A stretch of 64,000 bases of DNA from Paenibacillus kyungheensis (lineage in GTDB: Bacteria > Bacillota > Bacilli > Paenibacillales > Paenibacillaceae): contig NZ_CP117416.1 in the NCBI RefSeq assembly GCF_028606985.1, positions 1,154,001 to 1,218,000 on the forward strand. Direction: 5' to 3'. The notes beneath the pieces were generated by a model. It did not search any database. It was not told the DNA's origin and worked only from the letters and a program-made list of their open reading frames with translations. Of this stretch, positions 1-64,000 are shown one piece after another. Position 1 is the first letter of the stretch. Every line of letters starts with the position of its first letter. The translations under genes and the position numbers were made by a program.

Positions 1-1191
1 GGAATTGAAGAATCGTTAACAGCGCGTTATGGAGTGACTTATAAATTATATTCCAGCAGTGATCCGAATACCGAATATTGGGAATTACTTGACGAAGATT
101 TGCGTCATAGTAGCACCGATGTAGAGCATGTTATTCGTATCTATGATCGATTGGAAGAACGTACTTTTGTCTATGATGGAGATCGTACAGAACCTGATTA
201 TTGTGTACATCCTTCAGTGATGAATAATGTATTTGCGTATGCGCAAGCAGGTGTAGCATTGGCACGTATGCCGGTATTCCGTCCGCATGGAGTCAGCAGT
301 GAAGATCTTGTTTTTGCAACAAGTGATGAATCGTTATTGAAATTTCTAGGGGATGTGCGTGTACGTCAGCGGGAGCAAAGTTTGCGTCGTGTGACGGTGT
401 TTACAGATACACGTCATGGCATCAATCGCCAAATGGAACCGGTGAGTCGTGCCGTTTCACGCGATGATGTGATTATGGCTCCAGAGATCAAACAAGATAT
501 TTATCGTTCGTTAGATCGCTTTTTTGCAGAAGATCGTTCTTTTTACAAAACGTATGATATTCCGTATAAACGTGGTATTTTACTATACGGGCATCCCGGT
601 AATGGTAAAACAACACTGGTAAAATCGATTGCTGGTAGTGTACCGGGACCTGTCGCGTACTGGCAGATTACAGAGTATACAAGCAGTGAATCGATCGAAG
701 AAGTGTTCGATGCGGCTGTGCGTATGACCCCGATGGTGCTTGTGATCGAAGATATCGACTCGATGCCCAAAGATGCACGTTCGTTCTTTTTGAATACATT
801 GGATGGAGCGACTTCCAAAGAAGGTGTATTTTTGATCGGAACGACTAACTATCCTGAAAAAATCGATCCCGGTTTGATGAATCGTGCGGGACGTTTTGAT
901 CGCGCTTATGAGATTATTTTGCCTGATGAGAAATTACGTGCAGAATTCTTTTATCGCAAACGTCTGCATGAATTTGCAGGAGACGATATAGTGCAGGAAA
1001 CAGCCAAGTTAACAGAAGGATTTACTTTTGCTCAACTGGGCGAATTGTATATCTCGGCAGCATTGCACTGGCATGAAGATGGTCAATTGGATATGAAAGA
1101 ATTGATTCAAGGACTTCGCGGTGAATTGGATAAAAGTCGCAAAGGTGTATGGCTTCATAATGGTGAAGGTCGAGTCGGTTTTCATTTCTAA
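1..1191 (+). CDS. AAA+ family ATPase, 5' end cut off by the window
   Basis: The reading frame is open from base 1, so the true start probably lies upstream; a GTG at 34 is the first start codon in the window but has no convincing ribosome site. The 396 visible residues hold one AAA+ module in the C-terminal half: Walker [10 protein letters not shown] at about residues 197-205, Walker B VLVIEDID about 50 residues later, and the second region of homology [20 protein letters not shown] with the arginine-finger context. The N-terminal ~180 residues match no domain I recognise. The family uses ATP to remodel or unfold partners; the substrate here is unknown. A terminator follows directly, so this is the last gene of its transcript. 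Confidence 0.8.
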
Positions 1192-1238
1192 GTAGCCTAT
1201 GATGATCGTAATAACGTTCTCTAATGATTGTTTTATAA

Positions 1239-1284
1239 AAGGATTGGAAAAGTAGAGTTTTTTACTTTTCTAGTCCTTTTTTTG
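1239..1284 (+). terminator. Rho-independent terminator after the AAA+ ATPase gene
   Basis: An imperfect inverted repeat (AGGATTGGAAAAGTA pairing with TACTTTTCTAGTCCT) is followed by seven T residues, 48 bases after the stop codon. Confidence 0.8.
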
Positions 1285-1570
1285 TGTGCTTAGCAAAAGT
1301 AATATATATGATTTACTACTAAATAGAAAAATATGAAATTTTCGGTATTATTATATGTAATTATTAGATTAAATAATCTATTTCTTATTAGATGCGATAT
1401 GAAAATAGAATCATAAAATACATCGTTAATCGTATATGGAATAAAAATACATAGAAATATATAATTGGATACATCGCAAAACAGTAACAGAAGATTAGCG
1501 ATAGAAAGGAGTATCGTTCAGTAAAAGGCTTGGGAATCTAAAGGGTAGAGCGATCACAATATAATCATTC
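1285..1570. other. AT-rich non-coding region upstream of the pectate lyase gene
   Basis: No credible gene is present. The region must contain the pectate lyase promoter. The one symmetric element I see is the 16-bp palindrome TAGATTAAATAATCTA at 1365-1380 (seven-base arms around AA), a possible operator. It differs from the ACAACGTTGT palindromes found downstream of the lyase gene. Confidence 0.4.
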
Positions 1571-1583
1571 AGGAGGGTATACA

Positions 1584-2750
1584 ATGATCAAAAGAAGTAA
1601 AACATCTTTCGCAGGGATGACGATGTCTTTCCTTAGTGTAATCATGTTATCCACATTGTTGTTTCCGGGACTCACAATGAGTTATACACATGCAGCATCA
1701 ACAGGTGGATATGCTACTACAACAGGTTCAAATGAAGCCGCTATAACAGTAACGACACTTGCTGAGTTGAAAAATGCATTTAATGCAGGTAAACATCATA
1801 TTGTGATCAAAGGCAATATTTATGGTGGAGCCAAGCCATTAACACTTACGTTTGCTACAACCAATTGGAATAATACAACGATCGAAGGGGCAAGCGGTGG
1901 AGGAGCAGTATTACAAAATATTCAGTTAAAATTTAGTGGCGAAAATCTTCCAGCAGGAACAAATATCGAAAATGTAGTGATCAAAAATATTACGTTCTAC
2001 GGAAATATTAAAGATTTGCAAAACCTAAGTGGAGCAGATACACAGCCCGGTGGGATAGGCACCAACTATTTGGGAGTCTCTTTCCGCCGCACAAGCAATA
2101 TTTTGGTAGATCATGTCACTATGTATAATATCAGCGATGATTTATTTGTGATCTCGCAAGGTTCTGATTATGCGACTTTGTCAAACAGTCACTTTTATTT
2201 TACAGATAGCTGGTTAAAAATGAATCCTAATCCAATCTGGAACTGGGTAGGAAGCAATCAAGATTTGGCTTCTGAACGGTTGGCATTGATTATCGGCTCT
2301 AACAAAAATGATTCGTATACTTATGGTGGTGGCAAATTACATGTGACTATGCATCACAACTGGTTCGGCCCTAATCTAAAAGGACGTCCATTGTTACGTG
2401 GATATGTGCATATGTATGATAACTACTTTGATAACAGTACAACACCATCAGGCAATAATGCACAAGGTTATTCACAACAACAATATAATGCAGCACAGAT
2501 TGGTAGTGGAGGTAATATTTTTTCGGAAAATAACTATTTTTACAAAACCAATAACAGCCATCAAATTGGTCTAGACAGTAATGGAGATGCTTATAAATTT
2601 TATGAACGTAACAATGTGTATAATGCAGTTACAGGAACATCGGCCACAGGAGCAGCATTTCCAGGTGGAACGTCATTCCCGTATAGTTATTCGTTAGACC
2701 CGGCAGCCAATGTACCGAATCTAGTACAAGCGAATGCAGGCCCTAAATAA
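1584..2750 (+). CDS. Secreted pectate lyase, polysaccharide lyase family 1
   Basis: A 388-residue protein with a typical signal peptide (basic start, hydrophobic stretch, THAA cleavage context near residue 38), so it is exported. The rest is a parallel beta-helix of the PL1 type: NILVDHVTMYNISDDLF with its conserved Asp residues (calcium site in the family), then LHVTMHHNWFGPNLKGRPLLR and VHMYDNYF. The R-rich active-site segment reads GRPLLR (residues 267-272) where many PL1 enzymes have RxPxxR, so the first Arg is displaced by one. The family cleaves polygalacturonate by beta-elimination. AGGAGGG at 1571-1577 fixes the start. The transporter and pectinesterase that follow fit use of the released oligogalacturonides. 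Confidence 0.9.
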   Translation: MIKRSKTSFAGMTMSFLSVIMLSTLLFPGLTMSYTHAASTGGYATTTGSNEAAITVTTLAELKNAFNAGKHHIVIKGNIYGGAKPLTLTFATTNWNNTTIEGASGGGAVLQNIQLKFSGENLPAGTNIENVVIKNITFYGNIKDLQNLSGADTQPGGIGTNYLGVSFRRTSNILVDHVTMYNISDDLFVISQGSDYATLSNSHFYFTDSWLKMNPNPIWNWVGSNQDLASERLALIIGSNKNDSYTYGGGKLHVTMHHNWFGPNLKGRPLLRGYVHMYDNYFDNSTTPSGNNAQGYSQQQYNAAQIGSGGNIFSENNYFYKTNNSHQIGLDSNGDAYKFYERNNVYNAVTGTSATGAAFPGGTSFPYSYSLDPAANVPNLVQANAGPK

Positions 2751-2817
2751 CAAGCAGGTAATTCATAAGAGAATGATTGTCAAAAACAGAAGAGTCTGCT
2801 AGAATAAACAAAAATGA

Positions 2818-2832
2818 ATGTAAGCGTATTCA
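2818..2832 (+). promoter_or_regulatory. Catabolite-responsive element (cre) upstream of the pectin transporter
   Basis: ATGTAAGCGTATTCA matches the cre consensus WTGNAANCGNWNNCW at every position. It lies 222 bases before the first permease gene, suggesting CcpA repression when preferred sugars are present. Confidence 0.75.
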
Positions 2833-2844
2833 TAAATAATAAAT

Positions 2845-2858
2845 TTACAACGTTGTAA
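2845..2858 (+). promoter_or_regulatory. LacI-type operator, copy 1
   Basis: The perfect 14-bp palindrome TTACAACGTTGTAA has a central CG, like LacI/GalR-family operators. A second copy lies 136 bases downstream. The LacI regulator encoded at 6734-7705 is the obvious candidate binder (inference). Confidence 0.65.
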
Positions 2859-2981
2859 TTACAAAAAGTGAAAAGGATAATGCAAAATAAAAAGAATAAT
2901 TGTGCTGAATCTATTGCTTTTAAAATGAGAATATAGAACACCATCACTTTATATTTTGCTTATCCTTTTATTTTTATATCA

Positions 2982-3001
2982 AAATTACAACGTTGTAATT
3001 T
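2982..3001 (+). promoter_or_regulatory. LacI-type operator, copy 2
   Basis: A perfect 20-bp palindrome, AAATTACAACGTTGTAATTT, contains the same 14-bp core as copy 1 and lies 54 bases before the first permease gene. The centres of the two copies are 140 bp apart, which would allow looping by a tetrameric or paired repressor. Confidence 0.7.
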
Positions 3002-3054
3002 AGTAAACTATTCAAAGATATACCGATGAAAGTAGTGAAAGGGAGTGGTCTGTA

Positions 3055-3972
3055 GTGGGTCAAAAAGCAATCTCATTTATGAAATTGGTCAAGCGGGATA
3101 AGTACTTGTTGATTATGTTTGCACCTGTTTTTGTGTATTATGTGATTTTTATGTATATTCCTATGCCCGGTGTACTGATTGCTTTCAAAAATTTTACGCC
3201 AGGACATGGCATTTTCGGTGGAGACTGGGTAGGGTTGCAATGGTTTGCTCAATTTGTTCACTCTATTTACTTCTGGCGGTTGTTACGCAATACGTTTTTA
3301 CTCGCTTTTTTACCTCTACTTTTTGGATTCGGTATTCCTATTTTATTCGCGGTATGTATTGTTGAGATCAAAAATCAAGTGTTTAAACGATTTGCTCAAA
3401 CGATTACGTATTTACCTCATTTTATATCTACAGTCGTCGTTGCCGGTATGTTAATCAATTTTTTATCCCCAGCTGATGGAATTGTGAATACATTGTTAGC
3501 AAGATTCGGTTTTGAAAAAGTGAATTTTATGATGGAAGCAGGTTGGTTTCGAACGATTTTTACCAGTTCTGAAATCTGGCAAAGTTTTGGGTTTAGCTCT
3601 ATTATCTATATCGCTGCTATTATGAGCATCGATCCTGAAATGTATGATTCCGGCAAAATTGATGGTGTTAGCAAATTTCAAGAATTATGGCATCTGACAT
3701 TACCAAGTATCAAGCCTACGATTGTTATTTTATTGCTGTTATCTCTGGGTGGGATTATGAGTGTCGGGTTTGAAAAAGTATATTTACTCTACAACGGTGC
3801 AACCTATGAGACAGCAGATGTATTATCCACCTATGTATATCGTATGGGTATAGAAGGGCAAAATTATGGATTTGCGACAGCGGTCGGTTTGTTTAATTCT
3901 ATTATTACATTTGTGCTTGTGTTCACAGTGAACCGGATAACAAGACGTATGACTAATATGTCTCTCTGGTAG
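3055..3972 (+). CDS. CUT1 sugar ABC transporter permease, LplB type
   Basis: A 305-residue inner-membrane protein with about six hydrophobic segments. It has the binding-protein-dependent permease signature (EAA loop) DGVSKFQELWHLTLPSIKPT near residue 203, which docks onto the ATPase. The N-terminus (APVFVYYVIFMYIPMPGVLIAF) is typical of LplB/YteP permeases. It begins at GTG 3055 after an AAAGGGAG ribosome site. With the next two genes it forms a CUT1 importer, probably for pectin-derived oligogalacturonides. No ATPase gene lies in the cluster; such systems usually share an MsmX-type ATPase encoded elsewhere. Confidence 0.88.
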   Translation: MGQKAISFMKLVKRDKYLLIMFAPVFVYYVIFMYIPMPGVLIAFKNFTPGHGIFGGDWVGLQWFAQFVHSIYFWRLLRNTFLLAFLPLLFGFGIPILFAVCIVEIKNQVFKRFAQTITYLPHFISTVVVAGMLINFLSPADGIVNTLLARFGFEKVNFMMEAGWFRTIFTSSEIWQSFGFSSIIYIAAIMSIDPEMYDSGKIDGVSKFQELWHLTLPSIKPTIVILLLLSLGGIMSVGFEKVYLLYNGATYETADVLSTYVYRMGIEGQNYGFATAVGLFNSIITFVLVFTVNRITRRMTNMSLW

Positions 3973-4011
3973 TTTTGTACATGGTAGCCAGAGTACCTAA
4001 AGGAGACGCAC

Positions 4012-4959
4012 ATGAAAAAATCTATGCTCGAAAGTCCGCATCGGTCGTATGTGAAGATCAACAGCGATACATTTACACCTAAAAAATCATTAAGCGATCG
4101 TACATTTTATGGATTGATTTATGTTATGACGATTGTGGCGATTATAGTGACTTTCTATCCATTCTTGTATGTACTGAGTATTTCATTTAGTTCTGTAGAA
4201 GCGATTGATCAGCAGAAAGTCATTTTATTTCCGGTAGGCTTTACATTGTCTGGTTACAAAATGGTGTTGCAGTATCAAGAGCTGTGGGTCTCCTTTTACA
4301 ATACACTCTGGTATACGGTTGTAGGGACTGTACTCAATATTTTATTTACCTGTTTGGCGGCATTTCCTTTATCCAGACCTCGATTTTTTTTACGTCGCAA
4401 ATTGAATTTTTTTATCGCGTTTACAATGTACTTTTCCGGTGGATTGATCCCTGTGTATATGTTAATTACTTCGTTAGGGTTATACAATACACGCTGGGCT
4501 ATGGTGTTACCTGTGCTGGTGATTACATTTAATGTCATGATCTGTCGATCTGCTTTTGAAGGCATACCGAATGAAATATTTGAGAGCGCTAACATTGATG
4601 GAGCAAACGATATTACTATGTTATTTAAATTAGCAATTCCGATCATTAAGCCTACACTGGCTGTATTGACTCTATATTATGCAGTCTATCACTGGAATAA
4701 CTTTTTCTCGGCTCTCCTGTATCTGGGGCAACAGGATTTGCAACCGCTACAGATGTTTTTACGCAGAGTGTTAATTATGGCTTCGCCTGAAGTGATGCAG
4801 AAAATGGGCGGATCAATGTCTACCAGTGCGTTAGCAGTATCTACATTACAGGTACGTTATGTTTCTATTGTAGTGAGCATTTTGCCAATTGTAACGATCT
4901 ATCCTTTTATTCAACGTTATTTTGTCAAAGGAATTACGTTGGGTGCGGTAAAAGGATAA
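4012..4959 (+). CDS. CUT1 sugar ABC transporter permease, YtcP type
   Basis: A 315-residue membrane protein, partner of the preceding permease, from which it is separated by 39 bases. It has six predicted membrane segments, an EAA loop INGANDIT-like region (NIDGANDITMLFKLAIPIIK, near residue 195) and the C-terminal IYPFIQRYFVKGITLGAVKG that is almost diagnostic of YtcP/LplC proteins. AAAGGAGA at about 4000-4007 is the ribosome site. It forms the second half of the transmembrane channel of the pectin-fragment importer. Confidence 0.88.
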   Translation: MKKSMLESPHRSYVKINSDTFTPKKSLSDRTFYGLIYVMTIVAIIVTFYPFLYVLSISFSSVEAIDQQKVILFPVGFTLSGYKMVLQYQELWVSFYNTLWYTVVGTVLNILFTCLAAFPLSRPRFFLRRKLNFFIAFTMYFSGGLIPVYMLITSLGLYNTRWAMVLPVLVITFNVMICRSAFEGIPNEIFESANIDGANDITMLFKLAIPIIKPTLAVLTLYYAVYHWNNFFSALLYLGQQDLQPLQMFLRRVLIMASPEVMQKMGGSMSTSALAVSTLQVRYVSIVVSILPIVTIYPFIQRYFVKGITLGAVKG

Positions 4960-5027
4960 GCGGCTAGTGATATGCGAGATTCGATGGAATATGTGAGTTT
5001 GGTATGATCATAAAGGGGGCAAGCAGG

Positions 5028-6617
5028 ATGAAAGCCAAAAAAGTAAGCAAACTGGTATTGGTCACAATGTTAGCAGCAAGTCTGGCAGGTTGTAACAGTG
5101 GAAGCAATGGATCACAGACAAGTGCAGCGGTCGAAGCGGAGCCGAACTTTACATATACAGGGAAAGGACCTGTGACAGCGATCAAAGATGCCGAATTGTC
5201 TGTACTTGCGACCAATGCTTGGACAACCAATGTGGATTTGGCTCATGCTAAGATCGTACAGCAAATTACAGATAATGCCGGTATTAAAGTGAATTGGGAT
5301 CTGATTCCGCCTCAAAACTATGCTGATGCTGTTAATCCAAGACTTGCCGCAGGAGTAGACTTACCAGATATTATTTATATGCCTGATCAAGATCAATTAA
5401 TGAAATATATCAATAGTGGTATTGTGATTCCGATCGATGAACTGTACGAAAAATACGGAGTGAATTTGAAAACAATCTATGAGCAATCTCCTGATGTCAA
5501 AGCCAGTCTAACTACGCCTAATGGTAAAATGTATTATGTACCCCAGCAGACACTTACCAAAAACTATATGCCTGTATTTATGGTTAATGAACGCTGGCTA
5601 AAAACTCTAGGTCTGCAAGAACCGACAACTCTAGATGAATTTACAGAGATGTTACGTCAATTCAAAACAAAAGATCCGAATCAAAATGGCAAAGCAGACG
5701 AGATTCCAATGTCGATGGAACCCAAGTTTTTAGAAATGGCATTTGGCCCTGTATTTGGAATAGATTTGTCGAATCAATTTTATGCAGATGATCAAGGAAA
5801 AGTGCATTTTAGTTATAATGAACCTGCTTACAAGCAATACTTAACTTACCTGAACAGTCTATACAAAGAAGGATTATTAGGTGTCGATTATGCAAGTACG
5901 ACCAGCGATCAGGTGACTTCAAGAATTTCACAAAATGTAACCGGAGCTACGTTTAATTTTAGCTGGTATATGTCGATGGTCTATAGTCCATTATTTAAAG
6001 ATTACAATCCAAAAGAACCTATATTCAAAGGAATTTTACCACTTAAAGGGCCGAATGGAGATCAATTTTATATTGGGCGTACGCCTGTCAGTGGAATTTT
6101 TGGAATTTCAAGAGATAGTAAAAATCCTGCATTAGCTTTTAAATTTCTAGACTATGCTGTTAGCGAAGAAGCACAGACGTATTACACTTGGGGTATCAAA
6201 GATGATACGTATACCGACAAAGATGGCAAAAAACAGTTTACAGCTAAAGGTCGAGATAATGATTATATCCAAAAGCTAGGGATTGGGCCTGTGAATCTAC
6301 CTAATATTCAATCAGCCGAATCTGCTGATGCATTAGTTCCGGAATGGCATTCGCAATTAGACAAAAAATTAGAACCGTATATCCATGCTCCTTTTCCGTT
6401 TGTATATGCTCTTCCAGAAGAAGCGAGTACAGATAGTATGGCGATGCCTGATATTACTACGTATGTAGAAGAAATGAATTTCAAATTTGTCAGTGGTAGT
6501 CTGGGATTAGATCAATTCGATAGTTATCTTAGTACTCTCAAAAGTATGAATATCGATCAAGTTATTGCTAACAAACAAGCTCAGTATGATCGCTATCTGG
6601 CAGCTCAGAAAAAATAA
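5028..6617 (+). CDS. Lipoprotein solute-binding protein of the pectin-fragment importer
   Basis: The start is ATG 5028, eight bases after AAAGGGGG; an upstream in-frame ATG at 5004 lacks a ribosome site. The 529-residue product has a lipoprotein signal peptide with lipobox LAGC near residue 22, so it would be anchored on the outer face of the membrane. The body is an LplA/YtcQ-type extracellular solute-binding protein (DLPDIIYMPD, NGKADEIPMSM, and SEEAQTYYTWGIKDDTYT near the C-terminus). It should deliver an oligosaccharide to the two permeases just upstream. The ligand is inferred from the neighbouring pectate lyase and pectinesterase genes. Confidence 0.87.
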   Translation: MKAKKVSKLVLVTMLAASLAGCNSGSNGSQTSAAVEAEPNFTYTGKGPVTAIKDAELSVLATNAWTTNVDLAHAKIVQQITDNAGIKVNWDLIPPQNYADAVNPRLAAGVDLPDIIYMPDQDQLMKYINSGIVIPIDELYEKYGVNLKTIYEQSPDVKASLTTPNGKMYYVPQQTLTKNYMPVFMVNERWLKTLGLQEPTTLDEFTEMLRQFKTKDPNQNGKADEIPMSMEPKFLEMAFGPVFGIDLSNQFYADDQGKVHFSYNEPAYKQYLTYLNSLYKEGLLGVDYASTTSDQVTSRISQNVTGATFNFSWYMSMVYSPLFKDYNPKEPIFKGILPLKGPNGDQFYIGRTPVSGIFGISRDSKNPALAFKFLDYAVSEEAQTYYTWGIKDDTYTDKDGKKQFTAKGRDNDYIQKLGIGPVNLPNIQSAESADALVPEWHSQLDKKLEPYIHAPFPFVYALPEEASTDSMAMPDITTYVEEMNFKFVSGSLGLDQFDSYLSTLKSMNIDQVIANKQAQYDRYLAAQKK

Positions 6618-6733
6618 TGTAATCTTATTTATAGGGTAGAGATTTGGGAAATATTTCATTCAACCTATATAATAGAAGAAGAACAAAGTATTGCCCATCT
6701 GCTCCTGATCGTTTACGAAAAAGAAGGTGTTAT

Positions 6734-7705
6734 ATGATTACTATTAAAGACATCGCTAAGCTAGCAGGAGTTAGCTATAGCACTGTGTCCAAAGCATTAA
6801 ATCATGATCCACGTATCAAACACACGACACGTGAGAAAGTACTGGCTGTAGCGGAAAAGCATCATTATCGCAAAAATATTATGGCACAACAGTTATCTTC
6901 AGGCAGAAGTAATATAATCGGATTTGTATTGGATGAACTGAATAATCCGTTATTTGCTAACATATCCGGTAATCTTCATGCAGAATTAAAAAAATTAGGG
7001 TATCAAATGATTTTGGTAGTGGCTGATGAAGGTATGGATGTATTAGATCATTTACGAGTAGACGGATGTATTTTCTGGGATTATGAAATGACCGATCGAG
7101 CAGCATTCTGGCAACGATTTGCCAATATTCAAATCCCTTGTTTTGTACTAGGAACCGATGATTCACCTAATTCTCCATATATCAAAATTGACCGTAAAGA
7201 AGGTATTTACAAAGCGGTAGAACATCTTAAAAACAATGGACATACAGAGATTGGATTTATCGGTAATTCTCAACCGATCAAGCTAGAAGGCTATCGTGAA
7301 GCATTACAACGTACAGGATTGGAATGGAATGAAGATTATATATTACCGGCATACTCTTCATGGGAAGATGGGTATTTTGCGATTCGGAATTATAAGTGGA
7401 CTTCCACATCGCCGACAGCTTTTATCGGATTGAACAATATGGTCACACGTGGTGCTCTGCGTGCTTTGCTGGAAGCGGGTTATAAAGTACCATCGGATAT
7501 TTCTTTAATTGGTTATGATGATCTTCCTGATATGCAATATGCAGAAGTAGCGTTGACTACGATTGGACCACCATTAGATGAGCTAGCTATTCAAGCGGCT
7601 GAATTGATTGTGGCTTTAATTCGAGGAGAAGAGGTTCAATATCCTGTAATTATTCAGCCACAGTTATATCATCGTCAATCAGTTGCTTCATACAAAGCTA
7701 CATAA
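6734..7705 (+). CDS. LacI-family transcriptional regulator of the pectin locus
   Basis: ATG 6734 after AAGAAGGTG gives a 323-residue protein starting MITIKDIAKLAGVSYSTVSK, the canonical LacI helix-turn-helix and hinge (residues 1-60). A periplasmic-binding-protein-like effector domain follows (IGFVLDELNNPLFANI, HTEIGFIGNS, ISLIGYDDLPDMQYAEVALT). Longer upstream reading (from 6644) adds non-family sequence and is unlikely. It lies between the binding-protein gene and the pectinesterase gene, in the same direction. It most likely represses the locus through the two ACAACGTTGT palindromes at 2845 and 2982, with an oligogalacturonide-type inducer (inference). Confidence 0.88.
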   Translation: MITIKDIAKLAGVSYSTVSKALNHDPRIKHTTREKVLAVAEKHHYRKNIMAQQLSSGRSNIIGFVLDELNNPLFANISGNLHAELKKLGYQMILVVADEGMDVLDHLRVDGCIFWDYEMTDRAAFWQRFANIQIPCFVLGTDDSPNSPYIKIDRKEGIYKAVEHLKNNGHTEIGFIGNSQPIKLEGYREALQRTGLEWNEDYILPAYSSWEDGYFAIRNYKWTSTSPTAFIGLNNMVTRGALRALLEAGYKVPSDISLIGYDDLPDMQYAEVALTTIGPPLDELAIQAAELIVALIRGEEVQYPVIIQPQLYHRQSVASYKAT

Positions 7706-7721
7706 GTGAGGAGGGTGAACT

Positions 7722-8759
7722 GTGCGGGATATTCCAGCTTCATTATTGGAAGTAACCGTTGCTTTGGATGGGAGCGGTGACTACACTAGCATCCAGCGTG
7801 CTATTGATGAGATACCACATCAGCGTGAATATCCTACTGTTATATATATTCAGGCTGGAACGTATTACGAAAAGCTTCATATTGAAAAGCCGTTTGTTCG
7901 TTTGATCGGTGATCCTGATCAACCTACTGTTATTGTGTATGATGATTATGCACGCAAAACATTTCCTGACGGATCGCTCTATCATACTTTTTATTCCTAT
8001 ACTGTATTTGTAGGTAGTGATGATTTTAGAGCAGAACATCTATCTTTTATCAACAGCGCAGGTGCAGGCGAACAAGTAGGGCAAGCTTTGGCGATGTATG
8101 TGGATAGTGATCGAGCTAGTTTTTATAACTGTCGGTTTATTGGACAGCAAGATACATTATTCACAGGTCCATTACCACCTCAGCCAATCGATCGTAGTAC
8201 ATTTGGTGGCCCGCGTGAAGGTGTACCTCGCCATTATCAACGGCAATATTATAAGCACTGTTATATAGAAGGAAATATTGATTTTATTTTCGGCTCAGCG
8301 ACTGCTGTATTTGATGAGTGTGAAATTTTTGCTAGAAAACGTGAAAGTCTGTCTACCTTATCTCAGGATGCGGAGGGTAGTCATGAACCAGTGATACATG
8401 GCTGGTTAACAGCGGCTTCCACACCAGAAGATGTGCAATACGGATATGTATTTTTGGATTGCCAGTTAACCAGTGATGCACCACCACATAGCTTTTATTT
8501 AGGTAGACCGTGGCGTAATTATGCTAAAGTGGCATGGATCAGATGTCATATAGGAGCTCATATTCATCCTACAGGTTGGGATAACTGGAATAAGCCTGAA
8601 GCAGAATCTACGGTTGTATATCAAGAGTATAATAATGAGGGTGCAGGTGCTTCTATTAAAGATCGAGTATCGTGGAGTTACTTATTAGATAGTACAGATG
8701 CAGAAAATTATACTGTCGAACATATTTTGGCAGGTGACGATGGTTGGGTACCCAAATAA
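7722..8759 (+). CDS. Pectinesterase (carbohydrate esterase family 8) without signal peptide
   Basis: GTG 7722, preceded by GAGGAGGG, starts a 345-residue protein that goes straight into the CE8 fold (VALDGSGDYTSIQRAIDEIP). Family signatures are present: GQQDTLFTG with acid/base Asp 144, GNIDFIFGSATAVF with nucleophile Asp 187, and LGRPWRNYAKVAW with Arg 262 and Trp 264. CE8 enzymes remove methyl esters from galacturonate. There is no signal peptide, so it probably acts in the cytoplasm on imported methylated oligogalacturonides, which fits its place after the importer genes. It is separated from the LacI gene by 16 bases. Confidence 0.88.
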   Translation: MRDIPASLLEVTVALDGSGDYTSIQRAIDEIPHQREYPTVIYIQAGTYYEKLHIEKPFVRLIGDPDQPTVIVYDDYARKTFPDGSLYHTFYSYTVFVGSDDFRAEHLSFINSAGAGEQVGQALAMYVDSDRASFYNCRFIGQQDTLFTGPLPPQPIDRSTFGGPREGVPRHYQRQYYKHCYIEGNIDFIFGSATAVFDECEIFARKRESLSTLSQDAEGSHEPVIHGWLTAASTPEDVQYGYVFLDCQLTSDAPPHSFYLGRPWRNYAKVAWIRCHIGAHIHPTGWDNWNKPEAESTVVYQEYNNEGAGASIKDRVSWSYLLDSTDAENYTVEHILAGDDGWVPK

Positions 8760-8857
8760 TTAACCATTTATAGTATCTATACTTGGCAGGAGAAGCGCGA
8801 CTTCATTTAATAAAACTATAATTTTACCAAGCCCAATCCTTTAAAAGGTATAACGTA

Positions 8858-8891
8858 AAGTCCTGAATGATAATATTCAGGACTTTTTTTC
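8858..8891 (+). terminator. Terminator of the pectin locus
   Basis: AGTCCTGAAT pairs with ATTCAGGACT around a six-base loop, followed by seven T residues. It lies about 100 bases after the pectinesterase stop codon. Confidence 0.88.
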
Positions 8892-9043
8892 GATTGGATT
8901 TTAAGTGAATAACAATCAAAAAGCCTTGTATAAAGGTGTTAACCATATTAAAGTAATATAAAAGTTTGAGCACGCATTTGACGCAATAAAAGAGCAATTT
9001 GTTATAAAATGATCGTTTATTCGTCATATTACCTAAAAAAGGT
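8892..9043. other. Non-coding region upstream of the nucleoside importer
   Basis: No gene is seen. I looked for a purine riboswitch or other leader structure because a nucleoside transporter follows, and found nothing convincing; only the promoter at 9044-9072 stands out. Confidence 0.4.
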
Positions 9044-9072
9044 TTGACAAAAGGCGACAAATTTCTTAGGAT
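9044..9072 (+). promoter_or_regulatory. Sigma-A-type promoter for the nucleoside importer operon
   Basis: TTGACA at 9044-9049 and TAGGAT at 9067-9072 are separated by 17 bases, 48 bases before the start codon of the binding-protein gene. Confidence 0.7.
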
Positions 9073-9119
9073 TAGTGAAAACATACGTTAAATTTGGATG
9101 GAATGGGGAATAAAAAAGA

Positions 9120-10166
9120 ATGAAGAAGCGTTTAATGTTCGTAATTACTATGGTTATGGTGTTCGCATTATTAGCAGCATGTAGTTCTGGTAGGTCTAAT
9201 TCCGAACAATCAGCATCCAATGGTAGCAGTGCTGAAGGCACAGGTAAAAAGTTAAAAATGGCTCTTGTTCTTCCAGAAGAAATAGGGGTTAATCAGTTCT
9301 TCGTACAAATGGATGAAGGTTTCCAAAAAGCAGGTAAAGAGTTTGGTGTAGAGACAAAAACAATCCAATCTTCTGACCCGACAGCATTTGAACAAAATAT
9401 GCGTGCAACAGTAGCCGAAGATTATGATCTGATTATTACAGCAACGTTCCAAGCTGAAGATGTGTTGAAGCAAGTTGCAGAAGAAAATCCAGACAAATCA
9501 TTTGCTATTATTGATACAACGGTTGATCTTCCTAACGTACGTAGCGTAGGATTCCGTGAATATGAAGCTTCTTATTTATTAGGAGCAGCAGCAGGACTAG
9601 CGACCAAAACCAATGTTGTTGGTATGGTAGCGGCACAAGATGTACCTTTGCTTAAAAAATACAGTGAAGGCTTCAAAGAAGGATTAGCATCTGTGAACCC
9701 TAAAGCGAAATTTTTAATTGGTTATGTAGGTAGCTTTAACGATCCAGCTAAAGCGAAAGAATTAGCATTGGTACAATACGGTCAAGGTGCTGACTTTGTC
9801 GCAGGAGCATCAGCAACAAGTGATCTAGGTGTATTTGAAGCAGCGAAAGAGAAAAACTTGTACACATCTGGTCAAGATACAGATCGCACTGTAGAAGATC
9901 CAGATCATGTTGTATTGTCTCAATTAAAAGGTACAGATGCAGTTGCTTATGAGACTGTAAAAGACTTTGTAGATGGTAACTTCAAATTCGGTACTACAGC
10001 ATATGGATTGAAAGAAAAAGGTGTAGGTCTTACTTTTGTAACCACAGACAGCACATCGAAGCTTAGTCCATTTATCGGAGAAGAAGTTGTGAATAAAGTG
10101 AAAAAAATCAGCGATGATATTATCGCTGGCAAAATCGTTGTCAAAAACCCGTTAGAACAAAAATAA
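9120..10166 (+). CDS. BMP-family nucleoside-binding lipoprotein
   Basis: A 348-residue protein with a lipoprotein signal peptide (lipobox LLAAC, near residue 21) followed by the basic membrane protein/PnrA-like fold: GVNQFFVQMDEGFQKAGKEF, SFAIIDTTVDLPNVRSVGFREYEASYLLGAAAGL, GYVGSFNDPAKAKELALVQYGQGADFV. Characterised relatives (PnrA, the BmpA-NupABC and YufN systems) bind purine or pyrimidine nucleosides. It is the first gene of an operon with an ATPase and two permeases. A hairpin between this gene and the ATPase gene would let the binding protein be made in excess. The ribosome site is GGGGA at 9105-9109. Confidence 0.88.
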   Translation: MKKRLMFVITMVMVFALLAACSSGRSNSEQSASNGSSAEGTGKKLKMALVLPEEIGVNQFFVQMDEGFQKAGKEFGVETKTIQSSDPTAFEQNMRATVAEDYDLIITATFQAEDVLKQVAEENPDKSFAIIDTTVDLPNVRSVGFREYEASYLLGAAAGLATKTNVVGMVAAQDVPLLKKYSEGFKEGLASVNPKAKFLIGYVGSFNDPAKAKELALVQYGQGADFVAGASATSDLGVFEAAKEKNLYTSGQDTDRTVEDPDHVVLSQLKGTDAVAYETVKDFVDGNFKFGTTAYGLKEKGVGLTFVTTDSTSKLSPFIGEEVVNKVKKISDDIIAGKIVVKNPLEQK

Positions 10167-10198
10167 GACATACAATTGATAAGCACGGCAAGTTGATC

Positions 10199-10232
10199 AA
10201 CCGGCTGCTATACCGAGCAGCCGGTTTTGTTG
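10199..10232 (+). terminator. Intra-operon attenuating terminator after the binding-protein gene
   Basis: AACCGGCTGCT pairs perfectly with AGCAGCCGGTT around a seven-base loop, followed by an interrupted T-tract (TTGTTGTT). The weak T-tract suggests partial readthrough into the ATPase and permease genes. Confidence 0.75.
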
Positions 10233-10274
10233 TTATCTGATGTACATTGTAATCTGGAATGGAGGTTTATACCG

Positions 10275-11783
10275 ATGACGTTGTTATTAGAAATGAAAAA
10301 TATAACCAAAAAGTATGGAGATTTTACGGCGAATCATAATATCAATTTTGATGTGCGTAAAGGTGAAATTCATGCTTTAGTCGGTGAAAATGGTGCAGGT
10401 AAAACGACCTTAATGCGCATGTTATATGGCATGGAAGAACCGACTTCCGGTAGCATTACGATCAATGGAAAAGAAGTTCATTTTCACGATCCATCCGAAG
10501 CGATTCGTCAAGGCATTGGCATGGTGCATCAACATTTTATGTTATTTCCAAGCTTTACACTGGCTGAAAATATCGTAATCGGTGGAGAGCCAAAGCGAAG
10601 TGGATTATTTGATCGCAAAGCGGCGGCAGATAAAGTGAACGAACTGGGGCAAATGTATGGAATGCCTGTCGATCCGTGGCGCAAAGCAGGCGATTGTCCG
10701 CTAGGTATTCAGCAGCGAACCGAGATTTTGAAAGTGTTGTATCAAGGAGCTGATGTGATTATTCTGGATGAGCCTACAGGTGTGCTAACGCCTAGTGAAG
10801 TCAAAGAATTGTTACAGTCGATCAAACGTCTAGCGGCGCAGGGCAAAAGCTTTATTTTAATTACACATAAGCTACATGAAGTGATGGAAGCGGCAGATCG
10901 AATTACGGTATTGCGAGATGGTGTAGTCACCGGACATATGGAATCCAATACAACTGATGAAGAGCAAATTTCTCGTCTGATGGTAGGACGTGATCTGATT
11001 CCGATGAGTCGTGTTGCTAATGAACCGGGAGCCTCTGTTATGCATGTGCAAAATGTAACACTTGCAGGAGCTAAAGGCGCCAAGCCGTTATTGGACAATA
11101 TTACATTAACGGTACGTCAGGGTGAGATTGTCGGGATTGCAGGCATTTCAGGCAATGGCCAATCTGAATTACTACAGGTGATATCAGGGCTTGTACAACC
11201 AGACAGTGGCATTGTCGAACTGAACGGCAAAGATGTAACTGGAGAGTCTGTACGTGCAATTCGTGAACAAGGAATGGCACATATTCCAGAAGATCGCTAT
11301 ATGTGGGGAGCTTCGCGTGAAGCCACTGTGCTAGATAATGGACTGATGGGGCATCAACACCAATACAAAAAAGGTGGTCTGATCCAGCGTCACAAACTTC
11401 GTAAAGTTGTAGATGGATGGGTACAGCGCTTTTCAATCAAAACAGGATCACTGGATACGCAAGCACAATTCCTATCCGGTGGTAATTTACAGAAATTAAT
11501 TGCAGCTCGTGAATTTGCTCAAAATAAACCATTTCTGATTGCAGCCGAGCCTACACGGGGTGTCGATGTAGGGGCTATGGAGACGATTCATGGTGAACTG
11601 CTAGCTAAATGTAAAGCAGGAGATGGCATTTTGCTAGTCTCTTCCGAGTTAACAGAAATTCTTACATTATCCGATCGGATTCTGGTCATGTATGAAGGTG
11701 CCATTGCAGGAGAATTATCTGCGGCAGAAGCGACCGAAGAACAGATTAGTCTATTGATGGCAGGAGGGAAGCGCAAACTATGA
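10275..11783 (+). CDS. Nucleoside ABC importer ATPase with two nucleotide-binding domains
   Basis: ATG 10275 lies eight bases after TGGAGGT; an upstream in-frame start would add non-family residues. The 502-residue protein has two ATP-binding cassettes in tandem. The first has Walker A GENGAGKTT (residue 37) and Walker B VIILDEPTGVLTP, but a degenerate signature (LGIQQR). The second has a degenerate Walker A (GISGNGQSE, about residue 290), a good LSGGNLQK signature (about 401) and LIAAEPTRGVDVGA. This asymmetry is normal for the BMP/NupO and ribose-type families. It powers the permeases encoded immediately downstream; the stop overlaps the next start by four bases. Confidence 0.9.
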   Translation: MTLLLEMKNITKKYGDFTANHNINFDVRKGEIHALVGENGAGKTTLMRMLYGMEEPTSGSITINGKEVHFHDPSEAIRQGIGMVHQHFMLFPSFTLAENIVIGGEPKRSGLFDRKAAADKVNELGQMYGMPVDPWRKAGDCPLGIQQRTEILKVLYQGADVIILDEPTGVLTPSEVKELLQSIKRLAAQGKSFILITHKLHEVMEAADRITVLRDGVVTGHMESNTTDEEQISRLMVGRDLIPMSRVANEPGASVMHVQNVTLAGAKGAKPLLDNITLTVRQGEIVGIAGISGNGQSELLQVISGLVQPDSGIVELNGKDVTGESVRAIREQGMAHIPEDRYMWGASREATVLDNGLMGHQHQYKKGGLIQRHKLRKVVDGWVQRFSIKTGSLDTQAQFLSGGNLQKLIAAREFAQNKPFLIAAEPTRGVDVGAMETIHGELLAKCKAGDGILLVSSELTEILTLSDRILVMYEGAIAGELSAAEATEEQISLLMAGGKRKL

Positions 11784-12829
11784 CCAGACTGAAACGAAAT
11801 CTTTTGGCGCTTCTACAACCGATTATAGCGGTAATCATTGGATTGCTAGCAGGCGCAATTGCAATTATATTGTTAGGCGATTCTGTTATTGATACGTACC
11901 GCGAAATGTGGAATGGTGCTTTCGGAAGCTTTTACTTTTTAACCAATACATTAACACGGGCTACGCCGATTATTTTGACAGGACTAGGTGTCGCTCTGGC
12001 TTTCCGCGCGGGATTCTTTAATATGGGTTCAACCGGGCAGATGGTATTAGGAGGACTTGCGGCGGCAATTACCGCTCTATATTTACCGGGACCGGGTTGG
12101 ATGGTATTGATCGTGTCTCTAGTCGTAGGAATGGCGATTGGTGGTCTATGGTCGTTATTCGCAGGGTATATGGATGCCAAGTTCGGTATTAACCTTTTAA
12201 TATCGACATTATTACTGAACTATATCGCTTCGTTATTTGCAGGCTATATGGTTGCTTTTCCGTTAAAAGATCAAAGTGGTTCAGCCGCTATGGCACAGAC
12301 ACCTATGATTGATAAAAGTATCTGGTTACCCAAACTATTTTCCGGTATGAGTCTACATGCTGGTTTTATTTTAGCGATTGTTGCGGCAATTGCTTTGTAC
12401 ATTTTTATTCAAAAAAGTGTATCTGGTTATGAGATTCGGATGCTGGGGAACAATCCTTTTTTCGCGGCTTATGGTGGTGTGAAAAGAGGTCGGATGATGG
12501 TGGTAGCGATGTTAACAAGCGGTGCACTCGCCGGGCTTGCAGGTGCTGGCGAAGTATTGGGTACACAGCATCGTTATTTGGACGGTGCACTTGCTTCCGC
12601 AGATTATGGATGGAGCGGTATTATGGCGACATTGCTAGCCTCGTCTAATCCGTTAGGAACAGCTGTAGCAGGAATATTACTAGCCGCCTTACAAACAGGT
12701 GCGATGGGTGTAGAACGTAACACGAATGTACCGCTAGAGGTGGCTAGTGTGATTCAAGCGGTGTTGACACTATTTGTATCGGCACGATTTGGCTATGCGT
12801 TCCTCAAACGCAGAAAGGAGAAGAAATAA
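11780..12829 (+). CDS. Nucleoside ABC importer permease 1
   Basis: A 349-residue polytopic membrane protein of the BPD_transp_2 family (NupP/YufP-like). Recognisable segments are TRATPIILTGLGVALAFRAG, FNMGSTGQMVLGGLAA, FGINLLISTLLLNYIASLF and GNNPFFAAYGGVKRGRMM. It overlaps the ATPase gene by four bases (ATGA) and the next permease by one, so the three are translationally coupled. Together with the BMP lipoprotein it forms a complete nucleoside uptake system. Confidence 0.9.
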   Translation: MTRLKRNLLALLQPIIAVIIGLLAGAIAIILLGDSVIDTYREMWNGAFGSFYFLTNTLTRATPIILTGLGVALAFRAGFFNMGSTGQMVLGGLAAAITALYLPGPGWMVLIVSLVVGMAIGGLWSLFAGYMDAKFGINLLISTLLLNYIASLFAGYMVAFPLKDQSGSAAMAQTPMIDKSIWLPKLFSGMSLHAGFILAIVAAIALYIFIQKSVSGYEIRMLGNNPFFAAYGGVKRGRMMVVAMLTSGALAGLAGAGEVLGTQHRYLDGALASADYGWSGIMATLLASSNPLGTAVAGILLAALQTGAMGVERNTNVPLEVASVIQAVLTLFVSARFGYAFLKRRKEKK

Positions 12830-13752
12830 TGGATCAGTTATTCGATGTGTCTTTATTTAATTCCATGTTGCGTATTGTGACGCCTATTCTTCTCGCCGCT
12901 CTAGGTGGAGCGATCTGTGCCCGGGTTGGACTGTTTAACGTAGGGTTAGAAGGTCTGGTATTGATTGGAGCCTTTTCTGCTATTTTAGGAAATCACTTGC
13001 TTGGCAATGTATGGTTGGCGATTATTTTTGCTATTTTATGTGTGATGTTATTCTCGCTGATCTTTGCATATATTAGTATTAATTTGAGGGCAAATGTGAT
13101 TGTTGTCGGGATCTCGATGAACTTTTTAGCGGCAGGATTAACGACCTTTTGTCTGCGAGCGATCTTCGATGTAAAAGGCGCTTATTATGATAAAAATATG
13201 ATGGGCTTACCCAAATGGGATATTCCTGTTATCAAAGATATTCCGGTATTAGGCGGAATCGTATCCGGTCATTCACCACTTGTTTATTTAGCTTTTTTTG
13301 CAGCGATTCTGATGCAAATCTATCTATTCAAAACAGTCAGTGGATTCCGCTTACGTGCCGCAGGTGAAAATCCTATAGCTGCTCAAAGTCTGGGTATTCC
13401 TGTGCGTCGTATTCAATATGGAGCAGTATTGATGTCAGGAGTATTATGTGGTCTGGCAGGAGCACAATTATCGCTAGGACAGGTCACGATGTTCACCGAA
13501 GGAATGACCGCAGGTCGTGGATTTATCGCTTTAGTTGCTACGATGTTAGGGCAATCCAATCCGATTGGTGTGGTCGCTTCTAGCTTGCTATTTGGCTTTA
13601 TGGATGCCTTTAGTATTCGTCTGCAAGGCTTTGCGTTACCTGCTCAATTTACACAGATGTTACCGTATATTGTGACACTGGTGGCGATGTTCTTTTTCAA
13701 AGATCGCAGTTATCTTAAAGATGCTCAACGTGCTAACGGAAGCTCGCGTTAA
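12829..13752 (+). CDS. Nucleoside ABC importer permease 2
   Basis: A 307-residue membrane protein of the same BPD_transp_2 family (NupQ/YufQ-like): LAALGGAICARVGLFNVGLEGLVLIGAFSA, AGENPIAAQSLGIPVRRIQY, MLGQSNPIGVVASSLLFGFMDA. Its start codon shares one base with the previous stop, and AAAGGAG lies just upstream. It is the last transporter component; the next gene is 99 bases downstream in the same direction. Confidence 0.9.
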   Translation: MDQLFDVSLFNSMLRIVTPILLAALGGAICARVGLFNVGLEGLVLIGAFSAILGNHLLGNVWLAIIFAILCVMLFSLIFAYISINLRANVIVVGISMNFLAAGLTTFCLRAIFDVKGAYYDKNMMGLPKWDIPVIKDIPVLGGIVSGHSPLVYLAFFAAILMQIYLFKTVSGFRLRAAGENPIAAQSLGIPVRRIQYGAVLMSGVLCGLAGAQLSLGQVTMFTEGMTAGRGFIALVATMLGQSNPIGVVASSLLFGFMDAFSIRLQGFALPAQFTQMLPYIVTLVAMFFFKDRSYLKDAQRANGSSR

Positions 13753-13851
13753 TAGTAAGACTGAAATATGTATTTAAGATTGAAGTATGTATTAATACAG
13801 CCAAAGAAATGCTATAGAGAGAACGTAATCTGATCAAAAGGAGGGTATCCA

Positions 13852-14526
13852 GTGAAAAATAAAGCGGAACGCATCAAAAATGCCAAAGTACCATTATCTA
13901 AAAATCTAGGAGTCGATCAGGCAGATCGTTTACCACCAGGACAATTTTTAACCGAAACGTTTCCGATATTGCATGAAGGCGATGTACCTGATGTAGACAC
14001 AGATACATGGCAGTTGAAGATTTTCGGTGAGGTTGAGCAAGAACAGACATTTTCATATACAGATTTGCTGAATTTGCCTAAAGTACAGATGACTAGCGAT
14101 ATCCATTGTGTGACGCGCTGGTCAAAATTTGATACGCTGTGGGAAGGTGTACGCTTTCGTGATCTGCTAGACGTATTGCAGGTGAAGCCAGAAGCACAAT
14201 ATGTGATGGTACATGGTGGTAATGATTACGAGACCAATGTTCCACTGGCGGACCTATTGTCTGACAATGTATTGCTAGCGTATCATTATGATCATAAGCC
14301 ACTGACACCCAAGCATGGATATCCTGTGCGTCTGGTGGTACCACATCTGTACTTTTGGAAAAGTGCGAAGTGGATTACAGGGCTTGAATTTATGAAAGAA
14401 GACCGCCCCGGATTCTGGGAACAAAATGGTTTTCATAATGAAGCCGATCCCTTTGCAGAACAACGTTTCTCTGGTGAAGCTTTGCCGATACCGGAAGATG
14501 AATGGACAAAAAAGGAGTTTGATTAA
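13852..14526 (+). CDS. Sulfite-oxidase-like molybdopterin-dependent oxidoreductase (YuiH family)
   Basis: A 224-residue protein starting at GTG 13852 after AAAAGGAGGG. It matches the oxidoreductase molybdopterin-binding domain: LTETFPILHEGDVPDVDTDT near the N-terminus, the molybdenum-ligand Cys context DIHCVTRWSKFDTLWEGVRF (about residues 83-102), YETNVPLADLL, GYPVRLVVPHLYFWKSAKWI. There is no signal peptide and no dimerisation domain, as in the short YuiH-like proteins whose substrate is unknown. It sits between the nucleoside importer and the nucleoside phosphorylase, an unusual setting for a Moco enzyme. Confidence 0.85.
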   Translation: MKNKAERIKNAKVPLSKNLGVDQADRLPPGQFLTETFPILHEGDVPDVDTDTWQLKIFGEVEQEQTFSYTDLLNLPKVQMTSDIHCVTRWSKFDTLWEGVRFRDLLDVLQVKPEAQYVMVHGGNDYETNVPLADLLSDNVLLAYHYDHKPLTPKHGYPVRLVVPHLYFWKSAKWITGLEFMKEDRPGFWEQNGFHNEADPFAEQRFSGEALPIPEDEWTKKEFD

Positions 14527-14530
14527 TTCA

Positions 14531-15259
14531 ATGTTAATGCCTATTTTGCAAATCAATAGTGAAGATGTACCTGAATACGCGATTGTCTGCGGTGATCCTA
14601 AGCGTGCGGCTCATATCGCTTCATTGTTAGACAATACAAGGGAATTAGCATTTAGCCGTGAATATCGTAGCTTTGTCGGTACACGAGATGGCATTGAATT
14701 GGCTGTTGTTAGTCATGGCGTAGGTTCTCCTGGAGCAGCCGTTTGTTTTGAGGAATTGATTCGTGCAGGGGTCAAAACGATTATTCGTGTTGGTACAGCA
14801 GGTTCGTATTCTGCCGATCATCCAGCAGGTAGCTTAATCGTCAGTACAGCAGCCGTACGTACTGATGGATTAACTCGCCAACTGGTTCCCGAAGCATTCC
14901 CTGCGGTTGCCGATAGTGAAGTAACCGAAGCATTATATCAAGCAGCACGCCAAAGTGAAGGTATTGTGCAAAAAGGAATCACTGTTACATTGGATGTCTT
15001 TTTCAACGGGGTAGAAGAATTCCCGCACAAAAAGTATAAACAAGCCGGTGCTTTAGCTGTAGAAATGGAAATCTCTGCATTGTATATTATCGCTTCGCTT
15101 CGCGGTATTCGTGCAGGAGCAATTGTAGCTTTGGATGGTTATGCTGATGCTGATCTAGCAGAAGAATACGATCCTAATACAGATACTGTAGCGAACGCAG
15201 TCAAACGTGAGATCGAAGCGGCAATTCAAGCAACAGTACAACTTGCAAAACGTGGATAA
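14531..15259 (+). CDS. Nucleoside phosphorylase (PNP/UDP family 1)
   Basis: A 242-residue protein beginning MLMPILQINSEDVPEYAIVC. The GGAG at 14514-14517 inside the end of the previous gene is the only ribosome site, 13 bases away, so a start slightly downstream cannot be excluded. Family motifs are clear: GDPKRAAHIASLLD (phosphate-binding), FSREYRSFVGT, VSHGVGSPGAAVCFEELI, IIRVGTAGSY and the ribose-binding Glu in AVEMEISALY. It would cleave imported nucleosides to base plus ribose-1-phosphate, a natural partner for the upstream importer. Base specificity (uridine versus purine) cannot be decided by eye. Confidence 0.85.
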   Translation: MLMPILQINSEDVPEYAIVCGDPKRAAHIASLLDNTRELAFSREYRSFVGTRDGIELAVVSHGVGSPGAAVCFEELIRAGVKTIIRVGTAGSYSADHPAGSLIVSTAAVRTDGLTRQLVPEAFPAVADSEVTEALYQAARQSEGIVQKGITVTLDVFFNGVEEFPHKKYKQAGALAVEMEISALYIIASLRGIRAGAIVALDGYADADLAEEYDPNTDTVANAVKREIEAAIQATVQLAKRG

Positions 15260-15344
15260 ATAAGTAATTTTACTTCCTCCAAATAATTCATAGTAATATA
15301 TTTATATTTTTGTGTTGTAAATATGAGTCGAAAAATTATATTTA

Positions 15345-15388
15345 TAAAAAATCCCCCTTCTTTTTATGAAAGAAGGGGGATTTTTTTA
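15345..15388. terminator. Bidirectional terminator between the phosphorylase and DUF3037 genes
   Basis: AAAAAATCCCCCTTCTTT pairs with AAAGAAGGGGGATTTTTT, giving T-tracts on both strands between two convergent genes. Confidence 0.9.
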
Positions 15389-15396
15389 TTATTTTA

Positions 15397-16248
15397 TTAT
15401 CTGGTTTCTTGTATCTCTTGAGTCATATTATCAGCAAATCGAATTATTTCGTCCCTTTCTTTTCCTTCAACTGTATTAGTTATTTCTTTTAAGATATTAA
15501 TTGCAGTTTTTACATTTTTATTTGAAGATTTCCCAGTATAAATAAAAGTGATAAGATCACAATCTTCCTGATGTCCTCCAAATAATTCATAGTTATTGAT
15601 TTTTTTTATTTTCTCAAAATTATATATCCATTCTTTAGCAATACTTGGAGCATTAGTACTTCCTTTTTCTGTATAATCAAAAGAAAAAGTTTTGATGATT
15701 TTTGTTCTATTATTAGAATGATATAAATAATCTAATTCTATTTCTTGTGGACCAATATCAATTTTAATATTTCTTTGTAATTCATTAAGTACATTATTAT
15801 TTACTAGAATTCTATTCATTAAGCTTTTAACTTCATCATCAGTTATTCTTGACTTCTTTTTATTGTCAAAATAAACATATGTTTTAAACAAATCATTTAA
15901 ATCTTCTTCAATATTAAGAGTGAAAAAAGAATTTGTAGGAGAAAATTGTATTTGATTAGCATAATAAAAGGTTTTTTTCTCTAGAAAATTTATATCAGCT
16001 AGTTCATTTTCAGAAGGTCCTGAGATTGTACTTTTTGTAAAACTTTCTTTTATCCCATCTAAAACAATTTTTAAAAATTTAATATCTACTTCATCATCAA
16101 AAGCATGAACCCTTTTAAAGTTTTTAGTTAATTTAAATTCAGTATGTTTAAGTTCTGGAGAATGAAAAACTATTCCAATATTTATAAATTCTTCTCTTAT
16201 TTCATCAGGAACATATCTTATGACAGAATATTTAAATAGGTGAGACAT
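15397..16248 (-). CDS. DUF3037 family protein, partner of the HipA-like kinase
   Basis: A 283-residue protein whose N-terminus (LFKYSVIRYVPDEIREEFINIGIVFHSP) matches the DUF3037 family. This family is often encoded beside HipA-like kinases; its function is unknown. The start follows the kinase stop by one base, and its GGAGGA ribosome site lies in the last codons of the kinase gene, so the two are coupled. The gene is much more AT-rich than the metabolic genes on either side, with long runs of A and T, which suggests acquisition by transfer. Fission into the terminator at 15345 closes the two-gene transcript. Confidence 0.8.
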   Translation of the reverse strand: MSHLFKYSVIRYVPDEIREEFINIGIVFHSPELKHTEFKLTKNFKRVHAFDDEVDIKFLKIVLDGIKESFTKSTISGPSENELADINFLEKKTFYYANQIQFSPTNSFFTLNIEEDLNDLFKTYVYFDNKKKSRITDDEVKSLMNRILVNNNVLNELQRNIKIDIGPQEIELDYLYHSNNRTKIIKTFSFDYTEKGSTNAPSIAKEWIYNFEKIKKINNYELFGGHQEDCDLITFIYTGKSSNKNVKTAINILKEITNTVEGKERDEIIRFADNMTQEIQETR

Positions 16249-16249
16249 C

Positions 16250-17059
16250 TCAGAGTCCTCCTTTCCAACTAGGCAGATTGTTTTTTAATAAAGGTAAAGT
16301 TTCCTCAATACGTTCTTTTCGATCACAAAGATAATTATTTAATGATAATTTGTCATCAGGACTGAGCAACCATTCGTTAGGAACACTATTAATGATATTC
16401 CAAATTTGATCAGTTGTCATTGTTTTTAATTTCTCTAAAATAGAATTAAATGGATTATAACCTTTGACATATGGGACAAGTTTACGGTAAACATGTCCAT
16501 TGAGATTCAATAATGTAAAAGGTTCACCAATTCTTTGATTTAGCTGACTTGCTTCCCAAATAGTTCCAAGATCAAAAGCATGAGTATGATCTAATATGAT
16601 TATTTTCTTTTGTTGAGGATCAAACAAAAGGTTTCCACCGTTATTATCTCTATCGCTATTGCATATAAATAAATCAAAGATAAGTAATTCAGCAATAATT
16701 TCGATGTTAATCGCCTCATTCAACATAGAACCAAGTTCTATTGGGTAAGCTTTTTTTAACTTTAAGCATCCAAAATGGACTCCTGGCAGTATATCGCTAC
16801 CAATGTGTTCTTTCAATTTCTGACCATACATAGAACAAAATTCTTCTGTTAGATGTATTAATACAGGCTTTGGTATTGGCAATTGTAGCAAAAGAGCTAA
16901 CTCTGAACAAATGTATTCGTTAACAATAGCTTTAATACCTTGAGGATTTTCTTTAAATTTAACAGCATAGGTTTGACCATCTTCACAGTTAATATAATAT
17001 GGCAATGTAGAACCATTTTTTATAGGATTCATAATTCTATTGGCTTTTAATGTATCCAT
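16250..17059 (-). CDS. HipA-like protein kinase, short form without HipB
   Basis: A 269-residue protein with the kinase core of HipA proteins: ATP-lysine context YAVKFK (Lys 34), catalytic segment CNSDRDNNGGNLLF (Asp 136, Asp 138, Asn 143) and metal-binding IILDHTHAF (Asp 157). Classical HipA toxins are about 440 residues and are encoded after the DNA-binding antitoxin HipB. Here the protein is much shorter, no HipB gene is present, and the partner is DUF3037. HipA kinases phosphorylate translation-related proteins; the target here is unknown. The start follows GGAGG by six bases. Low G+C suggests transfer. It could be a toxin, a defence component or a regulatory kinase. Confidence 0.78.
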   Translation of the reverse strand: MDTLKANRIMNPIKNGSTLPYYINCEDGQTYAVKFKENPQGIKAIVNEYICSELALLLQLPIPKPVLIHLTEEFCSMYGQKLKEHIGSDILPGVHFGCLKLKKAYPIELGSMLNEAINIEIIAELLIFDLFICNSDRDNNGGNLLFDPQQKKIIILDHTHAFDLGTIWEASQLNQRIGEPFTLLNLNGHVYRKLVPYVKGYNPFNSILEKLKTMTTDQIWNIINSVPNEWLLSPDDKLSLNNYLCDRKERIEETLPLLKNNLPSWKGGL

Positions 17060-17073
17060 TTAAATCCTCCAAA

Positions 17074-17093
17074 ATTTATGTATAAACATAAAT
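17074..17093 (-). promoter_or_regulatory. Inverted repeat in the HipA-like kinase leader
   Basis: ATTTATG and CATAAAT form perfect seven-base arms around six bases, just upstream of the GGAGG of the kinase gene. It could be an operator for autoregulation, or chance in AT-rich DNA. Confidence 0.35.
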
Positions 17094-17285
17094 ATAATAA
17101 TGACAAATTTAATTACAGTAAGGTTATCAAATATGCTAAAAATTAATAGTGTTATTTATAATATACAATATGATGATCGAAATAAAAACTGAACATACTA
17201 TAGTATATTTCATACAAAATTAATCTTAGTACAAAAACAAATAAAAACCTGCCCTCAAGCATACAGCCATCCTCCACCTTTTACA

Positions 17286-17300
17286 ATTAAAGCGTTTTCT
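17286..17300 (+). promoter_or_regulatory. cre-like site upstream of the sugar-sensing operon
   Basis: ATTAAAGCGTTTTCT matches the cre consensus except for one core position (T in place of G). It lies 74 bases before the start codon of the sugar-binding protein. Confidence 0.45.
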
Positions 17301-17302
17301 TA

Positions 17303-17339
17303 ACTCTTGATTTGAGTTATATTAGATCATATCAAGAGT
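17303..17339 (+). promoter_or_regulatory. Spaced inverted repeat before the sugar-sensing operon
   Basis: ACTCTTGAT (17303-17311) and ATCAAGAGT (17331-17339) are perfect nine-base arms 19 bases apart, between the cre-like site and the ribosome site. No T-tract follows, so it is not a terminator; it may be a regulator site or a leader hairpin. Confidence 0.4.
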
Positions 17340-17373
17340 GGTCAGTGACATGATCTGGAGGGAATATAGAAGT

Positions 17374-18384
17374 ATGCGTAAAATGTTGTTGATCTATATG
17401 ATTTTGATCGGCGCTTTGATTATTTATATTATGCAATATCGATTAGATGAGAAATCTGCGGCTTGGACAGAGCAGGGGTTAAAGGGGAATATTGACGAGA
17501 ATTATGTAATGGTCACTTTCCAGTCCGGAATGGAATATTGGAAAAGCGGGCTGAAAGGATTCGAAGATGCTGCTGAAGCGCTCAATGTATCGGTTGAATA
17601 TCGCGGGGCAACGCAATATGATGCGCGTGAGCAAGCGCTTGTGCTAGATCAGATTATTGCTAAAAAGCCCGCTGGTATCGCGATATCTGCGATTGATTCA
17701 CCAGCATTGGTCAAATCGGTGAATAAAGCAGTAGATGCAGGGATTCCTGTCGTAATGTTCGATGCCGAAGCATCTGGTAGCAAAGCGTATTCTTTTTTAG
17801 CAACAGATAATACCAATGCAGGTACAACCGCGGCAGACCAGATGGCTACATTAACCAAGCATCAGGGAAAGATAGCGATTATTACGTTAACCAATCAGCA
17901 AAATCATAAAGAACGCACTCAAGGATTTGAACAAGAAATTAAAAATCGTTATCCACAAATGAATATTGTGGCAGTCGAAAATCATGAAGGCGATGCAGTC
18001 AAAGCCGAGCAGATCACTACTCGATTATTGCGTCAATATCCTGATCTCAAAGGTATTTTTATTACCGAAGCTACAGGAAGTTATGGAGTAGGGCGAGCAG
18101 TAGAACAATCCGGACGTACAGGGGCAAGTAAGCCTGTCATTATTAGCTTTGATACTAATAAAGAAACATTGGATATGATCAAGTCCGGTACGATCAACGC
18201 AACGATTGCGCAAGGAACATGGAATATGGGTTATTGGTCGCTCCAATATCTGTTTCATTTGCATCATGGATTAACAGTTCCTGCACGTTCGCTTAGTGGC
18301 ATTGTATCGCCTGTACCTGTTCGTGTAGATACAGGAATCTCTGTGGTAACTCAAGAAAATGTGGCTGATTATTATGCGAAATAA
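17374..18384 (+). CDS. Membrane-anchored sugar-binding sensor protein (XylFII-like)
   Basis: ATG 17374 lies 11 bases after GGAGGG; a GTG at 17338 has no ribosome site. The 336-residue product has a single N-terminal hydrophobic anchor (LLIYMILIGALIIYIM) without a lipobox cysteine. A ribose/xylose-type periplasmic-binding fold follows (VTFQSGMEYWKSGLKGFEDA, AGIPVVMFDAEA, VIISFDTNKETLDMIKSG). It is immediately followed, with a 26-base overlap, by a sensor kinase and then a YesN regulator. This order matches the XylFII-LytS-YesN three-component type, in which the anchored binding protein presents sugar to the kinase. A transport role is less likely because no permease is adjacent. Confidence 0.8.
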   Translation: MRKMLLIYMILIGALIIYIMQYRLDEKSAAWTEQGLKGNIDENYVMVTFQSGMEYWKSGLKGFEDAAEALNVSVEYRGATQYDAREQALVLDQIIAKKPAGIAISAIDSPALVKSVNKAVDAGIPVVMFDAEASGSKAYSFLATDNTNAGTTAADQMATLTKHQGKIAIITLTNQQNHKERTQGFEQEIKNRYPQMNIVAVENHEGDAVKAEQITTRLLRQYPDLKGIFITEATGSYGVGRAVEQSGRTGASKPVIISFDTNKETLDMIKSGTINATIAQGTWNMGYWSLQYLFHLHHGLTVPARSLSGIVSPVPVRVDTGISVVTQENVADYYAK

Positions 18385-20248
18385 ATGGATACGCCGCTCT
18401 TTACAAAAAGATTGGCGTTACTGGCATCCTGAAAATTTACCTTTGCGCCATCAATTGATTGTGTTGTTTTTGATGGTAGGTATTTTGCCTGCAATTTTAC
18501 TGGGAATTATGGTGAATTGGACATCCAATCAGATTATTGAGCGTCAGGTGACAGCGAATACGATGCAATTAATTAGCAAGGTCAACCAAACGCTAGATAC
18601 GTATATGGAAAATATGCAAAGTATCACGTATTTAATCAGTTTTGATCGGAATGTTGACCAATTTCTAGCCGGTCAATCGTTAAACAAAAATGATGCTTCC
18701 GATACATCAACGTATCAGATTCGGCAGTTTTTGCAAGGATTTACAACCGTTTATTCCGAGATTGCCGGAATCTTAATCGTTAATACCAAAGGCGATTATA
18801 TCAGTAATGAACTGTATGCAAGGTACAATCAAAGTCTGACTAAAGAATATTGGTATCAACAGGCGATCAAGCAAAAAGGAATCTTTACGATTATCGGTCA
18901 TCCATCCGGTCGCAATATTACAAGTCATGCGAATTATGGAGAAGATGAGGTTGTAACGGTCGTGCGTTCGATCAATGATCCGACCACAGGTGAAGTCAAA
19001 GGTGTGATTTTGATCGATCTCAAGTTACGTGTTATTGCTCAAGCAGCCAAAGATGTGACACTGGGCAAAACAGGGTATCTGATGGTAACAGATCCTACGG
19101 GGCATGTTATTTACGCACCGTCCGATACCTTTATGCAAAGTATTCCTGCCAAATTAACCGCTTCGCTTCGGCAATCGGAGAATGTATTTACCGAAGAGAT
19201 TCAAGGGCAACAATTACAATTTATTTATCGGACATCGTCATATACAGGCTGGAAAACAGTCGGCGTTTTCCAATTTAGTGAATCAGTAGCTGAAGCGCGC
19301 ACGATTCGCTTTTATATCGTTATTTTTCTATTCTGTGTCTGTTTTACAGGGCTTACCGCTTCATATGGATTAGCCAATTCGATCTCTAGACCGATCTACC
19401 GACTATCTTCGTTGATGCAAAAAGCAGAATCAGGCGATATGACTTCTCGTTATATTAGCAATAGACGGGATGAAGTAGGGATGTTGGGACGTAGCTTTAA
19501 TCGAATGATGAATGAGATTCGTAATCTAATCTCACTAAATCAGCAAAAAGAACAGCAAAAGCGAGAAGCTGAATTACGCAGTCTACAAGCCCATATTCGT
19601 CCCCATTTTCTATACAATACGCTGGATACAATTCATTGGATGGCGCAGAAAAAAGGGGCAGACGATGTGTCCAGTATGGTGGATGCATTATCCAAACTGT
19701 TCCGTATTGGGCTAAGCCGTGGCAGTGATATGATCACACTGGCTGAAGAAGAACAGCATATTGTCAGTTATTTGCAAATTCAGAAAACACGTTATCGCGA
19801 TCGGCTACAATACGATATTCAGATCGATGAGGCAATCCGCAATGTATATGTGATGAAATTACTACTACAACCGATTGTAGAAAATGCCATCTATCATGGA
19901 ATCAAAGCAAGGCGGGGCCCCGGCAATATCTATATTGCAGCACAACAACAAGACGACAAATTAGTGTATACCATTAGCGATGATGGTGCAGGATTTAGTG
20001 AAGAGCGATTGATTCAAATCCAATACCAACTCGCCGAACCGCTCGATTGGATCGGACAACAAGGTCCTGAACCAACAGGAAGCTATGGTCTGCTAAATAT
20101 TCAAGCCCGTATCCACCTAGCCTACGGCACAAGCTACGGTGTAAGTATTCACCCACGCCCAGAAGGCGGAACAACCATCCAGGTCACCCAACCATTGTTA
20201 TGGAATATGCCTAGCGCTTGGCACCATAAGCGCGACCCAAACGAATGA
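18359..20248 (+). CDS. Sensor histidine kinase, LytS/YesM type
   Basis: A 629-residue membrane kinase: first membrane segment at about residues 32-52 (LIVLFLMVGILPAILLGIMV), a large extracellular sensor region, second segment near 318-340, HAMP (ISRPIYRLSSLMQKAESGDM), the His_kinase box RPHFLYNTLDTIHWM (His 416) and an HATPase domain (LLQPIVENAIYHG, ISDDGAGFS, GSYGLLNIQARI). The start overlaps the upstream gene by 26 bases and neither ATG 18359 nor ATG 18374 has a clear ribosome site, so translation is probably coupled. The last 11 codons and the stop lie inside the first copy of a 72-bp tandem repeat. Confidence 0.88.
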   Translation: MWLIIMRNKWIRRSLQKDWRYWHPENLPLRHQLIVLFLMVGILPAILLGIMVNWTSNQIIERQVTANTMQLISKVNQTLDTYMENMQSITYLISFDRNVDQFLAGQSLNKNDASDTSTYQIRQFLQGFTTVYSEIAGILIVNTKGDYISNELYARYNQSLTKEYWYQQAIKQKGIFTIIGHPSGRNITSHANYGEDEVVTVVRSINDPTTGEVKGVILIDLKLRVIAQAAKDVTLGKTGYLMVTDPTGHVIYAPSDTFMQSIPAKLTASLRQSENVFTEEIQGQQLQFIYRTSSYTGWKTVGVFQFSESVAEARTIRFYIVIFLFCVCFTGLTASYGLANSISRPIYRLSSLMQKAESGDMTSRYISNRRDEVGMLGRSFNRMMNEIRNLISLNQQKEQQKREAELRSLQAHIRPHFLYNTLDTIHWMAQKKGADDVSSMVDALSKLFRIGLSRGSDMITLAEEEQHIVSYLQIQKTRYRDRLQYDIQIDEAIRNVYVMKLLLQPIVENAIYHGIKARRGPGNIYIAAQQQDDKLVYTISDDGAGFSEERLIQIQYQLAEPLDWIGQQGPEPTGSYGLLNIQARIHLAYGTSYGVSIHPRPEGGTTIQVTQPLLWNMPSAWHHKRDPNE

Positions 20249-20490
20249 AAAAATGATTTTTGCAAAGCAAAATATCTTACATTAAGCGCTTGGCACCATA
20301 AGCGCGACCCAAACGAATGAAAAAATGATTTTTGCAAAGCAAAATATCTTACATTAAGCGCTTGGCACCATAAGCGCGACCCAAACGAATGAAACCATGA
20401 TTTTTGCGAAGCAAAATATCTTACATCAAGCGCTTGGCACCACAAGCGCGACTCAGTGTAGTAAAAAAGTGATTTTTGCAAAACCAGATC
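20213..20490 (+). repeat. 72-bp tandem repeat array, four copies
   Basis: Copies begin AGCGCTTGGCACC at 20213, 20285, 20357 and 20429, a constant period of 72 bases. Copies 1 and 2 are identical, copy 3 has four changes, copy 4 diverges after about 25 bases but recovers a TGATTTTTGCAAA match. Each unit can fold two hairpins: GCGCTT/AAGCGC around eight bases, and ATTTTGC/GCAAAAT around a short loop. Copy 1 supplies the C-terminus and stop codon of the kinase gene; the array fills the spacer before the response-regulator gene. The period is divisible by three, which also creates a meaningless long antisense frame. Confidence 0.92.
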
Positions 20491-20509
20491 GTAAAGGAGA
20501 CGAATATCA

Positions 20510-21820
20510 ATGAGTGCGGTATATAACGTATTAATCGCTGATGATGAGCCGATTATTCGCGAAGGAATTCGAGATTGCGTCGACTGGGATAGTCTGGGGA
20601 TGATCGTTACCGCAGAAGCAGAAGATGGAGAAGAAGCTTTAGAGATTGCATTGGAACAACAGATCGATATTTTGTTGGTCGATATGAATATGCCTTTTTT
20701 GGACGGTATTTCTTTAATGAAACGATTACGTACCGAGCGACCGCACTGTCGATTTGTCATTATTACCGGACATGATGAATTCAAATATGCTCAAGAAGCT
20801 ATTCGATTAGGGGTCAAAGATTATATTCTCAAGCCTGTCGATCCGCTCCATCTGTATGATGTACTGCACCATATTCGCACCGAAATGAATGGAACACTAC
20901 ATCAAGAACAGTATTTAAAGTTAGCAACCGATCAGATTCAGAAAAATACATCTTTACTACAAGAACAATTTTGTCTAGATTGGTTAAGCGGTAGACTCCA
21001 TCATGAGGAGATCAAGCAACAATTAGAGTTTTTGCACTTACCTGTGTGCTTGCCATCTACATTAGCATTAATCCGCTGGTCGGGTCATGCGGAAGGACGA
21101 CCGATGCTCAAAGAACAAGATAAGCAATTGATGTTGTTCGCTATAGGTAATATTGCCGCCGAGCTTTTACAGCCAGCACCACTTGTGATTTGTAGAGAAT
21201 CATCAGGGTTGTTAGTCATTTGTACATGGTGTCCGCCCGATCATTCTACTGCGTCTGCTATGTATGATAATGAGCAACAAGCAGATAAAATGATGAGTGC
21301 GGTCAAAGACTGTATAGGTCTACATGTGCAAGTGCATTTGCAATCGGTGAATAGTATAGATGAAGAGATCAACAATACAGATATGCCTAATGACCCTTTG
21401 CTATCTTTAGAACAAGACGTAGATTACAGCCAAGTCATGACTACTGCTTATCGACATGCCAAATTACAATTAGACGGGCAATCCCGACTATCTCCACTGG
21501 TAAGACGGGCGCGTGATTATATCCAGAACCATTACCATAATCCAGAATTAACATTGGAAAAGCTGGCAGATGTGTTACAAGTCTCTCCAACCTATCTGAG
21601 TCGCTTAATGAAACGAGAGCTAGGGCATTCTTTTATCCATGTATTAGTACAGGTTCGGATTCAAAAAGCAGTGCATCTACTGAAAGAAACCGAGCTATCG
21701 ATTCTTGAGATTGCGCTACAAGTGGGCTATGATTCACAGCATTATTTTAGTACAGCTTTTAAAAAAATGATCGGTGTATCACCCAATCAATATCGTCGAG
21801 ATACGGTAGAGCAATCGTAA
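20510..21820 (+). CDS. YesN-type response regulator with AraC DNA-binding domain
   Basis: A 436-residue protein: receiver domain at the N-terminus (VLIADDEPIIREG, phospho-acceptor Asp 58 in LLVDMNMPFLDG, conserved Lys in DYILKPVD) and a double helix-turn-helix AraC domain at the C-terminus (LTLEKLADVLQVSPTYLSRL, SILEIALQVGYDSQHYFSTA, GVSPNQYRR). AAAGGAG lies just upstream of ATG 20510. It is the output of the kinase encoded before it. The ChvE-GguA-GguB importer 14 kb downstream is a plausible target (inference). Confidence 0.9.
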   Translation: MSAVYNVLIADDEPIIREGIRDCVDWDSLGMIVTAEAEDGEEALEIALEQQIDILLVDMNMPFLDGISLMKRLRTERPHCRFVIITGHDEFKYAQEAIRLGVKDYILKPVDPLHLYDVLHHIRTEMNGTLHQEQYLKLATDQIQKNTSLLQEQFCLDWLSGRLHHEEIKQQLEFLHLPVCLPSTLALIRWSGHAEGRPMLKEQDKQLMLFAIGNIAAELLQPAPLVICRESSGLLVICTWCPPDHSTASAMYDNEQQADKMMSAVKDCIGLHVQVHLQSVNSIDEEINNTDMPNDPLLSLEQDVDYSQVMTTAYRHAKLQLDGQSRLSPLVRRARDYIQNHYHNPELTLEKLADVLQVSPTYLSRLMKRELGHSFIHVLVQVRIQKAVHLLKETELSILEIALQVGYDSQHYFSTAFKKMIGVSPNQYRRDTVEQS

Positions 21821-21897
21821 GCAAAACGCTAAAAAACAATGTTCACCACTATTCACAATAGATGTACTTTTTAGACAACAAATACAATTCCACAAGC

Positions 21898-21931
21898 AAA
21901 AAGACCTTAACGAGAGCGATAAGGTCTTTTT
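21898..21931. terminator. Bidirectional terminator after the YesN regulator gene
   Basis: AAAAAGACCTTA pairs with TAAGGTCTTTTT around a ten-base loop, giving T-tracts on both strands between convergent genes. Confidence 0.88.
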
Positions 21932-21975
21932 GCGTATTTTTTGAGTATTATTATTGATTAATCATCTACTTATTC

Positions 21976-22413
21976 TTATTTTTCGGTTACTAACTGGATA
22001 ACAACTCCATAAGGATCTTCTACAATCGCATATGCTTTGGAAAATAAATTAGGTGCAAGTGGAACGATAATACGTGTCTGAGTATGTTCTAAAAGCAGAT
22101 TGTACAATGTAGTAATCTCTGCTTGCGATGAGGTGATACACAACGAGAAATTAGTCCCTTTGACCAAATCGGGAGCATCACTCATCAATTCATCAGCGAT
22201 CATTAATTCACTATTGCCAATAGTTAACACAGAATGAGCGATCCAATCTTTTTCACTTGTTGGATACGTATAGGTGGGATCTAATTTCTCTGTAATCTCT
22301 TGATTAGTAATACAGAACACAAGTTGAGCTTGAAGATGAGTCTGGTAAAAAGAGATGGCTTCTTTGGCTTGACCATGTAGAGATAAAAAAGTACTGACGG
22401 TTAAATTAGACAT
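21976..22413 (-). CDS. VOC-superfamily protein, PhnB/3-demethylubiquinone-methyltransferase-like
   Basis: ATG at 22413 lies eight bases after AAAGGAG; an in-frame GTG nine bases upstream touches the ribosome site and is rejected. The 145-residue protein has the PhnB-like VOC pattern: FLSLHGQAKEAISFYQTHLQ, a middle ELMIADE segment and the C-terminal AYAIVEDPYGVVIQLV. Members are small cytoplasmic metal-binding or binding-only proteins with varied, often unknown, roles. The gene is divergent from a WYL regulator gene, with a 25-bp palindrome in between, suggesting that regulator controls it. Confidence 0.8.
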   Translation of the reverse strand: MSNLTVSTFLSLHGQAKEAISFYQTHLQAQLVFCITNQEITEKLDPTYTYPTSEKDWIAHSVLTIGNSELMIADELMSDAPDLVKGTNFSLCITSSQAEITTLYNLLLEHTQTRIIVPLAPNLFSKAYAIVEDPYGVVIQLVTEK

Positions 22414-22454
22414 AGTAATCACTCCTTTGATTGAATACTTTTATTGTATGGTAG

Positions 22455-22479
22455 AATAGTGTCAAATCATGACACTATT
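22455..22479. promoter_or_regulatory. Probable operator between the VOC and WYL regulator genes
   Basis: AATAGTGTCA and TGACACTATT are perfect ten-base arms around AATCA, placed in the 92-base divergent spacer. Its left arm overlaps a possible -10 (TAGAAT, 22452-22457). A site this strong between divergent genes suggests binding by the WYL regulator. Confidence 0.65.
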
Positions 22480-22505
22480 AAAAAATCAAAATAAAGGAGC
22501 ATTAT

Positions 22506-23462
22506 ATGAACAAAAATGAACGTCTGATTCAGCAGATGATCTATATCAATACCAAAAAGCATTTTAATCTTAGCGATCTGATCGAAACATTTAATATTTC
22601 TAGAAGTACGGCTTTACGGGATATCGCTTCGTTAGAACAATTAGGGGTTCCGCTGTATTCAGAAAAAGGCAGTCATGGCGGTTATCGTGTACTAACGAAC
22701 TCCTTATTACCACCGATTTATTTTAATACCAATGAATTACACTCCATTTTCTTTTCGCTACAATTGTTAAAAGGATTAGTAAAAACTCCTTTTCAACAGA
22801 ACTATCAAGAGATCAAAACTAAATTATTAGCTACATTACCGGATAAGCACAAACAACAAATGGCGCAAGCAGAACAATGGATTCAGTGGATTGGTGTAGA
22901 ACAGCAACAAGAAGTGCCATGGATTGTAGAACTATTTGCTGCAATTGTTGGCAGACAGGTCATCGAAATTCAATACAATCGGTATCAGCAGGACAAACGG
23001 ATTATTCAACCGCTACGCTTATCGATATGGGATGGATACTGGTATTGTTTGAGTTGGGATCGCAACAAAAATGAATTTCGGAATTTTCGTTGTGATTATA
23101 TAGAGGAGTTACATATCACGGATCAGCAAGGCACCGAGTGGACAGCAGAGCAGATTCATACGTTAGCCAACCAACAATTTGATATACAACGTCCACTATC
23201 TTTCCAAGTCAAAGTAGATCTAAAAGGTATCGAACACTTTTATAAAAAAAGATATTCCAATATGTCTTTGCAACAGGTGGACACAGGAAATGATAGCGAA
23301 AATAAAGAGCATTATATTGTAGGAACCTTTGGCGAACATGAAATTTCTTTTCTAGTAGAGTACTTTTTGGGATTTGGTCAGCATATTGAAATTGTATCGC
23401 CACCACTTTTGCGTACCGAATATCAGCAATATGTCAAAAAGATATTAGCTCAGTATGAGTAA
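22506..23462 (+). CDS. WYL-domain transcriptional regulator (YafY/DeoR-like)
   Basis: A 318-residue protein with an N-terminal winged helix of the DeoR/HTH_11 kind (FNLSDLIETFNISRSTALRD, then YSEKGSHGGYRV) and a WYL domain in the middle (IEIQYNRYQQDKRIIQPLRL, then DGYWYCLSWDRNKNEFRNFR). The C-terminal part matches the WYL C-terminal extension. AAAGGAG precedes the start. WYL proteins usually sense nucleic-acid or small ligands; here the neighbour suggests local control of the VOC gene. Confidence 0.85.
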   Translation: MNKNERLIQQMIYINTKKHFNLSDLIETFNISRSTALRDIASLEQLGVPLYSEKGSHGGYRVLTNSLLPPIYFNTNELHSIFFSLQLLKGLVKTPFQQNYQEIKTKLLATLPDKHKQQMAQAEQWIQWIGVEQQQEVPWIVELFAAIVGRQVIEIQYNRYQQDKRIIQPLRLSIWDGYWYCLSWDRNKNEFRNFRCDYIEELHITDQQGTEWTAEQIHTLANQQFDIQRPLSFQVKVDLKGIEHFYKKRYSNMSLQQVDTGNDSENKEHYIVGTFGEHEISFLVEYFLGFGQHIEIVSPPLLRTEYQQYVKKILAQYE

Positions 23463-23606
23463 TCCTTTATTAGAGGTCGTCTATTCAGTTGCCTAAAATT
23501 TTAAAGAGTACAAATCAATAGCGATTCACTGATCACATTTCCGTGTAATAATGCTCACAAGATCATAATGCGTACCGCAAAGGGCGCTCAAAGGAGATTA
23601 CGGACA

Positions 23607-23774
23607 ATGGACGAAAATCGTAACGTAGATGTGGACAAAAAAGAGGTACGTGTAGAACGTAAATCAGATTCAAGTATGGTCGCTTCTACTTTTATTAAAT
23701 ATGCTGCTTATATTATTATTTTGGCAATTGTGTTATGGTTCTTAGTGAAGTATATTTTCCCTATGTTCTCATAA
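23607..23774 (+). CDS. Small single-span membrane protein of unknown function
   Basis: ATG 23607 follows AAAGGAGA at the right distance, giving 55 residues. The N-terminal half is charged (MDENRNVDVDKKEVRVERK) and the C-terminal half is one hydrophobic segment (YAAYIIILAIVLWFLVKYIF). A strong terminator follows within 50 bases, so it is probably a monocistronic gene. No family was recognised; its position before the mrp operon may be coincidental. Confidence 0.65.
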   Translation: MDENRNVDVDKKEVRVERKSDSSMVASTFIKYAAYIIILAIVLWFLVKYIFPMFS

Positions 23775-23822
23775 ACATATGCGATCGGATTCGTAATTAA
23801 CATTATACGGTATATAAAACGG

Positions 23823-23849
23823 AGGAGCCTGTCACCAAGGCTCCTTTTT
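23823..23849 (+). terminator. Terminator after the small membrane protein gene
   Basis: GGAGCC pairs with GGCTCC around nine bases, followed by five T residues. Confidence 0.82.
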
Positions 23850-24012
23850 GCTGTTTTTTGGGTTATTTTGAGCTAATTTGACCTGAAATGATGAAATTAC
23901 GGGCAGAAGGTACTGTTTTTGGGTACTATAAAGGTAAAGGTCTTTTTGTATACATTCATTAGAAGAAGAATACAGGAAGTAATAGATAAAGAAATTGGGG
24001 GTGTCAACAAGA

Positions 24013-26943
24013 GTGTATGTATTGCATGCTGCTATTATTATTCCATTTTTATTTGCAATCTTCGTGCCTCTGATCCGTAAAGGATTGCCGCGTGTACATA
24101 CAGGTTGGATCGTTTTAGCTATTCCGACCTTATTATTTGCAAATTTTCTACGTTATTTACCTACGATTCAGTCAGATACCAGTGAAACGATTAGTGTACC
24201 CTGGGTTCCTTCGTTAGGAATTAACTTTACCGTATATTTAGACGGTTTAAGTCTATTATTTGCTCTATTGATTACAGGTATAGGCGCTTTAGTCGTTTTA
24301 TATTCTATTTTTTATCTTGATCCTGCCAAAGAAGCGATTCATCGATTTTATTTATATCTAATGATCTTTATGGGCGCTATGCTCGGGATTGTGCTTTCAG
24401 ATAATATGATCGTGTTGTATACATTCTGGGAATTGACCAGTATTTCTTCGTTCTTACTGATTGCTTTTTGGTATGAACGTGATCGTTCGCGTTATGGAGC
24501 ACTCAAGTCGATGCTAATTACTGTACTTGGTGGCTTTGCGATGTTAGCTGGTTTTATATTACTACATAATATGACCGGCACCTTTAGTATTCGTGAGACG
24601 ATCGCTGTATTAACAGATATTCAAGGACAATCTTTATTTTTACCAGCAATGATACTGATTTTATTGGGCGCTTTTACCAAATCTGCTCAATTTCCTTTCC
24701 ATATCTGGTTGCCTGATGCGATGGAAGCACCCACTCCAGTCAGTGCGTATCTGCATTCAGCTACGATGGTCAAAGCAGGAATCTATCTAGTAGCACGCTT
24801 TAGTCCAATTTTCGCTGTTCAAGCAGAATGGTTCTGGATCGTATCGACAGTAGGTATTGTCACGATGTGTTATGGATCGATATTAGCTGTCAAACAAACG
24901 GATCTCAAAGCATTGCTAGCTTATTCAACAATCTCGCAATTGGGGCTTATTATGTCTTTGTTCGGTGCAGGATCTGCTGCTGTGTATTATGGATATGGCA
25001 ATGAGTCACTTCTATATACAACAGCGACGATGGCTGCTATTTTCCATCTGATTAATCATGCGACATTCAAAGGTGCTTTATTTATGGTAGCCGGCATTGT
25101 CGATCATGAAACAGGCACACGTGATCTGCGTCGTCTGGGTGGATTAATGAATGTGATGCCGATTACATTTACGGTAGCAGGTGTAAGTGCATTTGCAATG
25201 GCGGGTATTCCGCCTTTTAACGGCTTTTTGAGTAAAGAGTTATTTCTAGAAGCGATGGTAGAACTAAGCCATATGGACATATATCACTTAGAGACATGGG
25301 GCATCTTATTCCCTATTCTTGCTTTTGTGGGCAGTGTATTTACATTTGTCTACAGTATGATTCTGGTGTTCAAAACATTCAGAGGACCACTTCAACCGGA
25401 CAAATTAGGTGGTACTCCGCATGAAGCGCCGATTGGCATGTTGATCTCACCGGTTATTTTGGGATTATGTGTAGTAGGGTTAGGATTTTTCCCGAATCTG
25501 TTATCTTATAGCATAATCGAACCTACTATGAGAGCAGTATTACCAAGTCTGGTAGCATCGGGCGAACATTTTGAAGTGCATATTTCATTCTGGCACGGTA
25601 TTACACCTGCTTTGTTAATGACAATAGGCATTATTGTGTTAGGAACGCTGATGTATCTGTTATTAGCACGCTGGAAAGGGATTTATAGCAAATATCCTCA
25701 AACGTTAACATGGAATCATCTGTATGACAGCACCCTGAAATGGGGTGAAAAAGGATCTAAAGCACTAACCAATCAATATATGAGCGGTTCTGTGCATAAC
25801 TATTTAATTTATATTTTTATATTTATGATTGTTTTGATGGTCACTGTATTCTGGCGAGCAGACGGAATGTCGTTACTTACAGCAGGAGCGGCACCGATTA
25901 GCATCTATGAAATTGTGTTGTTAATTGGTCTGGTGGTCACTGCTATCGCTGTTCCATTTGCAGGTAAACGTCTTACAGCGATTATTATGACCGGAGCTGT
26001 CGGTTATCTGGTCACTTTGTTTTTTGTTCTATTTCGTGCACCGGATTTGGCATTGACTCAGATGATTGTGGAGACTGTGTCTGTATCTTTATTTTTACTT
26101 TGCTTTTATCATATGCCTGAATTACGGCGTGAAATTGTATCAAAACGGTATCGTATTATCAATATTATTGTGTCTGTAGGGGTCGGTATAGTGATGACCT
26201 TTATCGCGTTAGCGGCCAGCGGTAGTAGCACATTCGATTCGATCGCTACCTTTTTTGTAGAAGGTAGTCATGATCTGGGTGGTGGCGATAATATCGTCAA
26301 TGTTATTCTGGTAGATTTCCGTGGATTTGATACGATGCTTGAAATTACAGTACTGGCTATTGCTTCGTTAGGTATCTATTCTTTGATTCAGCTTCAGGTC
26401 AAAGGAAATGATACCGGCGCTCGTATTCATTATTTGCGCAATAAAGATGTACAGACGCATCGTGTTGATGTCGGTCGTACTCGTCGCGAGACGGTAACTG
26501 TGCAACGCAATATGACACAGTTCAAAAGTAACGATGTAATTTTGGAAACGAGCACAAAAGTGATTGTATTTATTATTTTAACATTTGCACTGTATTTATT
26601 CTTTGCCGGTCATAACAATCCAGGTGGTGGATTTGTCGGTGGATTGATGACAGCTTCAGCGTTGATTTTACTGGCTTTAGCGTTTAATGCAGAAACGGTA
26701 AGACGGATATTGCCTATCGATTATCGTACAGTGACCGCAGTCGGATTAAGTATTGCGTATGCGACAGGTATCGGTTCATTTTTCTTTGATGCTCCATTTT
26801 TAAGTCAGTCTTTTGGTTATTTTGAATTGCCTTTATTGGGTAAAACGGAACTCGCTACAGCGACGCTATTTGATCTAGGAGTGTTTCTAACAGTGCTTGG
26901 TGTGACGATGACAATTATTTTACAGATTGGGGAGGATCGCTGA
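24013..26943 (+). CDS. mrpA: Mrp-type Na+/H+ antiporter subunits A and B, fused
   Basis: GTG 24013 is preceded by GGGGGTG at a good distance and gives the usual MrpA start (VYVLHAAIIIPFLFAIFVPL); TTG 23995 and GTG 24001 are alternatives. The 976-residue protein carries the NuoL-like MrpA core (DNMIVLYTFWELTSISSFLL, LLAYSTISQLGLIMSLFGAG, FNGFLSKELFLEAMVEL) and the MrpA C-terminal region. From about residue 845 it continues into an MrpB domain (LFFAGHNNPGGGFVGGLMTA). Separate MrpB genes are usual in Bacillus; here A and B are one protein. It is the first gene of an operon that encodes all seven Mrp functions for Na+ efflux and pH homeostasis. Confidence 0.93.
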   Translation: MYVLHAAIIIPFLFAIFVPLIRKGLPRVHTGWIVLAIPTLLFANFLRYLPTIQSDTSETISVPWVPSLGINFTVYLDGLSLLFALLITGIGALVVLYSIFYLDPAKEAIHRFYLYLMIFMGAMLGIVLSDNMIVLYTFWELTSISSFLLIAFWYERDRSRYGALKSMLITVLGGFAMLAGFILLHNMTGTFSIRETIAVLTDIQGQSLFLPAMILILLGAFTKSAQFPFHIWLPDAMEAPTPVSAYLHSATMVKAGIYLVARFSPIFAVQAEWFWIVSTVGIVTMCYGSILAVKQTDLKALLAYSTISQLGLIMSLFGAGSAAVYYGYGNESLLYTTATMAAIFHLINHATFKGALFMVAGIVDHETGTRDLRRLGGLMNVMPITFTVAGVSAFAMAGIPPFNGFLSKELFLEAMVELSHMDIYHLETWGILFPILAFVGSVFTFVYSMILVFKTFRGPLQPDKLGGTPHEAPIGMLISPVILGLCVVGLGFFPNLLSYSIIEPTMRAVLPSLVASGEHFEVHISFWHGITPALLMTIGIIVLGTLMYLLLARWKGIYSKYPQTLTWNHLYDSTLKWGEKGSKALTNQYMSGSVHNYLIYIFIFMIVLMVTVFWRADGMSLLTAGAAPISIYEIVLLIGLVVTAIAVPFAGKRLTAIIMTGAVGYLVTLFFVLFRAPDLALTQMIVETVSVSLFLLCFYHMPELRREIVSKRYRIINIIVSVGVGIVMTFIALAASGSSTFDSIATFFVEGSHDLGGGDNIVNVILVDFRGFDTMLEITVLAIASLGIYSLIQLQVKGNDTGARIHYLRNKDVQTHRVDVGRTRRETVTVQRNMTQFKSNDVILETSTKVIVFIILTFALYLFFAGHNNPGGGFVGGLMTASALILLALAFNAETVRRILPIDYRTVTAVGLSIAYATGIGSFFFDAPFLSQSFGYFELPLLGKTELATATLFDLGVFLTVLGVTMTIILQIGEDR

Positions 26944-26944
26944 T

Positions 26945-27283
26945 ATGGAAGTATGGATGTCCATTGCTGTTGGGATATTATTTGCAGTCGCGGTATACCT
27001 GATCTTGTCGCGCAGTCTGCTACGCATTATTTTAGGAACTTCGATTTTGACACATGGTGTGCATTTATTATTGCTTACGATGTCGAGACTTAAGTCAGGC
27101 GCACCACCATTATTAGGGGAAGAATCAGGGTCTTATGTAGATCCTTTACCACAAGCTTTGATTTTGACATCGATCGTTATTAATTTTGGTGTAACTGCAT
27201 TTTTCTTTGTCCTCGCTTATCGTTCGTATCTTAAGCTGAAGACCGATGATATGGAGGAGGTGAAGATGGAAAGTGACGAATAA
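26945..27283 (+). CDS. mrpC: Mrp antiporter subunit C
   Basis: ATG 26945 follows GGGGAGGA and lies one base after the mrpA stop. The 112-residue protein has three hydrophobic segments and is NuoK-like (GILFAVAVYLILSRSLLRII, PLPQALILTSIVINFGVTAF). The pair of MrpC with MrpD and MrpA mirrors the antiporter arm of complex I. It overlaps mrpD by 11 bases. Confidence 0.92.
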   Translation: MEVWMSIAVGILFAVAVYLILSRSLLRIILGTSILTHGVHLLLLTMSRLKSGAPPLLGEESGSYVDPLPQALILTSIVINFGVTAFFFVLAYRSYLKLKTDDMEEVKMESDE

Positions 27284-28808
27284 TTTATTAATTATGCCAC
27301 TATTGATTCCTTTGATAGCCGCAGTCCTTCAAATATTCGGGATGCGTCATGTGCCGATCCAGCGCTGGCTAGGTGGGATTGCTGTTATTGCTAATGTGGG
27401 TGTAGCGGTATGGATTGTGATCAGTGTACGAATGGAAGGTATTCAGACGCTTGCGATGGGTGGCTGGGCGGCTCCTTACGGGATTGTATTTGTAGCAGAT
27501 ATGTTTGCCGCTTTACTAGTATTGACTACATCGATACTGGGTGCTGTATGTTTATTTTACGCCTTCGCCAGTATCGGAGAAGAACGTGAAAAGCATCACT
27601 TTTATCCATTTTTTCAATTTTTGCTAGTGGGAGTATACGGTTCATTTCTAACAGGTGATTTATTTAACTTATTTGTTTGTTTTGAAGTGATGTTGGTATC
27701 TTCGTATGCGTTGATTGTATTGGGTGGAACGAAGCGTCAATTGCAAGTGACGTTAAAATACATTTTGATCAATATTGTATCTTCTTCTCTGTTTGTAGCA
27801 TCGATGGCTTATCTGTATGCGGCTGTAGGTACGTTAAATATGGCTCATTTATCACAGCGTGTATCTGAAGCCGGACAAGATGGGATTCTAGGTGTAATTG
27901 CATTTTTATTTTTAATCGTATTCGGGTTAAAAGCAGGATTATTCTTATTCTTCTGGTTACCGGGTTCATATGCTGCTCCACCTTCTGTGATTACAGCAAT
28001 TTTTGCAGGTCTGCTTACCAAAGTAGGGCTATACGCTATTATTCGCACATTTACATTGATTTTTTATCATGATACTGGATTTTTATATACATTGATCGGT
28101 TGGATGGGAATTGCTTCGATGGTGCTTGGTGTGATTGGAGCGGTTGCATATCGAGATGTGAATAAAATTCTGGTCTACAATATTGTCGCAGGCGTAGGAT
28201 TGATCGCTTTTGGATTGGCTACTGCAAATAGTGCAGGTATCGAAGGCGCTATCTTTTATATGCTTCACGATATGATTGTCAAAGCACTATTGTTCTTATT
28301 AGCAGGTATTATGATAGCCGCATTAGGAACGACAGAGTTAAAACATATGAGCGGACTGATTAAGCGTTATCCGTTTACAGGGTGGATGTTCTTTATTACA
28401 GGGCTTGCACTGGCAGGAGTACCACCGCTGAGCGGATTTGTCGGAAAATTATTGATTGTTCAAGGCGGTATGGAACGCGGTTGGTATACGATGACGATTA
28501 TTAGTCTGCTAGCCAGTCTATTGATGTTATATTCAGTGATGCGTATCTTTATGTTAGCCTTCTGGGGCAAAGATCGCCCGCTTATTGATGATCGAGCAGC
28601 ATTTCAAGATAGCCCTGAAGTGAAGCGAGAAGTGTATCATGAATGGTCGCCTTTCCGTCCTCGCCGATTGATTGGAGCATCTTCTGTATTATTTGCGTTT
28701 GTGATTCTGATCGGACTGGGTGCAGGTTGGATCGAGACATTTGTTGCACAAGCGACAGATGTACTGATTGATCCGACATTGTATATCCAAGCCGTATTGA
28801 AGGAGTAG
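27273..28808 (+). CDS. mrpD: Mrp antiporter subunit D
   Basis: A 511-residue NuoN/M-like membrane protein starting at GTG 27273, with GGAGGAGGTGAAG upstream inside mrpC. Characteristic stretches include GDLFNLFVCFEVMLVSSYAL, where the key membrane Glu lies, GLFLFFWLPGSYAAPPSVIT, YMLHDMIVKALLFLLAGIMI and AGVPPLSGFVGKLLIVQGG. It forms a proton-translocating module with MrpC. Confidence 0.93.
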   Translation: MTNNLLIMPLLIPLIAAVLQIFGMRHVPIQRWLGGIAVIANVGVAVWIVISVRMEGIQTLAMGGWAAPYGIVFVADMFAALLVLTTSILGAVCLFYAFASIGEEREKHHFYPFFQFLLVGVYGSFLTGDLFNLFVCFEVMLVSSYALIVLGGTKRQLQVTLKYILINIVSSSLFVASMAYLYAAVGTLNMAHLSQRVSEAGQDGILGVIAFLFLIVFGLKAGLFLFFWLPGSYAAPPSVITAIFAGLLTKVGLYAIIRTFTLIFYHDTGFLYTLIGWMGIASMVLGVIGAVAYRDVNKILVYNIVAGVGLIAFGLATANSAGIEGAIFYMLHDMIVKALLFLLAGIMIAALGTTELKHMSGLIKRYPFTGWMFFITGLALAGVPPLSGFVGKLLIVQGGMERGWYTMTIISLLASLLMLYSVMRIFMLAFWGKDRPLIDDRAAFQDSPEVKREVYHEWSPFRPRRLIGASSVLFAFVILIGLGAGWIETFVAQATDVLIDPTLYIQAVLKE

Positions 28809-28816
28809 GTGAAGCT

Positions 28817-29293
28817 ATGGCTTTTCAAATTATTCTTAATCTGTTGATAGCTTTGATCTGGATGTCCTTGCATACGACTTGGGATACACTCAACTTTGTG
28901 ATTGGTTATCTGATCGGGTTATTGCTAATTTATATTATGCGTCGCTTTTTCCCAAGAGAATTTTATGGGATCAAAATATGGGCGGTTATTAAGTTATTGG
29001 TATTATTTATCAAAGAATTGATTGTATCGAGTGCTGTTGTGCTCAAACATATTATCAGTCCACGCCTCAAGTTCAAACCAGGAATTTTGACGTATCAGAC
29101 TGAACTCACTTCAGATTGGGAACTGACCTTATTGTCTACACTGGTTACGTTAACGCCGGGTACGATTCTGATTGAGATTTCGCGTGATCAGCATCTGGTA
29201 TATATTCACGCTATGGATATTCAAGATGCTGAAGAATTGTCTGCGCATATTCGTGGAACTTTTGAACAAGCAATCAAGGAGGTGACCCGATAA
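28817..29293 (+). CDS. mrpE: Mrp antiporter subunit E
   Basis: A 158-residue protein with two N-terminal hydrophobic segments and a soluble C-terminal part (TLVTLTPGTILIEISRDQHLVYIHAM), typical of MrpE. Its ribosome site AAGGAGTAGG spans the mrpD stop. Its stop shares a base with the mrpF start, so the two are translationally coupled. Confidence 0.92.
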   Translation: MAFQIILNLLIALIWMSLHTTWDTLNFVIGYLIGLLLIYIMRRFFPREFYGIKIWAVIKLLVLFIKELIVSSAVVLKHIISPRLKFKPGILTYQTELTSDWELTLLSTLVTLTPGTILIEISRDQHLVYIHAMDIQDAEELSAHIRGTFEQAIKEVTR

Positions 29294-29607
29294 TGTTACA
29301 AGTCTCTTTATTGATTGCTTTGATTTTGTTATCGCTGGCTGTGATGGGTTGTATGTTCCGGGTATTAAAAGGCCCTTCTATGGCAGACCGAATTACAGCA
29401 TTAGATACGATCGGTGTCAATCTGATTGCGATTATTGCTGTATTATCGATGATGTTAGATACACAAGCGTATTTAGAAGTTATGCTGTTAGTAGGAATTT
29501 TAGCATTTCTAGGAACGGTTGCTTTTGCCAAGTATATCGAAAGAGGGGTGGTCATCGAACATGAAGACGAAGACCGAGATGATCGAGATGATCCAGTGGA
29601 TCGGTGA
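29293..29607 (+). CDS. mrpF: Mrp antiporter subunit F
   Basis: A 104-residue, three-span membrane protein with the MrpF signature FRVLKGPSMADRITALDTIGVN. The start is coupled to mrpE (TAATG) and follows AAGGAGGTGA. The acidic C-terminal tail (HEDEDRDDRDDPVD) overlaps the beginning of mrpG in another frame by 47 bases. Confidence 0.92.
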   Translation: MLQVSLLIALILLSLAVMGCMFRVLKGPSMADRITALDTIGVNLIAIIAVLSMMLDTQAYLEVMLLVGILAFLGTVAFAKYIERGVVIEHEDEDRDDRDDPVDR

Positions 29608-29974
29608 ACCCGTAATATCGATTCTGGTGTTGCTTGGAGCGCTATTAAGCGTACTGAGTGCATTCGGTATTATTCGCTTCCCTGATGTGTACTTGCGCTC
29701 TCATGCTGCTACCAAAAGTGCAACGTTAGGTGTGTTATGTGTATTATCCAGTGCCTTTTTGTTTTTTTGGGTATATGATCATTATCCAAGTGCACGTATT
29801 TTACTGGGAATCTTATTTGTATTTATTACTGCTCCGGTAGCCGGACATTTGAATGCAAGAGCAGCGTATCGGACAGGTGTCCCTTTATGGAAGCTGGAAA
29901 AAGATGAATTAAAACCAGCATTGAAAGAAAAAGGAATAGACCGCGAAAAAGCGAAAAAAGAACCGCTAAATTAA
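29561..29974 (+). CDS. mrpG: Mrp antiporter subunit G
   Basis: ATG 29561 after AAAGAGGGG gives a 137-residue protein with three membrane segments and the MrpG motif FGIIRFPDVYLRSHAATKSA. It completes the operon in the standard order A(B)CDEFG. The charged C-terminal tail (KLEKDELKPALKEKGIDREK) is longer than the core family. Confidence 0.92.
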   Translation: MKTKTEMIEMIQWIGEPVISILVLLGALLSVLSAFGIIRFPDVYLRSHAATKSATLGVLCVLSSAFLFFWVYDHYPSARILLGILFVFITAPVAGHLNARAAYRTGVPLWKLEKDELKPALKEKGIDREKAKKEPLN

Positions 29975-30047
29975 GTATAGAATATGTCATTAAGATGATC
30001 GCACTATACTTCAACTAACCAGACAACACAGCTCAAGATAATATCTC

Positions 30048-30102
30048 AATCGCAAAAGCCCACACCTTCTATACTATTGTAGAGGTGTGGGCTTTTGCGA
30101 TT
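30048..30102. terminator. Bidirectional terminator between mrpG and the CMD-family gene
   Basis: Perfect 20-base arms (AATCGCAAAAGCCCACACCT and its complement) surround a 15-base loop. The AAAAGCCC/GGGCTTTT portion gives a short T-run on both strands. Confidence 0.85.
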
Positions 30103-30137
30103 ATTGCTAATAGTTGTATAGATAACAAGCAAAACAG

Positions 30138-30524
30138 TTACAGCTGTTCAATACCTCGTTGTGCAAATACGTCTTTAGCTATATTCATTGCATTTAATAC
30201 CCGTGGAAATCCAATATAAGGGGAGCAATGAATAATCGTTTCTACAATTTCGGTAGGTGTAATCCCTACATTTAGACTAGCGTTCAGATGAACAGTTAAC
30301 TGCGCAGCACAATCACCTTGAGTAATCAGTGAAGAAATAGTGATCAGTTCGCGTTGTTGCAACGTAAGAGTATCTCGAGAATAAATATCACCAAAAGCAA
30401 ATTCAATAATGTATTTGCCAAGATCAGGTGCGATCGAAGCCAAAGAATCGATCACTCGTTGCCCTGCTTCGCCATCCACTTCCACCAGCTTGTTCCAACC
30501 TTGAGTATAACGATCATTAGACAT
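30138..30524 (-). CDS. Carboxymuconolactone decarboxylase (CMD) family protein
   Basis: A 128-residue protein of the CMD/AhpD-like fold: AFGDIYSRDTLTLQQRELIT, then GDCAAQLTVHLNASLNVGIT, and VETIIHCSPYIGFPRVLNAM. Members include CMD itself and redox-active AhpD-like enzymes; this one has a Cys in QGDC and another in IHC but no CxxC pair, so peroxidase-type activity is unlikely. It is divergent from a merR gene and its promoter has MerR-type geometry, so it is probably activated by that regulator under some chemical stress (inference). Confidence 0.82.
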   Translation of the reverse strand: MSNDRYTQGWNKLVEVDGEAGQRVIDSLASIAPDLGKYIIEFAFGDIYSRDTLTLQQRELITISSLITQGDCAAQLTVHLNASLNVGITPTEIVETIIHCSPYIGFPRVLNAMNIAKDVFAQRGIEQL

Positions 30525-30567
30525 ATAGACAGCTCCTTTATATTCATGATTATGAAGTACAAGAGCA

Positions 30568-30598
30568 ATCGTAAACGTTAGAGCGCGCTCTAATGCAA
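30568..30598 (-). promoter_or_regulatory. MerR-type promoter of the CMD gene with embedded palindrome
   Basis: On the minus strand TTGCAT (30598-30593) and TACGAT (30573-30568) are 19 bases apart, the overlong spacing that MerR activators correct by DNA untwisting. The perfect palindrome TTAGAGCGCGCTCTAA (30578-30593) fills the spacer. Confidence 0.75.
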
Positions 30599-30619
30599 AT
30601 CTTTTTTTGGAGATCGTAG

Positions 30620-30625
30620 TATAAT
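30620..30625 (+). promoter_or_regulatory. -10 element of the merR gene, possibly leaderless
   Basis: TATAAT ends six bases before the merR start codon at 30632, so transcription would begin at or next to the A of ATG. No ribosome site is correctly spaced and no good -35 is visible. Confidence 0.45.
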
Positions 30626-30631
30626 AGAGAT

Positions 30632-31033
30632 ATGGACAAATTATATTCGATTCAACAAATTACCGAAATTACAGGATTATCTGCACATACACTACGCTAT
30701 TATGAAAAGATTCATCTGATACACGATATTCAAAGAGATCCTAAAGGTTATCGACAATATACAGACACAGATATATTATGGTTAGATTTCTTAGTGCGTT
30801 TGAGAGAAACAGGAATGTCGATACAAGACATGAAAGCATTTGCTGATCTGCGCAGTCAAGGAGATCATACCGTGGCATTACGAAAACAATTATTACAAAG
30901 TCACTATCAATTGGTGCAGTCTCAGATCGACCAACAGCAACAGCATTTGAACAAAATTGCTGACAAAGTAAACCATTACACTCAATTAGAAGAACAAGTA
31001 GATCTATCAACAATTGGCAAAGATTCTGAATAA
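30632..31033 (+). CDS. MerR-family transcriptional regulator
   Basis: A 133-residue protein with the MerR winged helix at the N-terminus (YSIQQITEITGLSAHTLRYY, then DPKGYRQYTDTDILWLDFLV) and a C-terminal coiled coil for dimerisation (LVQSQIDQQQQHLNKIADKV). It has no cysteine pattern typical of metal sensors, so it belongs with the redox/organic-signal MerR group. It is divergent from the CMD gene and 13 bases upstream of cysK. It likely acts at the 19-base-spacer promoter between the two transcripts. Confidence 0.88.
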   Translation: MDKLYSIQQITEITGLSAHTLRYYEKIHLIHDIQRDPKGYRQYTDTDILWLDFLVRLRETGMSIQDMKAFADLRSQGDHTVALRKQLLQSHYQLVQSQIDQQQQHLNKIADKVNHYTQLEEQVDLSTIGKDSE

Positions 31034-31046
31034 GGAGAGGCACCCT

Positions 31047-31967
31047 ATGAATATAAAAGTTGTTCAAAATATATCCGAATTAGTCGGCGATACCCCTGTT
31101 GTACGTTTGCATCATTTACCTGATACAGAAGATGCGGCTGTCTATGTGAAGTTAGAATATTTTAACCCAAGTGGTAGTGTCAAAGATCGAGCGGCACTAA
31201 ACCTGATTGTACGTGCGGAGCAAGAGGGGTTATTGCAAGCAGGTAGTACCATTATCGAACCTACTAGTGGCAACACAGGAATAGGGCTAGCGATGAACGC
31301 AGCGGCAAAAGGATACAAAGCGATTATGATTATGCCGGACAATATGTCACGCGAGCGCATCCAGATATTGCAAGCATATGGAGCCGAAGTAGTATTAACA
31401 CCTGCTGTCGAGAAAATGCCAGGCGCGATTCGCAAAGCAGAACAATTGCTGACTGAAATTCCAAACAGTTATATGCCAAGACAATTTGATAATCCAGCTA
31501 ATGCAGATGCTCACCGTAATACAACAGCTATTGAAATTTTGGAGCAGATGGAATATCAATTAGATACATTTGTAGCTTCCGCAGGAACAGGAGGTACGAT
31601 CACAGGCACAGGCGAGACATTAAGACAGCATTTGCCGGATGTCCGTATTCTGGTTGTCGAACCACAAGGATCGCCTGTATTGTCTGGTGGACAGCCAGGG
31701 CCACATAAGCTTGTCGGCACGAGCCCGGGATTTGTACCGGCGATTTTGAATACGTCTATTTATGATCAAATTGTACAGGTGTCTGACGAAGATGCTATTC
31801 AGACGATGCGTGATCTGGCGAGATATGAAGGGATTCTCGTCGGCCCTTCTTCAGCAGCAACCGTATGGACAGCAATACAAGAAGCGAAGCGTCTCGGTGC
31901 AGGTCATAAAGTATTATGTATTGCTCCGGATAATGGAGAGCGGTATTTGAGTATGAATTTATTTTAA
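31047..31967 (+). CDS. cysK: Cysteine synthase (O-acetylserine sulfhydrylase)
   Basis: ATG 31047 follows AAGGAGAGG; the 306-residue length is usual for CysK. The PLP lysine lies in NPSGSVKDRAA, the substrate-loop motif is PTSGNTGIGLAM, the phosphate loop SAGTGGTITGTG, and LVGTSPGFVPAIL and GILVGPSSAATVWTA are typical. It makes cysteine from O-acetylserine and sulfide with PLP. Transcription with merR 13 bases upstream suggests cysteine supply is tied to the stress sensed by that regulator (inference). It could also be a CysK paralogue with another nucleophile. Confidence 0.88.
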   Translation: MNIKVVQNISELVGDTPVVRLHHLPDTEDAAVYVKLEYFNPSGSVKDRAALNLIVRAEQEGLLQAGSTIIEPTSGNTGIGLAMNAAAKGYKAIMIMPDNMSRERIQILQAYGAEVVLTPAVEKMPGAIRKAEQLLTEIPNSYMPRQFDNPANADAHRNTTAIEILEQMEYQLDTFVASAGTGGTITGTGETLRQHLPDVRILVVEPQGSPVLSGGQPGPHKLVGTSPGFVPAILNTSIYDQIVQVSDEDAIQTMRDLARYEGILVGPSSAATVWTAIQEAKRLGAGHKVLCIAPDNGERYLSMNLF

Positions 31968-31989
31968 CGTTAATTTATAGAATCATTTA

Positions 31990-32018
31990 GCCTACAGTAT
32001 AAGGATGCTGTAGGTTTT
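31990..32018 (+). terminator. Terminator after cysK
   Basis: CCTACAG pairs with CTGTAGG around a ten-base loop, followed by TTTT. Confidence 0.75.
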
Positions 32019-32152
32019 ACTTTGACTGGATAGATACAAAAGTGCAGAAAAAAGTAGTATATCCCACCATTAAGCAAAAACACAGAACACAACCAGTATC
32101 AAAAAATAATATTTATCTTCTTACATAATAAGATCAGAAAGGAGAAGTGATC

Positions 32153-33235
32153 ATGAACGATTGGATTCAAGAAATGATCGATTGGATTGAAGCCCATCTA
32201 TTTGAAGATTTTTCATTGCTTCGGTTGAGCGAGAAAATGGGCTATTCTCCGTATTATTGTTCATTCAAATTCCGCCATCACACCGGAGTCAGTATCAAAA
32301 GTTATCGTACCTTTCGGAGATTATATATAGCATCGATTTCTCTGGTAGACAGCCAAGAGCGCATACTCGATATTGCGATCGAACATGGTTATTCTTCTCA
32401 AGAAGCATTTGCTAGAGCGTTCAAAGATGTATTTGGTGTAACCCCCATGACCTTTCGCAAGCAACAGAAGCCGTGGCAATCGTATTTCAAACTCAATATC
32501 GAACAAGGAGAGAATATCACGATGATAGACATTTCTCAAAAATTAGTCATTACCGAATTACAAAATCAATTAACCACTTTTGCCGATCAAGATATTCTTA
32601 ATGTATTGAACGGGCAAGTGATGTTTGAACAATTCCGCACACAGGAATTAATGGGCAAAAGTGAATATTTACCTTTTAACGAAGCAATGTGTGTCCATGA
32701 GTCAACTGCCGATATTTTCAGCCACGCCTTCAACCAAATTCGTGCAGACGGACACCATAGCTCATTAACAGGATATGAACAGATTGTAGTTGAACCATTG
32801 ACTCCATTATTAACCAAAGACTATCGGTGTATCGTTCTCTGGTTCGGAGAAGATATGTTCTGCCAGATCAATCTGTTGACCATACTCGCTTATCTGGAGC
32901 AACAAGGATACAAAGGAATCGTATATTTTAATGCCGTACAGGAGCAGACTTACGATGTACAACAAACGGAGATACCATTAGGCGGATATACGTCAGTGTA
33001 TCGTGAAGTGTTGTTAGACAAGAGAATGCCAGATGTTCAGTTGATGCCTGTGATGTACCAAGGCATTTCATTGTACCTAGACCTGCACCAAGACGATAAT
33101 GAACTAACCCGCTACATTTGGAGTCATCCCAAAGAAAGCAAAGAAGAGATCATGCACAATATGCTGAAATTATTCCAACGCTACGGACTTGGCGATCGGC
33201 AGTATTTGGAGTTGATTGAGAAGGTAAGGAGATAG
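32153..33235 (+). CDS. AraC-family transcriptional regulator
   Basis: ATG 32153 lies eight bases after GGAG; the in-frame GTG six bases upstream is too close to it. The 360-residue protein has the AraC double helix-turn-helix at the N-terminus (FSLLRLSEKMGYSPYYCSFK, then RILDIAIEHGYSSQEAFARA and FGVTPMTFR). The following ~250 residues are an effector-type region that I cannot assign. The HTH-first order is like SoxS/Rob-type regulators. The gene is monocistronic between terminators, so its target is not apparent from context. Confidence 0.83.
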   Translation: MNDWIQEMIDWIEAHLFEDFSLLRLSEKMGYSPYYCSFKFRHHTGVSIKSYRTFRRLYIASISLVDSQERILDIAIEHGYSSQEAFARAFKDVFGVTPMTFRKQQKPWQSYFKLNIEQGENITMIDISQKLVITELQNQLTTFADQDILNVLNGQVMFEQFRTQELMGKSEYLPFNEAMCVHESTADIFSHAFNQIRADGHHSSLTGYEQIVVEPLTPLLTKDYRCIVLWFGEDMFCQINLLTILAYLEQQGYKGIVYFNAVQEQTYDVQQTEIPLGGYTSVYREVLLDKRMPDVQLMPVMYQGISLYLDLHQDDNELTRYIWSHPKESKEEIMHNMLKLFQRYGLGDRQYLELIEKVRR

Positions 33236-33257
33236 GTGTAAATACAGAAGTAGGATA

Positions 33258-33293
33258 GGCTGACACTGATATCATCAGAGTCAGTCTTTTTTT
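33258..33293 (+). terminator. Terminator after the AraC-family gene
   Basis: A 13-base stem (GGCTGACACTGAT with ATCAGAGTCAGTC, one mismatch and one wobble) is followed by seven T residues. Confidence 0.85.
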
Positions 33294-33419
33294 GAATAGA
33301 ATATTTATCTATTTATTTAAATATTTTCTTGTGATAATTGTATATAGTATGTTTTCGATATTTTATTTTCGTTAACTATAAAGTATAATTAAATAAAGTA
33401 AGGAAAGGAGAGCACTATT

Positions 33420-34178
33420 ATGCAGAAAAATGTGCTAGATCAATTTTCTTCTAGTATTCAATTAGCTTATGATCAAAAAAGTGAAGTCATTTTAGAAAAA
33501 GAAACGGATACGATTTTTAAAAATTTGTTTTTTTGTATTCTGACTTTGTTTTCAGATAAAGTATCTAGTATTAAAGTTGATCCCAAACCGTTTATCTTAC
33601 CTAAAGAATATTTATTTTCAGATAAACACAAAAAGAATTTGAACAAATGGGTTCAACGTTTAAAAGATATAGATGATTTTCATTCAGAACTAGAATTTGG
33701 CAAATTAAAAATAGATTTTGAATACTGGTATTACGAATTAGGTGGAGAAAGTATCCAATTTGTCTATCAAGAAGATTATTTATTAACACCACAAGCTGCG
33801 GCTGATGCGCTGGGTATATCCAAAGTCACATTAAATAAGTATGTGAAACAAGGCTTAGAATATATAGATAATCAGACACACAAACGGATTCCAAAATATG
33901 CAATTGAAATTATGAAAGATCCTATTTATAGCATTCGGATGCAACAGATTGCTCAATCTAAAAAGCTTCGTCAACAAACACCTGAAGATCGCTATCATGA
34001 AGTGATACAAGAATTGGCTGATCTACAATTGAAATATGGAACACAGACAGTACAAGAAGCATTTAGTGAGTACAGCGGAGATAATATGGATGACCCTGCT
34101 GATTATTATCGGTGGAAAGATTTACAAGAAGAAATGACAGACATTCTTGGTTGGCGTGGAGGGAAAAAAGATCAGTGA
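33420..34178 (+). CDS. Helix-turn-helix protein, putative antitoxin of a two-gene module
   Basis: A 252-residue protein with AGGAAAGGAGAG upstream. The first ~115 residues match nothing I know. An excisionase/MerR-like helix-turn-helix follows (LTPQAAADALGISKVTLNKY, about residues 121-140, and a THKRIPKYAIE wing), then a helical tail. It overlaps the next gene by four bases (GTGA). The gene is AT-rich compared with its neighbours. The arrangement, DNA-binding protein then small basic protein with translational coupling, is that of a toxin-antitoxin module, but that role is inference. Confidence 0.6.
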   Translation: MQKNVLDQFSSSIQLAYDQKSEVILEKETDTIFKNLFFCILTLFSDKVSSIKVDPKPFILPKEYLFSDKHKKNLNKWVQRLKDIDDFHSELEFGKLKIDFEYWYYELGGESIQFVYQEDYLLTPQAAADALGISKVTLNKYVKQGLEYIDNQTHKRIPKYAIEIMKDPIYSIRMQQIAQSKKLRQQTPEDRYHEVIQELADLQLKYGTQTVQEAFSEYSGDNMDDPADYYRWKDLQEEMTDILGWRGGKKDQ

Positions 34179-34675
34179 CTCTATTGCTACCTGCAGACAT
34201 CGATCAAATTTTAGAAGATTATGGTCATTTGCTAAAAGTATACCCTGCTTTACGTGAGCGTCATTCTATTTTTACTGATTATAAAAGAACTCAGAAACGT
34301 CTTGAAGTATTGTTTCCTCTCAAAGAACATCCGGTGCATGGGATTACAGGTTTACATGTGTACGAGAAATATAACGATGCAGGAACGATAGAATTATATT
34401 CTTACTCTTGGAAACGAATTATTCCTACTCAGGGCATTCAATTTAGTCATATTTCTTCTTGGGGAAATGATCCTCATCCTCCAGAAACAACACCGCAATA
34501 TTTACAGGTAACTACAGAACCGCATCATCATCATTACGATCCTGATCAACGAAGTAAGCGAAAAAGTAGTTATATTCGTACATTAGATCGAGTTTTTATG
34601 TATATTGCGTATTATATTGAAACAGGTGAAGTATACTATAAAGATGTCTCTAGCTCAGTTGATTCTAAAAGATAA
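34175..34675 (+). CDS. Small His-rich protein, possibly DUF6516/TumE-like toxin
   Basis: GTG 34175, 11 bases after GGAGGG and overlapping the previous stop, gives 166 residues; a longer frame from ATG 34112 would overlap the first gene by 67 bases. The sequence has FPLKEHPVHGITGLHVYEKY, YSYSWKRIIPTQGIQF and a TTEPHHHHYDPDQR cluster followed by a tyrosine-rich helix (FMYIAYYIETGEVYY). The overall pattern recalls DUF6516 proteins, whose member TumE is a toxin paired with a DNA-binding antitoxin, but the resemblance is by eye only. No other function is apparent. Confidence 0.5.
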   Translation: MTLLLPADIDQILEDYGHLLKVYPALRERHSIFTDYKRTQKRLEVLFPLKEHPVHGITGLHVYEKYNDAGTIELYSYSWKRIIPTQGIQFSHISSWGNDPHPPETTPQYLQVTTEPHHHHYDPDQRSKRKSSYIRTLDRVFMYIAYYIETGEVYYKDVSSSVDSKR

Positions 34676-34680
34676 ATACT

Positions 34681-34714
34681 AAAAAACCTTGTACTAATAC
34701 TACAAGGTTTTTTA
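34681..34714 (+). terminator. Terminator after the putative toxin-antitoxin pair
   Basis: AAAAAACCTTGTA pairs perfectly with TACAAGGTTTTTT around seven bases, giving T-tracts on both strands. Confidence 0.9.
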
Positions 34715-34886
34715 GTATTTCAAATCAATTATTAGTAAATAAAATAACTAGAAAAGTACTTTATTTTTCAATAAAAATAAAATGATGAATCGCTTACCAA
34801 AATAGAGTTGGTAAATAACGTTATAAGAAATTTTAGAAGATGAGAAATTATATAAGATGTTGAAAAGCAACATATACCTTTCGAAA

Positions 34887-35000
34887 TTATTTAATTAAAA
34901 TCCTCAATAACTCTACACCATCTTTAAACCCTTGCTCATACATTGTAAATTTCGCCAGCCCTTGCATCAACATCATCTTATCCTCATACTCCAACCCCAA
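34887..35000 (-). pseudogene. Possible 3' remnant of a degraded gene
   Basis: The minus strand reads 37 codons with protein-like composition (EYEDKMMLMQGLAKFTMYEQ, then GFKDGVELLRI) ending in TAA at 34889-34887. It is closed upstream by TAG at 35003-35001 and has no ribosome site; the only early start is TTG. It looks like the C-terminal end of a small helical protein whose 5' part is gone. The rest of 34715-35055 is AT-rich and shows no other gene. Confidence 0.35.
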
Positions 35001-35055
35001 CTAAAATGAATTAAGATTTCAATGTCGTAAATCTTTCCCTGTTTACCCCACCCCA

Positions 35056-35174
35056 TGAAATGCAGGTGCATCAAGCGAAGGGGAGAGAATCATTCTGAAA
35101 GTCGCCTTGTAAGGATCCCATCCTTACCGCGACTGCAAGAAGATTCGCTCCCTGTAGCGAAGCCCCTCATTTCA
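35056..35174 (+). repeat. Long-hairpin repeat element, copy A
   Basis: A ~119-nt imperfect inverted repeat upstream of the chvE-like gene. Its 60-nt core (35087-35146) is identical to copy B at 36694-36753. The core folds as GAATC/GATTC, TTCT/AGAA, AGTCGC/GCGACT and TAAGGAT/ATCCTTA around CCC. Outer arms pair too: GGGAG/CTCCC beside the core and TGAAATG/CATTTCA at the ends. No open frame crosses it. Confidence 0.85.
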
Positions 35175-35261
35175 CCTTCCCCACCAAACTATGTCTGATT
35201 TTTATAAAAAAGGTCGGTTTATCAAAAAGACTCCCAATCTTTACCATGTTATTATACATAA

Positions 35262-35276
35262 AAGAAAGCGTTACCA
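35262..35276 (+). promoter_or_regulatory. cre-like site before the chvE-like gene
   Basis: AAGAAAGCGTTACCA fits the cre consensus except for its second base. It ends 46 bases before the start codon and suggests CcpA control of this monosaccharide importer. Confidence 0.6.
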
Positions 35277-35322
35277 AAATAAAAGACGTTCACTGAACAC
35301 CTACTCGAAAGGAGAATAACTG

Positions 35323-36408
35323 ATGAAAAGAGGATCGTTATTAACCTTGATCATCCTCATGATGTTTACCTTATCTGCCTGTAATCTTGCAGAGAGCAGT
35401 GCAGGAAGTAAGGAAAAGGGATATATCGGCATCTCGATGCCGACCAAGTCATCGGCACGCTGGGTGGCGGATGGTAGCAACATGGTGAAGCTTTTCCAAT
35501 CTAAAGGATACAAAACCGATCTGCAATATGCAGAAGATGTAGTCGAGAATCAGATTTCTCAGATTGAAAATATGATCACCAAGCAAGTCGATGTGATCGT
35601 TATTGCTTCTGTAGATGGCAATACGTTGACCGATGTCATTAGCAAAGCACATGCACAGGGTATTCAAGTTATCGCGTATGATCGCCTGATTATGAATACA
35701 GGATACTTAAGTTACTACGCGACTTTTGATAATTTCAAAGTCGGGGTGCTACAAGCATCGTACATCGAAGACAAGTTAGGACTGAAAAAAGGCAAAGGCC
35801 CTTTCAATATCGAGCTTTTTGGCGGTTCACCGGATGATAATAATGCGTACTTCTTTTTCAATGGAGCTATGTCTATCCTGCAACCGTACATCGATTCAGG
35901 CAAGTTAGTTGTTCGTAGTAATCAGAAAACGATGGCACAGATTTCAACCTTACGCTGGGATGGCGCATTAGCCCAATCTCGTATGGATAATCTAGTCAGC
36001 GCTTATTACGCCGATGCCAATCTGGATGCTGTTCTTTCTCCTTATGATGGTATCAGTATCGGTATTATTTCATCACTAAAAGGTGTAGGTTACGGATCAG
36101 CAGAGAAACCATTACCTGTAATCACCGGACAAGATGGTGAATTAGCATCGATCAAATCGATCGTAGCCGGCGAACAAACACAAACGATTTTCAAAGATAC
36201 ACGCCAACTTGCTGAAAAAACAGCAGATATGGTAGACAGCATCTTGCAAGGCAAAAAAGCCGAAGTTAACGATACCAAATCATACAACAATAACATTATG
36301 GTCGTGCCAGCATACCTGCTTGACCCGATCTCAGTAGACAAATCCAACGTCCAAAAAATCATCATCGACAGCGGATACTATACCGAAGCAGAAGTGAAAG
36401 GGAACTAA
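35323..36408 (+). CDS. chvE: Monosaccharide-binding lipoprotein, ChvE/XylF type
   Basis: A 361-residue lipoprotein (lipobox LSAC, Cys 20) with CGAAAGGAG upstream. The fold is that of ChvE/xylose-binding proteins: [99 protein letters not shown]. Homologues bind several aldoses such as xylose, glucose, galactose and arabinose, so the exact ligand is open. It is the first gene of an importer operon with a double ATPase and one permease, and lies between the two copies of the long-hairpin repeat. Confidence 0.87.
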
Positions 36409-36664
36409 TTCATATTTTACTTCGCAGAATTCTAGTCCTTAAACAAATTACGTTTTTTTAATAACAAACATGCCGGAGCAAAACTTGTATACCAAGTATA
36501 TGCTTTAATCCAATTCATCAGTCTCTAATCTCAAAACAAACTAATGCTCTACCCTTAAAAAAACTGCCAACCCCACCCAACAAGTGGACAAAACATGCCC
36601 TTAATCTCTAAATCTTTAATTATTAATCTCTAATCCCTAAATCTTTCCCATCTTTAAAAGGACA
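36409..36664. other. AT-rich spacer between the chvE-like and gguA-like genes
   Basis: No gene is seen. It includes low-complexity pieces rich in AATCTCTAAATC-type words, which recur in the spacers before 35041 and 41340, and leads into hairpin copy B. No strong terminator was found, so the ATPase and permease genes are probably read through from the chvE-like gene. Confidence 0.4.
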
Positions 36665-36785
36665 GCGTACGTGCCAACGGAGCGAAGGGAGAGGAATCAT
36701 TCTGAAAGTCGCCTTGTAAGGATCCCATCCTTACCGCGACTGCAAGAAGATTCCCCTCCCGTAGCGTCTCCCCATCACCGTACGC
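36665..36785 (+). repeat. Long-hairpin repeat element, copy B
   Basis: A ~121-nt element between the binding-protein and ATPase genes. Its core 36694-36753 is identical to copy A. The flanks differ from copy A but still pair: GGGAGAGGAATC with GATTCCCCTCCC, and outer arms GCGTACG (36665-36671) with CGTACGC (36779-36785). It ends 60 bases before the ATPase start codon. Confidence 0.85.
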
Positions 36786-36845
36786 CCTCACCACCAACTC
36801 AAGAGTGTTTTTCCACTCCCACCATCTAATGAAAGGAGCACCACC

Positions 36846-38378
36846 ATGTCCAACAACATCATTTTAGAAATGAAAAATATCACCAAAACATTCCCTGGTG
36901 TGAAAGCATTGGAAAATGTAAACCTGCAAGTCAAACAAGGTGAAATCCATGCACTGTGTGGTGAAAATGGCGCTGGTAAATCCACGCTCATGAAAGTACT
37001 CAGTGGCGTGTACGGATATGGAACCTACGAAGGCGATATTATTTTTCAAGGTAAAACCTGCGAATTTCGCGATATTAAGCAAAGTGAAGAACTAGGCATC
37101 GTTATTATCCATCAAGAACTGGCTTTGATTCCTTATCTATCGATTGCTGAAAATATTTTTCTCGGTAATGAACGGAAAAAAGGTGGCATTATCGATTGGA
37201 ATGAGACGCTTCAACGCACACAAGAATTGCTGACCAAAGTAGGTTTGAACGAATCACCGAATACGCTGATTACCAATATCGGAGTCGGTAAACAGCAATT
37301 GGTAGAGATCGCCAAAGCACTATCCAAAGAAGTAAAATTGCTGATTTTGGATGAACCGACAGCGGCTTTGAATGAAAATGATAGTGAGAATTTGCTTCAA
37401 CTGATGCTTGAATTTAAACGTCAAGGTATCTCCTGTATTCTGATCTCTCACAAGTTAAATGAAATCTCCAAAGTCGCGGATTCAGTAACTATTTTGCGAG
37501 ATGGACAAACGATTGAGACGCTGGATATGCACAAAGACCAGATTACCGAAGACCGGATTATTAGTGGAATGGTAGGACGCGATCTGACTCATCGTTATCC
37601 ACAGCGTGAACCGAAGATCGGTGAAGTGGTGCTTGAGGTCAAAGATTGGAATGTATTCCATGAGCAACATGCAGACCGCCAGATGATTCACAATGCTAAC
37701 TTGAATCTACGTCGTGGTGAGATTGTAGGGATTGCTGGATTGATGGGCTCCGGTCGTACCGAGCTGGTCATGAGTATTTTCGGCAAATCGTATGGCAAAA
37801 AAATCAATGGTACATTGATCAAAAACGGTAAGCCGATCACCAATAATACGGTTACCCAGGCTATCGATAATGGATTCGCTTATGTGACCGAAGATCGCAA
37901 AAACTATGGTCTGATTCTAATGGATGATATTAAGCGCAATATTTCATTAACCGGACTTGGCAAAATTACCAAAAATACCGTCGTCAATGAGCAAGAAGAA
38001 GTGATGGTTGCTGAAGATATGCGTAAACAAATGAAAATCAAAACACCGAATATTTTGCAGAAAACAGGTAATCTCAGCGGTGGGAATCAGCAAAAAGTCG
38101 TACTTGGCAAATGGATCTTTTCTGGTCCAGATATTCTAATTCTGGATGAACCTACACGTGGTATTGATGTAGGCGCCAAGTATGAAATTTATACGATTAT
38201 TAATCGACTGGCAGACGAAGGCAAAACAGTGCTTGTCATTTCATCAGAATTGCCAGAAATTCTAGGCATTTGTGATCGGATTTATGTGATGAATGCAGGA
38301 CGTATTACAGGGGAAGTCAACCGTCAGGAAGCGACTCAAGAAAAGCTGATGACTTATATGACACGCAGTTCCTCATAA
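36846..38378 (+). CDS. gguA: Monosaccharide ABC importer ATPase with two cassettes (GguA/XylG type)
   Basis: A 510-residue protein with AAAGGAGC upstream. The first cassette has Walker [10 protein letters not shown] (residue 39), a degenerate signature and [13 protein letters not shown]. The second has the altered Walker [20 protein letters not shown] (about residue 411) and [18 protein letters not shown]. This double structure with one weak site is the rule for ribose/xylose (CUT2) ATPases such as XylG, RbsA and GguA. It energises uptake of the sugar delivered by the upstream lipoprotein through the downstream permease. Confidence 0.92.
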
Positions 38379-38445
38379 ATTAATCATGATCATCGGGTGA
38401 GCTAAATACAATCTATTTAACAAACGAAAGGGGTTAGCATAACGT

Positions 38446-39648
38446 ATGTCTACATTAACCAAGCCAGAGGCAAAAAAAGAATCGACACTTGGCAAAATGT
38501 TTAAAGGAAATATTCGTCAGTACGGCATGATTATCGCATTACTATTTATTATGTTACTATTTGAAGTTTTAACAGGAGGTTTGCTACTCAAACCGATCAA
38601 TATTACCAACCTGATTTTGCAAAATAGTTACATACTGGTACTTGCAATCGGGATGGTACTTGTTATTATCACCGGGCATATTGATCTGTCGGTTGGTTCT
38701 ATCGCAGCGTTTGTTGGTGCGGTATCGGCAATCTTTATGGTGCAATGGCAAATGAACCCGATTTTAGCGGTTGTGTTGTCGATCGTAATCGGTGGACTGA
38801 TCGGTGCATGGCAAGGATTCTGGGTTGCTTATGTACGCATACCCGCCTTTATCGTAACCCTTGCCGGGATGTTATTATTCCGTGGATTAACGATGATCGT
38901 GTTGGAAGGGCAGTCCATTTCGCCATTCCCGAATGGTTTCCAAAAGATTAGTTCAGGCTTTATCCCTGACTTTTCGAATATGGCTACGAATATTGTAGCT
39001 GTACTTGCCGGAATTGCTTTATCGATTCTCTACATTGTAACTGAACTGCGTAATCGTTCGGCACAACGCAAATATAACTTTGATACCGGATCACAAGCAA
39101 TCTTCCTTGTGAAAATGATTCTGGTAGTTGCTGTTATCAATGCTTTCACTATTGTACTGGCTAGTTATGCAGGGATTCCAACGATTCTAGTACTGTTATT
39201 CTTGCTTATTATTATCTACTCTTTCGTGATGAACAAAACAGTGATGGGTCGTCATGTATATGCGATCGGTGGTAATGAAAAAGCAGCGGGATTATCCGGT
39301 GTTAAAACGAAAAAAGTAACATTCTGGGTATTTGTGAATATGGGCGTATTGGCTGCTGTATCAGGGTTGATCTTCGCAGCTCGCCTAAATGCAGCTACAC
39401 CAAGAGCAGGAACTAACTTTGAGCTAGATGCGATTGCAGCTTGTTTTATCGGTGGTGCTTCCGCTTCAGGTGGTATCGGAACAGTATTCGGAGCGATTAT
39501 CGGTGGTCTGGTTATGGGTGTACTGAATAACGGTATGTCTCTTGTAGGACTAGGTATCGACTGGCAACAAGGCATCAAAGGTCTGGTATTACTACTTGCG
39601 GTAGCATTTGATATTTATAACAAAAACAAAGGAACATCGTCTGTATAA
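38446..39648 (+). CDS. gguB: Monosaccharide ABC importer permease (GguB/XylH type)
   Basis: A 400-residue BPD_transp_2 membrane protein: LVLAIGMVLVIITGHIDLSV, then SIAAFVGAVSA; IPAFIVTLAGMLLFRGLTMI; GRHVYAIGGNEKAAGLSGVK; GGASASGGIGTVFGAIIGGL. The length and the long central loop (about residues 200-225) match GguB/XylH. CGAAAGGGG precedes the start. It completes the ChvE-GguA-GguB importer. Confidence 0.92.
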   Translation: MSTLTKPEAKKESTLGKMFKGNIRQYGMIIALLFIMLLFEVLTGGLLLKPINITNLILQNSYILVLAIGMVLVIITGHIDLSVGSIAAFVGAVSAIFMVQWQMNPILAVVLSIVIGGLIGAWQGFWVAYVRIPAFIVTLAGMLLFRGLTMIVLEGQSISPFPNGFQKISSGFIPDFSNMATNIVAVLAGIALSILYIVTELRNRSAQRKYNFDTGSQAIFLVKMILVVAVINAFTIVLASYAGIPTILVLLFLLIIIYSFVMNKTVMGRHVYAIGGNEKAAGLSGVKTKKVTFWVFVNMGVLAAVSGLIFAARLNAATPRAGTNFELDAIAACFIGGASASGGIGTVFGAIIGGLVMGVLNNGMSLVGLGIDWQQGIKGLVLLLAVAFDIYNKNKGTSSV

Positions 39649-39738
39649 AAAAGTTCTGCAATAACGTAAACGTAGCATGTAAATCAGATGGTTATGATAC
39701 CGAATTAAAATCATTCATTCTAACAAAATAACTATCCC

Positions 39739-39771
39739 AAACCGTCAGGACAATACGTTCTGGCGGTTTTT
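39739..39771 (+). terminator. Terminator of the monosaccharide importer operon
   Basis: AAACCGTCAG pairs with CTGGCGGTTT (one G-U) around 11 bases, followed by TT and a broken T-run. Confidence 0.8.
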
Positions 39772-39842
39772 AGTTGTGTTCACCCGAAAAATGGTACACA
39801 TGATACGAAATATGAAGCATTACCGATCTAACATCAGCACGC

Positions 39843-39848
39843 TATAAT
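39843..39848 (+). promoter_or_regulatory. Probable -10 element for the second CUT1 importer
   Basis: TATAAT lies 12 bases upstream of a perfect cre site; the -35 region 17 bases away (TTACCG) is weak. The start codon is 124 bases downstream. Confidence 0.45.
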
Positions 39849-39859
39849 TAATTCATTAA

Positions 39860-39874
39860 ATGTAATCGCTTACA
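39860..39874 (+). promoter_or_regulatory. Perfect cre site for the second CUT1 importer
   Basis: ATGTAATCGCTTACA matches WTGNAANCGNWNNCW at all positions. Its location just downstream of a -10 element is that of a CcpA road-block or promoter-proximal repression site. Confidence 0.8.
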
Positions 39875-39972
39875 TAAAAAGAAAGAAGATGGATAACATT
39901 GATTCCATAAACGGAGGATAGGAGACTACAGCGACACAGACATCGATAGAGAACGTAAAGGAGGATTTATTT

Positions 39973-40950
39973 ATGGATACAGATATCAAAAGAGAATCCA
40001 AAACCACACGAAAAACAAAAGATAAAATTACCACTTCACCTACCAAACGCTGGTTCCGCCGATTGTATACTCAGCGACATTTGCAGGTGATGGCATTGCT
40101 TGGTGTCGTCTGGATGTTGATTTTTAACTATATTCCTATGTACGGCATTATTATTGCATTCAAAGAATTTAATATCGTTGAAAGTATTGCCGATGCACCG
40201 TGGGTCGGATGGGAGCACTTTAAAGCATTTATGGATGATGAAAATCTACCCGATGTGATTCGTAATACGTTAGGAATCAGCTTAATCAAGCTATTTATCG
40301 GATTTCCACTACCGATTATTTTTGCTCTTTTTCTGAATGAATTACGGTCAGTACGTTTCAAAAAAGCAGTTCAAACGATCTCTTACTTACCGCATTTTCT
40401 ATCATGGGTTATTCTTGGTGGTATTTTGACGACATGGTTAGCCGATGTCGGGATTATCAACAATGTCTTAATGGCACTGCATTTGATCAAAGAACCCATC
40501 TCTTATTTAGCGGAGCCGCAATACTTTTGGACGATTGTGATCACATCCGATATTTGGAAAGAACTTGGATGGTCAGCGATTATCTATCTGGCTGCGATGG
40601 CAGGTGTATCTCCAGAAATGTATGAAGCGGCTACGATCGATGGCGCAGGACGTTTTCAAAAAATGTGGTACATTACGTTGCCCGGTATTCAAGCTACGAT
40701 TGCGATTCTATTTATCCTAGCAGTCAGCGGTGTACTTAACTCTAACTTTGACCAAATTCTCGTTTTACGGAACTCGCTCAATGAGAGTGCTAGTAATGTT
40801 ATCGATATCTATGTCTATCAAACCGGTCTATTATCCGGACGTTTCTCATACTCTACTGCTATCGGTCTTATCAAATCGATTATCGCTTTGATTTTACTGG
40901 TGATCGCTAATCAGGTGACGAAGAAACTAAACAACACTTCACTCTTTTAA
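39973..40950 (+). CDS. CUT1 sugar ABC transporter permease, LplB type (second system)
   Basis: A 325-residue membrane protein with AAAGGAGG upstream of ATG 39973. A basic, hydrophilic N-terminus of about 35 residues precedes the usual LplB core (LIFNYIPMYGIIIAFKEFNI), with the EAA loop IDGAGRFQKMWYITLPGIQA near residue 223 and the C-terminal FSYSTAIGLIKSIIALILLV. It forms an importer with the YtcP-type permease and lipoprotein downstream, although a 450-base spacer with a very long hairpin separates the two permease genes. Its oligosaccharide is unknown. No ATPase gene is in the cluster. Confidence 0.88.
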   Translation: MDTDIKRESKTTRKTKDKITTSPTKRWFRRLYTQRHLQVMALLGVVWMLIFNYIPMYGIIIAFKEFNIVESIADAPWVGWEHFKAFMDDENLPDVIRNTLGISLIKLFIGFPLPIIFALFLNELRSVRFKKAVQTISYLPHFLSWVILGGILTTWLADVGIINNVLMALHLIKEPISYLAEPQYFWTIVITSDIWKELGWSAIIYLAAMAGVSPEMYEAATIDGAGRFQKMWYITLPGIQATIAILFILAVSGVLNSNFDQILVLRNSLNESASNVIDIYVYQTGLLSGRFSYSTAIGLIKSIIALILLVIANQVTKKLNNTSLF

Positions 40951-40961
40951 AAAGGAGGAGG

Positions 40962-41112
40962 GGGTGAGCGTTAGCGCTTTGAGAATAGAGTGTTCTTGTC
41001 GTCGCTGTTAAGGATTAATATTTTGATCACTGCTTTTAGCAGTAAATATTAATCCTTAAAGGCGAGCGCTTCGCTCTTTCAGAACACTCTATTCTCGCCG
41101 CTAAAGCTACCC
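40962..41112 (+). repeat. Very long intra-operon inverted repeat
   Basis: A ~151-nt hairpin between the two permease genes. Perfect 16-base arms GAGAATAGAGTGTTCT/AGAACACTCTATTCTC (40981-40996 and 41081-41096) enclose a second perfect 16-base pair TTAAGGATTAATATTT/AAATATTAATCCTTAA (41008-41023 and 41044-41059), which in turn encloses ACTGCT/AGCAGT. The outermost bases (GGGT..AGC.TTAGCG with CGCTAA.GCT.ACCC) also pair. No T-tract follows. Confidence 0.9.
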
Positions 41113-41395
41113 TGGGTGGGGGAGGGGCAGGAAAGATTAGTTAGTTTAACTGACTTTACTGCTTCAATGATTTAGCTAGGAGTTTTTAAGCTACTAACTC
41201 CCCAACCAAGCTCTTGCACGAAGCATAATCTCTTGACTTACCGAATTTGATCTATTGCTTTTAAATTTTTGCGTTTAATTCTCTGTACTTAGATCACTGT
41301 ACTTAAATCAAGCAATTCATGTTTAAATCTCTTAATCTTTAATCTAAAAATGCTTTAAAAGAAAGTGCGCCTGAAAGACCCCTCACTCTAATGGT
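41113..41395. other. AT-rich spacer after the long inverted repeat
   Basis: No gene, promoter or terminator was recognised with confidence. It contains AATCTTTAATCT-like words also seen near the other hairpin elements. Confidence 0.35.
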
Positions 41396-41409
41396 AAAGG
41401 AGAATGACG

Positions 41410-42303
41410 ATGATTAGTATGAAGGCAGATCGTAAGACGCGTGGTGAAGCGATTTTTGATACGTTGAATACAGTATTGATGATCTTGATTTGTTTTATTA
41501 CGCTGTATCCGATCTGGTATGTGCTTGTGAATGCACTAAATGAAGGAACCGATGCGATGCGTGGTGGGATTTATTGGTGGCCACGAATATTTAGTCTCGA
41601 AAGCTTCAAAGCGGTATTCCAGAGCCCGGGTATTATGCAAGCGATGTGGATTACTGTAGCTAAGACGTTGATTGGTACAGTCATACATGTATTTTTTACA
41701 GCAATGGTAGCTTACGCCTTGTCTCGAAAAGGATTGATCGGAGGCAAAGTCTATATCTGGATCGGAACGATCACTTTATTTTTCAGTGGCGGATTGATTC
41801 CTACCTTTTTATTGATGAAGGATTTACAGTTGTTAGATAACTTTTTGGTATATATTATTCCAGCGATGTTTAGCTTTTTCGATCTTATTATTTTTATGAC
41901 CTTTTTCCGTGAAATACCGGAAGGACTAGAAGAAGCTGCGCGGATTGATGGTGCGAATGATTGGTCGATTTTCCTACGGGTTGTATTGCCAGTGTCTATG
42001 CCTGTTATCGCCACGATTGCTCTCTTTCATGGAGTGTTCCAGTGGAACGATTATTTTACAGGTATGATCTATATGAATGACACCAGCCTACAACCGATCC
42101 AGACGTATCTTTACCGGGTTGTTGCTGAATCTAGCTCTAACCAGATGCTTTCTGCGGTACCGGGAGGAATTACCCGTTCAGTGACGTCGCAGTCGATCAA
42201 ATTAGCTACAATGGTGGTTACAACGATGCCAATCGTATTCGTTTATCCATTTTTACAAAAATACTTTGTGAAAGGTATGATGATTGGTTCGATTAAAGGC
42301 TAA
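41410..42303 (+). CDS. CUT1 sugar ABC transporter permease, YtcP type (second system)
   Basis: ATG 41410 is the right distance from AAAGGAG (41396-41402); ATG 41404 is too close. The 297-residue membrane protein has the EAA loop RIDGANDWSIFLRVVLPVSM near residue 180 and the family C-terminus VYPFLQKYFVKGMMIGSIKG. It is the partner of the LplB-type permease upstream and is followed after 90 bases by the binding-protein gene. Confidence 0.88.
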   Translation: MISMKADRKTRGEAIFDTLNTVLMILICFITLYPIWYVLVNALNEGTDAMRGGIYWWPRIFSLESFKAVFQSPGIMQAMWITVAKTLIGTVIHVFFTAMVAYALSRKGLIGGKVYIWIGTITLFFSGGLIPTFLLMKDLQLLDNFLVYIIPAMFSFFDLIIFMTFFREIPEGLEEAARIDGANDWSIFLRVVLPVSMPVIATIALFHGVFQWNDYFTGMIYMNDTSLQPIQTYLYRVVAESSSNQMLSAVPGGITRSVTSQSIKLATMVVTTMPIVFVYPFLQKYFVKGMMIGSIKG

Positions 42304-42393
42304 GTCTGATTCGTTTGATAGCCAAAGCGGTAACAGCTTGTTTACTCGATATGAATAACTAATGATTACAAATAGAAAAGGGGTATTGATCTG

Positions 42394-44064
42394 ATGAAAC
42401 GAAATATAAATCATCGCAAATGGCACAAACCTGCATTGATGCTAACACTAGCCAGCTTGATGATGTTCACTACAGCTTGTTCTTACTTTGGTGGAGGAAG
42501 TAAAAGTGCATCTGAACAAAATAATACACCGGTCAAAGCGGCTTCTGCCAATGAACCGGGTTGGAAAGTAGATACATCACCGATTACATTTGACTGGTAT
42601 ATGAACTTCTCCTGGTATACTGGAAGTGATTGGGGAACTGATCCAACAAGCCAATATGTAACAAAGAAAACAGGGGTTAGCTTAAACTTTATCGTGCCTG
42701 CTGGTAATGAAAATGAAAAACTGAACACCATGATTGCTTCTGGCAAATTGCCTGACTTTATCACACTCGCATGGGGTGAAGATGCAGTCAAAAAAATGAT
42801 CGAAGGTAAATTGGTTTTGCCACTGAATGAATTAGCAGACCAGTATGATCCTTATTTCTACAAAGTAACCGATCCAGCCAAATTAGCATGGTACACTCAG
42901 CCAGATGGTAATGTATATGGATATCCGAATGCGTCTTCTTCTCCTGCGGATTTTGCAAAATACGGCAAAAATTATTTGTCCAATCAGGTGTTTGTTGTAC
43001 GCAAAGACATGTATGAAGCACTAGGTAAACCAGATATGCGTACACCGGAAGGATTTTTGAAAGCGCTCAATATGGCAAAAGAGAAATTCCCTGAAGTAAA
43101 TGGACAGCCACTAATTCCACTAGGATTACACGAATTTACGGAAAACGGGAACTATTCATTAGAAGGATATTTGCAGAATTTCTTAGCAATCCCGATGGAA
43201 AAAGACGGCAAGTTGTATGATCGTACAACCGATCCAGAATATCTACGCTGGCTCAAAACGTTCCGTCAAGCAAATCAAAATGGATTATTATCCAAAGATA
43301 TCTTTATCGACAAACGCTCTCAAATGGAAGAAAAAATAGCACAAGGACGTTACTTTGCAATGTTGTATCAACGTAGTGACTTTAATACACAACAAAATGC
43401 ACTTTATGCTAAAGATCCTAATTCAGTCTATATCGCAGTCGACGGCCCGTCTGATTCCAAATTAGATCAACCTATTTTATCTGGCCCGGGAATCTCAGGC
43501 TGGACATTAACATTGATCTCCAAAGACGTCAAAGACAAAGCACGTGCGATCCGTTTTCTTGAATACATGATCAGTGAAGAAGGACAAAAAGACTTCTATT
43601 TAGGTGAAAAAGGAGTCACATACGATACGGTGGATGGCAAAGATCAATTCAAGCCAGAAGTATTGAAATCACTAAACAGTGATCGTTCAGAATTTGATGC
43701 CAAATACGGTGCGTCCCATAAATACTGGATGCAAATGAATACAAATATTACAGATCAATGGAAACCAGAAAGTGTCGATCCTTTCAAACAAATGGAAGAA
43801 TGGACCAAAGGCAAAACAGTTAGTTTCTCTGAATTTGATCAATTGAATCCAACAGGTAATTCACCAGAAGGAATCATCAACACCAAGATCTCACAACTAT
43901 GGGGTAAAACATTACCTAAATTGTTGTTAGCTTCTTCTGATAATGAATTTGATCAGATCTTTAACGAATACTTGAGTAAACGTGAAGCAGATGGATTAGC
44001 CAAAGTACAAGCATATCAACAAACAGAATATGAGAAAAATAAAGCCAAACTAGAAGCACAATAA
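42394..44064 (+). CDS. Lipoprotein solute-binding protein (second CUT1 importer)
   Basis: A 556-residue LplA/YtcQ-like extracellular binding protein: signal peptide with lipobox MFTTAC (Cys near residue 29), then a large domain with ITFDWYMNFSWYTGSDWGTD, LPDFITLAWGEDAVKKMIEG and FLEYMISEEGQKDFYLGEKG. AAAAGGGG precedes ATG 42394. It captures the sugar for the two permeases upstream. A terminator and then the YesM/YesN-like pair follow, a usual arrangement for polysaccharide-utilisation importers in Paenibacillus. Confidence 0.88.
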   Translation: MKRNINHRKWHKPALMLTLASLMMFTTACSYFGGGSKSASEQNNTPVKAASANEPGWKVDTSPITFDWYMNFSWYTGSDWGTDPTSQYVTKKTGVSLNFIVPAGNENEKLNTMIASGKLPDFITLAWGEDAVKKMIEGKLVLPLNELADQYDPYFYKVTDPAKLAWYTQPDGNVYGYPNASSSPADFAKYGKNYLSNQVFVVRKDMYEALGKPDMRTPEGFLKALNMAKEKFPEVNGQPLIPLGLHEFTENGNYSLEGYLQNFLAIPMEKDGKLYDRTTDPEYLRWLKTFRQANQNGLLSKDIFIDKRSQMEEKIAQGRYFAMLYQRSDFNTQQNALYAKDPNSVYIAVDGPSDSKLDQPILSGPGISGWTLTLISKDVKDKARAIRFLEYMISEEGQKDFYLGEKGVTYDTVDGKDQFKPEVLKSLNSDRSEFDAKYGASHKYWMQMNTNITDQWKPESVDPFKQMEEWTKGKTVSFSEFDQLNPTGNSPEGIINTKISQLWGKTLPKLLLASSDNEFDQIFNEYLSKREADGLAKVQAYQQTEYEKNKAKLEAQ

Positions 44065-44102
44065 AAGAGCAGATAGCGATCGGGATTGCATATAATAGTA
44101 TA

Positions 44103-44147
44103 AAAAGGGACTTGAGCAGAAGCCTATTCTGTAAAAGTCCCTTTTTG
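44103..44147 (+). terminator. Terminator of the second CUT1 importer operon
   Basis: AAAAAGGGACTT pairs with AAGTCCCTTTTT, enclosing a smaller CAGAA/TTCTG hairpin; T-tracts are present on both strands. Confidence 0.9.
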
Positions 44148-44188
44148 TACACAATTTTCCAGTTAATTGAGTTACAATAGAATACATA

Positions 44189-44203
44189 GTTTAACCGCTT
44201 ACA
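44189..44203 (+). promoter_or_regulatory. Weak cre-like site before the second sensor-kinase gene
   Basis: GTTTAACCGCTTACA resembles the cre consensus with two deviations, 48 bases upstream of the proposed kinase start. Confidence 0.3.
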
Positions 44204-44250
44204 TTTATAAATTGTGATCATCATTGAAGTTGTTGGATAGGGAGGAATAG

Positions 44251-46197
44251 ATTACGTTTCGTCAAATTATACAGCCTTTTCTGCATTGGCTGAACACTCT
44301 TTCTTTACAAAGTCGATTGATCGGCACCTATATTATTGTGATTTTGTTACCGACTACAGCAGTGTCATTATATTTTTATAATCAGGTCAATGAAACATAT
44401 ATTGAAGATACACGGCTTAAAAGTATAGATGCGTTGCAAAATGAAAAACAGGTTTTGTTAACACAGATTGAAACGATGGAACGTGCAGCCCAGCTAGCTT
44501 TATCAGACAAAGAAGTGATTCAATATCTTGCTGGCAATGAAAGTGCGCCTACGTCAGAGTTGATAGAGTTTAACAACAGTTTTTATACCAATCTGGCACA
44601 AATTGAGATTAATAACCCGACTATTTTACATCTTCGTTTATATAGTGCTAGTGAATATACGTATGAGATTTGGCCGATTTTTTTTCAGGAAAAGCGAGTA
44701 CAGGATCAGCCGTGGTACAAGCTTGCGCGTATGTTAGGTGATCTTGAAGGATGGTATGTGCAACAGCAAGATTTATCACGACCTTCTGACCGTACCAGAG
44801 TGCCTGAACTTGATCCACCGAAAATATCATTGTTACGCGAAATTCAGTTACCGAAAGGACATCATGCCGGTATTGTACAGGTCGATATGTTGTTATCCAA
44901 TTTTGCTCCACGTACGTATGGAACTTTACAGGAAGATGAATCGCAAATGTTGCTGTTAGATGCAGGCGGTGGATATATCCCTTCTTCTCCTCAGGATAAG
45001 AAGTATACTGCTCCTTTACAACAATGGTTGAAAGAGAATCAAGTACAAGCCAAGAACCCATCATATCAAGTAGAACACCAGTCGGTAGACAACTACACAA
45101 CAGACGAAAACATGTCTTCAATTCGGTATACGGATCAAGGCAATGCTTATTTAGCGACATCTACCCGGATCGATCGATTAGGGGCGCAGTTGGTTCATAT
45201 CGTTTCATTAGAAAAAGTACTACAAGATACGAAGCGTGCTCGTAATGGTATTGTGCTATTGAATATCGGATTTATTTTGTTGGTATCTCTTATTACGTAT
45301 CTTGCGAATACGATTATTCTCAAAAATCTACGCCGATTAACAGCCGCTATGAAAAAAGTACGTCGTGGTGAACTTCATCATGGGGTCAAAGTGGATGGTG
45401 GAGGAGAGATTGGAGAACTGGCGTATCATTTTAATCGGATGACACTCACGATTAATGAATTAATAGCACAAGCTGTCAGCAAGCAAGCTTTGATGAAAGA
45501 AGCTGAACTGCGTACGTTATATAGCCAGATTGATGCTCATTTTCTCTATAATACGCTTGAAAATATCAAAATGTTAGCCGAGATCGAAGATCAGCGCCAC
45601 ATCTCGGATGCGTTAACTTCACTTGGTGGAATGATGCGTTATAACTTCAAATGGTCGGGTGAATATGTGAAATTGAGCGAAGAAATACGTCATATTCATA
45701 ATTATATCGATGTTATGAATATCCGTTTTGAAGAGCCGGTTCAACTTCATATTGATATTCCAGCGTTATTGCTAGAGCTAGAAATCCTAAAAATGTCTTT
45801 ACAACCTTTAGTTGAAAATGCATTTAAACACGCTTGGAATGAAGATGAATATATAGAACGATGCTTAATAATTCAGGTTGTTGCTGAACCGGATCGAGTG
45901 ATTACGGTAACGGTTCAAGACAACGGTAGTGGAATGAGTCAGGCGCAATTAGAAGCGTTACAACAATGGATTCATATGCCAGATGAACCTCATCATTCGC
46001 ATATGAGCAATAGCTATCCTGCACATGCGTCTGAAGAACAGCAGTCACGTAAAGGTGGAATAGGTCTGCGCAATGTACAGAGACGACTTGCTTTATTTTA
46101 TGGAGAAGATTACGGGCTACATATTACCAGTACTTTGGGAGAAGGAACGATTGTAACTTTACGATTTCCGAAAGTACTGCTGACAGGAGGAGAATGA
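44251..46197 (+). CDS. Sensor histidine kinase, YesM type, with probable ATT start codon
   Basis: GGGAGGAATAG is followed directly by ATT at 44251, in frame with the kinase and just after an in-frame TAG. No ATG or GTG occurs before the first membrane segment, and TTG 44317 has no ribosome site and would remove the usual ~20-residue cytoplasmic N-terminus. From ATT the protein is 648 residues: membrane segment (GTYIIVILLPTTAVSLYFY), extracellular sensor, second segment (GIVLLNIGFILLVSLITYLA), HAMP, phospho-accepting DAHFLYNTLENIKML (His 430), and HATPase (LQPLVENAFKHAW, DNGSGMS, GGIGLRNVQRRL). It pairs with the YesN regulator four bases downstream. Confidence 0.85.
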   Translation: MTFRQIIQPFLHWLNTLSLQSRLIGTYIIVILLPTTAVSLYFYNQVNETYIEDTRLKSIDALQNEKQVLLTQIETMERAAQLALSDKEVIQYLAGNESAPTSELIEFNNSFYTNLAQIEINNPTILHLRLYSASEYTYEIWPIFFQEKRVQDQPWYKLARMLGDLEGWYVQQQDLSRPSDRTRVPELDPPKISLLREIQLPKGHHAGIVQVDMLLSNFAPRTYGTLQEDESQMLLLDAGGGYIPSSPQDKKYTAPLQQWLKENQVQAKNPSYQVEHQSVDNYTTDENMSSIRYTDQGNAYLATSTRIDRLGAQLVHIVSLEKVLQDTKRARNGIVLLNIGFILLVSLITYLANTIILKNLRRLTAAMKKVRRGELHHGVKVDGGGEIGELAYHFNRMTLTINELIAQAVSKQALMKEAELRTLYSQIDAHFLYNTLENIKMLAEIEDQRHISDALTSLGGMMRYNFKWSGEYVKLSEEIRHIHNYIDVMNIRFEEPVQLHIDIPALLLELEILKMSLQPLVENAFKHAWNEDEYIERCLIIQVVAEPDRVITVTVQDNGSGMSQAQLEALQQWIHMPDEPHHSHMSNSYPAHASEEQQSRKGGIGLRNVQRRLALFYGEDYGLHITSTLGEGTIVTLRFPKVLLTGGE

Positions 46198-46201
46198 TCA
46201 G

Positions 46202-47770
46202 ATGACTCAAATAATGATCGTAGATGATGAACGTAATATCAGACAAGGATTACAAGTGATGATCGAGCGGGAGTTTCCTGCGCATTATCAATATATACAT
46301 GCACGTCATGGACAAGAAGCTTTAGATCAGATGATAAATACTGCTATTGATATTGTGATTACCGATATACGGATGCCTGTAATGGATGGTGTGCAGTTTT
46401 TAGAACAGATGCGTGGTCTCAAGACGTTAGCTGTCCAACCCTATGTCATCGTATTAAGTGGATATGATGATTTTGAATATGCCAAAGCAGCTATTCGTTA
46501 TCAGGTGAGCGAATACTTGCTCAAGCCGATTCGACGTGAAGATTTATTTGATGCTTTGCGTCGGTTAGAAGAAGAATTGCAAAAGCGTGATCATGTTTCT
46601 CGTAGTCTTGCTGAAGTCGAACAATATCGGTTGCAAAAAGATCAAGAGCAATTACAAAGTCTATTGTATGCAGATCCATTAGAGCTCACTGCATTATCGG
46701 AACAAATAGACGGTCTACGGTTGCCAGAACATTATGTGATCGGTGTATTTCAGTACAAAAATAAAGAAGGCATCTTGATTGATCAGCAGGAGCTTACCGT
46801 CTTAATGAAGCGATTATGTGCAGGGATGAATATTCAGTGTACTGCACAATTGTATGACAAAGAAGATCGGCTGGTCTGGATTATACCTGCGACTGAATTA
46901 CATCATTTAGAACAACTAGCAGAGATAGCAGCACAGCGAGAAGTAGAAGGACTTCTTATCGGGGTTAGCGAACAAGGCAGTCAGTTGCAAAGTATTGCTG
47001 AGCATTATCAAGAAGCTTGTCAGGCACTTCATTATGGATTTCTTCATCCTGGTATTCATCTTATCCATTATCGTGTTGTAGAGCAGACCTATACGACATG
47101 GAGTATTCCAGAAGAAGAGATTCGCTTGCTAGGCAATACACTCGGAAGTGATCGTGATCCAGAGATTGAGCAGCGATTGTATCAGATTTTTAGAATTCAT
47201 GAATTGATCTATCTGCCAATCGCTTATATTGAGCAAGTGGCTCAGTGTATCAATGAACAGGTGTTGGATGAGATTTTTAGACATTATGGCGAAGCTTCGG
47301 TAGAAGTATTACGTCTGTATCGGCGTGTAGGCAATCTGAATCATTACCGTTATTTTCAAGACTATTTCCGTGATCTAGAAAATGTACTGATCTGTCTTGA
47401 TGATTATATCCGGCAATTGCGTATTATTCATACCGAGCCTCAACATCTCAAAGAAGCGGTGCAATTTATTCATGCTCATTATGATCGTCCTTTAAATATG
47501 GCAATCGTAAGCAATCATGTCTCACTCAATTACTCTTATTTTAGTGAAGCTTTCAAAGCATATACAGGTGAGAGCTTTGTTATCTATCTCAAAAAAGTAC
47601 GTATTGCCAAAGCCAAATTATTGCTAACCGAAAGCTCTTACCGATTAAACGAAATCAGTCAACAGGTAGGATTTGAGAGCAGTCGTCACTTTTCAAAAGT
47701 GTTCCGGGAACTAGAAGGAATTACCCCGCAGGAGTATCGTTCCAAAATGAATGTGCGCTCTTTGATCTAA
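46202..47770 (+). CDS. YesN-type response regulator with AraC DNA-binding domain (second)
   Basis: A 522-residue protein: receiver domain (IMIVDDERNIRQGLQVMIER, Asp 55 in VITDIRMPVMDG, Lys in YLLKPIRRED), a ~270-residue linker of unknown fold, and the C-terminal AraC domain (NMAIVSNHVSLNYSYFSEAF, RLNEISQQVGFESSRHFSKV, GITPQEYRSKM). AGGAGGAG at the end of the kinase gene is its ribosome site. With the kinase it most likely controls the adjacent CUT1 importer. Confidence 0.9.
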   Translation: MTQIMIVDDERNIRQGLQVMIEREFPAHYQYIHARHGQEALDQMINTAIDIVITDIRMPVMDGVQFLEQMRGLKTLAVQPYVIVLSGYDDFEYAKAAIRYQVSEYLLKPIRREDLFDALRRLEEELQKRDHVSRSLAEVEQYRLQKDQEQLQSLLYADPLELTALSEQIDGLRLPEHYVIGVFQYKNKEGILIDQQELTVLMKRLCAGMNIQCTAQLYDKEDRLVWIIPATELHHLEQLAEIAAQREVEGLLIGVSEQGSQLQSIAEHYQEACQALHYGFLHPGIHLIHYRVVEQTYTTWSIPEEEIRLLGNTLGSDRDPEIEQRLYQIFRIHELIYLPIAYIEQVAQCINEQVLDEIFRHYGEASVEVLRLYRRVGNLNHYRYFQDYFRDLENVLICLDDYIRQLRIIHTEPQHLKEAVQFIHAHYDRPLNMAIVSNHVSLNYSYFSEAFKAYTGESFVIYLKKVRIAKAKLLLTESSYRLNEISQQVGFESSRHFSKVFRELEGITPQEYRSKMNVRSLI

Positions 47771-47903
47771 TTATGAAAGCAAATAATAAAAAATAATTGC
47801 ATATGCAAGAAATAGATTCCTTTTCATTAAAGTTTGCAGTAAAATAATGAAGCAAGTACCGATGAAATTACGGAATATGGAGTAGGTATTGGAGGTTTTA
47901 TGA

Positions 47904-50765
47904 TTGCCCAAGCGTGCAAATTGGAGTATTCGCACCAAAATTATTTCTGGGTATGTGGTCATTATTTTATGCGTAGGCGTTGTGTTACTGATGATGTCTG
48001 GACGTGTGAATCAATTAGAACAAGAAAATAGATATATTAACGATCATGATCTGGAAGTTCATAATCTAACCAATCTGATCGAAAAGCATGTGCTTGATAT
48101 GGAAACAGGGCAGCGCGGGTTTGCTTTGACTGGCGATGATAGTTATCTGGTTCCTTATAACAACGGAGTTCTGCAATGGGAAGCCGATTATAACAAATTA
48201 GTAACTCTGGTTGAAGATAACGAATTGCAACGTAGCAATTTGGGTACGATCAAGACAGGCATAGACAAATGGATTCAAGATGCGGGCGATCCGGTTATCT
48301 CCATGCGACGTAATAACAATGAAGCAGGGATTACACAATTTTTCAAAGTCGATCCTGGTAAAGAACAGATTGATCGTTTGCGTAGTGAACTTGAAGCTTT
48401 TCGTGTGACCGAAAAAGCATTAACCGATGCACGTATTGAAAGTATTGCCGCTAGTAATGAGCGTCTATTTATAGCTATGGTTGCATTATGGATTGTAGTA
48501 GCGATTGTTTCTCTGATTACAGCATGGGTTATTGCTCGTCAAATTGTAAGAACATTGCGTGATGTAACCGATACGATTCATGATATTGGAGAAGGTGGCG
48601 ATCTGAACAAACGGATCGTTATTCGTACGCGCGATGAGATTGCAGAGTTAGGTACAGCAACTAACCAATTGTTAGATCATGTACAGCATGAGAATTGGAT
48701 CAAAGACCAGATTGCGATTGCCTCGACTCGTTTTCAAGAAGCGGATCGTATTGAATCGCTGTCCTCTGCATTATTAACAAAAATGAATAAATGGTTCGAC
48801 GCTTCATATGGTGTTGTCTATTATGATAGCGAAAATGAAGAAGACGGCTGGCTCAAATCGGCTTCTTTTGCCGCTCATACCAAAGATATTGAATTAGGGG
48901 CAGCTTATATTACTGAAGGCGAAGGATTAGCCGGACAATGTATTGTAGAAAAAAGAATGTTAACGTACAGCCCGCTTCCTAAAGGTTATGTGCAGATCAC
49001 TTCAGGATTAGGTCGTGCAGAAGCCAAAGCGTTAGTAGCGGCTCCGATTATGTTTGAAGGTAAAGTATTAGCTGTTGTTGAAATTGCTTTTATCGAACCG
49101 ATGACAATAGAACAATCGGATTTGTTTGAGCATTTATTAAATATTTTTGCGGTTACGATGAACTCGTTATTGATTCGTAAAAAGATTGAGCAAATGTATC
49201 ATGATTCTCAAAATATGAATTATGAGTTGCAAGTTCAATCCGAGGAATTACAAGTCCAATCGGAAGAACTTCAGACGCAAGCTGATGAACTGCATATGCA
49301 GACAGAAGAATTGCAAATGCTGAACGAACGTCTGGAACAAGGCAAGATGGCAGCTGAAAGTACAGCGATTGAACTTGATAAATATGCTCAACAGCTACAA
49401 GTCAGTTCACGTTACAAATCAGAATTTTTGGCAAATATGTCTCATGAATTACGTACACCGCTCAATAGTATGTTGATTCTTTCACAAATTCTATCTGAAA
49501 ATAGTGCCAATACGTTGACAGAAAAAGAGCAAGAATATGCTTCTATTATTCACCATTCAGGTAAAGACTTACTCAATCTGATCAACGATATTCTAGATCT
49601 ATCCAAAGTAGAAGCAGGCAAAATGCATATCGAGATTGATCCGGTTAGTACACAAGCGATTCCTGAACAAATGGAACGTTACTTCAAAGAAGGTGCAGCA
49701 TTACGTGATCTTTATTTCAATATTGAGGTCAATGATAATGTGCCGGATATGATTTATTCCGATGATATGCGTCTACAGCAAGTCTTGCGTAACTTATTAT
49801 CGAATGCGTTCAAATTTACTGAAGCCGGTGGTGTCACGTTAACGATCGAGAAGTTAGATCAGGTACAGACACAAGAGTATCAATCCGATCAACCGATGAT
49901 TGCTTTTACTGTTCGTGATACAGGTATAGGAATCTCACCTGAAAATAGCCGCTTGATCTTTGAAGCGTTCCGACAAGCAGATGGAGCGACAGCTCGCAAA
50001 TACGGCGGTACAGGATTAGGCTTATCGATCTCCTCCCAATTGGCTCATTTGTTAGGTGGAGAAATTACGCTAGAAAGTACAGTAGGCGAAGGCAGTACAT
50101 TTACATTCTATATTCCTTGTCTGGAATCAGATCCGAATGATGAAAGTGAACTATTTACTGTTCAGCAACCGATCAGTCATACTGTCTTTTTTGAAAAAGA
50201 TCAACTCACATCAACAAATACCGAGTCGGAACTTCATACCAACACATTGATTCAATCTTCACGTCTAGCTACATCGTATTCAGAGATGGATCGTATGACA
50301 ACAGCTAGCAATGAACAAGTAGCCGATGTGGTAAAGCAGGTGATGACAGAAGAGCAGTACGAAGGTCTAGACGGCAAAAAAATTCTAATCGTAGATGACG
50401 ATATTCGAAATGTATATGCATTGACCAGTCTGTTGGAGCGTCATAGTGTGAATATTCTAATTTCACAAAATGGACGGGATGCTTTAGAAATTTTGCATAT
50501 GACACAGGATATTGATCTGATTCTTATGGATATTATGATGCCCCAATTAGACGGATATGAGACGATGCGTACAATTCGTAATCTGTATGGATATGCTCAA
50601 GTTCCGATTATCGTCTTAACTGCCAAAGCGATGAAAGAAGACCGCGAGAAAGCTATTCAAGCGGGAGCTTCTGACTATATGAGCAAGCCATTAGAAATGC
50701 AGCAAGTATTGCTTCGTATCGAACATTGGCTAGGCAAAACGCAGATCGATTATTTTACAACATAA
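47904..50765 (+). CDS. Hybrid sensor histidine kinase: CHASE3, HAMP, GAF, HisKA, HATPase, receiver
   Basis: TTG 47904, eight bases after GGAGG, starts a 953-residue protein. Order: membrane segment (IISGYVVIILCVGVVLLMMS), CHASE3-like extracellular domain (DMETGQRGFALTGDDSYLVP), second segment, HAMP, GAF (about residues 270-420), and a signalling coiled coil made of exact seven-residue units (ELQVQSE, ELQVQSE, ELQTQAD, ELHMQTE, ELQMLNE). Then come HisKA with His 514 in MSHELRTPLN, HATPase (RDTGIGISPENSRLIFEAFR, GTGLGLSIS) and a C-terminal receiver with Asp 876 in LILMDIMMPQLDG. It stands alone between terminators; a phosphotransfer or output partner is not encoded here. Signal unknown. Confidence 0.92.
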   Translation: MPKRANWSIRTKIISGYVVIILCVGVVLLMMSGRVNQLEQENRYINDHDLEVHNLTNLIEKHVLDMETGQRGFALTGDDSYLVPYNNGVLQWEADYNKLVTLVEDNELQRSNLGTIKTGIDKWIQDAGDPVISMRRNNNEAGITQFFKVDPGKEQIDRLRSELEAFRVTEKALTDARIESIAASNERLFIAMVALWIVVAIVSLITAWVIARQIVRTLRDVTDTIHDIGEGGDLNKRIVIRTRDEIAELGTATNQLLDHVQHENWIKDQIAIASTRFQEADRIESLSSALLTKMNKWFDASYGVVYYDSENEEDGWLKSASFAAHTKDIELGAAYITEGEGLAGQCIVEKRMLTYSPLPKGYVQITSGLGRAEAKALVAAPIMFEGKVLAVVEIAFIEPMTIEQSDLFEHLLNIFAVTMNSLLIRKKIEQMYHDSQNMNYELQVQSEELQVQSEELQTQADELHMQTEELQMLNERLEQGKMAAESTAIELDKYAQQLQVSSRYKSEFLANMSHELRTPLNSMLILSQILSENSANTLTEKEQEYASIIHHSGKDLLNLINDILDLSKVEAGKMHIEIDPVSTQAIPEQMERYFKEGAALRDLYFNIEVNDNVPDMIYSDDMRLQQVLRNLLSNAFKFTEAGGVTLTIEKLDQVQTQEYQSDQPMIAFTVRDTGIGISPENSRLIFEAFRQADGATARKYGGTGLGLSISSQLAHLLGGEITLESTVGEGSTFTFYIPCLESDPNDESELFTVQQPISHTVFFEKDQLTSTNTESELHTNTLIQSSRLATSYSEMDRMTTASNEQVADVVKQVMTEEQYEGLDGKKILIVDDDIRNVYALTSLLERHSVNILISQNGRDALEILHMTQDIDLILMDIMMPQLDGYETMRTIRNLYGYAQVPIIVLTAKAMKEDREKAIQAGASDYMSKPLEMQQVLLRIEHWLGKTQIDYFTT

Positions 50766-50777
50766 ATGAAAATCCTA

Positions 50778-50812
50778 AAAAGATACTTTCCTTAGTGGAA
50801 GTATCTTTTTTT
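50778..50812 (+). terminator. Terminator after the hybrid kinase gene
   Basis: AAAGATACTT with following TCC pairs with GGA and AGTATCTTT around five bases, followed by a T-run. Confidence 0.88.
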
Positions 50813-50930
50813 GTCGTTTAGGTCTTAATACCCTTGAGTAATATTTAATTTAATAGTAAATTTGAACTATTATTAAAGCTAACTAACTTACTAAAAAATG
50901 GGTATTTATTTCAAAAAAGGAGTACAGTGT

Positions 50931-51935
50931 ATGAACATTTCTTCATCTGCAAGCTATGCCGGAACAAGTAATCTGGGATATCATTCATCAGCTAGCAATG
51001 ATCCAATCGCCAAAAGCGCATCAACCGATTCATTATCTTCTCAAGATCGTGACGCTAGACCAGCAACAATATCGGTTAATGAAAAAAGTCCACAGGAACA
51101 GCAATTGGAAGAAGCCAAGCAATACAAAAAAGAAGATCAGCAAAAAGAATTAAAAAAGAAAGAAGCTGATCAATTTTTTGAAGAACAACAAAAGCATAAA
51201 GAAGAGATCGACAAAATCGCCTATGAGATGTTAGCCAATCAAGGAATTGCTCAGATTGGGATAGACAACCAGCTAGCATTGAACAAAGACAATTACGGGG
51301 ATACTGTTAAAAGTCTGGTTGCCAAAGGATTTCAAATTGATACAGATGAGCAGAAATTAACAATTAGTTCTAAGCTACATCAACTGAAATTAGAAATTAG
51401 CAAAGAATCATACGATCAATATGTCAAAACAGTATATGGTAAAGAAATTGCGGATGAGTATACAGATACAGATCAGTCATCATTTCCTGCTCCAGCCCAT
51501 TCCGGCAATACGATAACAGGAAGTGCTACAACAACATCACCATCCTCGACAACACATCAATCTGCACCATCAGCTACGCCACAATCCGAACCAGTAAGTG
51601 CAACTCATTCATCTCCAGCGACTACACCTTCAACACAGACAACACAAACAGAATCATCGGCTAATGAACCAACTTCAGCCACGACAACCAACAATAGCAC
51701 ATCAACCTCACAGCCTTCTCCAGCAGCTACACCAACGCAGACAACACCAACAACCAGTAGCAATAATAACAGCTCTACTACAGGCACAACTAATCAATCC
51801 AGTACGAATCAATCTAGCAGTTCTACAACTTCTACAAGTGGGTCATCTGGAAATAATACCTCATCTTCTGGCAATACAGCATCAAATAATGGAAATGGTA
51901 TCGGCTCTATTTTGACTGGCGGATTAGTGAAATAA
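50931..51935 (+). CDS. Unknown protein with coiled-coil core and Ser/Thr-rich tail, paralogue 1
   Basis: ATG 50931 follows AAAAAAGGAG and gives 334 residues without signal peptide or membrane segment. Three parts are visible: a short Ser-rich start (MNISSSASYAGTSNLGYHSS), a charged helical core (about residues 45-175; QYKKEDQQKELKKKEADQFF, then KGFQIDTDEQKLTISSKLHQ and YDQYVKTVYG), and a ~150-residue tail of Ser, Thr, Asn, Pro and Gln ending GIGSILTGGLVK. The next gene encodes a paralogue with the same plan. I do not recognise the family. Flagellar-type export or surface display would suit such a build but is speculation. Confidence 0.7.
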   Translation: MNISSSASYAGTSNLGYHSSASNDPIAKSASTDSLSSQDRDARPATISVNEKSPQEQQLEEAKQYKKEDQQKELKKKEADQFFEEQQKHKEEIDKIAYEMLANQGIAQIGIDNQLALNKDNYGDTVKSLVAKGFQIDTDEQKLTISSKLHQLKLEISKESYDQYVKTVYGKEIADEYTDTDQSSFPAPAHSGNTITGSATTTSPSSTTHQSAPSATPQSEPVSATHSSPATTPSTQTTQTESSANEPTSATTTNNSTSTSQPSPAATPTQTTPTTSSNNNSSTTGTTNQSSTNQSSSSTTSTSGSSGNNTSSSGNTASNNGNGIGSILTGGLVK

Positions 51936-51946
51936 ATATCTTTATT

Positions 51947-51986
51947 TACTCTTATGCGATAGAAATGTCGAATAAGAGTTTTTTTT
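51947..51986 (+). terminator. Terminator between the two paralogous tail-protein genes
   Basis: ACTCTTAT pairs with ATAAGAGT, enclosing a CGA/TCG inner stem, followed by eight T residues. The 210 bases after it are AT-rich and should hold the next gene's promoter. Confidence 0.85.
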
Positions 51987-52197
51987 GTAGAAGTACATAT
52001 ATTCGACAAAATGTGATTACATTTTATGGTATTTTTTAAAAATTATAGTTCAAATTACCCTTGCTAACTAAGTTGTTAAACAGTAAATTATTACTATACT
52101 AATTTGGATAAATATTACTATTATGTTTCTTTGATGGAAAGAAAATATTTGCCATTCGATCGATATTAAATATCAATATTATGAAGGAGACTGCCCT

Positions 52198-53541
52198 ATG
52201 AATATTACACCTAATGCGAGTTACTCTTCGACGGCTAGCCAGAATTCATACTACTCCTCACTCTCTGGTGATTCTAATAAATCGACAACAACTAATGGAA
52301 AAAATGCAGTATCTACTAATCCTGCTTCACCTACTGATAACAATCGAACTGACAAAACACCAGCCGAACAAAAAATAGAAAGCAATAAAGAATACAAAAA
52401 AGAACTGCAAAAAAAGGAAACAAGAGATAAAGAACTGGATGAACTTTTTGATAATCAACAGCAACGTAAAGAAGAAATAAATAAGCAAGTACATGAGACA
52501 TTAACAAACAATGGATTTTATCAACTTGGTGCACAAAATGGGATAGCGCTTACGAAAGAAAATATGGATGAAACGATGAAGAGTTTGTTTAACAAAGGGT
52601 TTCAAGTGGATTCCAATGAGGAAAAAATGACGCTGACTTCCAAAGTACATCAGATGAAAATGGAAATTAGCAAAAATGCATATGATAAATATGTAGAAGC
52701 TGTCTATGGACAATTGAATCCTGTATCAGATCAGATTTCCAAACCAAAAACTGATCCATCTATGATCAAAACAGGTGTATATTCACCGCCAGCTTCTATG
52801 GTGAAGCCGATATTGACTACAGTAGGTACAGCTACAGGTTCGATCCCTTCAACAGTCAATCCATCTGTACTAGGATCTGAAGTAACTAAGCCAGCACCAG
52901 AGCCAGTAGCGACAACGCCGACACCAACACCAGTACCAACAAGTACACCAGCACCAGAGCCAGTAGCAACAACGCCGACACCGACACCAGCACCAACAAG
53001 TACACCAGCACCAGAGCCAGTAGCGACAACGCCGACACCAACACCAGCACCAACAAGTACGCCAGCACCAGAGCCGGTAGCAACAACGCCGACACCGACA
53101 CCAGTACAAACAAGTACGCCAGCACCAGAGCCAGTAGCGACAACGCCGACACCAACACCAACACCAGTACCAACACCAGTACCAACAAGTACACCTACAC
53201 CAGCACCATCCACAACAAACACGATTAGTACACCGGTGAGCACTACAACAAATTCAACTACTAACAATACAACAACCAGTTCTACTTCAGTTAATATTCC
53301 GGTCACTGTTCCTAACGTTATTACCGTAAGCACATCTATTCCGGTATCATCCACTTCTACACCAACATCAACAACGTCAGCACCTTTAGTATCAGTGACA
53401 AGTCCGTTGTTAACGCCGAAATCTACATCTACTGTTGTTCCAACAACTACAACAGCAACAGCGCCAACAACGACTACCGCTCCGACTACAACTTCTACAA
53501 CAAGTACATCTACTAAAAATGTACTTGGACTTTTGAAGTAA
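52198..53541 (+). CDS. Unknown protein with coiled-coil core and Pro/Thr-repeat tail, paralogue 2
   Basis: A 447-residue protein with GAAGGAG upstream of ATG 52198, and no signal peptide. The start (MNITPNASYSSTASQNSYYS) and charged core (YKKELQKKETRDKELDELFD, KGFQVDSNEEKMTLTSKVHQ, MKMEISKNAYDKYVEAVYGQ) align well with paralogue 1. The tail differs: five tandem copies of a 19-residue Pro/Thr-rich unit (PAPEPVATTPTPTPVPTST), then a long Thr/Ser stretch, ending KNVLGLLK. The conserved core and freely varying tails suggest the tail acts as a flexible, possibly glycosylated, spacer. Family and function unknown. Confidence 0.7.
   Translation: MNITPNASYSSTASQNSYYSSLSGDSNKSTTTNGKNAVSTNPASPTDNNRTDKTPAEQKIESNKEYKKELQKKETRDKELDELFDNQQQRKEEINKQVHETLTNNGFYQLGAQNGIALTKENMDETMKSLFNKGFQVDSNEEKMTLTSKVHQMKMEISKNAYDKYVEAVYGQLNPVSDQISKPKTDPSMIKTGVYSPPASMVKPILTTVGTATGSIPSTVNPSVLGSEVTKPAPEPVATTPTPTPVPTSTPAPEPVATTPTPTPAPTSTPAPEPVATTPTPTPAPTSTPAPEPVATTPTPTPVQTSTPAPEPVATTPTPTPTPVPTPVPTSTPTPAPSTTNTISTPVSTTTNSTTNNTTTSSTSVNIPVTVPNVITVSTSIPVSSTSTPTSTTSAPLVSVTSPLLTPKSTSTVVPTTTTATAPTTTTAPTTTSTTSTSTKNVLGLLK
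52891..53200 (+). repeat. 57-bp in-frame tandem repeat
   Basis: Four units of exactly 57 bases begin CCAGCACCAGAGCCAGTAGC or a near variant at 52891, 52948, 53005 and 53062. A fifth, extended unit begins at 53119. Units differ mainly by synonymous or Val/Ala changes. The repeat is in frame with the paralogue 2 gene. Confidence 0.92.
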
Positions 53542-53566
53542 TAGGTATTATATGATAGAACGATGT

Positions 53567-53645
53567 GAAAATCCCTTTGATGCATACTGGATTAGGTCAA
53601 TATCGACCATCATCCTGTAGGAGTATGCACCAAAGGGATTTTTTG
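53567..53645. terminator. Bidirectional long terminator between convergent genes
   Basis: AAAATCCCTTTG..TGCATACT pairs with AGTATGCA..CAAAGGGATTTT, enclosing an inner GGTC/GACC hairpin. T-runs are present on both strands. Confidence 0.85.
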
Positions 53646-53647
53646 TT

Positions 53648-55453
53648 CTATGCTTGAATAACGTGTTGATTGGATTGCCTAGCATGAAGATATAACTTGG
53701 CATACGTACCATGATGAGCAATTAACTGAGCATGAGTACCTTGTTCTATAATCTCACCATGTTCCATAACCAGAATACGATCTGCATGCATAATGGTCGA
53801 GAGACGATGAGCGATCACAATCGTTGTACGTCCTTCGGATACCGTATCAAGAGCTTGTTGCACCAGTTGTTCGGTATGCGAATCCAGATTAGCGGTAGCT
53901 TCATCAAGTATTAATACTTTAGGGCGGAAGACGACGATACGGGCAAATGAAATCAATTGACGTTCACCCGCAGACAATCCACTTCCTCGCTCTGATAGAC
54001 AAGTATCGTATTTTTGCGGTAAGCGTGTAATCATCTCATGGGCACCTACAAATCGGCAAGCTTCGATGACTTGCTCATCAGTGATGTTCGGCTGGAACAT
54101 TCGTACATTGTCGATAATCGAACCGGAAAATAAAAAAGGTTCTTGCTGAATCAGTCCTACTATACGATGCAGTGTTTCTTGGGGCATCTGTCGCAGATCA
54201 ATATCATCAATAGCGACAGAACCTTGACCGACATCATAGAAACGATTGAGTAGAGCAATCAATGTACTTTTGCCTGCTCCGGTTGTACCTACTACACCAA
54301 TCATTTCACCAGGTTCAATATGCAGATCCAGATGCGGAATCACTGTCTGATCTGGATTATATCCGAATGAAATATGGTTAAAGTCTACTTTTCCTTTTAC
54401 TTTGTCTAGATCCACCGTTACGGCTTGATTAGGTGTTGGATCTTGAATCTCTGGTTGGAGTTTGAGAATACGCCAGATTCGATCCATAGAGACAGTGGTA
54501 GATTGAAATGTATTCCATTGCATCGTAATCTGATTAATCGGTTGAAAAAATTGACGGATATAACTGATAAAAGCATACAATACACCAACTTCAATCTGTT
54601 TGTTAAATACAGCTACGCCTCCAAGCCAGACCATCAAGACCAGAGCAATATTGCCTAAAATATCAAAAGTACGATTGAAAAATACATTCGATTTTAATTG
54701 CTCGACATTGGCTTGCCAGTAATCGGCATTGTATTCATTGAATCGTTTTTTCTGTTCTTGTTCCTGATGGAAAATCTGTATTAAGCCCATACCGGATAAG
54801 TTCTCTGCTGTAAATCCAACTAACTTGGATAAGCGACTGCGTGTATACTGATAGACCTGTCGCAATTTACCACGAAATAAAATGGCTAGTGTAGCAATAA
54901 CAGGTAAAGTGATCATCGAATACCACGCTAATGTAGTATCCAGACGGAACATAAAGTAAATAATAAACACAAGCATCATACCATCACGAATCAGACTTAA
55001 TAATACCTGTGTAAAAAATTGGCTGATCGTTTCAGTATCACTGGATACATTTGTTACCAATCCGCCATTGCTAGAGCGATCAAAAAAGCTCATCGGTAGC
55101 TTGGTAATATGAGCGAATAGATCATTACGAATACTGGCGACAATATGTTGACCGACATATTGCAACAGATTGCTTTGTAGATAAGAGAACAGAAAGCTGA
55201 CTACGGCTAACCCTAGATAAATAGCCGCCATTCCTGTTAAAAAAGGCAATCCATTTTGTCCGGCAGCAATATGATCATCAATCACAATTTTAACCAGATA
55301 CGGCTGTAATAGATCCGCAGCGATAGCAAGCATCGTTGCAAAGAAAATACCGACAAATGTCCAACGATGAGGACGAGCATAAGCTAAGATTGCACGCAAT
55401 GCTTCGTAGCGGATAGGCGTACTGGATTTGGTAGTCGATGATAGTTTGCTCAT
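53648..55453 (-). CDS. ABC exporter half-transporter with canonical Walker B Glu (YfiC-like)
   Basis: A 601-residue protein: six-helix exporter membrane domain (about residues 1-320), then a cassette with Walker A GTTGAGKSTL, an unusual signature LSAGERQ in place of LSGGQ, and Walker B VLILDEATANLD with the catalytic Glu. The start overlaps the upstream partner's stop (ATGA). The two proteins have the sizes of the Bacillus YfiB/YfiC pair, so they should form one heterodimeric exporter. Related systems export drugs or lipids-like compounds; the substrate here is unknown. Confidence 0.9.
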   Translation of the reverse strand: MSKLSSTTKSSTPIRYEALRAILAYARPHRWTFVGIFFATMLAIAADLLQPYLVKIVIDDHIAAGQNGLPFLTGMAAIYLGLAVVSFLFSYLQSNLLQYVGQHIVASIRNDLFAHITKLPMSFFDRSSNGGLVTNVSSDTETISQFFTQVLLSLIRDGMMLVFIIYFMFRLDTTLAWYSMITLPVIATLAILFRGKLRQVYQYTRSRLSKLVGFTAENLSGMGLIQIFHQEQEQKKRFNEYNADYWQANVEQLKSNVFFNRTFDILGNIALVLMVWLGGVAVFNKQIEVGVLYAFISYIRQFFQPINQITMQWNTFQSTTVSMDRIWRILKLQPEIQDPTPNQAVTVDLDKVKGKVDFNHISFGYNPDQTVIPHLDLHIEPGEMIGVVGTTGAGKSTLIALLNRFYDVGQGSVAIDDIDLRQMPQETLHRIVGLIQQEPFLFSGSIIDNVRMFQPNITDEQVIEACRFVGAHEMITRLPQKYDTCLSERGSGLSAGERQLISFARIVVFRPKVLILDEATANLDSHTEQLVQQALDTVSEGRTTIVIAHRLSTIMHADRILVMEHGEIIEQGTHAQLIAHHGTYAKLYLHARQSNQHVIQA

Positions 55454-57189
55454 GCGCGCAACCCTTCTTCCTGTAATTGATACAAGGATGAATAGATGCC
55501 TTGTTGTTGCAACAATTGTTGATGGGTTCCTTGTTGTACGATCGTACCTTCGTCCAGCACAATAATGAGATCAGCATGTTTTACTGCACTGATCCTATGC
55601 GAAATAATTAAGTTCGTATAATTATTCCGTTCACGAATCAGGTTATTTAGTATTCCTGTCTCGGTGACTGCATCGACAGCGCTCATACTATCGTCCAGAA
55701 TCAAGATGGGCCCTTTTTTCACCAATCCACGTGCAAGACTGGTACGCTGACGTTGACCACCGGATAGAGTGATACCACGCTCACCTAATTTGGTATCGAA
55801 TCCTTCTGGAAAATTAGAAATAGGATCATAGATCATCGCCTGACGTGCATGATCTTCTACTTTTTCAAGCGGTGTATCCCGATCACTAAAAGCAATATTG
55901 TCACGAATCGTCGTGCTAAATAAAAATCCATCTTGAGGCACATAAGCGATACGTGAGCGTAGACTTTGCAATGAGATCTGACGAATATCTGTACCGCCTA
56001 ACCAGACTGTATTTTCAGGTGGATCATATAGACGGAGTAACAGCTTCACCAACGTGCTTTTGCCAGAACCTGTTTTACCAACGATTCCCACAGTTTGTCC
56101 GGCTTCAATATGCAGATTAATATCAGACAGCGCGTAACGCTCACTGCCAGGGTAAGCAAATGATAAATGTTTTATTTTGAGATCAGGTGTTGAAGCTAAC
56201 GGTTGTGCATTAGGATGATCTTCGATATCTGGCTTTTCAGCAAGTAAACGATTCACGCGATCCAGCGAAGCCCCTGAACGTTGCATCATATTGATCACGT
56301 TACCAATTTGCTGTAGAGGGCCTGACATAATTCGCAAGTACAACGTTAATGCGATAAAATTACCGATCGTAATCGTACCTTGAATCGTTAAGTATCCTCC
56401 ATATAATAGCGAAATTACAAGCGATAATGCGCCTAGAAATGGAACAGCCGCTTGAAATAAAGAGGACATGCGAACAAGGTGTAACTGGTTATCACGAATA
56501 TGATTGACTGTTGTTCCAAAACGCTGACGTGCTGTAGGCTCAATCGCAAATGTCTTAGTCACTCGAATACCACTCAATTGTTCTTCTGCTGACTCAGTCA
56601 TAACGGCTAATGATTCCTGTACATTTTGCGAACGTTTGCGGATTCGTGGCCCAAAGTAAATAACTAGAAAAGGAATCCCTACCATCGGAATAACACTTAC
56701 CAGTATCAAATACAATGGAATATGACTGAGTAACATCATTACAATACACGATAAAAACAAAAAAATAGCATTGGTGGTCATCGTGACCCCATTTGAAATC
56801 GATTCACGAACAGAATTGACATCATTGGTCATCGAACTTAGTAATTTACCTGTTCCTTGCTTGGAGAAGTAATATTCACTGAGTGTGGAGAACTTGCTAA
56901 AAAGACTTTGACGTATTTCAAATTCGAACTTGCGTCCTAATCGCATGACTGTGAATTGCCCTGCACCGAAAAAGAGATTATACATAATCCCTATCACAGC
57001 CAGAATTACGCTATATTCAATAATCATTTGATATTGTATTCCACCATTCAGCAGAGCATCTGTAAATTGTCCCAGTACACGGGGGATAGCAGCTTGCCCG
57101 ATATTAGACAGAATGATCAAACTGACAGCGAGTAAATAATATCGCCAATGCTTTTGGACATAATCAGTTAGAATACTCCGATCTTTCAT
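55450..57189 (-). CDS. ABC exporter half-transporter with degenerate Walker B (YfiB-like)
   Basis: A 579-residue partner of the downstream exporter gene. Its membrane domain is at about residues 15-300. The cassette has Walker A GKTGSGKSTL, a canonical signature LSGGQRQRTS and Walker B ILILDDSMSAVD, in which Asp stands where the catalytic Glu is expected. Such a non-catalytic site in one half, with the altered signature in the other, is the rule in heterodimeric exporters. GAAGGAA precedes ATG 57189. Confidence 0.9.
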   Translation of the reverse strand: MKDRSILTDYVQKHWRYYLLAVSLIILSNIGQAAIPRVLGQFTDALLNGGIQYQMIIEYSVILAVIGIMYNLFFGAGQFTVMRLGRKFEFEIRQSLFSKFSTLSEYYFSKQGTGKLLSSMTNDVNSVRESISNGVTMTTNAIFLFLSCIVMMLLSHIPLYLILVSVIPMVGIPFLVIYFGPRIRKRSQNVQESLAVMTESAEEQLSGIRVTKTFAIEPTARQRFGTTVNHIRDNQLHLVRMSSLFQAAVPFLGALSLVISLLYGGYLTIQGTITIGNFIALTLYLRIMSGPLQQIGNVINMMQRSGASLDRVNRLLAEKPDIEDHPNAQPLASTPDLKIKHLSFAYPGSERYALSDINLHIEAGQTVGIVGKTGSGKSTLVKLLLRLYDPPENTVWLGGTDIRQISLQSLRSRIAYVPQDGFLFSTTIRDNIAFSDRDTPLEKVEDHARQAMIYDPISNFPEGFDTKLGERGITLSGGQRQRTSLARGLVKKGPILILDDSMSAVDAVTETGILNNLIRERNNYTNLIISHRISAVKHADLIIVLDEGTIVQQGTHQQLLQQQGIYSSLYQLQEEGLRA

Positions 57190-57258
57190 ATTTATATGTT
57201 CCTTCTTTCTTAAACGGTATATCTTTTTACAACCCTTGAATTCCGATTGTTAAACAGT

Positions 57259-58377
57259 TCAGATAAAATATAATCCATACATATAAGGTAAAGGAACAGT
57301 CGGGAATGAAAAATCTAGACGGTCTGCAAGCTTAGCATCAGGATCGAATAAAAGCGTATATAATTCCGAAGCATCTTTCAGTGGATACGAACCAGATGGT
57401 GTATGTAGCACGTAATCCTCTTCTAATTGGAACTTTATATCATAAGAAGCTAGAAACGCCTTTACACCTGTTTGTTCTAATAAAAGCTGATCGTCCAATA
57501 CAAGTAAAGTACCGCTATTTGGTTCGATCGTTACAGGAACGTCTTCTTCAAGCAGTAAATCGCTCAGCGCTTTATCTTGCCATGGAATACGTACAGTAAG
57601 TGAAGACAGGGCATAATGAGTCATAGCCTCTACACATAAATGCTGAATAACCTCAGAATCACCACCGTACTCAATAACACTACCGATTGGCTCAGCAGAC
57701 GAATCTTCAGCGTATGGTATAGAAAGGGCTACAAATCCGACCACTTGATGATCGGCATTTTCGGCTACTATAATCTGTTGTTGCTGTTTGTTGATATTAG
57801 CGATGGGTTGAGAAGCGATAAATTGTTGAAGATCTCCAAGTCCCCACTGAATATGAGCATATTGATTTTGGATATGATGAGCTATAGCAAAAATATCCTG
57901 TGGTAATAGATCCCGATATGTGAGATGTGTATTGTCATCATGTAATGTTTTGGCGATATCTGAAGATAATTTAAACGTACTGACTTGTCCAAAAGGTACA
58001 CTGCCTGCGCGTGTATATAATGAACGATCTCCTGAAATAAATAACACAGAAGCTCCTGCTGAACGTGCATGTTGTCTACATAATTCTAATAGCTGTCCTG
58101 CCAATCCTTGTCCCCGATAATCAGGATGTGTACATACTGCGCCGATTGAATACGCTGATATAGTAAATGTGCCTGATTGAACTTGTACCGGAACCATTCC
58201 CATAAAAGAAACCAGTGTACCTTCCGGTGTAAAAGCACCGTACGAATGACTAATACCTGCTTGAAAAAGAGCGGGAAAAGAAGATTCCATATATCGATCC
58301 CCATCTGCGCAAAATACATCTTCGGCTAATAAAGCAGCTTGTTTCAATTCATCGGTAAGCACACGTCTAATTTGCAT
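57259..58377 (-). CDS. GNAT-family N-acetyltransferase, Eis-like architecture
   Basis: ATG at 58377 lies after AGGAGGACTACAT; a longer frame upstream is not supported. The 372-residue protein has a GNAT domain at its N-terminus (ISAYSIGAVCTHPDYRGQGL, acetyl-CoA loop RGQGLAG near residue 100) and a long C-terminal part, possibly a second GNAT-like fold plus a sterol-carrier-like end as in Eis-type enzymes. The family acetylates amines such as aminoglycosides or peptides; substrate unknown. It lies 70 bases before the exporter pair in the same direction, so they may share a transcript. Confidence 0.82.
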   Translation of the reverse strand: MQIRRVLTDELKQAALLAEDVFCADGDRYMESSFPALFQAGISHSYGAFTPEGTLVSFMGMVPVQVQSGTFTISAYSIGAVCTHPDYRGQGLAGQLLELCRQHARSAGASVLFISGDRSLYTRAGSVPFGQVSTFKLSSDIAKTLHDDNTHLTYRDLLPQDIFAIAHHIQNQYAHIQWGLGDLQQFIASQPIANINKQQQQIIVAENADHQVVGFVALSIPYAEDSSAEPIGSVIEYGGDSEVIQHLCVEAMTHYALSSLTVRIPWQDKALSDLLLEEDVPVTIEPNSGTLLVLDDQLLLEQTGVKAFLASYDIKFQLEEDYVLHTPSGSYPLKDASELYTLLFDPDAKLADRLDFSFPTVPLPYMYGLYFI

Positions 58378-58516
58378 ATGTAGTCCTCCTATTGAGAATA
58401 ATAAAGTCAAATGTAAAATCATCTGCAACCTATCAAGTATCGTTGAATAGTTCTAGCATACATTAGTTATAGAGCAAATACGATGGTTCATAAGGGCAAG
58501 ATTAGATGTATATATG

Positions 58517-58553
58517 CAAAAATCTCTAAACCTGAATGTATCAGATTTAGAGA
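58517..58553 (-). terminator. Terminator of the nasB-nasC operon
   Basis: On the minus strand TCTCTAAATCTGA pairs with TCAGGTTTAGAGA around five bases, followed by five T residues, just after the nasC stop. Confidence 0.87.
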
Positions 58554-58563
58554 AGGTTAGCGT

Positions 58564-60699
58564 TTATAGATAATGTAGTGAAGCAGAAGAAGTTGTTGCT
58601 AATGACGAGTGCATCGTCGCAGGTTGAATACGTACAGCAGATACTTTGAAGCCGGGCATTTTACAATAAGCATCCAGTGTAGGATCAGTAGCTTGATTTA
58701 CATTTTGCTCACCGCCCCAATGCATCGGGACAAATATCGTATCGGTACGAATATGATCTTTGATCCTACAACGAATCGTAAATGAACCGCGAGCAGAAGT
58801 GACTTCGACCCAATCGTTATCTTCAATATGATACTGCTTAGCAGTCTGAGAATGAATTTCCATAAAGTTCTCTGGTTCACGAGCAGTAAGTGTAGCACTG
58901 CGACGAGTCTGTACACCTGTTAAATAATGAGCAAGCACACGCCCATTGGTCATAATCAGTGGATAAGCAGAAGAAATGGTATCTTTGATCGCTACATTTG
59001 TAATGGAAGTAAATACCGCACGACCATCAGGATGGGCGAAAGATTGTTCAAACATCGTCGGCACACCCGTATGATCGATAGATGGACAAGGCCAGTAGAT
59101 GCCTTCTTCGTTGCGTAGACGATCATACGTAATCCCATAATAATCGGCTAATCCGCCGCGACTGGCGATCCGCAGTTCGTTGAAAATATCTTCTGCCTGT
59201 GCAAAATCAAATCCAGTTTTTTTGCCAAGAGCTTGTGCTAATTCACATAGAATCTGCCAATCGTGTTTACTTTCATATGGAATCGGACGGGCTGCTTCTC
59301 GCAATAATACTCGGCCTTCCAGATTGGTCAATGTGCCTGTATTTTCTAAATAAGCTGTGACTGGCAGAACAACATCAGCTAATTGCGCGGTCTCGGACAA
59401 AAATAGATCTGCAACAATAAGCATGTCTAACTTTTCCAATCCGGCACGCACTAGAGGGATATTTGGATTGGATACGACAGGATTAGAACCCATAACGAAT
59501 AACGTGGAGATTTGTTGTTGATCAATCAGTTCCATCATTTCATAAGCAGACACGCCTTTATCTGGTAAATCTTCGGGATCGATATTCCAGATCGAAGAGA
59601 TATACGCACGATCTGCTAGATTTTCGATTGAGCGATAGCCGGGTAATTGATCTGCTTTTTGCCCGTGTTCGCGTCCACCTTGTCCGTTGCCCTGTCCGGT
59701 TACTGCTCCATATCCACAACCGGCTCTGCCAATTTTACCAGTAGCTAATACCAGATTAAGAAAATAGCGTACAGCCAAATGTCCATCGGTCTGCTGTTCA
59801 ACGCCACGAGCAGTAAAAATAATACCTGTACTTGCCTGACTGTACACCTGAGCGGCTTGATAGATTAATTCAACAGGAATACCACAGATAACGGCTGATT
59901 GTTCGATACCGATATCATGAACAAGCTCAGCTAATTGCTCGTATCCATTGGTTCGTTGCTCAATAAAGTCGTGATCGATCCAATCTTGATCTAACATAAT
60001 CTTGAGCATCGTATTGGCTAACAAAGCATCGGTGCCCGGACGAATCTGTAAATGAATATCTGCGATTGCCGCAGTAGCGGTAACTCTAGGATCAATGACT
60101 ATGATCTGAGCGCCATTTTGTTTGGCTTGATTCAAATAAGGCATCAATGTAGGCTGACATTCTGCAATATTAGTGCCAGCCAGAATAATACATTTAGCTA
60201 ATGGAATATCAGATAACTGACAGGTGAGTCCGCGATCAATTCCGAATGTTTTACTTCCAGCAGAAGCCGCGGCTGACATACAAAAGCGTCCATTATAATC
60301 AATATACTTGGTACCGATAGCGACTCGTGCAAATTTGCCCAATAAATAAGCGGTCTCATTTGTTAGCGAACCGCCGCCATAGATACCAATAGAGTCACGC
60401 CCTGATTGATCAATAGATTGTTGTAGATGTTCTGCGATATAATCGGTAACTTCTTGCCAAGAAGCACGTACAAGCTTTCCGTGACGACGAAGTAAAGGAT
60501 ATTTCAAGCGTTCGCGGTTAAACACATGTTGATGAGCGTTCATACCTTTGATACATAGACGACCTTGTGAAGCTGCATTTGGTGTACCTTCTGCCTGATA
60601 AGTCACGAGAGGTAGAGTAGGGTGCAACGTTGAAGATTCAGAAGAATGAAGAGTGATTTTACATTGTACGCTGCAAAAAGGACATTGCGTCTGCATCAT
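58564..60699 (-). CDS. nasC: Assimilatory nitrate reductase, catalytic subunit
   Basis: ATG at 60699 lies eight bases after AAAGGAGG; the longer frame is rejected. The 711-residue protein is nearly the same length as Bacillus NasC. An N-terminal 4Fe-4S site uses Cys 6, Cys 9, Cys 13 and Cys 49 (CPFCSVQC and GRLCIKG). Molybdopterin oxidoreductase signatures follow (YIDYNGRFCMSAAASAG, IILAGTNIAECQP, LFVMGSNPVVSNPN, PLIMTNGRVLAHYLTGVQTR). It reduces nitrate to nitrite in the cytoplasm with a Mo-bis-MGD centre. A formate-dehydrogenase-like activity is the main alternative, but the nasB and nitrate-transporter neighbours argue against it. It overlaps nasB by 41 bases. Confidence 0.88.
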   Translation of the reverse strand: MMQTQCPFCSVQCKITLHSSESSTLHPTLPLVTYQAEGTPNAASQGRLCIKGMNAHQHVFNRERLKYPLLRRHGKLVRASWQEVTDYIAEHLQQSIDQSGRDSIGIYGGGSLTNETAYLLGKFARVAIGTKYIDYNGRFCMSAAASAGSKTFGIDRGLTCQLSDIPLAKCIILAGTNIAECQPTLMPYLNQAKQNGAQIIVIDPRVTATAAIADIHLQIRPGTDALLANTMLKIMLDQDWIDHDFIEQRTNGYEQLAELVHDIGIEQSAVICGIPVELIYQAAQVYSQASTGIIFTARGVEQQTDGHLAVRYFLNLVLATGKIGRAGCGYGAVTGQGNGQGGREHGQKADQLPGYRSIENLADRAYISSIWNIDPEDLPDKGVSAYEMMELIDQQQISTLFVMGSNPVVSNPNIPLVRAGLEKLDMLIVADLFLSETAQLADVVLPVTAYLENTGTLTNLEGRVLLREAARPIPYESKHDWQILCELAQALGKKTGFDFAQAEDIFNELRIASRGGLADYYGITYDRLRNEEGIYWPCPSIDHTGVPTMFEQSFAHPDGRAVFTSITNVAIKDTISSAYPLIMTNGRVLAHYLTGVQTRRSATLTAREPENFMEIHSQTAKQYHIEDNDWVEVTSARGSFTIRCRIKDHIRTDTIFVPMHWGGEQNVNQATDPTLDAYCKMPGFKVSAVRIQPATMHSSLATTSSASLHYL

Positions 60700-62965
60700 A
60701 AGTTCCGCCTCCTTTACGATCTCGATCATAAGCATCTGCTATCGCATCGTTGTAAAATAAAGATAATACCTGTTCCCGCAAAGGCAATACTTCTGTCCGT
60801 TGTACCCACTTCCATACCGGTTCACTGTAATACGCTTGATAACGATACAATTCCAGACACAGAAATATTAGATATAGCGCGTCTGGCAAATGATCTACTG
60901 TAGTTAACAAATGCGCTTCTTGAATACGCTCTGTAGCACATCCTCCAATATAAATTTCCCAACCAGCCGGTGAATATAATATGCCGATATCTTGCACACG
61001 AACACTAATAGGAGAATAGATATTCTGAGCTACAGCTATACGTGTAGGATAAGGTAATATCAGATGTTGTACTGTAGACTGCCATTGCTGTATCTGCTCG
61101 ACCACATTTGACCCATCTATAGTATGAAAATGATCAGAATACCCTGCTAGCCATTCACGATCTAACGATATCTGTAGATGAGGTAACAGATTTGCATGAT
61201 CTATTGCCAAAGAACTGTCTAAATACAATTGTAGATAATAACGAATTGCTGTGATACAGGTGTCACAACCATCATGCTCTGATTGATCGGAGATAGACAA
61301 ATCATCTACATGAAAGATATCTTCATCTTTGATATCGAGAGGACTGTATGCAATAGGTGTATTAGTAGATGACAATTGAGTTAGCACTTCTGTAACTGTT
61401 CTCCATGAATGTTGTTGAATTTGTTGCTTTAAAGCCGTATGTGTTAAAGATATTGATGAACAGACAGGGATATGATCAGGATGTGTAACAAGCGAAGCAT
61501 GAAGAGGAGTATCGAGAATATGTTCTTGATCTTCCTCGATGGTGCCGGATAAGCTATAACGAACAAGCGCTTCAACGATTGGGCGACAACCTCCACATGA
61601 GCCGGATGCTTGGGTATGTTGCTGAACTTCGTCTGCGGTCTGTAATCCATGTGTCTGTATAGATTGCAAAATGGTCGCTTTGGTAACTGCATTACAAGCG
61701 CAAACGGTAGAAGTATGTTCTAGTTTGGCGGCGGCGATATCTGTAGGATTGTTTGTCGGTGTGGGACTTGAAGTATCTACCGCTTGTAACTGTTGAAGAT
61801 AAGAATGGGCAGAAGTGCCTTGCTTGATCATTTCTAATAATGAAATGCCTTCTGCGGTATCCCCGTACAAAATAGCACCTGTAATTCTATCTCCAACAGC
61901 ACTCACTTTTTTGTACGTTTTGCGTACACCATCATATTGCTGTACGATTTGCTGACAATCAGAAGCATTTGTATCGCCTACTGAAAATACCGATACACCG
62001 GATATTTTTAACTGTGAATAAGGGATCGAGCCTTGATAAGGTAAAGGAGTTTGCTGACAAAGATGCTGTGCAAGCACTTTGCCTTGTTCGTAAAGTGGAG
62101 CCACCAGACCGTATGTAATACCTTGATGTTCTGCACATTCTCCCACCGCATAGATGCCCTCTATACTGGTCTGCATATAATCATTCACAACAATTCCGCG
62201 CTGAACATGCAATCCTGCATACTCTGCTAGACGAATATGAGGTCGTATCCCCACAGCGAATACTACAAGATCGACTGCTAATTTGGCTCCACTTGCAAAA
62301 CGTAACCCTTGAGCACGAGTAGCGCCTGTAATGCGAGTCGTATTCTCATTGAGATGAAAGGTCATTCCTTGTTGCTCCAGTTCTTGTTGTAACAATTGCG
62401 CAGATAGTAGATCTAACTGACGATTCATCAAGTAAGGTGCATTATGAATCACATGAGTGTCCATTCCTAAATGAAGCAGACCACGAGCCGCTTCCAGTCC
62501 GAGCAATCCTCCGCCGATAACAGCCGCCTGTTGATAATGCTGAGCATATCTTTTCATCTGTTCGCAATCTTCTACAGTACGAAAAGAAATTACTCCTTTT
62601 TTATCCGCACCTTGAATAGGAGGAATAAAAGGAACCGAACCGGTAGCAAAAATCAGGATATCATAGGTGTGTTGTAGACCTGAAGCAGTAGTTAATATTC
62701 GAGTATCTGGATCAACATGAGTCACTGTTTCTGTCGTATATAATTGGATCTGTTGCTGTTCATACCATGACCAATCATGCAGAATAATATGTTCAAATGT
62801 ATGTTCACCTTGTAACATTTTAGATAGCAAAATGCGGTTATAATTTGGATGCTTTTCTGTACCAAAAATCGTAATCTCAAATGTATCAGGTGCTAACTTT
62901 ACGATCTCTTCGACACAGCGTACACCTGCCATGCCGTTACCGATAACGACTAATTGTTGTCGCAT
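60659..62965 (-). CDS. nasB: Assimilatory nitrate reductase, electron-transfer subunit
   Basis: A 768-residue flavoprotein with AAAGGAGGAAC upstream; Bacillus NasB has a similar size. Order: pyridine-nucleotide:disulfide oxidoreductase module with VIGNGMAGVRCVEE at the N-terminus and AVIGGGLLGLEAARGL near residue 148, a BFD-like [2Fe-2S] domain (VCACNAVTKATILQSI near 420 and GSCGGCRPIVEALV near 458), then a C-terminal region with a nitrite/sulfite-reductase ferredoxin-like half domain (GWEIYIGGCATERIQEAHLL). It passes NADH electrons to NasC. A NirB-like nitrite reductase is excluded because the sirohaem-binding core is missing. Confidence 0.88.
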   Translation of the reverse strand: MRQQLVVIGNGMAGVRCVEEIVKLAPDTFEITIFGTEKHPNYNRILLSKMLQGEHTFEHIILHDWSWYEQQQIQLYTTETVTHVDPDTRILTTASGLQHTYDILIFATGSVPFIPPIQGADKKGVISFRTVEDCEQMKRYAQHYQQAAVIGGGLLGLEAARGLLHLGMDTHVIHNAPYLMNRQLDLLSAQLLQQELEQQGMTFHLNENTTRITGATRAQGLRFASGAKLAVDLVVFAVGIRPHIRLAEYAGLHVQRGIVVNDYMQTSIEGIYAVGECAEHQGITYGLVAPLYEQGKVLAQHLCQQTPLPYQGSIPYSQLKISGVSVFSVGDTNASDCQQIVQQYDGVRKTYKKVSAVGDRITGAILYGDTAEGISLLEMIKQGTSAHSYLQQLQAVDTSSPTPTNNPTDIAAAKLEHTSTVCACNAVTKATILQSIQTHGLQTADEVQQHTQASGSCGGCRPIVEALVRYSLSGTIEEDQEHILDTPLHASLVTHPDHIPVCSSISLTHTALKQQIQQHSWRTVTEVLTQLSSTNTPIAYSPLDIKDEDIFHVDDLSISDQSEHDGCDTCITAIRYYLQLYLDSSLAIDHANLLPHLQISLDREWLAGYSDHFHTIDGSNVVEQIQQWQSTVQHLILPYPTRIAVAQNIYSPISVRVQDIGILYSPAGWEIYIGGCATERIQEAHLLTTVDHLPDALYLIFLCLELYRYQAYYSEPVWKWVQRTEVLPLREQVLSLFYNDAIADAYDRDRKGGGTYDADAMSFLQRTM

Positions 62966-63016
62966 AACAAGTTCCTCCTTTGGTGTTATTTCAAAGGTGC
63001 ATCGTCATTTGCACAG

Positions 63017-63084
63017 AAAAAGCCCTTCTCCATATTCAGGAAAAGGGCATCATTGCCGTTACGTAATCACACTCCATTGTGTGA
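63017..63084 (-). promoter_or_regulatory. ANTAR-type antiterminator leader of nasB-nasC
   Basis: On the minus strand, hairpin P1 is TCACAC-AATGGA-GTGTGA (63084-63067) and hairpin P2 is GGC-AATGAT-GCC (63057-63046). A terminator stem GCCCTTTTCC/GGAGAAGGGC plus TTTTT (63048-63017) uses the 3' arm of P2, so P2 and terminator exclude each other. Both loops have six bases with A at position 1 and G at position 4, the described ANTAR target signature. Confidence 0.8.
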
Positions 63085-63097
63085 AATCTTATCAATA

Positions 63098-63126
63098 ACA
63101 TTAATAGATGATGCTTTTAATGTCAA
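63098..63126 (-). promoter_or_regulatory. Probable promoter of nasB-nasC
   Basis: On the minus strand TTGACA (63126-63121) and TAATGT (63103-63098) are 17 bases apart. The -35 hexamer is part of the TnrA/GlnR box at 63121-63137. The -10 match is only moderate. Confidence 0.5.
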
Positions 63127-63137
63127 TATAATTAACA
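63121..63137. promoter_or_regulatory. TnrA/GlnR box, perfect consensus
   Basis: TGTCAATATAATTAACA matches TGTNAN7TNACA exactly, in the divergent nas control region, and overlaps the probable -35 of nasB. It predicts control by nitrogen status. Confidence 0.85.
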
Positions 63138-63161
63138 TAAAATAAAAATATTTAGAATTTG

Positions 63162-63178
63162 AGTTAATTATATTGACA
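63162..63178. promoter_or_regulatory. TnrA/GlnR box, one mismatch
   Basis: AGTTAATTATATTGACA differs from TGTNAN7TNACA only at its first base. Its right half TTGACA is also the -35 hexamer of the transporter promoter. Confidence 0.75.
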
Positions 63179-63201
63179 TATCAGTCTGTCGTTCATATAA
63201 T
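63173..63201 (+). promoter_or_regulatory. Consensus sigma-A promoter of the nitrate transporter gene
   Basis: TTGACA and TATAAT match the consensus perfectly with a 17-base spacer, placing the transcript start near 63208, about 190 bases before the start codon and upstream of the antiterminator hairpins. Confidence 0.88.
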
Positions 63202-63262
63202 TTGAATCAAATTCATATTTGTGATGGCAACCAACTGCACAACAATATCATACATTTATAAG

Positions 63263-63350
63263 ATGGCACACAATGACGTGTACCATTTCCTAACGGCAAT
63301 GAAGCCGCAACTTGTCCCGAATGTAATATACGGGCAAATTGCGGCTTTTT
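63263..63350 (+). promoter_or_regulatory. ANTAR-type antiterminator leader of the nitrate transporter gene
   Basis: P1 is ATGGCACAC-AATGAC-GTGTACCAT (63263-63286, one A-C mismatch) and P2 is CGGC-AATGAA-GCCG (63294-63307). A terminator GCCGCAA/TTGCGGC with TTTTT (63304-63350) starts in the 3' arm of P2, so the two structures exclude each other. Loops have six bases with A at position 1 and G at position 4, as in ANTAR-protein targets. Confidence 0.88.
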
Positions 63351-63399
63351 ATTATAACTATAGACAAAAATAAACCAACTGTGGAGAGGATGATACACA

Positions 63400-64000
63400 A
63401 TGATGGACAAAAAAAGTTTTTGGCAAAGCGGGCATAAGCCTACATTACTCGGTTCTTTTTTATACTTTGATATCAGCTTTATGATCTGGGGAATGATTGG
63501 ACCACTTAGTGTCATTATTGCACTGGATTATCCTATGGACCCTGTACAAAAAGCACAACTGGTTGCTTTACCTGTATTGGGCGGTTCAATTTTGCGATTG
63601 GTGTTAGGGTTCTTATCTGATTATATAGGGCCCAAGTTAACCGCGCAGATTGGCATGATTCTTACTCTAATTCCTCTACTGCTGGGCTGGCAATGGGTAC
63701 AATCGTTAGAGCAGTTATATGTGGTAGCCATCTTGCTAGGTATTGCAGGAGCATCTTTTGCGGCGGCTTTGCCACTTGCAGGACAATGGTATCCCAAAGA
63801 ACATCAAGGTCTAGCGATGGGGATTGCAGGAGCAGGCAATAGCGGAACTGTAATAGCGACTTTATTTGCGAATCGGTTAGCTCAACATTTTGGTAGCTGG
63901 GAAATTGTATTTGGAATAGCGATGATTCCGATTATTCTGGTATTTATTTTCTTTACGATCTTTGCCAAAAATAGCCCTAATCGTCCTGAACCTAAAAAAT
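63400..64000 (+). CDS. nasA: Nitrate/nitrite transporter, NarK/NasA family (3' end outside window)
   Basis: ATG 63400 follows GGAGAGGA by nine bases, and the frame stays open to the window end (200 residues). The start [20 protein letters not shown] and the segments [40 protein letters not shown] and [20 protein letters not shown], followed by NSGT, are typical of the nitrate-nitrite porter branch of the [11 protein letters not shown] is the nitrate signature. About six membrane segments are visible of an expected twelve. It imports nitrate for NasC/NasB and is regulated with them from the shared control region. Confidence 0.9.

Follow-up and report, generated by a model that had tools for sequence, protein, structure and literature searches.

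The 64,000-nucleotide stretch of Paenibacillus kyungheensis DNA analysed here (hereafter the window) carries on its reverse strand two intact reading frames, encoding a 269-aa kinase and, after a gap of 1 bp, a 283-aa DUF3037 protein. The kinase scores 106.8 bits against the Pfam profile HipA_2 (PF20613; cut-off 27) and its partner scores 76.3 bits against DUF3037 (PF11236; cut-off 22.6). The G+C content is 0.310 for the kinase gene and 0.238 for the DUF3037 gene (24-31%), compared to 0.42-0.44 for the flanking genes, and the pair is followed by a strong stem-loop with terminator-like matches on both strands. The intact frames, profile scores, low G+C and terminator together indicate that the pair is real at the coordinates given in Table 1. 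The adjoining genes, read from their sequences, comprise one of nucleoside-phosphorylase type and a set for a sugar-binding protein and a two-component system. No HipB-like gene adjoins the pair, and we saw no recognisable defence island or prophage around it. The original prediction of a HipA-like kinase and DUF3037 pair without HipB, AT-rich and closed by a bidirectional terminator, thus agrees with what we find at the locus.

Table 1. Features of the kinase/DUF3037 locus and of the corresponding site in congeners. Positions are those of the window unless a locus is named.
Feature	Position	Strand	Basis
Acquired block, about 2.02 kb	15264..17284	.	bounded where homology to the closest congener stops/resumes
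Stem-loop terminator, strong, T-runs on both strands	15346..15386	.	-25.5 kcal/mol, z -5.35; terminator-like matches on both strands
HipD-like antitoxin, DUF3037 protein, 283 aa	15397..16248	-	PF11236; PDC-M66B; phage PhiR5_1 HipD
HipD C-terminal domain, residues ~136-283	15400..15843	-	AlphaFold2; probable PD-(D/E)XK-like fold, active-site motif incomplete
HipD N-terminal DUF3037 domain, residues 7-125	15874..16230	-	PF11236 profile positions 1-118 of 118
HipA-like kinase (putative toxin), 269 aa	16250..17059	-	PF20613; PDC-M66A; pLDDT 91.5; kinase-fold matches
Kinase C-terminal W-K-G-G tail, residues 265-268	16256..16267	-	invariant in 9/9 clade members
Catalytic segment D136-R137 ... N143 ... 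D157-H158	16586..16654	-	invariant in 9-member clade alignment
Lys34, presumed nucleotide-binding lysine	16958..16960	-	fully conserved in 9 clade members, almost so in 11 kinases
GGAGG ribosome-binding site before the kinase gene	17066..17070	-	by reading the sequence
20-bp inverted repeat in leader, 8-bp arms, 4-bp spacer	17074..17093	.	unsupported as operator
Five-gene peptide/nickel-type ABC operon	L041 2176-7271 (G007)		equivalents L042, L044, L045, L046

The inverted repeat in the leader had been put forward as a control site. Arms of equal length occur in 8.1% of dinucleotide shuffles of the leader (4.6% for its first 60 bp), which is near chance, and no counterpart was found 5' of the related pairs examined. 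We have therefore rejected it as an operator.

The conserved residues of the kinase were for the most part correctly picked out in the original prediction, with one exception: Lys34, Asp136, Asn143 and Asp157 stood up to comparison, but position 138, proposed as a catalytic Asp, is Asp, Thr, Ala, Val or another residue in relatives and was rejected. It is Arg137 and His158 that are invariant instead, together with Asn143 and Asp157, in an alignment of 11 kinases, in which Asp136 is nearly so. The length of 269 aa, seen earlier as unusually short, is confirmed but is normal for the family, whose coupled members seen here range from roughly 250 to 340 aa; the kinase is hence not truncated. Its predicted structure (pTM 0.90) is closest, among solved kinase folds, to CtkA (PDB 3akk; Z 16.4 over 216 residues, 3.5 A), followed by PI4KII (Z 14.7), HipT (Z 12.9) and HipA (Z 11.9). 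CtkA nonetheless shares only 16% identity with the window kinase, and we know of no DUF3037 partner of CtkA. Residues 16-263 of the model match residues 150-433 of 4pu4_A, which is the core kinase only. The model thus indicates that the protein has the core of a HipA-type kinase but lacks the N-terminal subdomain 1 of HipA, which is a protein of about 430-440 aa. Sequence searches of solved structures with the kinase and with its partner gave no reliable match for either, and no NCBIfam model matches the pair. The W-K-G-G tail of the kinase reads W-R-G-G in one relative (L052) and is absent from the phage HipA described below. The parts of the published HipA/DUF3037 descriptions available to us make no mention of it, and it is a candidate for contacts with either the partner protein or the kinase's own active site.

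The pair is a further member of a system whose main features have already been published, to which our analysis adds a divergent clade, the kinase tail and the C-terminal fold of the partner. The PADLOC models PDC-M66A and PDC-M66B match the kinase (5.3e-28, residues 3-254) and the DUF3037 protein (3.4e-21, residues 4-281), respectively, and phage protein families of the PHROGs collection match both. The DefensePredictor paper describes DS-6, renamed HipAD and credited to Brenes and Laub (2025), as a system that protects E. coli and that loses its effect when the kinase is altered at a predicted catalytic residue; AlphaFold3 predicts a contact between kinase and partner (ipTM 0.76-0.79) and a weaker one between partner and DNA (PMC13092281). 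In a HipA/DUF3037 pair located beside retron Sda1, deletion of the kinase gene is reported to end defence and deletion of the DUF3037 gene to be toxic, the pair being stand-alone and the retron parts dispensable (PMC12548924). The same two protein families make up the window pair, which in contrast has no reverse-transcriptase-like gene adjoining it. The view that the biochemistry of such pairs is undescribed is thus outdated, PDC-M66, DS-6 and HipAD being the same two-gene pair of a HipA-like kinase and a DUF3037 protein, already tested in E. coli.

Escherichia phage PhiR5_1 carries, between cI and Kil, a pair annotated as HipA toxin and HipD antitoxin, and we have adopted the name HipD for the window DUF3037 protein. 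Its genes have the same order and coupling as those of the window pair, and homology extends over most of the length of both proteins. Identity is low, however (~25-30% for the kinases, and 24% over 96% of the length for HipD), and the window pair differs further in belonging to a Bacilli clade with the W-K/R-G-G kinase tail and in being an isolated insert rather than part of a prophage. HipBA and HipBST also place a HipA-superfamily kinase, of a fold matched by the window kinase (see above), under the control of a neighbouring gene, but neither a HipB nor a HipS gene accompanies the window pair, and its antitoxin is of another family. The string DUF does not occur in the main text of a 2021 survey of HipA kinase families (PMC8262856), which places the kinase/DUF3037 pair outside its classification.

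The AlphaFold2 model of HipD (pLDDT 82) has a pTM of 0.52, which makes the packing of its two domains uncertain. The structural matches of its C-terminal half are mostly PD-(D/E)XK or ERCC4-type proteins with Z values of 6-9, including Can2 and Card1. The individual scores, for example Bax1 (Z 9.1 over 111 residues, 4.2 A), Mus81-Eme1 (8.3), BsoBI (8.1) and Can2 (7.5), are only slightly above the level of unrelated pairs, but a single superfamily dominates the list, and the model suggests that this half likely has a PD-(D/E)XK-like fold. The D ... (D/E)XK catalytic motif is incomplete: with the motif columns assigned by sequence rather than by superposition, the Bacilli clade retains D173 and K186, all its members have a hydrophobic residue at the (D/E) position (184), and the D or the K is lost in distant relatives. 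Because of this incomplete motif, we infer that the predicted domain is non-catalytic and perhaps DNA-binding, which would agree with the AlphaFold3 prediction for DS-6B. DS-6B was reported with DUF1829, whereas a Pfam scan found none in either the window HipD or the phage HipD; one of the proteins matched in fold by the window HipD is a DUF1828 protein of phage.

Comparative genomics ties the two genes closely together. Scans of Bacillota genomes and viral contigs with the closer kinase alignment (A4) found seven and three loci, respectively, and a DUF3037 gene lies directly 3' of the kinase gene in all ten. These loci amount to eight independent ones, since two (L068 and L072) are apparently the same Ureibacillus prophage and two others (L070 and L071) are near identical. 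Scans of genome and viral contigs with the single kinase protein, and of viral contigs with a DUF3037 alignment, gave no match. Among 399 genomes drawn from the Bacilli, seven, including the window genome, encode a DUF3037 protein, and a kinase gene adjoins it in each. The gap between the two genes ranges from -34 to +8 bp in relatives, and the divergence of the kinase follows that of its partner across 14 pairs with a correlation of 0.96, a value reached in none of 5000 permutations. In genome G387 (L056, 179-1349), the DUF3037 gene is intact and the kinase lacks its first ~150 residues, which is the combination that a toxin-antitoxin pair tolerates. Several relatives adjoin integrase, ImmA-like, repressor, tail or endolysin genes and, from the protein sequences of these neighbours, appear to lie in prophages; others adjoin transposase-like genes. 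A separate set of HipA_2-type kinases is found without DUF3037 beside glycosyltransferase-like genes (L003, L005, L006, L007 and L008), with a CotS-like kinase gene also adjoining in L005-L008 in what resembles a spore-coat-type cluster. These kinases are possibly a second, non-toxin branch of the family.

The window genome has acquired its pair. All 16 congeners lack it, and blastn against the closest of them (G007) gives 88.9% identity up to position 15263 and 88.0% from position 17285, with no homology between, which marks about 2.02 kb as foreign; this block holds no gene other than the pair. Presence of the pair at this locus in every relative, by vertical descent, would have spoken against an acquired cassette; it was looked for and was seen in none of the 16. 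The original prediction also suggested looking for an empty site in relatives, and this was found in part: one congener (G001) has about 150 bp at this position, but in five others (G004, G005, G007, G010 and G012) the position is taken by a five-gene peptide/nickel-type ABC-transporter operon, and we have accordingly rejected a simple insertion into an empty site. No close copy of the operon's substrate-binding protein is present in the rest of the window genome (best 29%), suggesting that the operon was lost or replaced either before the insertion or together with it. The pair has entered a housekeeping locus that in relatives carries a transporter operon.

We consider it very probable, on the grounds of homology, comparative genomics and published experiments on relatives, that the window pair is a toxin-antitoxin anti-phage module of the HipAD type (DS-6/PADLOC PDC-M66), in line with the earlier suggestion of a toxin-antidote or defence module. 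The short HipA_2 kinase would be the toxin: when free, it would phosphorylate a host (or phage) protein, growth would stop and the infection would abort. The DUF3037 protein, encoded one base downstream on the same message, would bind the kinase and hold it inactive; its C-terminal domain may in addition bind DNA. Phage infection would relieve this inhibition, resulting in abortive defence. The steps of this scheme that concern the toxin, the antitoxin and the dependence on the kinase are based on E. coli experiments with distant, Gram-negative versions, as given in the papers cited above; no trigger or substrate is named in the HipAD descriptions read. For the window copy, we infer that it is active, as well as its substrate, trigger and DNA binding.

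A selfish addiction module, kept because its loss is costly and having no defence role in this host, would equally be an acquired, compact and self-contained pair, and the transposase-like genes beside some relatives would fit such an element. We nevertheless find this unlikely, since homologues protect against phage in a manner that requires the kinase (PMC12548924; PMC13092281), and many relatives are found in prophages by repressor, ImmA-like and integrase genes, a usual place for superinfection defence. The kinase might instead be regulatory or structural, with no toxin involved, as the HipA_2 kinases of spore-coat-type clusters may be. PF20613-type kinases without DUF3037 indeed lie between glycosyltransferase-like and CotS-like kinase genes in several Bacillales, and the HipA_2 family is thus not uniformly composed of toxins. 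These kinases are, however, a different group with about 23-26% identity to the window kinase, which groups with the DUF3037-coupled ones (34-51%), and a regulatory role for it therefore seems very improbable. That the pair is a decayed or silent remnant without present function would be in keeping with its very low G+C and its occurrence in only one of the species sampled from the genus, but both frames are intact, the catalytic residues are kept and ribosome-binding sites and a terminator are present, leaving this explanation scarcely credible.

As a HipAD-type module, the pair would add a divergent clade of Bacilli, associated with prophages, to the range of a kinase-based defence that has recently been validated, and two of its parts, the C-terminal domain of HipD with its likeness to a dead nuclease and the tail of the kinase, would offer handles on how the kinase is held and released. 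One speculative and rather doubtful version of this scheme makes HipD both lock and sensor: its DUF3037 domain would hold the kinase, its dead PD-(D/E)XK-like domain would read phage DNA or DNA damage and release the kinase, and the W-K/R-G-G tail would serve as a latch in the Bacilli clade. If this were the case, sensing of the trigger would be tied directly to the antitoxin.

Two further repeats were observed elsewhere in the window. A 72-bp unit is present in 3.8 copies (91% match) at positions 20213-20482, between sensor kinase and response regulator genes, and a 57-bp repeat in 4.8 copies (92%) at positions 52891-53166 codes for a Pro/Thr-rich stretch within a 447-aa frame (52198-53541).
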